Assembly (NCBI GenBank): GCA_947623805.1
Contig: CANQHZ010000038.1
Span: 1-32,994, forward strand
Direction: 5' to 3'
Source of the DNA: an uncultured Lachnospiraceae bacterium
GTDB taxonomy: Bacteria > Bacillota > Clostridia > Lachnospirales > Lachnospiraceae
Length of the DNA stretch: 32,994 nucleotides
The notes under the pieces are model-generated. The model searched no databases. It saw only the letters and a list, made by a program, of their open reading frames with translations, and had not been told where the DNA came from. The first letter of the stretch is position 1; each line of letters opens with the position of its first letter. Below, piece after piece: positions 1 to 32,994 of the stretch. The position numbers were made by a program, and so were the translations under genes.

Positions 1-12
1 ACATTTTAGCTA

Positions 13-60
13 TAAAAAAATGCGAGAAACCCTTGGAATTATCAAGCTTCCCCGCATTTT
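13..60 (-). terminator. Intrinsic terminator of the rimP-ribF operon
   Basis: An inverted repeat pairs AAAATGCG (17-24) with CGCATTTT (53-60), with further inner pairing of CTTG with CAAG around a short loop. Read on the minus strand, the hairpin ends in CGC followed by A and a run of seven T. It lies about 80 bases after the ribF stop codon, where an operon terminator is expected. I saw no gene between it and ribF. Confidence 0.7.
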
Positions 61-137
61 AACTGTCAAAGATGGGACTATAGCATTTACCCGCTTTCAT
101 GTCAATAAAAGCCGCTTTTTTTAATATTAAAATTTTT

Positions 138-1079
138 CTAAAACTCCAAACCGTGAAATCTTCTTCCCGAGGCTATGTCATATGCCATGCGCGATTTCAG
201 TTCTTCCACGCCGTCAAAGCGCATCTCGGGGCGCACGAATTTCAGCAAAAATACTTCCATGGACTTGCCATACACATCTTTGTTAAAATCATAGATATAT
301 GTTTCCACCCCCATCACCTCGCGTTCATCTACCGTGGGTTTCGTACCTATATTGGTAATCGACGGATATTTGATACCGCTTAGCTGTCCGTCAAAAAAAC
401 GCACATAAGAAAAATACACGCCCTTTGGCGGCAGCAGCTTCTGGGGAGATGGGATAAGATTTACCGTAGGCATGCCTATCGTCCTGCCAAGACGACGTCC
501 GTGCACTATCTCGCCGCCTATATGATACGGCACCCCCAGCAGCTTATCCACAAGCTCCATGTTGCCGTTTCCTACCTCCTCGCGCACATATGTAGAGCTT
601 ACCTCGCGCTCCATATACAATACCTTGTCGATAACAATAACCTTGTAGCCGTATTCCGACGCCTTTTCCCGCAAAAGTCCGCAATCGCCCGCACCATATC
701 TTCCAAATGAAACGTCATCGCCTGCCACGATACATTTGGCGTTAAGCCTGCCTACAAGCACGTTCTTTATGTAGTCAATCGGTTCCATATCCGCCGTCTG
801 TCGGCAAAAAGGGTACTCTATAAGATAATCCACGCCCGCACGTCTGAAAATATTGCGTTTCTCCTCCACGGTCGTCAAATCCTTTAACGGATGCCCCGCA
901 AAAAAAGCCGCCGGTGACGGCACAAACGTAAAGACAACAGAGGCAAGTCCGTTGTCTTTTTGTTCTTTAAGCCTGCCCAAGAGTTTTTGATGCCCTCTGT
1001 GAAAGCCATCAAATTTGCCTATCGCGACAGCCGTGTTTTCATTTATTTTAAATTCAGTCGTATTTTCTATTATTTTCAT
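138..1079 (-). CDS. ribF: Bifunctional riboflavin kinase / FAD synthetase
   Basis: This cytoplasmic enzyme phosphorylates riboflavin to FMN and then adenylates FMN to FAD. The 313-residue protein has the usual family length. The N-terminal nucleotidyltransferase half shows GKFDGFHRGHQKLL (about residues 22-35), the family's phosphate-binding HxGH-type motif. The C-terminal flavokinase half begins near residue 183 and shows GRTIGMPTVNL, the GxPTxN motif that binds ATP and magnesium. The ATG is preceded by AGGAGAG at good spacing. It is the last gene of the operon, 36 bases after truB, an arrangement common in Firmicutes. No FMN riboswitch is visible nearby, so expression probably follows the operon. 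The assignment is secure from motifs and context. Confidence 0.96.
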   Translation of the reverse strand: MKIIENTTEFKINENTAVAIGKFDGFHRGHQKLLGRLKEQKDNGLASVVFTFVPSPAAFFAGHPLKDLTTVEEKRNIFRRAGVDYLIEYPFCRQTADMEPIDYIKNVLVGRLNAKCIVAGDDVSFGRYGAGDCGLLREKASEYGYKVIVIDKVLYMEREVSSTYVREEVGNGNMELVDKLLGVPYHIGGEIVHGRRLGRTIGMPTVNLIPSPQKLLPPKGVYFSYVRFFDGQLSGIKYPSITNIGTKPTVDEREVMGVETYIYDFNKDVYGKSMEVFLLKFVRPEMRFDGVEELKSRMAYDIASGRRFHGLEF

Positions 1080-1115
1080 TAAACTCTCCTATGACACGGC
1101 ATAGAAACAAGATAT

Positions 1116-2036
1116 TTACAGAAACATTTTATATGGTTTAAAACAGCCGCCGTCACAACAATATACCGCCTTGAGCTCTCTGCCGTCCATTGGGTCCTGC
1201 GCATATACTCTGAGCAACTCGCCCGTAATAAAGTGATGACTGTCATCGTCAATGTCAAGCTGGTATGGATAAAGCTTATTTCCGTTCATAAGCGTTTTGT
1301 GAAACTCCTGCCTGACAGTCGCGCTGTGATAACCTTCAAATACACTGTCTATCGGAATTATATGCTTTTCAAGCATCCCGTTGTCTGCAAGCTCCTCAAC
1401 CTCGGAAAGAGTGAGCGCATTGTCTATTTTATACGGTCCTACCCTAAGCCGCGTCAACTCCTGCATCGCCGCGCCGCACCCCAGCATATCGCCTATATCC
1501 GCGCACAACGACCTGATATATGTACCCTTTGAACACTCTACCGTAAAAGATACCCGCGGCGGATTTATATCTAAAATTTTTATATCCGATATTTCGACAC
1601 GTCTCGGTGCGCGCTCTACCTCCCTGCCCATCCGCGCAAGCTCATAAAGCCTCCTGCCGCCGATTTTTAACGCCGAAAACATAGGCGGCACTTGCTCGTA
1701 ACCGCCCACAAAACTCATAACTGCCATCTCTATCTCGTCACGGCTTGCCCTTACGTCGTTTCTTGTTAATATCTTACCGCTCATATCCTGGGTATCGGTA
1801 GTCACGCCAAGAAGCATGCGCGCCTTGTACTCTTTTCCGCCCTCGGCAACCATATCGCACAACTTTGTGGCGTTGCCAAGGCATACAGGGAGCACGCCCA
1901 TAGCATCCGGGTCAAGTGTGCCTGTATGTCCTATTTTTTTCTGCTTTAGTATACCTCTTAGGCGCGCCACGACATCATGCGAGGTGTAGCCCGCCTCCTT
2001 GTATATTACAAGTATTCCGTTAGTCAAACCCTGCAC
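1116..2036 (-). CDS. truB: tRNA pseudouridine(55) synthase
   Basis: TruB isomerises U55 in the T-loop of nearly all tRNAs to pseudouridine and also acts as a tRNA folding chaperone. The protein shows KIGHTGTLDPDAMGVLP near residue 35, which carries the catalytic Asp in the GTLDP motif, and later CSKGTYIRSLCADIG, the second conserved TruB block. A PUA-like C-terminal region follows. The call starts at a GTG three bases after the nrnA stop. A TTG three codons further in (at 2027) would give a more typical N-terminus beginning TNGILVIYKEAG and cannot be excluded. The usual KPxGxTSHD lead-in reads KEAGYTSHD here, so the proline is replaced by glutamate. Confidence 0.95.
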   Translation of the reverse strand: MQGLTNGILVIYKEAGYTSHDVVARLRGILKQKKIGHTGTLDPDAMGVLPVCLGNATKLCDMVAEGGKEYKARMLLGVTTDTQDMSGKILTRNDVRASRDEIEMAVMSFVGGYEQVPPMFSALKIGGRRLYELARMGREVERAPRRVEISDIKILDINPPRVSFTVECSKGTYIRSLCADIGDMLGCGAAMQELTRLRVGPYKIDNALTLSEVEELADNGMLEKHIIPIDSVFEGYHSATVRQEFHKTLMNGNKLYPYQLDIDDDSHHFITGELLRVYAQDPMDGRELKAVYCCDGGCFKPYKMFL

Positions 2037-2039
2037 CGC

Positions 2040-3026
2040 CTATTCTTCCTGGTCTTGGTTCTGCTCGTGCTCTACAATCTGACGTTCTATCTGCGCTGAA
2101 ATATTGTTTATTACATCATAAAACGTACCGTTCATGCTGCATCCTGCCGCCCTCACATGGCCGCCGCCGCCAAAATACGATGCGACCTTGCTCACGTCGA
2201 CGTAATTACATGAGCGCAGACTTACCTTATATTCAAGATTACCCGTCTGATACATAAATATAGCGCACTCCACACCCTTGATAATACGCAGCTGATTTAC
2301 AATGCCGTCCAAATCGTCCGATGTGGCATTATAAAAATCAAGCGTCTTTTGGTCTATGGAGCTTACTATGCACTTGCCGTCCATAAATACTATGCTTTCA
2401 AGCAATGCCCTGCCCAAAAGCTGATTTTGCACATATGTCTTCTCATAAAAGGTCTCATCTATGAGCCTTGGGAAATCAAAGCCGTATTCTATAAGCTCAG
2501 CGGCTATGCGCAGGGTTCTGGGGGAAGTGTTTGAATACTGGAAAATCCCCGTATCATGAATAATCCCTATGTAAATCGCCTTTGCAATGTCCTCATCCAT
2601 GTATTCCTTGTCAAGCACGTCATATATAAGCTCAGCCGTCGAGCTGCAGTGGGGCACAATATAATTTACGTCCCCGCAGCCCTGTTCATTGCTGACATGA
2701 TGGTCTATGTTTATACGTTTTTTCGCGCCGTCAAATATTTTTTCGCCGTCACCAAGCCTTGTTTTTTCACAATCAAGCGCTATAAACACATCCGGCTCTG
2801 CCGTCACATTATACTCGCTGTCAATATCTTCATACCCTTTAATGCATGAAAAAATCTGTGCCGGTTTTTCCATACATATCTTGATGTCGGCCTCTGGCAT
2901 AGTCTTTTTCAAGAAAAGATACACTGCCAGGCATGAGCCGACGCAATCGCCGTCCGGCCTGATATGACTTGAAATTACTATACTCTGCGCTCCCCTGCAT
3001 TCATTTAATAAATTAATTGCTTCCAT
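2040..3026 (-). CDS. nrnA: DHH/DHHA1 phosphoesterase, NrnA-type nanoRNase/pAp phosphatase
   Basis: Members of this family degrade RNA oligonucleotides of two to five bases and often dephosphorylate pAp. The 328-residue protein has the full set of DHH motifs: SSHIRPDGDCVGS near residue 20 (metal-binding DxD), ALDCEKTRLGD near 83, and INIDHHVSNEQGCGD near 106 with the DHH triad. The C-terminal DHHA1 domain ends in GGGGHVRAAGCS, the substrate-binding glycine loop. It lies between rbfA and truB, the position of nrnA-like genes in many Clostridia and Bacilli. The ATG at 3026 is chosen because the family N-terminus begins about there. A GGGAG sequence lies somewhat far upstream. Confidence 0.93.
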   Translation of the reverse strand: MEAINLLNECRGAQSIVISSHIRPDGDCVGSCLAVYLFLKKTMPEADIKICMEKPAQIFSCIKGYEDIDSEYNVTAEPDVFIALDCEKTRLGDGEKIFDGAKKRINIDHHVSNEQGCGDVNYIVPHCSSTAELIYDVLDKEYMDEDIAKAIYIGIIHDTGIFQYSNTSPRTLRIAAELIEYGFDFPRLIDETFYEKTYVQNQLLGRALLESIVFMDGKCIVSSIDQKTLDFYNATSDDLDGIVNQLRIIKGVECAIFMYQTGNLEYKVSLRSCNYVDVSKVASYFGGGGHVRAAGCSMNGTFYDVINNISAQIERQIVEHEQNQDQEE

Positions 3027-3060
3027 ATAAATGTCAAAAACTCCCTTCTGGTCCGATGCA

Positions 3061-3102
3061 TATACGTCTATACGTCTCTATACATCTATACGCCTACACG
3101 CC
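3061..3102. repeat. Degenerate 8-bp tandem repeat between rbfA and nrnA
   Basis: Five copies of an 8-bp unit lie head to tail: TATACGTC twice, then a 2-bp TC insertion, then TATACATC, TATACGCC and TACACGCC. The array starts a few bases after the rbfA stop codon and ends about 35 bases before the nrnA start, so it is transcribed as untranslated spacer. It has no clear hairpin. Slipped-strand expansion is the simplest explanation. Confidence 0.8.
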
Positions 3103-3105
3103 TCA

Positions 3106-3489
3106 CTATTGTCCAGTCTCAATTCGCCTTTGTTCGTCCGCGCGGTTTACCTCGTCAATCTTCTTTGACATCGAAACGCCATATGCGATTGACTGGTCCA
3201 ATATGAACTTAATCTCCGGCGTGTTTCTAAGATTTACCGTCCTTGCCAGTTGATTTCTTATATAGCCCTCCGCGCTCTTTAAGCCTTCAAGCGTAGCCTG
3301 CTGTGAACTTTCATCGCCCAGCACGCTTATCCATGCTTTGCAAGTCTTTAAATCAGGCGCGACCTCAACCGCCACGACAGACGTCATAGGGTCTATCCTC
3401 GGGTCCTTTATCCCGCTCCTGATTATCTCCGCCAGCGAGCGCTGTACCTCGCCGTTGATGCGGACATTTTTTACGCTGTTTTTCCTCAT
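3106..3489 (-). CDS. rbfA: Ribosome-binding factor A
   Basis: RbfA binds the 30S precursor near the 5' end of 16S rRNA and is needed for late small-subunit maturation, especially in the cold. The protein starts MRKNSVKNVRINGEVQRSL, the typical RbfA N-terminus, and contains GIKDPRIDPMTSVVAVEVAPD, the KH-type core with the conserved DPR segment. The start at 3489 is chosen because GGAGGGG lies six bases upstream. The frame stays open for 16 more codons, but that extension would overlap infB and has no better site. The resulting 127 residues match the usual family length. It follows infB by 31 bases. Confidence 0.95.
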   Translation of the reverse strand: MRKNSVKNVRINGEVQRSLAEIIRSGIKDPRIDPMTSVVAVEVAPDLKTCKAWISVLGDESSQQATLEGLKSAEGYIRNQLARTVNLRNTPEIKFILDQSIAYGVSMSKKIDEVNRADEQRRIETGQ

Positions 3490-3520
3490 TACAACCCCTC
3501 CATGAAGTCCCTGCGTTTCC

Positions 3521-6415
3521 CTAACGAGGCACCTCAACCATTATATACGCCTCGACAATATCAAGCTCCTGCATACTGTCAAAGCCCTCAAATACAAGAC
3601 CGCACTCAAAACCTGCCTTGACTTCCTTCACATCATCTTTAAAACGTTTCAGTGACGCAAGACTGCCCTCATAAATCTGTTCGCCCTCACGCGTAATCCT
3701 GATTTTGCAGTCTCTCTGAAATACACCGTCAAGCACATACGAACCGGCGATATTTCCTACTGCCGATGCCTTGAATATCTGCCTTACTTCGGCGTGTCCG
3801 ATAACTTTCTCCTCAAATATAGGGTCAAGCATACCTTTCATGGCTGCCTCGATATCTTCTATCGCCTGATAAATTACCTTGTAAAGCCTTACATCCACTC
3901 CCTCGTGCTCGGCCGTGTTCTTTGCCACTGCATCGGGACGCACATTAAAGCCTATGATAATGGCGTTTGAAGCAGATGCAAGTATTACGTCCGACTCGTT
4001 TATCGCACCTACGCCGCCATGAATGCATTTTACTACTACCTCATCGTTTGAAAGTTTCATGAGGCTCTGCTTTACTGCCTCCACACTGCCCTGTACATCC
4101 GCTTTGATGATAAGGTTAAGCTCTTTTAAGCTGCCCGCCTGAATTTGTGAGAACAAATCGTCAAGCGACATCTTTGTCTTAGTATCTTCAAGAAGCTTCT
4201 CCTTATTCTGAGCCACAAATGTTTCGGCATAATATTTCGCTTCCTTGTCATTTTCATGAGCGATAAATATATCGCCTGCGTTCGGCACGTCTCCAAGTCC
4301 AAGTATTTCTACCGGCGTTGAGGGTCCGGCCTCTTTTACGCGTCTGCCCTTGTCATCTATCATAGCACGCACTTTGCCGCTTGCCGCTCCCGCGGATACA
4401 AAATCGCCAACCTTAAGCGTACCTTTCTGAACAAGCACGGTAGCTACGGGACCGCGTCCCTTGTCAAGCTCCGCCTCAATGACAAGACCTCTTGCGCGTC
4501 TGTTAGGATTTGCCTTTAGTTCGAGCACTTCAGCCGTCAGGAGTATCATCTCAAGAAGTAGCTCTATGCCCTCGCCGCTTTTAGCCGAAACCGGCACGAA
4601 TACCGTACTGCCGCCCCAATCTTCGGCGATAAGACCGTATTCTGTAAGCTCCTGCTTAACTCTCTCTACATTGGCACCCGGCTTGTCGATTTTGTTTACC
4701 GCTACTATGATTTCAATGCCTGCCGCCTTTGCATGATTTATAGCCTCAACTGTCTGTGGCATAACGCCATCATCCGCCGCTACCACAAGGATTGCTATAT
4801 CTGTGGAATTGGCGCCTCTCATACGCATCGCCGTAAACGCCTCATGCCCCGGAGTATCAAGAAATGTAATCTTCTGGTCGTTTATCTTTACAGTATAGGC
4901 ACCTATATGCTGCGTGATGCCGCCTGCCTCCTTGTCTGTGACGTTTGTCTTTCGGATGGCGTCAAGAAGTGAGGTCTTGCCATGGTCAACATGACCCATA
5001 ACGCAGATAACCGGCGGTCTTGTCACCATATCCGCCTCGTTTTCCTCGCCCTCCTTCAAAAGCTCCTCTATTACGTCAACCTTTACTTCCTTTTCACATA
5101 TAATGTCATACTCGATAGCGATATTTTCCGCTGTTTCATAGGAAATTTCCTGATTAACCGTAACAATCTGTCCCTGCATAAACAGCTTTTTGACAATTAC
5201 CGACGGCTGGAGCTTCATTTTGTCCGCAAGCTCTTTTATCGTGAGCTTCTCAGGCAGCGTAATAACCTTTATCTGCTCCTCAACGGTCTCTACAGGCTTC
5301 TTCTCAGGCTTTATAAACTTGCCCGGTCTGTTTTTGCCTTTAATATTCATCATGTCGCCGTCGTCTTCGTATATTAAATCCTTGCGGTTCTTTTTATCTT
5401 TCTCCTGGCTGATGCGCCGCTTTTCTTCATCTCTATGCTTTTCTGCATCCTTGATAGGACTTTCGGGCACAAAACCACCCTTGCCGCCTTTGCCGCCGCC
5501 AAAGCCGCCTCTGTTGTCGCGTCCCCCATAGCCTTGTGATTTATTTCTGTCTCCGTGCTGCCTGTCGTCACGCCTTTGCCCGTCACGCCTCTGGCCGTCA
5601 CCATACGACCTGTCACCTCTCTGCCTGTCATCGCGTCCCTGGCCGTCACGCCTCTGGCCGTCGTTACGCCTCTGGCTATCATTTCTCTGGCCGTCGTTTC
5701 TTTGGGTGTCGCTTCTTTGATTGTCGCGTCTTTGCAAATTTGTATTTTTAGGAGCCTGCGCCGCCTCATTTTTCGGAGTGCCTGCATTTGCCTCCTGCGT
5801 CTTATTAACCGCAGGTTCCGCTGCTTTTACTTCGTTTTCCCTGTATACCGTTTCTGCCTTTTCAACTACCGGTTTGACAGCTGTCGGCGGATTTATGTCA
5901 GGGGACTGCTTTACTACAGCTTCTGCCGGTTTTGGCGCTTTCTTTTTGTCAGCTCCAACCGGTTTTTTTGGTATCTGCGCGCCCGGCATTTTCGAGTTTT
6001 GAGGATTGCTTACAAATATTATGCTTTTCTTTTTCTTGACAGGAGCTCCCTCTGTCTCCCTTGCCTTTGCAGGCTTTGCGTCCACCTTTTTTTCCGCAGC
6101 CTGCTTTGCAGCCGCAGGCTTTGCAGTCTCGGACTTTGCAGTCTCAGGCTTTGCGGTTTCGGGCTTTGCGCCGTCCTGCTTTGTATTTGAAGCTTTCTCT
6201 GCTGCCGGCTTTGCGTCCGTCTTTTTTTCTGTGGTCTTTTCCGCTTTTTGTGGGGTAGCTTTTGCCTTGAAAATAACCCTTATCTCCTCAGCCAGCTCAT
6301 CCTCCAACGCGTTTCTATAATCCTTTTCTATGCCTTTTTTCTCCAATTCCGAAAGAACTTCTTTATTTTCAACGCCAAGTTCTTTCGCGAGCTCATATAC
6401 CTTAATTTTTGCCAT
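3521..6415 (-). CDS. infB: Translation initiation factor IF-2
   Basis: IF-2 is the GTPase that places initiator fMet-tRNA on the 30S subunit and promotes joining of the 50S subunit. The 964-residue protein begins [15 protein letters not shown], the IF2-N helical domain. A long charged linker with AKPET repeats follows (about residues 85-105), then an Arg/Asp/Gly/Gln-rich repeat tract (about 229-293). A second IF2-N domain comes before the GTPase core: GHVDHGKTS (G1, about 474), DTPGHEAF (G3), NKID (G4) and SAKSGEG (G5). The usual domain II, III and C-terminal fMet-tRNA-binding domains follow. The start at 6415 is chosen because GAGGAGG is six bases upstream. An upstream in-frame start would lie inside that site. 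It overlaps ylxQ by 14 bases, suggesting translational coupling. Confidence 0.97.
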
Positions 6416-6764
6416 TTTTTTCCTCCTCACCCTCACGATTAACAGCTTTTTCCAGATGACTTAATACAAGCTTAGCAAAATTTTCATCTGTGACAGCAAG
6501 AGACGTCCTCGCCGCCTTACCTATCGCGTGTCCAAGCTCCTCCTTAGTCCCAAAACAGTATCTGGGCACCCCGCAGGACTTACACTTATTTGAAAATAAC
6601 TTCTTTGTGTTGTCCGACGCATCCTCAGATACAATCACAATATACGCTGCTTTGCTCTTTACGCACTTTTCGGTTGCAAATTCCCCGCTCGCTATCTTAC
6701 CCGCTTTCGCTGCGAGCCCAAGCATTGAATACACCTTTGCTTTTAACCTATCTTGCTGTTCCAA
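6402..6764 (-). CDS. ylxQ: L7Ae/L30e-family RNA-binding protein, YlxQ type
   Basis: This is a small ribosomal L7Ae-like protein of the kind found between ylxR and infB in Firmicutes. Family members bind kink-turn-like RNA, but the cellular role of YlxQ is not settled. The 120-residue protein has the family opening [15 protein letters not shown] and the central [19 protein letters not shown], followed by a [22 protein letters not shown] segment typical of L7Ae folds. The call starts at TTG (6764), with AAAGGAG about ten bases upstream. An internal ATG at 6725 would remove part of the first helix. It overlaps ylxR by 17 bases and infB by 14 bases. Confidence 0.88.
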
Positions 6765-7023
6765 ACGCTTCTATCTCCTTTATCAGACCTTCGTACACAC
6801 TGCTATCCACTGCCATTTTAAAAGAGCGCTCAAGCCCCTTGCTGTTTTTAGCTTTTTTGAAACATTCTGCATTTGGGCATATGTATGCGCCTCTGCCGTT
6901 CTTTCTTCCTGTAGTGTCAAGAGAAATGCTGCCGTCCTCTGTGCGCAGGATACGCATGAGTTCCTTTTTAGGCTTCATTTCTCCGCAGCCAATGCATTGT
7001 CTCAACGGAATTTTTTTCGCCAT
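6748..7023 (-). CDS. ylxR: YlxR/RnpM-family RNA-binding protein
   Basis: YlxR proteins are small basic RNA-binding proteins. Members of the family have been described as RNase P modulators (RnpM) that bind the catalytic RNA. The 91-residue protein contains the family signatures LRQCIGCGEMKPKKELMRI near the start and GRGAYICPNAECFKKA in the middle. The two paired-cysteine segments look like a zinc-ribbon-like arrangement, although not all members bind metal. Its ATG directly follows the nusA stop codon with no gap, so translation is probably coupled. Context and motifs agree. Confidence 0.92.
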   Translation of the reverse strand: MAKKIPLRQCIGCGEMKPKKELMRILRTEDGSISLDTTGRKNGRGAYICPNAECFKKAKNSKGLERSFKMAVDSSVYEGLIKEIEAFGTAR

Positions 7024-8259
7024 TTATTCCTCGTTCTCCTCTGTTTCTTCTACATCAGCATTCTCATCATACTCGCCGTCTTCGTCCGCGCCCTCCTCGT
7101 ATTCAGTTTCCTCATACTCAGCATCCTCGTCGTATTCGCCGTCCTCATATTCTTCCTCATAGTAGACGTCGCCGTCCTCGTCATACATATAGTCCTCATA
7201 ACGGAAGCCTTCCGCATCCTTTGCCTGCGTCTCAGACTTAATATCTATCTTGTAACCTGTAAGCCTTGCCGCAAGCCTTGCGTTCTGACCTTCCTTTCCG
7301 ATTGCGAGTGAGAGCTGGTAATCCGGCACCACGACCTTTGCCGTCTTATCATCGGGGTCCGCAAATACCGCTACTATCTTAGCCGGTGAAAGCGCATTCT
7401 GTATAAAATTACCCGGATTTTCGTCCCAGTTTACAATATCTATCTTCTCGCCGCGAAGTTCTTCAACAATAGCGTTTACCCTCGCGCCGTTTATACCTAC
7501 GCACGCGCCTACCGCGTCAACGTTGGGGTTGTTTGTCCTTACCGCAATTTTGGTACGGCTGCCCGCTTCTCGCGCAATGCTCATAATCTCTACAGTGCCG
7601 TCTTTAATCTCCGTAACTTCCGCTTCAAAAAGCCTCTTTACAAGCTCAGGATGCGTCCTGCTTACCAAAATCCTTGGTCCCTTGGGCGTATTCTTGACCT
7701 CAAGAATATATACTTTTATGCGTTCGGTAGGCTTAAACACTTCGCCTTTTACCTGCTCCGCCTCATTTAAGAGCGCGTCCGCCTTGCCTAAATTTATGCT
7801 GATGTTCTTGCCTGCGTAGCGCTGCACGATGCCTGTCACAACGTCCTTTTCCTTTTCAAAGAACTGATTGTAGACAACGCTGCGCTCCTCCTCGCGGATT
7901 TTTTGCAAAATGACATTTTTGGCACTCTGTGTGGCAATGCGCCCGAACTCCTTTGATTTTATCTCTACATTGACCGTGCCGCCGACAACAGCGTCCTTGG
8001 TAATGTTCAGCGCATCATCAATGCAAATTTGAGTGACGCTGTCCTCCACATCTTCCGGCGTGGCGACTACCTCCTTTGTGGCATATACCAGAAAGTCGCA
8101 GGTTTCCCTGTCAATCTGCACTGTGATATTGTCTGCCTTGCCGAAATTATTCTTGCAGGCAATCAAAAGAGAATTTTCAATAGCCTCAAAGAGCGTCTCC
8201 TTGCTGATTTCTTTCTCCTTTTCAAGAATGTTCAGTGCTTCTAATAATTCCTTGTTCAT
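7024..8259 (-). CDS. nusA: Transcription termination/antitermination factor NusA
   Basis: NusA binds RNA polymerase and nascent RNA, and modulates pausing, intrinsic termination and antitermination. The protein shows the N-terminal polymerase-binding domain (MNKELLEALNILEKEK onward), an S1 domain around residues 135-200 and two KH domains, including the NPNVDAVGACVGINGARV and SLAIGKEGQNARLAARL GXXG-type loops. The C-terminal repeats of the E. coli protein are absent, as usual for Gram-positives. Instead there is a tail of about 50 residues, almost entirely Asp, Glu and Tyr. The start at 8259 is chosen because GGAGGT is just upstream. The ATG four codons earlier overlaps that site. Confidence 0.96.
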   Translation of the reverse strand: MNKELLEALNILEKEKEISKETLFEAIENSLLIACKNNFGKADNITVQIDRETCDFLVYATKEVVATPEDVEDSVTQICIDDALNITKDAVVGGTVNVEIKSKEFGRIATQSAKNVILQKIREEERSVVYNQFFEKEKDVVTGIVQRYAGKNISINLGKADALLNEAEQVKGEVFKPTERIKVYILEVKNTPKGPRILVSRTHPELVKRLFEAEVTEIKDGTVEIMSIAREAGSRTKIAVRTNNPNVDAVGACVGINGARVNAIVEELRGEKIDIVNWDENPGNFIQNALSPAKIVAVFADPDDKTAKVVVPDYQLSLAIGKEGQNARLAARLTGYKIDIKSETQAKDAEGFRYEDYMYDEDGDVYYEEEYEDGEYDEDAEYEETEYEEGADEDGEYDENADVEETEENEE

Positions 8260-8291
8260 CTCTACCTCCATAAGTATATATATAATAGTTT

Positions 8292-8768
8292 TTAAAAATC
8301 AATCGCCAGCCTGATAACCGCTATGTCAGACCGTGTAAACACCATGCTCTGCTGCCCCGTCTTGCTCTGTGTTTCTACAGTGACCGTGTCTTTGTCGTAG
8401 GCCTTGAGAATGCCTGAAAATTCTTTTTCCCCGTCGATGGGCTTAAAAGTTTTCAGCTCTACTTCTTCACCTATGCTCTTTTCAAAATGTCTGTCCTTTT
8501 TGAGTGCCCTGCCAAGCCCCGGACTTGATACCTCCAAAATATACGCGTCCGAAATAAAGTCCGCTTCATCCAGCTTGTCGGAAAATGCCCTGCTTACAGC
8601 CTCGCAGTCATTTATGCTCACGCCGCCCTCTTTGTCAATGTACGCCCTAAGATACCAGTCCCTGCCCTCCTTGACGTACTCGACATCATATATACTGCAG
8701 CCGTTTGTCTCCGCTATAGGCATAAGCAGCTCCTCCGCGCGCGCTTCGTAATTGTCCTTTTTCGCCAT
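8292..8768 (-). CDS. rimP: Ribosome maturation factor RimP
   Basis: RimP assists assembly of the 30S subunit and acts before or with RbfA. The 158-residue protein has the two-domain RimP layout: an N-terminal alpha/beta domain with NGCSIYDVEYVKEGRDWYLR and the conserved IDKEGGVSINDCEAVSR, and the LEVSSPGLGRALKKDRHF signature near residue 85, then a small Sm-like C-terminal barrel. AGAGGTGG precedes the ATG at good spacing. It is the first gene of the nine-gene operon, with a promoter and a hairpin in its leader, and nusA follows after 32 bases. Confidence 0.94.
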   Translation of the reverse strand: MAKKDNYEARAEELLMPIAETNGCSIYDVEYVKEGRDWYLRAYIDKEGGVSINDCEAVSRAFSDKLDEADFISDAYILEVSSPGLGRALKKDRHFEKSIGEEVELKTFKPIDGEKEFSGILKAYDKDTVTVETQSKTGQQSMVFTRSDIAVIRLAIDF

Positions 8769-8790
8769 TCATCCACCTCTATACCGCTAC

Positions 8791-8824
8791 TAAAGAAAAG
8801 AGCGGACTTACAAGTCCACTCTTT
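8791..8824 (-). terminator. Terminator-like hairpin in the rimP leader
   Basis: AAAGAG-C-GGACT (8797-8808) pairs with AGTCC-A-CTCTTT (8813-8824) around the loop TACA, with one C/A mismatch. On the minus strand the stem is followed by CTTTTCTTTA. It can serve as the terminator of the citrate synthase gene. However, it lies downstream of the predicted rimP promoter (8852-8880), so transcripts from that promoter would also cross it. It may therefore act as an attenuator of the rimP-nusA operon. Confidence 0.7.
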
Positions 8825-8851
8825 ATCATCTAGCATTATTCAATCATACAA

Positions 8852-8880
8852 ATTTTACCACCATATTTTGCAAAACGCAA
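8852..8880 (-). promoter_or_regulatory. Predicted sigma-A promoter of the rimP-nusA-infB operon
   Basis: On the minus strand, TTGCGT (8875-8880) and TAAAAT (8852-8857) are separated by 17 bases. This gives a start near 8845 and a leader of about 77 bases before rimP. The match to the consensus is good, but it is based on sequence alone. Confidence 0.55.
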
Positions 8881-8911
8881 GAGGTAAAAACAATTTTTAT
8901 CAAAATTCTGA

Positions 8912-10336
8912 TTATTTATCATTCATCGGCAGCTCATATATCTTCTCGCCATGGCTGTCCAGCTTTGGTGTGGACCTGTCTTTTAGCGACTCATACGGCT
9001 TAAGCGTAAGAATACTCTTGTATGCGGGTCTGATAATCTTGTCTACATTTATAAGCTCCTCCATGCGATGTGCACTCCAGCCGACAATCCTTGCTATGGC
9101 GAATATCGGCGTGTAAAGCTCCATAGGTATGTCAAGCATACTGTACACAAATCCACTATAAAAATCCACGTTGGCGCTTACACCTTTGTAAATCCTGCAT
9201 TTCTCGGCGATAACCTCCGGAGCAAGGCGCTCTATCATAGAATACAGCTCAAATTCAGCATGACGGTTCTTTGCCGTCGCAAGCGATTCCACAAAGCTCT
9301 TAAAAATGCACGCACGCGGGTCGGAAATAGAATACACTGCATGGCCCATACCATATATAAGACCGCTCTTGTCAAACGCCTGCTTGTTCAAGAGCTTGTA
9401 CAGATACTCCCGCACTTGCCTCTCATCCGTCACGTCATCTACATTTCTGCGCAAGTCCTCCATCATCTGCACAACCTTGATGTTCGCGCCGCCGTGCTTG
9501 GGACCCTTTAATGACGAAAGAGCCGCCGCGATAACGGAGTATGTATCCGAGCCCGAGCTTGTAACTACTCGTGTGGTAAAGGTCGAGTTATTTCCTCCTC
9601 CGTGTTCCATATGGAGCACAAGCGCAGCATCAAGCACCTTTGCCTCGATTGGCGTATATTTCATGTCAGGTCTCAGCATGCGCAAAATATTCTCCGCCGT
9701 CGAAAGCTTAGGGTCAGGCCTGTGTATATACAAACTATCGTCACACTCGTAATGATTGTACGCATGATATCCGTATACAGAAAGCATCGGAAATACGCTG
9801 ATAAGCATGAGGCACTGCCGGAGCACATTGTCAAGTGAGATGTCCGATACATTGTCATCATATGAGGCAAGCGTAAGCACGCTCTTGGTGAGCGAGTTCA
9901 TAATATCGTGGCTCGGGGCTTTCATGATTACATCACGCACAAAATTTGTCGGCAGCGTCATACTATAACCGAGCGTCTTCTTAAACTCCAAAAGCTGCTC
10001 TTTGTTTGGCAAGTCTCCAAATAAGAGCAGATAGGCGCACTCGTCAAAGCCATAACGCTCGTCCGCCTGAAAACCTCTGACCAAATCCATTATATTGTAG
10101 CCTCTATAATAAAGCTCGCCCTCGCATGGTACGCTCTTGCCGTCAACTTCTTCCGAGGACTTTATGAGCGAAATATTTGTCAATCCCGACAGCACACCCT
10201 TACCGTTTTTATCACGCAATCCGCGCTTAACACCATAATGGTCAAACAGTCCGGCGTCTATCTCGTTATTGTCCACACATATCTTTGTATATTTTTGTGT
10301 AAAATCTCGTATCGCTTCTTCTCTTTTTTTTCTCAT
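8912..10336 (-). CDS. gltA: Citrate synthase
   Basis: The enzyme condenses oxaloacetate with acetyl-CoA to make citrate. In an anaerobe it most likely feeds 2-oxoglutarate and glutamate synthesis through an incomplete TCA path. The 474-residue protein is longer than typical bacterial enzymes because of an N-terminal extension of about 50 residues. Conserved segments are ELYYRGYNIMDLVRGF, then HMEHGGGNNSTFTTRVV with a catalytic His, GPKHGGANIKVVQMM, and GMGHAVYSISDPRACIFK with a second active-site His and binding Arg. The ATG is preceded by AAAGGA. It appears monocistronic, with its own promoter at 10410-10438 and the hairpin at 8791-8824. A 2-methylcitrate synthase cannot be ruled out by sequence alone. 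Confidence 0.92.
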   Translation of the reverse strand: MRKKREEAIRDFTQKYTKICVDNNEIDAGLFDHYGVKRGLRDKNGKGVLSGLTNISLIKSSEEVDGKSVPCEGELYYRGYNIMDLVRGFQADERYGFDECAYLLLFGDLPNKEQLLEFKKTLGYSMTLPTNFVRDVIMKAPSHDIMNSLTKSVLTLASYDDNVSDISLDNVLRQCLMLISVFPMLSVYGYHAYNHYECDDSLYIHRPDPKLSTAENILRMLRPDMKYTPIEAKVLDAALVLHMEHGGGNNSTFTTRVVTSSGSDTYSVIAAALSSLKGPKHGGANIKVVQMMEDLRRNVDDVTDERQVREYLYKLLNKQAFDKSGLIYGMGHAVYSISDPRACIFKSFVESLATAKNRHAEFELYSMIERLAPEVIAEKCRIYKGVSANVDFYSGFVYSMLDIPMELYTPIFAIARIVGWSAHRMEELINVDKIIRPAYKSILTLKPYESLKDRSTPKLDSHGEKIYELPMNDK

Positions 10337-10409
10337 TCAATCATCCTTTCATTATGTTTATTTTTAAGTGAATTTTTATAGTACATGAGCAAAAGCCTAT
10401 ATAAATATT

Positions 10410-10438
10410 ATTATAATTTATATTAATTCACATAACAA
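10410..10438 (-). promoter_or_regulatory. Predicted promoter of the citrate synthase gene
   Basis: On the minus strand, TTGTTA (10433-10438), a 17-base spacer and a perfect TATAAT (10410-10415) form a strong sigma-A-type promoter. The leader would be about 65 bases. No riboswitch is recognisable in it. Confidence 0.6.
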
Positions 10439-10532
10439 GATAAAAAATATTAATTTTTTTTGAACATTTATAAAAATTCAGGTATTTTGTTTGAAAAATT
10501 TGAAAATTTTCTGTAAGTTTTACAGAGTAAAA

Positions 10533-10580
10533 AAATTCTCAAAATCCATTTTCCCAATCGATAATGAATTTTGAGAATTT
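10533..10580 (-). terminator. Intrinsic terminator of the tRNA-Glu pair
   Basis: AAATTCTCAAAAT (10533-10545) and ATTTTGAGAATTT (10568-10580) are perfect inverted repeats of 13 bases, with CATT/AATG pairing inside. On the minus strand the stem runs into a stretch of T. It lies about 30 bases after the 3' end of the left tRNA-Glu gene. Confidence 0.75.
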
Positions 10581-10611
10581 CTTCGGGTTGGGCTGTTCTA
10601 AAAACAGTCAA

Positions 10612-10683
10612 CAGCTCGTAGGGGAATCGAACCCCTGTTTCCGCCGTGAGAGGGCGGCGTCTTAACCGCTTGACCAACGAGCC
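10612..10683 (-). tRNA. tRNA-Glu (anticodon CTC), copy 1
   Basis: The minus strand folds into a full cloverleaf of 72 bases: acceptor GGCTCGT/ACGAGCT (with one terminal G-U pair), D-arm GTC/GAC, anticodon stem CCGCC/GGCGG around the loop CTCTCAC, and a T-arm with TTCGATTC. Anticodon CTC reads the glutamate codon GAG. The CCA end is not encoded. It is identical to the copy at 10726-10797. Confidence 0.95.
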
Positions 10684-10725
10684 ATTATCAATAGCACATA
10701 TTCATCTGTCGGGATAAAAAACAAA

Positions 10726-10797
10726 CAGCTCGTAGGGGAATCGAACCCCTGTTTCCGCCGTGAGAGGGCGGCGTCTTAACCGCTTGACCAACGAGCC
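10726..10797 (-). tRNA. tRNA-Glu (anticodon CTC), copy 2
   Basis: This is the same 72-base cloverleaf as copy 1, identical in sequence, with anticodon CTC in the loop CTCTCAC and no encoded CCA. It is the promoter-proximal copy, and 42 bases separate the two genes. The identical sequence points to a recent duplication or ongoing gene conversion. Confidence 0.95.
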
Positions 10798-10830
10798 GTT
10801 TACTGTATGTCTGTCCGCGACAGCTATTTT

Positions 10831-10859
10831 ATATTACTACAGCCTATTAAAAAATGCAA
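10831..10859 (-). promoter_or_regulatory. Predicted promoter of the tRNA-Glu pair
   Basis: On the minus strand, TTGCAT (10854-10859) and TAATAT (10831-10836) are separated by 17 bases, about 33 bases upstream of copy 2. Both tRNAs are probably made as one precursor ending at the hairpin at 10533-10580. Confidence 0.55.
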
Positions 10860-10905
10860 GTGTTTTTTCATTTTTTGGTCAAATTTTTTAGTCAAATGAG
10901 TATTC

Positions 10906-11208
10906 TTACGCCTCGAAATCCATGCATGACCTTGTCTTTGTATAGGGACGTACCTTGCTGTCCGCTACCTTTACGTGTTCCGGATGCGTTGAATACGCTT
11001 TCAGAGCCGCTTCGCTTTCAAAGCTTGAATCGAGCATCACATCCGCGTTTGACGACGGCAGCGGATTTGTATTGACTTTTATGTCGATAAGACCGTCAAT
11101 TTTTCCCTTTAATCCCTCAAGACCTGACTTTATGCCCGCCTTGATGTTCTCCTTTTCCTCATTTGAAAATTCATCCTTTAACTGCCATAAAATAATGTGT
11201 TTAACCAT
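10906..11208 (-). CDS. Stress-responsive A/B-barrel (Dabb) domain protein
   Basis: This is a 100-residue protein of the dimeric alpha/beta-barrel family. It opens with MVKHIILWQLKDEF, the typical Dabb start (VKHIVLWKLK), and contains FESEAALKAYSTHPEHVKV, the second conserved block. The molecular role of bacterial members is largely unknown. Plant relatives are stress-induced, and some barrel relatives are cyclases or monooxygenases. A GGAGG site lies eight bases upstream of the ATG. It is transcribed alone from a predicted promoter at 11328-11356, with the tRNA genes downstream. The family call is firm but the function is not. Confidence 0.88.
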   Translation of the reverse strand: MVKHIILWQLKDEFSNEEKENIKAGIKSGLEGLKGKIDGLIDIKVNTNPLPSSNADVMLDSSFESEAALKAYSTHPEHVKVADSKVRPYTKTRSCMDFEA

Positions 11209-11327
11209 TTTGTTTAACCTCCAATTTTAAAGCATTTCAAAGCAAGTTCCAAATTTCATTTGTCCTCTTTCTTTAAAGCATGACTAATTCAAGATAACAA
11301 TTGCCCTTTGTTTTCAAAACAATATGT

Positions 11328-11356
11328 ATTATATCAATACAATAAGCATTTTACAA
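11328..11356 (-). promoter_or_regulatory. Predicted promoter of the Dabb gene
   Basis: On the minus strand, TTGTAA (11351-11356) and a perfect TATAAT (11328-11333) are separated by 17 bases. The leader would be about 110 bases. A TTGACA further upstream has no good -10 partner. Confidence 0.55.
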
Positions 11357-11463
11357 TATTAATTTATCATTTTTTGTCAATTTATGCAAAATGCATTTTA
11401 CCTTAATTCCATTTTATACCAATATAATTATCATTCGATATATTTATCGCGGCCTGCTAAATG

Positions 11464-11492
11464 TTGACTTAATACTATTTTTCATTTATAAT
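11464..11492 (+). promoter_or_regulatory. Strong predicted promoter upstream of the acyltransferase
   Basis: TTGACT (11464-11469), a 17-base spacer and a perfect TATAAT (11487-11492) make this one of the best sigma-A matches in the window. Transcription would start near 11499 and reach the terminator at 11539-11563 after about 65 bases. Confidence 0.7.
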
Positions 11493-11520
11493 TTTTGTAT
11501 AACTTAATATTTTTACATAA

Positions 11521-11565
11521 ATGGGCAGTATGCTCATTCAGGCTTTTTGCGAGCCTGTTTTTTAG
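11521..11565 (+). CDS. Possible 14-residue leader peptide spanning the leader terminator
   Basis: An ATG at 11521 opens a frame reading MGSMLIQAFCEPVF and stopping at TAG within the T-run of the leader terminator. A ribosome on this frame would melt the hairpin, as in translation-coupled attenuation. There is no convincing ribosome binding site and no run of a single regulatory codon, so the frame may be accidental. Confidence 0.2.
   Translation: MGSMLIQAFCEPVF
11539..11563 (+). terminator. Intrinsic terminator in the acyltransferase leader
   Basis: CAGGCT (11539-11544) pairs perfectly with AGCCTG (11552-11557) around a 7-base loop and is followed by six T (11558-11563). It lies between a strong plus-strand promoter and the acyltransferase start at 11584. 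No plus-strand gene lies upstream that it could serve. It therefore acts either as an attenuator for the gene or as the end of a small RNA of about 65 bases. Confidence 0.75.
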
Positions 11566-11583
11566 TGGAAATGGGGATTGAAG

Positions 11584-12327
11584 ATGTTTTCAAGATTTTT
11601 TCATGTTATACTGAGAAATCTGCACCATATTTATATGATACCGCAGATGGAATATGTTTCAAGACATCCGGAAAAATATTCCGAAAGCGAAATGTATGAG
11701 CTTGACCGCCTTGCAATCAGGCGCATGATGCGGCCGGGACATATCACGACCGAGGGACACGGCATGGAAAATCTGCCAAGCGAGGGCGGATATATCATGT
11801 GCCCCAATCATCAGGGCAAGTACGATGCTCTCGGCATAATGTACACGCACGACGAACCCTGCTCCGTCGTCATGGACATAGAAAAGTCAAATTTCATACT
11901 CGTGCGTCAGTTCATCAATCTGGTGCGCGGCAAGCGTATCGACAGAAACGACGCCAGACAGTCAATAAAAGTTATACGTGAAATGGCAGCCGAGGCAAAA
12001 GATGGACGGAAATTTATCATTTTTCCGGAGGGCGGATACTCGCACAACGGTAATAAGACCACAAGCTTTAAGGCGGGAGCCTTTAAGAGCGCTGTGTGGG
12101 CTAAAGTGCCTATCGTGCCTGTGGTGCTTATCGATTCGTACAAAGTATTTGAAGAACATACGTTAAAGCCAATCAAAACGTTTGTGTATTATTTAAAACC
12201 CTTGTATTATAATGACTATAAAGATATGACAACCGTAGAGATTGCACGGCGCGTCCAGGACAAAATCCAGCACGTGCTAAATATGTATATCGACGGAACG
12301 CTTGCAAAAAATCCCGAGCTTTTATAA
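11584..12327 (+). CDS. PlsC-like lysophospholipid acyltransferase family protein
   Basis: PlsC-type enzymes acylate 1-acyl-glycerol-3-phosphate at the membrane to form phosphatidic acid. The 247-residue protein carries the family motifs: CPNHQGKYDALG near residue 75 (the HX4D catalytic motif, with His and Asp four residues apart) and IFPEGGYSHNG near residue 145 (FPEGxxS). A further PIVPVVLID segment lies near 180, where the family usually has the V(P)I(V)PV block. The start at 11584 is chosen because GGGGA is seven bases upstream. A TTG two codons earlier is less likely. It converges on the Nudix gene with only six bases between the stop codons. The exact acyl acceptor is not certain. Confidence 0.88.
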   Translation: MFSRFFHVILRNLHHIYMIPQMEYVSRHPEKYSESEMYELDRLAIRRMMRPGHITTEGHGMENLPSEGGYIMCPNHQGKYDALGIMYTHDEPCSVVMDIEKSNFILVRQFINLVRGKRIDRNDARQSIKVIREMAAEAKDGRKFIIFPEGGYSHNGNKTTSFKAGAFKSAVWAKVPIVPVVLIDSYKVFEEHTLKPIKTFVYYLKPLYYNDYKDMTTVEIARRVQDKIQHVLNMYIDGTLAKNPELL

Positions 12328-12333
12328 ACGGGC

Positions 12334-12840
12334 CTAGGATAATTCAAATGCCTGCTTTATGCTTGAATAATGCAGGAATATCCCCTGCTCACCGAGCGCT
12401 TTTATCTCCTCTGCCGTGGCAAACCTATAGCCGTCTGTCTCTGCCTCCTGGAGATGTATATTGCTCTCGTCAAAATCCGATATATAACGGTAAATATCCA
12501 CAAAATAATTATCACCCTCATCAGGGTTTTCACGCTTATAGCTAAACAGATACCCTCCGTTCCAGTCCGACACGTCAAGTCCTGTCTCCTCGCGTATTTC
12601 GCGCAAGACCGCCTCCTGAGAAGTCTCGCCTGCCATTGCCGCTCCTCCGGATACCTCCCACCAGCCTGCTGCCCAAGCTTTCGTCATCACGCGCTTTGTA
12701 ATCAAAAATCTGCCGTCAGGGCGTCCAATCACGCCAAGCACTGTGAGATGATACTCGCCCGGTTTCATATGCCAATCATTTCTCTGCATAGTGCGCCCTG
12801 TAGGCTTTTTGTTTTCATCATATATATCCCATAATTCCAT
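12334..12840 (-). CDS. Nudix hydrolase
   Basis: Nudix enzymes cleave nucleoside diphosphates linked to another group. The Nudix box is complete, from GGAAMAGE through REIREETGLD (GX5EX7REUXEEXGU), near residues 62-84. The N-terminus, ELWDIYDENKKPTGRTMQRND, resembles the isopentenyl-diphosphate isomerase-like Nudix subgroup, whose bacterial members are mostly uncharacterised. The 168-residue length suits a single-domain enzyme. GAGGAGA precedes the ATG. It lies 27 bases after ptsI and is the last gene of a four-gene minus-strand unit. Its stop codon is six bases from the acyltransferase stop, which leaves no room for a terminator between them. Confidence 0.92.
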   Translation of the reverse strand: MELWDIYDENKKPTGRTMQRNDWHMKPGEYHLTVLGVIGRPDGRFLITKRVMTKAWAAGWWEVSGGAAMAGETSQEAVLREIREETGLDVSDWNGGYLFSYKRENPDEGDNYFVDIYRYISDFDESNIHLQEAETDGYRFATAEEIKALGEQGIFLHYSSIKQAFELS

Positions 12841-12867
12841 TTTATCTTTCTCCTCTGCTTTTTATTT

Positions 12868-14475
12868 TTACCCCTCACACACTGCTTTTCTAACCTGCAG
12901 CACCATTCCGGCCGCCACGGAAAGCTCATCGACCCCCATATCGACCAATTTGGGGACAAGGCTCAAATCAGAAGCAAGTTCTCCGCAAACCCCCGCCCAT
13001 ATTCCGACAGAATGGGCATTATCCACTGTCATCTTGATAAGGCGCAGCACGGCCTCGTGACGCGAATCAAAAAACTCTCCCAAATCGCTGTTTTGACGGT
13101 CAATAGCGAGCGTATACTGAGTTAAGTCATTTGTCCCTATGCTGAAAAAGTCAACTTCCTTTGCAAGAATGTCACTGATAATCGCGGCAGCCGGCGTCTC
13201 TACCATAATCCCCTGCTCAACACTGCCATATGCAATATTTTCATTCGCAAGTTCTTCCTTTACCTCGTCCGCAAGCCGCTTTATCCTGCGCACTTCATCT
13301 ACAGACGCAATCATAGGGTACATGACAGACACATCTCCATACACTCCCGCCCTGAAAATAGCGCGAAGCTGCGTTTTGAACAGTTCGGGACGCGCTAGGC
13401 ACAATCTGATGGCGCGGCAGCCCATCGCCGGATTGTCCTCCTTGCTAAGCGCCATATACGGAAGCTGCTTATCAGCGCCTATATCGAGCGTGCGAATTAT
13501 CAACTTTTTGCCTGCCATTTTTTGCACCGCCCTGCGGTATATCTCAAACTGCTGCTGCTCCGTAGGCATCTGCGGACTGCCCATAAAAATAAATTCCGTG
13601 CGCAAAAGCCCTATGCCCTCCGCGTCGTTGTCCAGCGCGGCATCTATGTCGTCAAGCGAGCCAGCATTGGCATACAGTCTCAAAGGCCTGCCGTTTTTGG
13701 CGACCGTTTTTACTCCCTTTAGCCTGCTCAAAAGACGTGCCTGCCGCTCGTCGTTTTTTTGAAGACTGCGGTAGCTTTCTATCGTTTCATCGTCGGGTTC
13801 CAGTATGAATATACCGCTGTGTCCGTCTACTATAGCGGTCCTTTTGTCCCACTCCGCCTTGACATCTATGCCTGAGACTGCAGGGATATTCATAGCACGA
13901 GAGAGGATAGCTGTATGTGAGTTTACAGAGCCCTTTTGTGTGACAAACGCAAGCAGCTTTGTCTTGTCTGTCTTAAGTGTTTCGCTCGGCGTCAAGTCAT
14001 GCGCCGCTATTATTGACGGTTCAAAGACTTCAAGACGATTCGCATCACCCATAAGCGCATCTATTACACGCTCCGTGACATCTCTTATATCCTCGCCTCT
14101 TGCCCTGAAATATTCATCCTCTATGTTTTCAAAGCGCGCTACAAAGCTGTCGCCCGTTACCGCCACGGCGTACTCGGCGTTAACACCCTGATTTTTTATG
14201 ATATTGGCAATGGCTGTGTTTAAGTCATAATCTTCAAGCATTACCAGATGCGACTCAAAAATCTGCGCGCTTTGATTGTCTGCTGCCTCCCTCGCTCTTT
14301 GGCAAAGCTCCTGCAGGCGGCAGACTGTCGCACGTTTTGCCTCATCAAGCCTTGCAAGCTCCTTATCAACATCATCTACCCTGCGACGCGCTATTTTTCT
14401 TTGCTCCCTCGAATAAAAAAGTACAGTGCCGATTGCTATTCCGCCGTGAATTTTATTGCCTTTAAATGTCTCCAT
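12868..14475 (-). CDS. ptsI: Phosphoenolpyruvate-protein phosphotransferase (PTS enzyme I)
   Basis: Enzyme I takes phosphate from phosphoenolpyruvate and passes it to HPr to drive sugar uptake by the PTS. The 535-residue protein has an N-terminal phosphohistidine domain with GSVNSHTAILSRAM (active His near residue 187), then the PEP-binding barrel with GIGLLRTEF and, near the C-terminus, WAGVCGELASD carrying the catalytic Cys. The start at 14475 is chosen from AAAGGGA about seven bases upstream and the typical METFKGNKIHGGIAIG opening. The open frame continues upstream into the preceding gene. No ptsH is adjacent, which is common in Clostridia. It follows the inositol monophosphatase gene by 17 bases. 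Confidence 0.94.
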   Translation of the reverse strand: METFKGNKIHGGIAIGTVLFYSREQRKIARRRVDDVDKELARLDEAKRATVCRLQELCQRAREAADNQSAQIFESHLVMLEDYDLNTAIANIIKNQGVNAEYAVAVTGDSFVARFENIEDEYFRARGEDIRDVTERVIDALMGDANRLEVFEPSIIAAHDLTPSETLKTDKTKLLAFVTQKGSVNSHTAILSRAMNIPAVSGIDVKAEWDKRTAIVDGHSGIFILEPDDETIESYRSLQKNDERQARLLSRLKGVKTVAKNGRPLRLYANAGSLDDIDAALDNDAEGIGLLRTEFIFMGSPQMPTEQQQFEIYRRAVQKMAGKKLIIRTLDIGADKQLPYMALSKEDNPAMGCRAIRLCLARPELFKTQLRAIFRAGVYGDVSVMYPMIASVDEVRRIKRLADEVKEELANENIAYGSVEQGIMVETPAAAIISDILAKEVDFFSIGTNDLTQYTLAIDRQNSDLGEFFDSRHEAVLRLIKMTVDNAHSVGIWAGVCGELASDLSLVPKLVDMGVDELSVAAGMVLQVRKAVCEG

Positions 14476-14492
14476 ATTATATCCCTTTATTC

Positions 14493-15251
14493 TTAGTTTT
14501 TCGCATTTGACGCAAGCACGGAACAGCTTTCGCCTAAAGTGATTTTTTCGCCCTCTACTGTCGTAACCTTGCCGCCTGCCTCCTCGACGATAAGCGATGC
14601 GGCGGCATAATCCCACGGACTTAGACGAAGCTCAAAAAACAGCTCGGCGCGCCCTGCAGCTACACTGCACAAATCAAGCGCCGCTGAACCACTTCTTCTT
14701 ATATCAAGCGACTTTTTAAAATAATCATAGGCAAGCTCAAATGACGCCCGATTTAATTCCTCATAATACGGCGCCGTACCGAATATTACTATGCCGTCCT
14801 TTAGCAGATTGTCCGATACATGTATGCGCCTGCCGTTTAGATACGCTCCGTTTCCCTTTTGCGCATAAAACATTTCGTCTAAATACGGATTGTACACCAC
14901 CCCCATGTACTGTACACTATCTTTTGTCAGTCCTACAGATATGGCGCTTGTATGGTAATCCTTGATGAAATTGGTCGTGCCGTCAATCGGGTCCACTATA
15001 AAGGCGTAACCTTTCTCAATCGAAGCGTGTACATCCTCCTCCTCGCCGACAAAGACCGCCTCCGGCAAGACGGCAAGAAGCTTTTCCTTTAGCCGCTCCT
15101 GAACCTTTTTATCGTATGACGTGACAAAATTTGCGTGTCCTGCCTTTTCATCTATGCTGCTTTTGTTTCTGTCCGCGTTTAGTATGATTGTACCGCACTC
15201 GCGCACTATGTTTATTATATCATCAATCAATTTTTTGTTCATTTCTTCCAT
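14493..15251 (-). CDS. Inositol monophosphatase family protein
   Basis: This is a magnesium-dependent sugar phosphatase of the IMPase/FBPase/CysQ superfamily. The 252-residue protein shows the three metal-binding blocks: VGEEEDV near residue 68 (Glu), VDPIDGTTNF near residue 85 (the DPIDGT signature) and SPWDYAAASLIVEEAGG near residue 205 (the WDxAA motif). The start at 15251 is chosen because AAAGGAG is nine bases upstream. Upstream in-frame codons run into the glycosylase gene. The substrate could be inositol phosphate, another sugar phosphate or pAp. It lies between a DNA glycosylase and ptsI in a probable operon. Confidence 0.92.
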   Translation of the reverse strand: MEEMNKKLIDDIINIVRECGTIILNADRNKSSIDEKAGHANFVTSYDKKVQERLKEKLLAVLPEAVFVGEEEDVHASIEKGYAFIVDPIDGTTNFIKDYHTSAISVGLTKDSVQYMGVVYNPYLDEMFYAQKGNGAYLNGRRIHVSDNLLKDGIVIFGTAPYYEELNRASFELAYDYFKKSLDIRRSGSAALDLCSVAAGRAELFFELRLSPWDYAAASLIVEEAGGKVTTVEGEKITLGESCSVLASNAKN

Positions 15252-15267
15252 ATTAAAAGTTTCTCCT

Positions 15268-15786
15268 TTACGCCAGATATTTTTCAAGTTCTTCTCCCCA
15301 CGCCTCAATAAGCCTCTGCGTAGTCCAAGCGGCATTGGCCGGACTTGTTGACGGCAGCTTTATTATGGCGGGCGGAGAAATTCTTTCATTAATGTCATTG
15401 CAGCATTTCATAAAAAGTCCGTATGCCTTTGCGCCATTTAAAAAAATCGCCTTTATGTCCGCTGCGTCCAAAATGACAGATATGTCATTTGCTTTGACAT
15501 TTCTGATTGTGCTGTCCGATGAACCTATTATATCACATGACTGAATAACATCCCACAACGCAATGCGATTTTTTAGCATAATATTTTTCTTTTCATCCGG
15601 AGTATTCCCTATGTTCTCGCCAAGCACTGCGGAAAGCACTTTCCAAAAGCGGTTCTGCGGATGTCCGTAGTAAAACTGCTGCTGCCTTGATTTCACGGAT
15701 GGCAGCGAACCCAGTATCAATACTTTTGAATTTTCGTCATACACGGGTCCAAACTCATGCGTGATATGCTCATATTCTTTGTTCAT
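15268..15786 (-). CDS. DNA glycosylase of the UDG superfamily, hypoxanthine-DNA glycosylase type
   Basis: This protein removes damaged bases, probably hypoxanthine from deaminated adenine, starting base-excision repair. It shows LILGSLPSVKSRQQQ followed by FYYGHPQNRFW, the motif I region of the family-6 (HDG) group, where the catalytic residue lies in an S/N-rich segment rather than the GQDPY of family 1. LPSTSPANAAW near the C-terminus is the motif II block. The start is uncertain: an ATG at 15804 lacks a site, while the ATG at 15786 has GAGG about 12 bases upstream and a GTG between them is also possible. It is the first gene of the unit leading to ptsI. Alternative: a Mug-like mismatch glycosylase. 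Confidence 0.85.
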   Translation of the reverse strand: MNKEYEHITHEFGPVYDENSKVLILGSLPSVKSRQQQFYYGHPQNRFWKVLSAVLGENIGNTPDEKKNIMLKNRIALWDVIQSCDIIGSSDSTIRNVKANDISVILDAADIKAIFLNGAKAYGLFMKCCNDINERISPPAIIKLPSTSPANAAWTTQRLIEAWGEELEKYLA

Positions 15787-15995
15787 CACTTCGTTATTCC
15801 TCATTTTTGTGTCATGCGCATATTTTTTTGCGCACTTTTATTCTCATTACCATCACAACTTTTATTTATGTGTCAAAAATTTTTTGCACAAAATTTTCCA
15901 TGTTTAATATATAGCATTTTACCAAAAAATAATGATAATTTTTGTTGTTTTTTCAGCAAATGTTTTAAAAAATGCTGTAAAAATTTATAAATGTA

Positions 15996-16004
15996 TGATA
16001 TAAT
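15996..16004 (+). promoter_or_regulatory. Extended -10 promoter of the EAL gene
   Basis: TGATATAAT gives the extended -10 arrangement TG-N-TATAAT at 15996-16004. The position 17 bases upstream holds only a poor -35 (TGTAAA). The leader would be about 95 bases. Confidence 0.5.
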
Positions 16005-16068
16005 ATTAAAAATATTGTTTACAAATTTAAAAATGCACAAATAAACATAAATAAAGATTTTACCTATA

Positions 16069-16087
16069 TGCCGTCAGAAAAACGGCA
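16069..16087 (+). promoter_or_regulatory. Leader hairpin before the EAL ribosome binding site
   Basis: TGCCGT (16069-16074) pairs with ACGGCA (16082-16087) just before the GGAGG site. ACGG recurs twice more downstream, once overlapping the ribosome binding site, so CCGT could pair alternatively and cover the site. The stems are only four to six bases, so the regulatory role is speculative. Confidence 0.3.
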
Positions 16088-16105
16088 GCGAAACGGAGGA
16101 ACGGT

Positions 16106-18037
16106 ATGCTTAACAATTACAATATTGTAGCCGAACAGCTTTTGCTGACACTCGCCTGTGTCACGCTGTTTCTTATGTTTTATATAAAACCGCGAAAAAC
16201 CGCCACCTATATTGCCAACTTTACGGGCATAGTGCTCTCGATAACCACCACGGCCACGCACATTTATCTTATTTCTTTGGCCGGCACTGTGGCAGGTTTT
16301 AGCGGAAGCAAATTTAATTTTGCCTGCTTTATCTTTTATCTTCAATACACATTTATACTGGCGCTAATGTATATATATACGAGCCTGCTCTCGTCGGAAA
16401 AAAGAATGCACTTAAAAAAAATCTTTGTAAAAGCCGGCATACTGTCCGTTATATATATGTGCGCTTTCATCCTCCTGATTGCGACAAAAACCACATACGT
16501 CGTAAACAACGGCAGTGTAAGATTTGCACCTGCATTCAAGCTGTATCTTGTTATCGGCATTTTCAACACCCTGCTGTGCCTTAACACCTGTCGAAAAAAC
16601 CGCGCCTCTGTGGCAAGCGTGGCTTACCGCTATCTGTGTTTTGTTCTTCCCTTTAGCATAGTCGTGCTTATCGCGCAGCTGTGCTGCAAAATCATAATAT
16701 TTTCCAGCTTTACTTATGTACTTCCGTTTATACTGTTTTACCTGCTTTTCCATAGCAATCCCTTTGACGAGATAAGCGGATGCCAAAATAAATATTCCTT
16801 TGAAACGCGTTTTGTTGACAATATGGCGCTGCACCAGCGTTTCCTTATCGTCAATGTCGTATTTCCAAAGCTGAAAAACGCTGACCAGAATTACCTAAAG
16901 GACAAGGTATATCACATCTCGGCTGAAATGTGCCGTGAAATAGCAAGGCTGCATAAGGGTATTCACCTTTATAACTTTAACATACATAATTATGCTCTTT
17001 TTGTCAATGTCAAAAGCGATGAGGAAACTCGGAAAATAATATACGACATACAGCAGATACTTGAAGCGCCCATATACAATTCTATGCAAAGCTCACTGCT
17101 GTGCTACAAGATGATTGCATTCAGGAACAATCCCAACGTGGACACATTGCCAAAGCTTTCGTCTTTTATGAAATACCTTTTTGCAAAGCTTAGCCAAGGT
17201 ACAAGCAGTGAATGTTGCATCGCAACAGAAAGCGATTATGAAGATTTCGCGTCACAATACTATGTTTCGCAAATGCTTGACGACATCAAAAATCGTTTTG
17301 ACCTCGATGACGAACGGGTAATTTGTTTTGCGCAGCCGATTTATTCAGTTGACCATAATTCATTTAGGACAGCCGAGGCACTCATGCGTCTGCGGCTGGG
17401 TGACAAGATTATTTATCCCGACAAATTCATCCCGCTTGCCGAACAGAACGGCTGCATACACACACTTACGTGCATCATTTTGAACAAGGTGTGCGTAGAA
17501 ATAAGAAGACTTAGCACGGAATACGACTTTGACGCTATCACGGTAAACTGCTCTACCACTGAATTTTCAGAGCCAAACCTGCACAATGAGCTTTTGGCAA
17601 TCATACGCCAAAACCATGTGCCCTGCTCAAAGATAAGGCTTGAGCTTACCGAAAGCGCCATGTTTGATGACTTTTCAATAGTTATGCATAATATCGAGAT
17701 GCTGCGGCAGTCAGGCGTACAGTTTTATCTTGATGATTTTGGCACGGGCTACTCCAATCTTGAACGAATAATAAGCTGTCCGTTTAAGACAATAAAATTT
17801 GACAAAAGTCTGCTCTACAAGTCTATGAACAGCGAGGGCATGAATGACCTGGTGGTGAGCATGGTCGATGTGTTTAAAAAACAGGGCTTTGTGCTGCTCG
17901 TAGAGGGCGTGGAGGACGATGAGCAGAACCAGTACAGCATAGACAGGGGCTTTAATTACATACAAGGCTACCGATATGCCAAACCAGTGCCTATAGGCGA
18001 ATTGGTAAACTATTTTACGGAAAAAAACGCGTATTAA
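16106..18037 (+). CDS. Membrane-bound EAL-domain cyclic-di-GMP phosphodiesterase
   Basis: EAL domains hydrolyse cyclic-di-GMP to pGpG. The 643-residue protein starts with about seven hydrophobic segments (residues 10-215) that form a membrane sensor-like module. A region around 240-380 has the size of a GGDEF domain but no GGDEF motif, so it is probably degenerate. The EAL domain covers about 400-640 with all key residues: AEALMRL (424-428), NCS (481), ELTES (513), LDDFGTGYSN (542-551), IKFDKS (564), LVEGVED (598) and QGYRYAKP (620). An active enzyme is therefore expected. GGAGG precedes the ATG. It converges with the kinase/receiver pair, and a shared terminator lies between them. Confidence 0.92.
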   Translation: MLNNYNIVAEQLLLTLACVTLFLMFYIKPRKTATYIANFTGIVLSITTTATHIYLISLAGTVAGFSGSKFNFACFIFYLQYTFILALMYIYTSLLSSEKRMHLKKIFVKAGILSVIYMCAFILLIATKTTYVVNNGSVRFAPAFKLYLVIGIFNTLLCLNTCRKNRASVASVAYRYLCFVLPFSIVVLIAQLCCKIIIFSSFTYVLPFILFYLLFHSNPFDEISGCQNKYSFETRFVDNMALHQRFLIVNVVFPKLKNADQNYLKDKVYHISAEMCREIARLHKGIHLYNFNIHNYALFVNVKSDEETRKIIYDIQQILEAPIYNSMQSSLLCYKMIAFRNNPNVDTLPKLSSFMKYLFAKLSQGTSSECCIATESDYEDFASQYYVSQMLDDIKNRFDLDDERVICFAQPIYSVDHNSFRTAEALMRLRLGDKIIYPDKFIPLAEQNGCIHTLTCIILNKVCVEIRRLSTEYDFDAITVNCSTTEFSEPNLHNELLAIIRQNHVPCSKIRLELTESAMFDDFSIVMHNIEMLRQSGVQFYLDDFGTGYSNLERIISCPFKTIKFDKSLLYKSMNSEGMNDLVVSMVDVFKKQGFVLLVEGVEDDEQNQYSIDRGFNYIQGYRYAKPVPIGELVNYFTEKNAY

Positions 18038-18049
18038 GCTTTTCAACTC

Positions 18050-18097
18050 AAATAAGCGCCGCCAATGTCAATCATCGGCAGCGCTTATTTTATTTTT
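18050..18097 (+). terminator. Terminator between the EAL gene and the receiver gene
   Basis: AAATAAGCGC (18050-18059) pairs perfectly with GCGCTTATTT (18081-18090). Inner GCC/GGC pairing continues the stem after one mismatch, and TTTTATTTTT follows on the plus strand. It ends the EAL transcript and may also stop the minus-strand receiver transcript, where its T-run is weaker. Confidence 0.85.
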
Positions 18098-18104
18098 GTC
18101 AATT

Positions 18105-18866
18105 TTACTTGTTTACTGCTTTTCGTTTTTCAAAAAATTCGTCAACTGATTTTTTTATCTGTTCAGGCGGCATCGTCTTTAATAAATACCCCTCCGGCTT
18201 AAGCGACATTACCTGCATGACGCTCTCCTTATCCCCTTTGCTTGTCAAGAAAATGACAGGTATGTCAGAAAATTCTGTCTCTGTACGTATCATCTGGAGA
18301 ACCTGCTTGCCGTCCACTATCGGCATCTCGTAGTCAAGGAGCACCAGGTCGGGGCGGTTTGTGGCTAAATACTTTATAGCCATTGCGCCTGAATTGGCAA
18401 GAATTACCTGATATTTTTCCTCAAGCCAACCCTTGACATTTCTAAGCATTGCTCCCGAGTCATCGACTACAAGAATTTTCTTTTTGTTGTGCTTGCCGAA
18501 AGTAATCACATATGAGCATATCGCGTCCGCCACTTCGCCCACATTGATAGGACGCTGAAATTCTTTTTGCACAAGATGCATCGGTATGTCATTCATAATA
18601 GATTTAATCTCAGCCGCGTCACCCGATACAAATATGGGTATGTCCTCCTCGACTGCCTTGTCTTTTAAATATGTAAGTCCCTGATGCTGGTCGATAAGCG
18701 CCTCGTCCGCAAATATAAACATCAGGTCTATGCTTTTTTCTATCTTGTTCACGGCATCCGGGTCTGCGTGCACATTGAGCACTTCATAGCCTGCCTCCTC
18801 GAGCTTACCTTGGAGCGATACAAGCAGATAGCTCTGCGTTTCCGATACAATCAATACTCTTTGCAT
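18105..18866 (-). CDS. Two-receiver response regulator without an output domain
   Basis: The 253-residue protein is two receiver domains in tandem. The first (about 1-118) has a receiver-like fold pattern but a Phe where the phosphorylated Asp should be (DLMFIF in place of DLVLLD), so it is probably not phosphorylated. The second (about 128-248) is canonical: ILVVDDSG for the acid pair, LVLLDYEMPIVDG with the phospho-Asp near residue 178, VIFLTSKG and YLLKTMPP with the conserved Lys. There is no DNA-binding or enzyme domain, so it is a phosphate shuttle or a protein-interaction output. The start at 18866 is chosen because GGAGG is five bases upstream. It follows the kinase gene by 35 bases, suggesting a direct partnership. 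Confidence 0.93.
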   Translation of the reverse strand: MQRVLIVSETQSYLLVSLQGKLEEAGYEVLNVHADPDAVNKIEKSIDLMFIFADEALIDQHQGLTYLKDKAVEEDIPIFVSGDAAEIKSIMNDIPMHLVQKEFQRPINVGEVADAICSYVITFGKHNKKKILVVDDSGAMLRNVKGWLEEKYQVILANSGAMAIKYLATNRPDLVLLDYEMPIVDGKQVLQMIRTETEFSDIPVIFLTSKGDKESVMQVMSLKPEGYLLKTMPPEQIKKSVDEFFEKRKAVNK

Positions 18867-18901
18867 AATTTCCTCCATCTTTTATCATTTCAATAATTTA
18901 A

Positions 18902-21900
18902 TCACGAAAGTTTCTCAAGCTCCTCAAGCATTTTACGGCTTGTCGCCATTACCTCCTCCATAGCTACATCGGCGACAAGCGCCCTCAGCTGCTCCATAAG
19001 CGGCGAAAGCTCAGGCGGCAGCTTATATTCCTCAAGCTGCGCGAGTGCGGCATCGGCTCCGTCCAAGTCGAAACTGTCCATTGCACTGTTTAGCTTATCA
19101 AGCGCGGCTGCTATCTCGTCCTTTGGCACATCTTTTTTGTCCTGCTCGTTTGCCTTGCCGTAGGGCTCCAAAATCGGCTTGTAACTCCTGTAAAGCTCCA
19201 TTACCGCGGGATTTTCACGCTGTATTGTCTCTACATCTTCGGCATTGCCGCACTGCTCCATTTTGTAGAATAGGTCTGAAAGTTCAAGCGCGCCAATCAT
19301 TCTGGCTGTATTTTTCAGCGCATGGACTTCTATGGTATAGTCGCGTATCATGCCGTCCGCGAGGCATTTCTCTATCTTTGTCGATTTCATATCTATAAGC
19401 TTGTAGAAGTCGCCGAGCAGGCTTGTAAACAGCTCTAGCCCGCCTGAATTTTTGACGCCCTCCGCTACATTTAATCCCTCTATTTGAGGAAGCTCTGCCG
19501 TATCCGCGACGGGCTCCGATACAACCGGCTTTTCTGTTTTCTGCACGAGCTCATGTGGGAGCCATGTCTTGATTTTAGCACAAATATCCTTAATTTCAAT
19601 AGGTTTTGCGACAAAATCATTCATTCCTGCCTCTTTAAAGGTCTCGCGCGCGCCTACTACCGCGTTTGCCGTAAGCGCTATGATAGGCATTGTCTTTAAA
19701 TATTCATCATCGAGCGCCCTTATTCGCTGCGTGGTCTCCACACCATCCATCACGGGCATCATGTGGTCCATAAAGACTATGTGATACTTCTTTGCCTGAA
19801 CCATCTCAATGGCGCGCTTGCCGCTGTCCGCCGTGTCTATCTTCATCTTAAGCGGCTGCAGAAGACCTGTCGCAACCTTTAAATTCATCTCATTGTCGTC
19901 TACTATGAGTATGTCGGCGTCGGGAGCTATGAAATTCATCTCGTTGTCCGCAGCGTTCAGGCTTAAGTTTGTCTCATGATTTATCGCCTGACAGAAGTTG
20001 AGTGAATAAAGCGGCTTGTTTATGACAGTCGCCTTATCGTATCGCGCACCGCCGAGCATAGGGTTTTGAAGTATGCAAAGCTCCGCTCCGCGCGAGGTAA
20101 AATACCGCTCAACATTGTCCTTTACCTCCGTATAAACCGACGCATCCACAAATATAAAGTCAACCGACGCATCGCTCTTTTCCGCCTCTTTGCAATCTAT
20201 GTAGGAAAGACCATATTCATCGACGAGATTTTTGAGGTTGTCAAGCATAGCATTGTCTGCCATAACAGCGCTTACTGTCTGCTGCTTTTGGCTCTGGGCA
20301 TCGCCCACATTGTTTTTTAACACGGCTGCCTTTTGCGCGCCCACAACTCTCTGCGGTATGCTGAAATAGAAGTTGCTGCCTTTGCCGTACTCGCTTTCCA
20401 CATATATCTCGCCGCCCATAAGATTTACAAGGCGTCTTGATATTGAAAGCCCAAGCCCTGTACCTTCCTTGTTGCGGTTCTTTTTGGTGTCCACTTGCTG
20501 GAAAGCTCCAAAGAGCTTATCTATATCCTCGGGCTTTATGCCCTGGCCTGTGTCTTTCACGGAAACGTCAAGCTGCACGCTGTATTCATCTGACAGTGGT
20601 GTCATTTTTATGGTGAGCTTTACGCTGCCCTCCTCCGTGAACTTAATGGCGTTGTTTGCGATATTTATGATTACCTGACGTATTCTCAGCGAGTCGCCAT
20701 ACAGCTTGAGCGGCAAATCCTTGTCTATGTCAAACAAAAGCTCTACAGGCTTATCGCCTATGCGGTTGAGGAATATCATGCTCAGGTCGCTTAGCATTGA
20801 CATCGGCTCGTATTCGTCCTCTATGATTTCAAGCTTGCCCGACTCGATTTTTGAGAAGTCAAGTATGTCATTTATGATAGTAAGAAGCGCCGCGCCTGAA
20901 TTTTTGATATTCATGAGATACCCTCTATCCTGGTCGCTTAGGTCGCTGCGCAGCAAAATTTCCGTCATGCCGACTATGGCGTTCATAGGGGTCCTTATCT
21001 CATGGGACATATTTGAGATAAAGTCGGACTTTGCGCGGTTTGCGTCCTCCGCGCGCTCCTTTGCCTCCTTTAATTCGTCCATTAGCTTATACTGTTCTGT
21101 CATGTCTATGAGCATAAGACAAAAGCCTTTCAGCGTTTTTTTATGCTCGAGCATTGTCACGCTGCGTATGTAATAGCGCTCGTTCAGTTCTACCTCTGTG
21201 CTGTCCGAATAAAACAGACCATAATATTTCTTTGGTATATCGTCGCCCTTGTGAAGCGTTTTCAGCTCAGGGAAAAGCTCCTTTGCATACTTATTGGCGT
21301 CAAGAAAGCCGTAATCCTTGTCAACCATAAAGATAATCCTGCCTTCAAGCTGGTCAAACACGCGACTGCGCCCGATATCCATAACAGACAGAAAATCTCC
21401 CTCTACTGTGCCTATTATAATCATCAGTATAGCCGCTGACGAAAATATCGGCACTATATCAAACGGAAGCGAGAAAGGCAGAAATATCTTTACAAGAAGC
21501 GGAATAATAATAATCGCACTCGCTATAATAAGGTGCGTCATGGAATGCTTTTCGCGCCCTTTTCTTATGCGGATTATTATCCTGCGGCAAATCATATAGC
21601 CTATCAAAATCATAAGCGCTATGCCTAATATGCCGTATCTTACGATATAAGCCTTTCCGTTATCTACTTCAAGATAATTAAAGCCTACATTCTTGTCCTG
21701 GCGCAGCTCAATCCTGTCAAACATCATCTCGCGTTTATCATCATTCCAAAGCGTCAGCATAAGCACGCTGTCAAAACCAAGCCATATGTAGCTCAATATG
21801 TCAACAACCCTGTTTGCCTGAGTTTTGTCAAGCTGCATGTAAGCACCTATAAAGCGTATAAAAAAGAAGTAAAACAGCACGTTGCCAAGATATCCGACCT

Positions 21901-22111
21901 TGAACGCAAGCACTGCCTCATCATAGCCGCTTGAACGTATCAGCAGAAAATTTGCGGCATTCATGACAAGTCCGCCGACATTGGCAATCATAAGGTTTGT
22001 CGAAGCCTTGTTTTGCTGTTTGTTTAACAGGACAAAAACTCCTACCAGCGGTATTATCAGTCCTACAAACTGCACGACTGAAAGCACCATATTTAAAAGC
22101 TGCATATGCAT
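18902..22111 (-). CDS. Hybrid histidine kinase with 7TM sensor, PAS, receiver and HPt domains
   Basis: This 1069-residue membrane kinase is a complete multi-step phosphorelay in one chain. About seven hydrophobic segments (residues 5-240) resemble the 7TM N-terminal sensor of bacterial histidine kinases. A PAS-like region follows (258-340). Then come HisKA with SNMSHEIRTPMNAI (His near 370), the ATPase domain with IANNAIKFTEEG, VKDTGQGI and GTGLGLSISRRLV, a degenerate receiver (615-710, phospho-Asp kept but acid pair lost), a canonical receiver with ILIVDDNEMN and FMDHMMPVMDG (Asp near 782), and an HPt domain with VHALKNTARMIGA (His near 930). The start at 22111 is chosen because GGGAGGGA is close upstream. 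The upstream extension lacks a site. Confidence 0.94.
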   Translation of the reverse strand: MHMQLLNMVLSVVQFVGLIIPLVGVFVLLNKQQNKASTNLMIANVGGLVMNAANFLLIRSSGYDEAVLAFKVGYLGNVLFYFFFIRFIGAYMQLDKTQANRVVDILSYIWLGFDSVLMLTLWNDDKREMMFDRIELRQDKNVGFNYLEVDNGKAYIVRYGILGIALMILIGYMICRRIIIRIRKGREKHSMTHLIIASAIIIIPLLVKIFLPFSLPFDIVPIFSSAAILMIIIGTVEGDFLSVMDIGRSRVFDQLEGRIIFMVDKDYGFLDANKYAKELFPELKTLHKGDDIPKKYYGLFYSDSTEVELNERYYIRSVTMLEHKKTLKGFCLMLIDMTEQYKLMDELKEAKERAEDANRAKSDFISNMSHEIRTPMNAIVGMTEILLRSDLSDQDRGYLMNIKNSGAALLTIINDILDFSKIESGKLEIIEDEYEPMSMLSDLSMIFLNRIGDKPVELLFDIDKDLPLKLYGDSLRIRQVIINIANNAIKFTEEGSVKLTIKMTPLSDEYSVQLDVSVKDTGQGIKPEDIDKLFGAFQQVDTKKNRNKEGTGLGLSISRRLVNLMGGEIYVESEYGKGSNFYFSIPQRVVGAQKAAVLKNNVGDAQSQKQQTVSAVMADNAMLDNLKNLVDEYGLSYIDCKEAEKSDASVDFIFVDASVYTEVKDNVERYFTSRGAELCILQNPMLGGARYDKATVINKPLYSLNFCQAINHETNLSLNAADNEMNFIAPDADILIVDDNEMNLKVATGLLQPLKMKIDTADSGKRAIEMVQAKKYHIVFMDHMMPVMDGVETTQRIRALDDEYLKTMPIIALTANAVVGARETFKEAGMNDFVAKPIEIKDICAKIKTWLPHELVQKTEKPVVSEPVADTAELPQIEGLNVAEGVKNSGGLELFTSLLGDFYKLIDMKSTKIEKCLADGMIRDYTIEVHALKNTARMIGALELSDLFYKMEQCGNAEDVETIQRENPAVMELYRSYKPILEPYGKANEQDKKDVPKDEIAAALDKLNSAMDSFDLDGADAALAQLEEYKLPPELSPLMEQLRALVADVAMEEVMATSRKMLEELEKLS

Positions 22112-22226
22112 AATAATCCCTCCCTGCCGCACTGTACGGTTATACGTTAAAAACACCGACATGAAATCAGAATTTCCGAGTGTTTCGGCACACCGGGAAT
22201 TAATTCGGCATTGAAATTCGTTATTT

Positions 22227-22255
22227 ATTTTATCATATGCGCCGTTATTAAGCAA
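22227..22255 (-). promoter_or_regulatory. Possible promoter of the kinase-receiver operon
   Basis: On the minus strand, TTGCTT (22250-22255) and TAAAAT (22227-22232) are separated by 17 bases, about 110 bases upstream of the kinase start. The element overlaps the hairpin at 22234-22268, so the prediction is tentative. Confidence 0.4.
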
Positions 22256-22268
22256 TAAGGCGCATATG
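22234..22268. terminator. Strong palindrome between PNPOx and kinase genes
   Basis: CATATGCGCC (22234-22243) and GGCGCATATG (22259-22268) are perfect 10-base inverted repeats, and TTATT/AATAA inside extends the stem. It lies after the PNPOx stop codon and would terminate the minus-strand bile salt hydrolase transcript. However, its T-run (GTTTTTGG) is on the plus strand, where no gene reads into it. It could instead be an operator for the kinase operon. Confidence 0.5.
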
Positions 22269-22283
22269 GTTTTTGGCGGGTTT

Positions 22284-22760
22284 TCAATGCTTTTTCATGC
22301 GGCGTTTGCCTGTGACGGAGTTTACTGTGAGTTTGAAAACCGTGGTCTGCGGCATGACTGCTTGGTTGAATTTAAAATCCTCGGCGTGGTAGTGGCTCAT
22401 CAGTATTTTCAGCGCGTCGTATTTTTGCTCGTCGGAAAGTATTTCTACTGTGCCTTGCCCGATTACGCTTTCGTATTCCATCGTGCAGTTTTTTGTCTCC
22501 TCGTCGAGCACAAGGCTGTGAGCGCAATCCATCTCGAAGCTTGCGCGGTTGTCTTTTGCTATGAGGTCATATTTTGTCCCTTCTTTTGCGCCGTGGAAAT
22601 AGAGTTCGATTTTGCCGTTGTCGGTTGTCATGCCGAAATTGAGTGGAAGTATGTAGGGATAGCCGCCTGCGTCGTTTAGGGCAAGGCGGCATACGTCGCA
22701 TTTTTTCATCACTTCTATTATCTCGTCAGGGGCGGTTATTTCTCTGTCGTGTCTTCGCAT
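22284..22760 (-). CDS. Pyridoxamine 5'-phosphate oxidase family (NimA-like) protein
   Basis: This is a 158-residue split-barrel flavin-binding protein of the type often annotated as a nitroimidazole-resistance or PNPOx-like protein. The start MRRHDREITAPDEIIEVMKKC and the segments PYILPLNFGM, IELYFHGAKEGTKYDLI and YESVIGQGTVEIL follow the family layout. The histidine in the YFHGAKEG loop is the residue noted in NimA-type proteins. Such proteins probably bind FMN and reduce small molecules, but the substrate is unknown. AAAGGAG precedes the ATG. It follows the bile salt hydrolase by 22 bases, so the two are probably cotranscribed. Confidence 0.87.
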   Translation of the reverse strand: MRRHDREITAPDEIIEVMKKCDVCRLALNDAGGYPYILPLNFGMTTDNGKIELYFHGAKEGTKYDLIAKDNRASFEMDCAHSLVLDEETKNCTMEYESVIGQGTVEILSDEQKYDALKILMSHYHAEDFKFNQAVMPQTTVFKLTVNSVTGKRRMKKH

Positions 22761-22782
22761 TGATGTACTCCTTTTATATATA

Positions 22783-23757
22783 TTAATTTTGTGCGCATAT
22801 CTGCTGTCCTTTGATGAGTGGATATGATATTACTTCCGCTGCATCAAGGTTTTCGTGGTGCATATCTACTGATGTGATTTGGCTGTTTTCATAGGTTGTG
22901 TAATAGTAGATGCCTTTGTCCATGTTGCAGCAGGAGGTGTAGATTGTGATTTCGTACTGTCCGCCTCCCATGTGGACGCAGCCTCTTTGCTGTGCGACTG
23001 AGCCTAATATATGGAAAAACTGGCTTATGCTTTCAGACTCGGAATCGCCTGAAACGGAGTTCATTTTTGTGAATGCCACTTTTACAAAGCGCGACGCTGA
23101 CGACAAATCTCCGGGAAGTCCCATGGCACCCATGCCGCGGCTGTATGTGTTGAGCGCGAGGTCTTTGGAGAAATTGTTGACGGGCGGCTCTGTGGAGAGG
23201 CTCACGTAGTTATTTAGGTTGAAAAGCTGTATGTCAAAGGGTGGGTTGTTTGTGAGGACGCCGACAGGGTTGTCATAAATTTTCAGTCCGTCTTTCATCT
23301 GCTCTACTGTCACTGAATTGGTGCCGTCGGAAACTATCCAGTGGAGCGGGGAGAGGGGGAGTTGGTCGCTGAAATTTATGTTTACGAGGTTGATTTTTGA
23401 CAGGAGGGTTTTTGCCTCGTCTATGGTTGCGCTTTGGCCTAATATCCAGGGGATAAATTCAAAGGGGGAGATGTTGTCCTTGCCTTCGATTTCTTCTCCA
23501 TAGTAAGCGTTTTGCGGGAAGTTTAGTCCTGCCATGCCTATGCCTTTTTCGTTTATTGCGTCGTAGTAGAGGGGGTAGCTGTCTACTACGAATGCCATGC
23601 CTATCATGGCGTAGTGGGTGGGTAGTGGGGTTGCTTTGCGGAATTTGAATGGGTAGTTGCGGGGGGTGACTGTTACTGTTTCGTTATAGGAAAATTCGTA
23701 GTCGAGTGTGCGCCCGAAGTATCTGTTGTTTGTTTTATAGGTTGCTGCTGTACACAT
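22783..23757 (-). CDS. bsh: Choloylglycine hydrolase (bile salt hydrolase)
   Basis: BSH cleaves the glycine or taurine amide from conjugated bile salts. It is an N-terminal nucleophile hydrolase whose Cys2 becomes the catalytic residue once Met1 is removed. The 324-residue protein has the expected residues: Cys2, Arg16 and Asp19 in FGRTLDYEFSYNE, Asn79 in MAGLNFP, Asn170 in LTNNPPFD and Arg223 in SASRFVKVAF. GMGAMGLPGDLSSASRF favours BSH over penicillin V acylase. It has no signal peptide, as is usual. GGAGGT precedes the ATG, and a promoter lies at 23824-23853. Third codon positions are strongly A or C, unlike the left part of the window. The exact bile-salt preference cannot be read from the sequence. 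Confidence 0.93.
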   Translation of the reverse strand: MCTAATYKTNNRYFGRTLDYEFSYNETVTVTPRNYPFKFRKATPLPTHYAMIGMAFVVDSYPLYYDAINEKGIGMAGLNFPQNAYYGEEIEGKDNISPFEFIPWILGQSATIDEAKTLLSKINLVNINFSDQLPLSPLHWIVSDGTNSVTVEQMKDGLKIYDNPVGVLTNNPPFDIQLFNLNNYVSLSTEPPVNNFSKDLALNTYSRGMGAMGLPGDLSSASRFVKVAFTKMNSVSGDSESESISQFFHILGSVAQQRGCVHMGGGQYEITIYTSCCNMDKGIYYYTTYENSQITSVDMHHENLDAAEVISYPLIKGQQICAQN

Positions 23758-23823
23758 TTTTTATTACCTCCGATTTTTGCAGTTCAGCTTTTTTTTGCTG
23801 GCTGGCGTGTTTTTTATTTTATT

Positions 23824-23853
23824 ATTATATACCATTTTGTGGGTGTTCTTCAA
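23824..23853 (-). promoter_or_regulatory. Predicted promoter of the bile salt hydrolase gene
   Basis: On the minus strand, TTGAAG (23848-23853) and a perfect TATAAT (23824-23829) are separated by 18 bases. This gives a leader of about 60 bases. The foldback element at 23901-24067 lies just upstream of the -35. Confidence 0.6.
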
Positions 23854-23900
23854 TGATATATTTTTTTATGTTTTTTATATTTTGGTATTGGCCAACGGGC

Positions 23901-24067
23901 GCTCAGGCAGAAAAATATATCCCATTCAGCCCCGCTTGCGCTTGGTGGAACGCGTAGCGGACACTAAGCTCAATGGCGCTGTAAAAGGAGCTACGCTTTT
24001 ACAGCTTATTTCGCTAAGTGCCGACGCATTCCAATGGGCTTCATGGGATATATTTTTCTGCCTGAGC
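23901..24067. repeat. 167-bp foldback (self-complementary) element
   Basis: The ends are perfect 25-base inverted repeats at 23901-23925 and 24043-24067, with termini GCTCAGGCAG and CTGCCTGAGC. The inside is almost fully self-complementary too: AGCCC/GGGCT, GGAA/TTCC, GCGT/ACGC, CGG/CCG, CACTAAGC/GCTAAGTG (one mismatch), AAT/ATT, and finally GCTGTAAAAG (23978-23987) with CTTTTACAGC (23996-24005) around an 8-base loop. The left side carries about 15 extra bases. The whole element would fold as one long hairpin on either strand. It lies downstream of the ATPase gene and upstream of the bsh promoter. No target-site duplication or coding frame is evident. It may be a MITE-like or REP-like element, or a large structured terminator. 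Confidence 0.85.
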
Positions 24068-24234
24068 TAGGTTGCTGGTTTTCCTTTAGTAGTGTATGGT
24101 GCAGGTTGACTGCTTTTGTGCCGATTACCTTTCTAGGGTGCTATTTTTCCTTTTGTATCTTGTGTTGATTGCTTTTGCTTTAATTGCTTCAATTGCCTTA
24201 AATCAAATCATATATGAAAATTACTGACTGATTT
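24068..24234. other. Gene-free stretch downstream of the metal ATPase
   Basis: Together with the foldback element and the bsh leader, this completes a 477-base gap without genes (23758-24234). It is T-rich on the plus strand and holds a loose repetition of ATTGCTT and TTGCTTT near 24165-24200. I see no promoter, terminator or reading frame that I would support here. Confidence 0.5.
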
Positions 24235-26106
24235 TTATTTGCCGCTATAGCTTAATGTCCGCATTGAGTTTATTATCGCTAGTACGGCTACGCCTACGTC
24301 GGCGAAGACTGCTGCCCACATGCTGGCTATGCCTAATGCGCCTAAAATGAGGACTATTGCTTTGACTGACAGGGCAAAGACTATGTTTTGCTTTACTATG
24401 GTGAGGGTTTTTCTTGAGATTTTTACTACTTTGGCGATTTTTCTGACGTCGTCGTCCATAAGCACTATGTCTGCTGCCTCTATAGCGGCGTCTGAGCCCA
24501 TGCTGCCCATTGCGAAGCCTATGTCTGCTCTTGTGAGTACGGGAGCGTCATTTATGCCGTCGCCTGCGAAAGCGAGTTTTTCTTTGCCGCGCTGTTCGTC
24601 AAGGAGTTTTTCGAGGATTGATACTTTATCTGCGGGCAGGAGTTCTGCGTGTGTTTCGTCTATGCCTAGCGTTCCTGCTACTGCCTGCGCTGTTTCTTTT
24701 CTGTCACCTGTGAGCATTACGCATTTCTTTACGCCTACTTTTTTCATGGCGCTTATGGCATCTTTTACGCCGTCTTTTATTGTGTCGGTTATCAGTATTG
24801 CGCCTGCGTATTTTTTGTTAATTGATACATAGCAGACTGTGCCTATGTCGTTGCATGGGGTGACGGATATGCCATTGTTTTTCATTAGCTTTTCGTTGCC
24901 GATGAGCACTTCTTTGCCGTCTACGAGAGCGGTAATGCCGTGTCCTGCTGTTTCGCTTGCGTTTTCTACTCTTTCCATGTCGAGGTCTTTTTGGCATGCT
25001 GTCCTTATGGATACCGCTATCGGGTGGTTGGAGTAGCCCTCGGCAAGCGCTGCTGTTTCGATAAGCTGTTCTTTTGTTATTCCGTCTGCGGGGATAAGCA
25101 TTGACACTTTAAATTCGCCTTTGGTGAGTGTACCTGTCTTGTCGAAGACGATTGTTGTCATCTCGGAAACGGCTTCAAGGTAGTTGCCGCCTTTGACAAG
25201 CACGCCTAGCCTTGATGCCGCGCCAATGCCGCCGAAAAATCCGAGCGGTACGGAAATTACAAGCGCGCATGGGCATGAGATTACCAGGAATGTGCAAGCT
25301 CTGTGCATCCAGCTTATCCAGCCGCCGCCAAGTACAAGCGGAGGTACTAGCGCGAGCAGGACTGCCGCTATTGTGACTATGGGCGTATAGTATTTGGCAA
25401 ATTTGGTGATGAAATTTTCAACTTTTGCTTTTTTGGAGCTGGCGTTTTCGACAAGCTCAAGGATTTTTGCCACTGTGGAGTCGTCATATTCTTTTGTCGT
25501 GCGGATTTTGAGCGTGCCGCCGCCGTTTACGCAGCCGCTATAAACTTCATCATTTACGCACGCGCGCCTTGGCACTGACTCGCCTGTGAGGGCGGCTGTG
25601 TTGAGAAGCGAATCGCCCTCTATCACTATGCCGTCCAATGGGACTTTTTCACCCGGCTTTACGACTATTATGCTGCCTATCTCCACATCATCTGGGTCTA
25701 CCTGCGTGAGTGCACCGTCCTCCTCGATATTGGCGTACTCGGGGCATATGTCCATCATATCCGCGATTGACTGGCGCGATTTGCCTACCGCATAACTCTG
25801 GAAAAGCTCGCCTACCTGATAGAAAAGCATTACCGCCGCCGCCTCAGAAAATTCCTGTGCACCGAATGCGCCGAATGTCGCTATCATCATAAGAAAATTT
25901 TCGTCAAATACCTGACCGTTTTTGATGTTTTTTGCCGCTTTTATGATGATGTCATAGCCGATTATCAGATACGGCACCAGAAAGAGTACCATCTGAACCC
26001 ATATATTTTCAGGCAAAAATCCTGTATGCTCTCCTATCATCAGTGCGGCAAGCAGCACAAATGATATTATTATTCGATACAGCATTCTCTTTTGCTTCTG
26101 TGTCAT
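24235..26106 (-). CDS. P1B-type heavy-metal ATPase (Zn/Cd/Pb export type) without an HMA domain
   Basis: This ATPase pumps divalent soft metals out of the cell. The 623-residue protein has the P1B layout: six or more transmembrane helices, LTGESVPR (actuator, near 173), SCPCALVIS (CPC in the transport helix, 278-280), FDKTGTLTKGE (phosphorylated Asp near 322), SNHPIA (the HP locus, near 361) and AGDGINDAP. The C-terminal VGVAVLAIINSMRTL helix suits the Zn/Cd/Pb subgroup (ZntA/CadA). The usual N-terminal HMA domain is missing; it is encoded as a separate gene just upstream. GGGGGG precedes the ATG. The codon style changes along the gene: the 3' part is A/C-ending and the 5' part is mixed. Confidence 0.93.
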   Translation of the reverse strand: MTQKQKRMLYRIIISFVLLAALMIGEHTGFLPENIWVQMVLFLVPYLIIGYDIIIKAAKNIKNGQVFDENFLMMIATFGAFGAQEFSEAAAVMLFYQVGELFQSYAVGKSRQSIADMMDICPEYANIEEDGALTQVDPDDVEIGSIIVVKPGEKVPLDGIVIEGDSLLNTAALTGESVPRRACVNDEVYSGCVNGGGTLKIRTTKEYDDSTVAKILELVENASSKKAKVENFITKFAKYYTPIVTIAAVLLALVPPLVLGGGWISWMHRACTFLVISCPCALVISVPLGFFGGIGAASRLGVLVKGGNYLEAVSEMTTIVFDKTGTLTKGEFKVSMLIPADGITKEQLIETAALAEGYSNHPIAVSIRTACQKDLDMERVENASETAGHGITALVDGKEVLIGNEKLMKNNGISVTPCNDIGTVCYVSINKKYAGAILITDTIKDGVKDAISAMKKVGVKKCVMLTGDRKETAQAVAGTLGIDETHAELLPADKVSILEKLLDEQRGKEKLAFAGDGINDAPVLTRADIGFAMGSMGSDAAIEAADIVLMDDDVRKIAKVVKISRKTLTIVKQNIVFALSVKAIVLILGALGIASMWAAVFADVGVAVLAIINSMRTLSYSGK

Positions 26107-26158
26107 AATAATTCCCCCCTTTTGCTTTTACAAACATTCGCAAAAAATTACTGTGTCC

Positions 26159-26210
26159 AAAAAATCCGCGGGATTGGCTTTTGGCTGTGCGCCTTACGCT
26201 TTCCCGCGGA
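26159..26210 (-). terminator. Intrinsic terminator between the HMA gene and the ATPase gene
   Basis: TCCGCGGGA (26165-26173) and TCCCGCGGA (26202-26210) are perfect inverted repeats. On the minus strand the stem is followed by six T (complement of 26159-26164). It lies within the presumed operon, 13 bases after the HMA stop codon. The HMA protein should therefore be made in excess over the ATPase unless readthrough is efficient or another promoter exists. Confidence 0.75.
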
Positions 26211-26223
26211 CTTATATGCGTAT

Positions 26224-26442
26224 TTACATAACAAGCCTGCAGTCAGGCTCCACTTTTGCAATCGTTGACTGTACATTTTTCATAATCTCATCAAAGCGTG
26301 TGTCATCGGCTTCAATTGTGAGCTTCTGTGCCAAAAAACTGACAGTCGCGTCATTTACTCCGTCAAGCTTTTTGATGGCTTCCTCCATCTTTGCCGCGCA
26401 ATTAGCGCAATCCAAATCCTCAAGTTTAAATTTCTTTTTCAT
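26224..26442 (-). CDS. Free-standing heavy-metal-associated (HMA) domain protein
   Basis: This 72-residue protein is a single ferredoxin-like HMA domain that binds soft metal ions and can deliver them to a P1B ATPase. The metal site is DLDCANCAAKMEEAIKKL (CxxC near residues 12-15), where a copper chaperone usually has MxCxxC. The DLDCANCA form is typical of zinc/cadmium ATPase domains. It lies directly upstream of an ATPase that lacks this domain, so it looks like the detached N-terminus of that enzyme. A weak AAAGGA precedes the ATG. It is cytoplasmic, with no signal peptide. Confidence 0.92.
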   Translation of the reverse strand: MKKKFKLEDLDCANCAAKMEEAIKKLDGVNDATVSFLAQKLTIEADDTRFDEIMKNVQSTIAKVEPDCRLVM

Positions 26443-26556
26443 AGTTTTTTATTCCTTTCTTACTAAAATTTTACTCACATCAATTCTCGTTCTGCCGTAT
26501 ACGCCGCTCTTTGCGCTTTTTCAAACATTTAGAAAATCTTAGGTAGTGTCAATGTT

Positions 26557-26931
26557 TTATTCCTCAATGTGCTCGCGTCCCTGTGCTATGATGCTCCTCA
26601 CGTGATTGTCCGCAAGAGAATAGAATACGGATTTTCCCTCGCGACGGCTGCTCACAAGCTTTGATTGCTTTAGCACTTTTAGCTGGTGTGAGATTGCGGA
26701 CTGCGTCATATTTAACAGCTCCGCCAAGTCGCACACGCATACCTCAGCTTCAAACAGGACAAACAATATTTTGAGCCGTGTGGAGTCGCCAAACACCTTG
26801 AATAAATCGGATAAATCGCTTATCTCCTCCTCGTCGGGCATCGCCGCGTTTACCTTTTTCAAGATGTCGTGGTGTACCTCGTGTGTGTCACAATATTCAA
26901 TTTCCGCCTGCGTGTTTATCTCGTCCGACAT
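26557..26931 (-). CDS. ArsR/SmtB-family metal-sensing repressor (CadC/CzrA-like)
   Basis: These dimeric winged-helix repressors release DNA when they bind metal. The 124-residue protein has the helix-turn-helix MTQSAISHQLKVLKQSKLV and GKSVFYSL in the wing. Both classical metal sites are recognisable. The alpha3N-type site has VCVCDLA plus an N-terminal EYCDTHEVHHD stretch, as in CadC. The alpha5 site is DNHVRSIIAQGREHIEE (D-x-H-x10-H-xx-E), as in SmtB and CzrA. Sensing of Zn, Cd or Pb fits the downstream ATPase. The start at 26931 is chosen because AAAGGA lies about eight bases upstream, whereas the earlier ATG touches that site. It is the first gene of the operon. Confidence 0.93.
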   Translation of the reverse strand: MSDEINTQAEIEYCDTHEVHHDILKKVNAAMPDEEEISDLSDLFKVFGDSTRLKILFVLFEAEVCVCDLAELLNMTQSAISHQLKVLKQSKLVSSRREGKSVFYSLADNHVRSIIAQGREHIEE

Positions 26932-26997
26932 ATCACTCATCCTTTCTGGGCCGCCAAAATACTACGGCTTACCGTGAAGTATTATTGAGTTGTTGTT

Positions 26998-27019
26998 CAT
27001 ATGAATGATTGTTCATATG
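26998..27019. promoter_or_regulatory. Palindromic operator of the ArsR-family repressor
   Basis: The 22-bp perfect palindrome CATATGAA-N6-TTCATATG lies at the expected transcription start of the arsR-HMA-ATPase operon. It contains TGAA-N6-TTCA, the core of SmtB/CzrA/CadC-type operators. The position just after the -10 element fits simple repression. Confidence 0.85.
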
Positions 27020-27022
27020 TTT

Positions 27023-27051
27023 ATGATAATACTATTATATTATTTTGTCAA
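27023..27051 (-). promoter_or_regulatory. Promoter of the metal-resistance operon
   Basis: On the minus strand, a perfect TTGACA (27046-27051) and TATCAT (27023-27028) are separated by 17 bases. The operator at 26998-27019 begins four bases after the -10, so a bound repressor would block initiation. Confidence 0.75.
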
Positions 27052-27127
27052 CATGTCTATTATATTTTTTTTATTATTTTCAAGCTTTTTTATACGGGTA
27101 TGAGTTATTCCGGCTTTATTCCATATA

Positions 27128-27153
27128 AAAAACTGAGTGGAAAATCCTACAGA
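27128..27153 (-). terminator. Weak possible terminator after the DUF218 gene
   Basis: On the minus strand, GTAGGA and TCCAC form a short bulged stem overlapping the stop codon, followed by TCAG and six T. The stem is short and four bases separate it from the T-run, so this is tentative. Confidence 0.3.
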
Positions 27154-27890
27154 TTTCCGCAGACAAAATCTTTCACAATGCCAAAAAATTCCCTGAACAT
27201 ATTGTTTGGCTGCAGATAGACGTTTGAACGCGCGGCAAGTCCGCACACGTTTTTTATTCCATAATGTTTTGCGATGCTGACGCCGCGAAAAACGTGGAAA
27301 TTGTTTGTGACGATGCCTACTCTGTCATTTTCCTTGTCCAAAAAGACGGAGCTGAAAGCGATATTTTCAGATGTGTCTGTGGACTTATCTTCCATTATTA
27401 TACGCTCTGGAGCAATTCCTCTCTGCTCCAGATATTCCTTCATTCCCTGCGCCTCGCTGCACGGTTCGTTTACGCCCTGCCCGCCCGAAACAATGCAAGA
27501 CGTGCTTTGATTTTCGATAAGATAGTCATAAGCGGCATCAAGCCTGAATTTCAACACTGAGGACGGTCCGTTTGCCTTGACCTGCGCACCTAATACAATT
27601 ATATAGTCAAGCTCTGGCTCAGCCTTTGCGTGATACTGGCTTATGACGCACCCCTCCACGGCGACAAAAATCGTTATGCCCGCTGCAATGCATATTACAG
27701 ACAACTTTTGAATGACCGAGGGCAACCTCGCCCATAAATGAAAATGATAAAACACCGCCGCCGCGATAAAGAATACGCCGCCTGCCCCCCATATCATATA
27801 AAAATTTGAGCCTGATTTTATACCATACACGACCAGGCAATAGCAAAAGCAAAGTATAGCGCATATAATGCAAAAAATTTCCTTTATCAT
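27147..27890 (-). CDS. YdcF/SanA-like DUF218 membrane protein
   Basis: The 247-residue protein has three hydrophobic helices (about residues 3-22, 31-53 and 62-85) and then an outward-facing DUF218 domain. The domain shows YIIVLGAQVKANGPS, SCIVSGGQGVNEPCSEAQGMKEYL, IIMEDKSTDTSENIAFS and VTNNFHVFRGVSIAKHYG. Family members such as SanA and ElyC affect envelope integrity, but their reaction is not well defined. They bind nucleotide-like ligands in some structures. It follows the heparinase-like gene by 68 bases and may be cotranscribed with it. I saw no good ribosome binding site. Confidence 0.88.
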   Translation of the reverse strand: MIKEIFCIICAILCFCYCLVVYGIKSGSNFYMIWGAGGVFFIAAAVFYHFHLWARLPSVIQKLSVICIAAGITIFVAVEGCVISQYHAKAEPELDYIIVLGAQVKANGPSSVLKFRLDAAYDYLIENQSTSCIVSGGQGVNEPCSEAQGMKEYLEQRGIAPERIIMEDKSTDTSENIAFSSVFLDKENDRVGIVTNNFHVFRGVSIAKHYGIKNVCGLAARSNVYLQPNNMFREFFGIVKDFVCGNL

Positions 27891-27958
27891 ACCTATTTCA
27901 AATCCTCATGAAAATAACCGTCATTATCATTTTCCGCATAAAATTTAGTAATTGCAGC

Positions 27959-29635
27959 TTAATTATATGGCTTAATTTCAACCAACACCCTATGATTAGT
28001 CTTTTGTGGAAAAATGAACTGTATTCTGTTTATAAATTCTTTTTCCCCACTGTGATTAATATATGAAATTTTCCGAATATCAGGCGCGCCATTTATTGTA
28101 TCAGCGGCGGCTGTTATCTCATATTTACGCTTTTTTGCGCAGATAACAATTCGGTCCTGCTCCAATTCGACTGGCAGCAATGTGATGAAATTTTCTGCAA
28201 GTTCCTGAGCCTGCCCGCTGTTTACTATATCACAAAGCGTCACTTTACCGTTTTCAAGGCGTATGTTTCTTCGCAGATTAATTAGCGCAACAGACGGATA
28301 TGCCGCTTTCATTTGAAACTCAACCCCGCCATTTATTCTGCAAAAATCCTCCGCGCGGCATTGCTCTCCCTCCTGCTGCTCATGTCCTCCGACAATCGGA
28401 ACACTGTGACCCATAGAGCGACATACAAGCTGTTCATAGCGCGCATCTGAAAAATAGTCCTTTGTATACTCTCCAGAACCCAAATCCGCTATCAGCAGTT
28501 CTTCGTCCGCGACATAGATAAAGCTGCCGACATCATTGTGATTGTGCGGCTCCGCGTTGTGCCCGCCTTTTACGGCAAGAGCGGATTTGCCTTCGACGCT
28601 GACCATCCACTGTGCATTCGGGAAAAATTCAAAGCGGTCGTGGGCAGTATCAAAATATGCGTTTTCCCTGACTTTGTTTTCCCATTCGACATCTCTTGAA
28701 AGCAAGACATAGCGATAGCAGGCATCCTCATGAAAACCTGCCGTCATTTCCTCCTCTGGAATAAGCACACTGTCAATGTATTGGCTTAACAATACCTGCA
28801 CGCCAATCCTCATCTTTTCTTTCCTGCTGCTGTCCGAAAACGCAACGGTATATCCTCCAGGCAAAAAGCACTTCTGCGGAAACAGCGCTATTTTTTCAAA
28901 CAGCGCTAAATCATTCAATATGTCATGCGGAATATTTTTCTTCCGTAAAAGCTGCACAAACGCCATAAGATGCCCCATCGCATAGTAATAATACCCCATT
29001 CCTTCAAGACAAATTCCGTCCGCGGGAAAACTTTGGATATATGCCTGCAGATTGCCCGCGATCCGCTGTATAAACTTTTGCTTTTCTTCTCCTTCATCAA
29101 GCAGATACAGCCCCGCCGCGCCCACGCAGCCGTTACATACCGCGCACCAGTTCATCGTGCTCCTCTCCCACCACGCATATTCTCCGTCAGCGCTCATAAA
29201 TGGGAGCAGGCAGCGCGTCATTACTTGCTCTTTTGCATAATCGCAGATTTCATCTCCCAAAACGTCTCTTTCAAGCGTGCATAGTTCAGCAAGCGCAAAG
29301 GAAGTCTCCGCCGCAAACAAGTCTACCGTCTTTTCCCATTCAGGCTCAGAAAGATTGACATGAGGCGGCAAAGCCCATGTTTTCTCCTCTCCGATTTCTT
29401 TTATGATATTTCTTAATCTCTCAATGTCATTCGGCGACACCTGCTCTTTGCGGTTCTTTGCAAACCGACACCATATTCCATACACTGTGAGAAATTTTCT
29501 GCGTCCAAAATATACATTCTCATAATTAAGACGGTTTCCTGTCCGAAAATATTCCTGAAACAATTCGTCCGTAATCCGCGGCATATTTTCTCCGTCTAAT
29601 TTTTTCTTTTCGCATACAAGCTCATCCCAAATCAT
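27959..29635 (-). CDS. Heparinase II/III-family protein, cytoplasmic
   Basis: The 558-residue protein has the two-part layout of heparinase II/III-like lyases: an alpha-helical barrel (about 90-340) with WWERSTMNWCAVCNG and EGMGYYYYAMGH, then a beta-sandwich that begins near residue 340. The diagnostic motif is GGHNAEPHNHNDVGSF at about 357-372, with the histidines of the metal/active-site region. There is no signal peptide, so the substrate must be an imported oligosaccharide. Uronic-acid-containing glycans are likely, but the substrate is unknown. GGAGGG precedes the ATG. It follows the unrecognised gene by 20 bases, suggesting cotranscription. Not every family member is proven to be a lyase. 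Confidence 0.87.
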   Translation of the reverse strand: MIWDELVCEKKKLDGENMPRITDELFQEYFRTGNRLNYENVYFGRRKFLTVYGIWCRFAKNRKEQVSPNDIERLRNIIKEIGEEKTWALPPHVNLSEPEWEKTVDLFAAETSFALAELCTLERDVLGDEICDYAKEQVMTRCLLPFMSADGEYAWWERSTMNWCAVCNGCVGAAGLYLLDEGEEKQKFIQRIAGNLQAYIQSFPADGICLEGMGYYYYAMGHLMAFVQLLRKKNIPHDILNDLALFEKIALFPQKCFLPGGYTVAFSDSSRKEKMRIGVQVLLSQYIDSVLIPEEEMTAGFHEDACYRYVLLSRDVEWENKVRENAYFDTAHDRFEFFPNAQWMVSVEGKSALAVKGGHNAEPHNHNDVGSFIYVADEELLIADLGSGEYTKDYFSDARYEQLVCRSMGHSVPIVGGHEQQEGEQCRAEDFCRINGGVEFQMKAAYPSVALINLRRNIRLENGKVTLCDIVNSGQAQELAENFITLLPVELEQDRIVICAKKRKYEITAAADTINGAPDIRKISYINHSGEKEFINRIQFIFPQKTNHRVLVEIKPYN

Positions 29636-29655
29636 TTCATTCCCTCCATGTAGTT

Positions 29656-30318
29656 TCAGCGGCTTAAAGTCCGCACCAATTCCACATACCTTTTGGACCT
29701 ACTTTGTATATCCTCCCGCGTCACGCCGTAATACCTGTAGATTCCCTTATATATGCGGTTAAATTCCTTTCTTACTTTCCTGCCGCCGCTGCAACCTCCG
29801 CCGATGTAGCCGTACTTTTTTTCGATATCGATATGTATATTGTCATTCACGTCGCTAAACACCTTTTTGAATTTGTGCATATCAATGTCAAATGCGGACT
29901 GCGGCACCTCCATTGCGCGTTTCATCTGCTCTTTTGCCTGTTCTATGTGAAGCTTTATGTCCTCTGCCGACTCCCCCTTAAGCTTCGGGATTTCGGCGTA
30001 TTCCCCCAGAAGCTCGGGGGCATACTGTATGATAAATGAAGCCCTCATTTGCGTGTATTCATTTATAAATTCGCCAGATTCTCTGTCCACCTCGACAAGA
30101 CCGCATTTATTCACAATGTAGTCCACCGTCTCATCCATGCTGTGGGATTCGCATTTAATCGTCTTTTCCACGCAGTATTTCCTTATTTTATGTTTAAGCC
30201 TTTGCAGCTGCTGTTTCAGCGTATATTTTTCAGGCTTTTTTAAAATAAAAACTGATGTCGGTCCATCACCAGTTTCGATACGCGTAACGTTAGAAGCGCC
30301 TTTTTTACTTTTTTTCAT
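29656..30318 (-). CDS. Unrecognised protein with a GDGPTSVFI motif
   Basis: I do not recognise the function of this 220-residue protein. It is basic and soluble, without signal peptide or membrane helices. Residues about 12-27 read VTRIETGDGPTSVFIL, which resembles the GGADGPTSIF motif of Na+-translocating decarboxylase beta subunits, but nothing else here looks like that membrane protein. A Lys/Gln-rich helix, a charged middle and GYIGGGCSGGRKVRKEF near residue 180 follow. The start at 30318 is chosen because GGAGG is five bases upstream, and the earlier ATG overlaps that site. It is the first gene of a likely operon with the heparinase-like gene. Confidence 0.75.
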   Translation of the reverse strand: MKKSKKGASNVTRIETGDGPTSVFILKKPEKYTLKQQLQRLKHKIRKYCVEKTIKCESHSMDETVDYIVNKCGLVEVDRESGEFINEYTQMRASFIIQYAPELLGEYAEIPKLKGESAEDIKLHIEQAKEQMKRAMEVPQSAFDIDMHKFKKVFSDVNDNIHIDIEKKYGYIGGGCSGGRKVRKEFNRIYKGIYRYYGVTREDIQSRSKRYVELVRTLSR

Positions 30319-30380
30319 CAATTCCTCCATTCATGTCCGCAAGCATAAAAAATGAAAACGCAGCGTTTATTCTGACATAA

Positions 30381-30435
30381 AATTTGGACGGAATATATGC
30401 CGCTAATTATGTCCGCGTATTATTCCGCCCAAATT
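30381..30435 (-). terminator. Long hairpin downstream of the GH112 gene
   Basis: The arms at 30381-30395 and 30421-30435 are inverted repeats of 15 bases with one mismatch (AATTTGGaCGGAATA against TATTCCGCCCAAATT). On the minus strand the stem is followed by TTTATG. It probably ends the GH112 transcript. As with the rimP leader, it lies downstream of a candidate promoter (30433-30461), so it could act on the next gene instead. Confidence 0.55.
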
Positions 30436-30461
30436 ATTAAAACTTAAATGTCATTTTACAA
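30433..30461 (-). promoter_or_regulatory. Possible promoter of the unrecognised gene and heparinase-like gene
   Basis: On the minus strand, TTGTAA (30456-30461) and AATAAT (30433-30438) are separated by 17 bases. The -10 touches the right arm of the long hairpin, which would be at the transcription start. This is a moderate match in AT-rich sequence. Confidence 0.4.
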
Positions 30462-30503
30462 TTACATCATACGCTGTTTTTACCGCTTGCCATAACCGTT
30501 AAA

Positions 30504-32678
30504 TTAAATTGTCTTTATCACAGTGTCAAACGCGTCAAGTCTGATTTTCTCTGCGCCGTACTCTGTATTTACAGTACACTCCTGCGTCGTGTCGGAATTG
30601 TTTATCACTACAAGGGTCCTGCTTTCAGGGTAGAATGCGCACTCCATATCGGCATTGTCCGTGAGATAATTTCCGTCAGCAGCTTCGCCGCCCGCATTGA
30701 GTATAAGGTTCAAAAGCAGCTTGGTATTTGCATTGTTTACCTCAAATGATGAAAGGTAAATGCCATGTCCCTTTCCAAAGCTGTTTGTCGTAAACAGCGG
30801 GTTATTGTCCTTTGCCGCAAGCACTGTAGCCTTGCCGTCTGTCAGATGGCACTTAACCTTTTCGGGAATGTCCGCGCCTGCCGTAAGCGCAGCTTTTGCC
30901 GCTTTCTCGTCAACGTCAAAACTCCACTGTCCATGGCACACTCTGTCAATAATGTCCTCGTCAACACCGAGCACATGCGCCATTCTAAAGTAAGTGTCAA
31001 AGCCAGGCACAGCAGATGGCTCGCCTACGCCGATAAACGTGCCGCCGTCATATACCCATTTGGTAAGCTTTTCAATGACAGCCTCGTCTTTCCAAGCATC
31101 GCCGCCGCTCCATGCGCTGCCCGCCGCGCCCGCATTTATAACCACATCGACATCTGAGAGCGCGCCGTTCTTTACATCATCAAAATTTATAAACTTCACG
31201 TCTACGGGAAGCCCGCTCAACGCCTCATTTATATGAATTAAGTCATGCATATACGTCTCATGGAAATGCCCTGAAAGCGACCACGAGCGCATAGCGCCCC
31301 AATAGTGGAGCACGGCAACCTTAGTCTTGCAGCGGTACGGCTTTCCTGCCTTGTGAAGCTCCCTTATCGCCCTGAACTCATCGGAAATCTTCGCTATATA
31401 TTCCACAAAATCGGGGAAATCCTCAACCAAATGTATATACCCGCCAAGCCCTATGCGGTCTATCGGGCAGCGCAGCAGCGCACGCCTTACACTGTTCCAG
31501 TATTTCTTGGCGTCAAGCGTGGGATTGCCGCCCTCCATAAAGGTAGGCGCGCCGCCAAGCCCCACGGGGAACAGATACGGGTGAAGCCTTATCTCATGCG
31601 TATCGACATCTACGCCTGAACAGAGCCGTACCTCATATCCCGAAAATACGCATTTAATCAGACCGTCAAAGCCAAAGTTTTTAAATGTCGGCTTATACGG
31701 CTCTATTCCTACCCAACTGTCGTCATAGAATACATACGCCTTTTTATTGTACTTATGCGCTATGTCAACCAGCTCTTTTCCAAAGCTGATTACAAATCTG
31801 TTGATAAAATCGATCCAGTCGGCTTTTTTCTTATTGCCTGGCATATGCGTCACGTGGAGCTTACCTTGATTGATAAAGTCCTCCGCAGTAAGGCTGTAGC
31901 CGTATTTTGCCGCGAAATCGTCAAGCATCTTGGGGCTTACCGTAAAATCATAAGATGCCCAATCCGAATATATCTGCCTGTTCCTCTCGCTGCTGCCCCA
32001 AATCCAGACAAAGTTGTAGAACATTGACGTAAACCTGACTACCGTCGTCGCGGGGTGCTTTTCGCACCAGTCAGTGAGCCAGTTTTTCATATATTCCTGC
32101 GTCTCGGGATATACGGGATCGATCTGCATAAGATGCTCTTTGTCCCAGTTGTTCGTAGTGTGATTGTACATCGAAATTTCTTCCCAGATGCGGTACGCAA
32201 GAAAGCTCACAGTATATTTATGCCACGGCGTTACCCCCTTTATCGTAACTGAGCCTGCCGCCTTGTCATAAGTCCACTTTGAAGCGTCTACAAGCGTGTC
32301 CGTAGTCCTGTCATAAACCTGCCAATATTTAAGCGAAGCCTCACTGTCATTTATCCTAAACTGCTCATCAAAATAATCAGCTAAAAGTCCCACTGTTAGA
32401 GTATCTTTGTCAGCGACTACAGGCTGCGTCATAAGAAAACTCTGCTGCAGCTTATCCTGATTTTTCTTTGCCCATTCATTGTGATCCCTGATTATGCATA
32501 TCGTGGAATAGATGCCATAGCCCGCATCTATTATCTCATCTGAAAGCTCCGTGCCGTCGCTGTCCCTTATAACGTCAGCTCCCCATTTTTTTGCAAGCTC
32601 CAGCGTCAGTTTCTCATAGCCTGCCTCGCCTGGCATTGTAAATCCGCCCTTGCTTTTTACATTTTCAACAGTTCCCAT
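30504..32678 (-). CDS. GH112 beta-D-galactosyl phosphorylase (lacto-N-biose/galacto-N-biose type)
   Basis: GH112 enzymes cleave beta-galactosides with phosphate to yield galactose 1-phosphate, inside the cell. Substrates are lacto-N-biose and galacto-N-biose (milk oligosaccharide and mucin cores) or galactosyl-rhamnose. The 724-residue length matches the family. The start MPGEAGYEKLTLELAKKWG then IRDSDGTELSDE follows the family N-terminus. FYDDSWVGIEPY near residue 320 carries the general-acid Asp seen in bifidobacterial enzymes (GDQWIGTEPY). GLGGYIHL and INAGAAGSAWSGG near residue 530 follow the later blocks. The start at 32678 is chosen because AAAGGA is nine bases upstream. An upstream TTG overlaps that site. 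Which disaccharide it uses cannot be read from the sequence. Confidence 0.92.
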   Translation of the reverse strand: MGTVENVKSKGGFTMPGEAGYEKLTLELAKKWGADVIRDSDGTELSDEIIDAGYGIYSTICIIRDHNEWAKKNQDKLQQSFLMTQPVVADKDTLTVGLLADYFDEQFRINDSEASLKYWQVYDRTTDTLVDASKWTYDKAAGSVTIKGVTPWHKYTVSFLAYRIWEEISMYNHTTNNWDKEHLMQIDPVYPETQEYMKNWLTDWCEKHPATTVVRFTSMFYNFVWIWGSSERNRQIYSDWASYDFTVSPKMLDDFAAKYGYSLTAEDFINQGKLHVTHMPGNKKKADWIDFINRFVISFGKELVDIAHKYNKKAYVFYDDSWVGIEPYKPTFKNFGFDGLIKCVFSGYEVRLCSGVDVDTHEIRLHPYLFPVGLGGAPTFMEGGNPTLDAKKYWNSVRRALLRCPIDRIGLGGYIHLVEDFPDFVEYIAKISDEFRAIRELHKAGKPYRCKTKVAVLHYWGAMRSWSLSGHFHETYMHDLIHINEALSGLPVDVKFINFDDVKNGALSDVDVVINAGAAGSAWSGGDAWKDEAVIEKLTKWVYDGGTFIGVGEPSAVPGFDTYFRMAHVLGVDEDIIDRVCHGQWSFDVDEKAAKAALTAGADIPEKVKCHLTDGKATVLAAKDNNPLFTTNSFGKGHGIYLSSFEVNNANTKLLLNLILNAGGEAADGNYLTDNADMECAFYPESRTLVVINNSDTTQECTVNTEYGAEKIRLDAFDTVIKTI

Positions 32679-32711
32679 TAGTTTATTTCCTTTCAAATTA
32701 TATATTTAATA

Positions 32712-32728
32712 GGCGTTTGCGAAACGCC
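32712..32728. promoter_or_regulatory. Operator-like palindrome upstream of GH112
   Basis: GGCGTTT-GCG-AAACGCC is a perfect 7-3-7 inverted repeat about 35 bases upstream of the GH112 start codon. It has no T-run, so it is more likely a regulator binding site than a terminator. The GTTT/AAAC arms resemble sites of sugar-responsive regulators, but I cannot name the protein. No convincing promoter could be placed beside it. Confidence 0.45.
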
Positions 32729-32791
32729 ATAAGCCGTATAAATACAGCATTTTTTACTACTAAAAAATAAATAACTCCCCACCGGATATGG

Positions 32792-32797
32792 TATAAT
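32792..32797 (+). promoter_or_regulatory. Possible -10 element of the transposase gene
   Basis: TATAAT stands 54 bases before the transposase ATG on the plus strand. No clear -35 lies at the right distance. The left end of the insertion sequence is probably in this neighbourhood, but I could not identify its inverted repeat because the right end is outside the window. Confidence 0.4.
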
Positions 32798-32851
32798 AGA
32801 GTTGCCAAAAAAAATTAACCATCCCCCGAGAAAGGAGCTATTCTGATACCT

Positions 32852-32994
32852 ATGATACCATACAAACAGCTTTCTTTGAAAGATATTTTTCAGGATTGTC
32901 AGGATAAATTTGAAAACGACAAACCTGCGTTTCTGTCTCTATTAGAACAACATATCGATCTGGATGAACTGATCCCTCTTTCTTTCCGGAATCA
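32852..32994 (+). mobile_element. 5' end of a transposase gene (IS1182-like), cut by the window edge
   Basis: The 47 readable codons give MIPYKQLSLKDIFQDCQ followed by ENDKPAFLSLLEQHIDLDELIPLSFRN. This resembles the N-terminus of DDE transposases of the IS1182-like group, which often read as KPKFLSLLEEHIDLDELIP. AAAGGAG lies at 32831-32837, rather far from this ATG. A CTG or ATA three codons upstream could be the true start. The catalytic domain and right end are outside the window, so the family is a best guess and I cannot tell whether the element is intact. It is divergent from the GH112 gene. Confidence 0.75.

Follow-up and report, generated by a model that had tools for sequence, protein, structure and literature searches.

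The window, as we call the whole stretch of 32,994 nucleotides analysed here, comes from an uncultured Lachnospiraceae bacterium. Its minus strand carries a choloylglycine hydrolase family gene (PF02275; 22783..23757), called bsh below, and upstream of it an E1-E2 ATPase gene (24235..26106, also minus strand). The gap between the two contains a foldback element (23901..24067 from stem to stem; plus strand, which is the orientation of our covariance model R1), which lies downstream of the 3' end of the ATPase gene. The interval between the element and bsh contains a promoter-like sequence, TTGAAG-18-TATAAT (23824..23853, minus strand), with 10 of 12 matches; the scan found 2 such sites, compared with 1.2 expected by chance. 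By eye, the sequence was also seen in the orthologues of two sister species, G046 and G047.

The foldback reported by the first-pass annotation was found at exactly these positions and is far above chance. Its terminal arms (23901..23925 and 24043..24067, plus strand) form Watson-Crick pairs at 25 of 25 positions. A stretch of 187 nt was predicted to fold with an energy of -95.6 kcal/mol on the plus strand and -102.7 kcal/mol on the minus strand (z-scores of -9.4 and -10.9, respectively), and none of 200 shuffled sequences folded equally well. From these shuffles and from the 42 places at which the element occurs in its own genome (see below), we rejected a single-copy chance hairpin. Between the arms lie, all on the plus strand, a two-bp mini-hairpin, GC-TTGC-GC (23934..23941), a conserved 5' core box, GCGTAGCGGACACTAAGCTC (23952..23971), a terminal hairpin with the 10-bp stem and 8-base loop that had been annotated (23978..24005), and a conserved 3' core box, CGCTAAGTGCCGACGC (24012..24027). 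On the same strand, the stem is preceded by a possible 5' tag, GGGC (23897..23900), and followed by an 11-base 3' tail, TAGGTTGCTGG (24068..24078). Because this tail is common to the copies and its identity between orthologs exceeds that of the flank (91.6% versus 80.4%), the element may be slightly longer than originally delimited. The tag has a consensus among the copies (GG-C or GGAC) and is no better kept between orthologs than the left flank (82.6% versus 86.5%). As the annotation had remarked, the element does not look like an intrinsic terminator, since its outer stem is followed by the 3' tail (genus consensus, TAGTGTATTGG) and not by a T-run; terminator-like inner hairpins numbered 1, versus 1.2 in shuffles. 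The annotation had described it as having no coding frame; two mechanical open reading frames of 83 and 97 amino acids on the plus strand do overlap it, but the gene caller predicted no gene there.

We retrieved 40 copies from the same genome and aligned 34 of them to build the covariance model R1, leaving out 5 that had a nested hairpin and another located at a contig end. A search of the genome with R1, in which 150 of 1113 candidates were scored, gave 84 rows, corresponding to 42 places, 2 contig-end fragments and 40 readings of the same places on the opposite strand. This copy number is a lower bound, some copies being located at contig ends. A DNA search of the same genome gave 43 match rows. 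The earlier guess that this was a repeat family was therefore right: the element is not single-copy, it has relatives throughout the bacterial family, and its pairing is conserved in them with strong compensatory change. Some copies carry a second hairpin of about 62 bp nested in the mini-hairpin (L118:3036-3100; also L107, L116, L119-L121, L145, L160-L162, L171 and L192), which orthologs may have or lack. A search of the own genome for this nested hairpin gave 10 match rows, representing 9 places; at 3 of these (C76, C7 and C11), no copy of the element is known. A third small hairpin stands beside the terminal hairpin in a few copies (L156 in G046, L171 in G047, and L291).

A first DNA search of 29 relatives gave no match. 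R1, by contrast, found copies in close relatives and in the wider family, and we rejected a species-specific repeat. Of 38 genomes of the genus, 5 gave matches, namely the own genome, G046, G047, G048 and, with one hit, G002; at E≤1e-16, there were 41 copies in G046, 51 in G047 and 21 in G048. In a sample of 397 Lachnospiraceae genomes, with just 6 candidates scored per genome, 116 matched at E≤1e-5, in 102 of 334 genera. A second model, R2, built from 40 copies, matched 64 of 392 genomes in a sample of the order, all of them within the Lachnospiraceae, and 5 of 398 in a sample of the phylum, 4 of them Lachnospiraceae. The family and order matches were counted by model score, a minority of them being read individually. 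The fifth genome of the phylum sample, G1107, belongs to another family and gave 6 matches with R2; its best copy (L328:1501-1663) has CGCTCTCGCTC, CTAAGCTC and TCGCTAAGTACCGA within a long hairpin. Because the core boxes sit inside such a hairpin, we regard this copy, judging by its sequence, as a true relative. The matches in G1107 raise the question of horizontal transfer. Two observations speak against a model that catches any long hairpin: a single non-family genome in 398 was matched, with core boxes in its best copy, and the core motifs are common to 35 copies.

The 20-mer GCGTAGCGGACACTAAGCTC occurs in 99 stretches of a genome collection; the 80 matches listed bear the titles Lachnospiraceae, Acetatifactor, [Clostridium] symbiosum or uncultured bacterium. 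The 20-mer was absent from viral contigs, and blastn gave no match to the element in plasmids or phages, which led us to reject a phage, plasmid or viral origin. With Rfam 15 at the gathering threshold, the window gave just two tRNAs and 8 loci of other genera gave nothing, so that a known Rfam family was also rejected. A sub-threshold match to MIR7993 (28.9 bits, compared with a cut-off of 100) was taken as a generic match to a long hairpin. We found no description of this repeat family in the open-licence literature.

The copies measure 165-172 bp from stem to stem in the genus and 130-157 bp in 35 copies of other genera. The latter share one plan, in which an outer stem free in sequence leads through a small internal loop to a GC mini-hairpin, a second stem and a boxed core. 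The core box, CGTAGCGG..ACTAAGCTC, contains a two-base bulge and an A-A mismatch. Among the 35 copies of other genera, CGYARCDG was present in all 35, the ACTA part in 32 and the mini-hairpin CGCTnnCGCT in 31, and the box CTAAGTGCCGACG was exact in 20. The terminal hairpin, which stands between the core box and the box CTAAGTGCCGACG, differs strongly between genera. In an alignment of 40 copies, mostly from other genera, 94.5% of the cells pair, compared with 36-41% in slid versions; this alignment was fitted to the structure, so that its counts lean toward pairing. Aligning the copies, as the first-pass annotation had suggested, revealed overwhelming compensatory change, with 631 double-changed cells versus a shuffled mean of 164. 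Thus, the core is largely fixed in sequence, while the outer arms take almost any sequence provided that they pair. The conserved core exceeds the needs of a plain stem, which suggests a binding partner.

How the arms stay paired was assessed from the non-standard pairs. When one base of a Watson-Crick pair undergoes a transition, G·T and A·C arise at roughly equal rates; of the two, G·T should be spared where an RNA stem is under selection. The arms of 119 copies (128 rows minus 9 in which fewer than 20 arm pairs were Watson-Crick, 8 of these 9 coming from loci with the nested hairpin; one weak inner pair was also dropped) comprised 2931 Watson-Crick, 16 A·C, 12 G·T and 9 other pairs. The outer 22 pairs of the 40-copy alignment (A5, with 5 copies taken as from this genus and 4 weakly paired positions of 64 dropped from the counts) comprised 841 Watson-Crick, 16 A·C, 3 G·T and 12 other pairs. 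G·T was thus not commoner than A·C in the arms, i.e. it was not spared. The inner helices had 49 A·C and 36 G·T pairs at the level of the genus, and 8 A·C and 18 G·T across genera in A5. Because G·T exceeds A·C across genera, some RNA-level tolerance or selection may have room in the inner helices.

Further evidence was obtained from 69 comparisons between orthologs; these are not independent, as the three species give up to three pairs per group, and they left out pairs in opposite orientation and the copies dropped from the 119-copy set. In the arms, there were 75 swaps of a whole pair versus 36 positions that were Watson-Crick in one copy alone (the other copy having A·C in 15, G·T in 11 and another combination in 10); a weakly supported pair, L150/L188, contributed 10 of the arm differences. 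The inner helices showed 83 swaps versus 73 unmatched or G·T states in the same comparisons, a small excess of double changes. The conserved bulge was lost in at least 5 copies at four loci (L110; L145; L153 and its ortholog L202; L196), each with a bulge-keeping ortholog (L182; L094 and L169; L103; L127). Four of the bulge-less copies were measured, and in each the 3' and 5' sides are perfect reverse complements of one another over 21-29 bp; each conversion would have occurred in one step. A change that makes an imperfect palindrome perfect is described, in the cited parts of two papers, as a mark of template switching (PMC8794818; PMC7202029). The proposal that the arms are kept complementary by template switching between them during replication is well supported by the sequence comparisons, because unmatched states are rarer than swapped ones, arm pairs show no preference for G·T over A·C, and bulges have been converted to perfect palindromes.

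We then matched copies between the own genome (G000), G046 and G047 by their flanks. This gave 91 copy pairs in 38 ortholog groups, 19 of which contain all three species, and the orientation was the same in 83 of the 91 pairs. L087 and L165 have co-linear flanks and a reversed element, possibly due to an in-place inversion between the arms. An ortholog was found for 31 of 40 copies in G000, 31 of 40 in G046 and 35 of 46 in G047; with both flanks and the same orientation, the numbers were 23, 26 and 30. The window copy lies outside the 40-copy set of G000. Its orthologs in G046 and G047 likewise lie next to bsh, and its arm differences from the G047 ortholog are compensated changes. In 51 ortholog pairs (those with both flanks, after removal of longer copies and of copies close to contig ends), identity was 95.1% and 95.4% in the arms and 94.7% in the core, compared with 86.5% and 80.4% in the adjacent 46-50 bases of flank, gaps not counted. 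Relative to 300-bp flanks, which include coding sequence, the element was just slightly more conserved (94.3% versus 91.9%). The best reading of these comparisons is that the family is old and now mostly stationary. Some movement is possible, because no ortholog was found for 9 of the 40 own copies. We looked at the corresponding sites of two of them in relatives. In G047, eight bases at the start of the stem remain and are joined to the far flank at a shared AGCA, resembling a deletion scar. In G046, about 200 bases are missing, with no clear signature. No target duplication was recognised at either site, and the deletion-like one is probably no true pre-insertion site.

None of 126 copies in the three genomes overlapped a predicted gene by more than 20 bp, with gene calls made by our own simple caller. 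The 119 gaps that bear copies comprised 94 co-directional, 18 convergent and 7 divergent gaps, compared with 226, 11 and 30, respectively, among 267 gaps without a copy; the shortage of divergent gaps alone was not significant (p = 0.13). Among co-directional copies, 76 of 91 were closer to the upstream stop than to the downstream start (p = 5e-11), which could merely reflect avoidance of promoters. The orientation relative to co-directional genes was balanced (51 versus 45). A 3'-end hairpin is the most economical role, given that both strands can fold and that the copies follow genes in either orientation. By analogy with YPAL (see below), the hairpin formed on whichever strand is transcribed would punctuate or protect the 3' end of the upstream mRNA; such punctuation is perhaps the function. 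Selection on this role or on a factor that binds the core would then keep the copies in place.

The position of the element next to bsh had led to the idea that it might be a structured RNA controlling this gene. A bsh-specific role, as in a leader, is unlikely, because the promoter-like site stands between the element and bsh and because the neighbours of the copies are unrelated genes: 74 neighbouring proteins matched 181 Pfam families, each found in at most 2 proteins, so that no shared neighbour family emerged. The 7-bp alternative pairing that had been pointed out (23952-23958 with 23990-23996) is present in the sequence and not conserved. It was complete in 73 of 116 copies of the genus (89 when G-T is counted) and in 1 of 24 copies examined among the 35 of other genera, and its 5' base was altered without its partner in 13 of the 116. 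The alternative pairing is thus largely a feature of the genus, without maintenance by compensatory change, and a two-state switch was rejected on these counts.

Large palindromic intergenic repeats such as YPAL, bcr1, ERIC and REP are already known. The present repeats differ in their family-wide range, in combining a fixed middle with free ends, and in the strength of the template-switch signal. The best reading is a new repeat with a conserved core that resembles REP and YPAL, the likeness to the latter being one of description: like YPAL, it is multi-copy, intergenic and 100-200 bp long, with a conserved fold. The cited account of YPAL, also called RU-2 (Yersinia palindromic sequence, 168 bp), describes a near-identical length, many intergenic copies, non-terminal inverted repeats and a possible influence on the stability of upstream transcripts (PMC2229807). 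According to the same account, YPAL occurs in Yersinia and Erwinia carotovora, shows target duplications and has moved recently; the present element differs in that most copies are common to sister species and the core spans a bacterial family. The bcr1-bcr18 repeats are likewise similar by description, being intergenic repeats of Firmicutes, some with conserved folds; in the cited account, 84 of 165 and 62 of 155 copies in two strains are transcribed, often in UTRs, the repeats are described for the B. cereus group, and bcr1-bcr3 are called MITE-like (PMC3446304). REPs and REPINs, as presented in the cited text (PMC3733652), share with the element many extragenic hairpin copies and a short tag at one end, and differ in being 20-40 bp long and tagged GTAG or CGTC, compared with 165-172 bp in the genus, 130-157 bp in other genera, and GG-C or GGAC before the stem. 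Inverted copy pairs, at most a few hundred bases apart and resembling oversized REPINs, were seen in other genera (G352, G740, G732, G132 and G057). The suggestion of a REP-like family thus fits in behaviour. Y1_Tnp, the transposase family that we searched for, gave 10 matches in 5 of 12 genomes, and R1 at E≤0.1 found no match in these 10 loci. With size and tag also differing, a REP moved by a RAYT was rejected. Copies would once have been spread by a mobilizer, which this search did not find. Altogether, the repeat family and the REP-like behaviour in the original interpretation stood; the strict MITE was not supported, the control of bsh is unlikely, and the two-state pairing is not conserved. 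We are moderately confident in the account as a whole, i.e. an old, mostly stationary repeat family with template-switched arms, a presumed 3'-end role and a presumed mobilizer in the past.

We weighed this account against several others. The very strong covariation, the boxes conserved in sequence across genera and the excess of G·T over A·C in the inner helices across genera would all suit a multi-copy structured non-coding RNA, i.e. a small RNA gene or UTR element whose fold is held by ordinary RNA-level selection. We nevertheless consider it unlikely: G·T makes up 0.4% of the standard pairs in the arms and is not above A·C, the copies show little strand preference relative to co-directional genes, the 74 neighbouring proteins have no family in common, and Rfam gave no match. 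A MITE, or another small transposable element whose ends are recognised by the transposase that moves it, appears still more doubtful. Its conserved part would be the terminal inverted repeats; here, inverted ends exist and are the variable part, around a conserved middle, which is the reverse of a MITE. Moreover, orthologs in a sister species were found for 31 of the 40 own copies, the two absences examined showed no target duplication (one looking like a deletion scar), no copy lies within the 10 Y1_Tnp loci, and plasmids, phages and viral contigs gave no match. Such an element would be consistent with dozens of dispersed copies with differing flanks, short motifs common to copies at both ends, two near-identical neighbouring copies with different flanks (L251), and the 9 own copies without ortholog found. 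A MITE in the strict sense, as proposed in the first-pass annotation, is thus not supported.

Two further readings give more weight to the fold itself. A folded single-stranded DNA site for a dedicated recombinase or replication factor, with the bulged core recognised and the arms aiding folding, would be analogous to the attC sites of integrons or to a single-strand origin. The retention of the bulge and A-A mismatch while arms and terminal hairpin vary, and the strictly Watson-Crick arms, could be read in this way. It is however highly improbable, with copies dispersed near gene ends, no partner gene found and no plasmid or phage copy found. More tentatively than our preferred account, and rather less probably, the repeats may form a new family-wide structural class, in which a folded DNA or RNA strand has its bulged core read by a Lachnospiraceae factor at dozens of sites and its arm pairing kept by arm-templated replication. 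If this were true, the textbook covariation of the arms would be largely mutational and would not come from RNA selection.

To return to the repeat family with template-switched arms, a close parallel is the work of Monttinen and Loytynoja (2022), whose cited part describes RNA hairpins kept by template switching, with arm-templated multi-base compensatory changes and stem extension (PMC8794818). Their cases, in that part, are RNA genes; ours is a dispersed bacterial intergenic repeat, with 42 places as parallel cases. With dozens of parallel copies in each genome, sister-species orthologs, and swapped arm pairs outnumbering unmatched ones, the repeats constitute a natural experiment in which template switching in bacterial hairpins becomes directly testable, and which bears on how far covariation proves RNA function. 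They also give a major family of gut bacteria one more large family of repeats, and the fixed bulged core offers a bait for a binding protein. A separate observation in the window was that of two tandem tRNA-Glu (CTC) genes on the minus strand (10611-10684 and 10725-10798), with equal Rfam scores.
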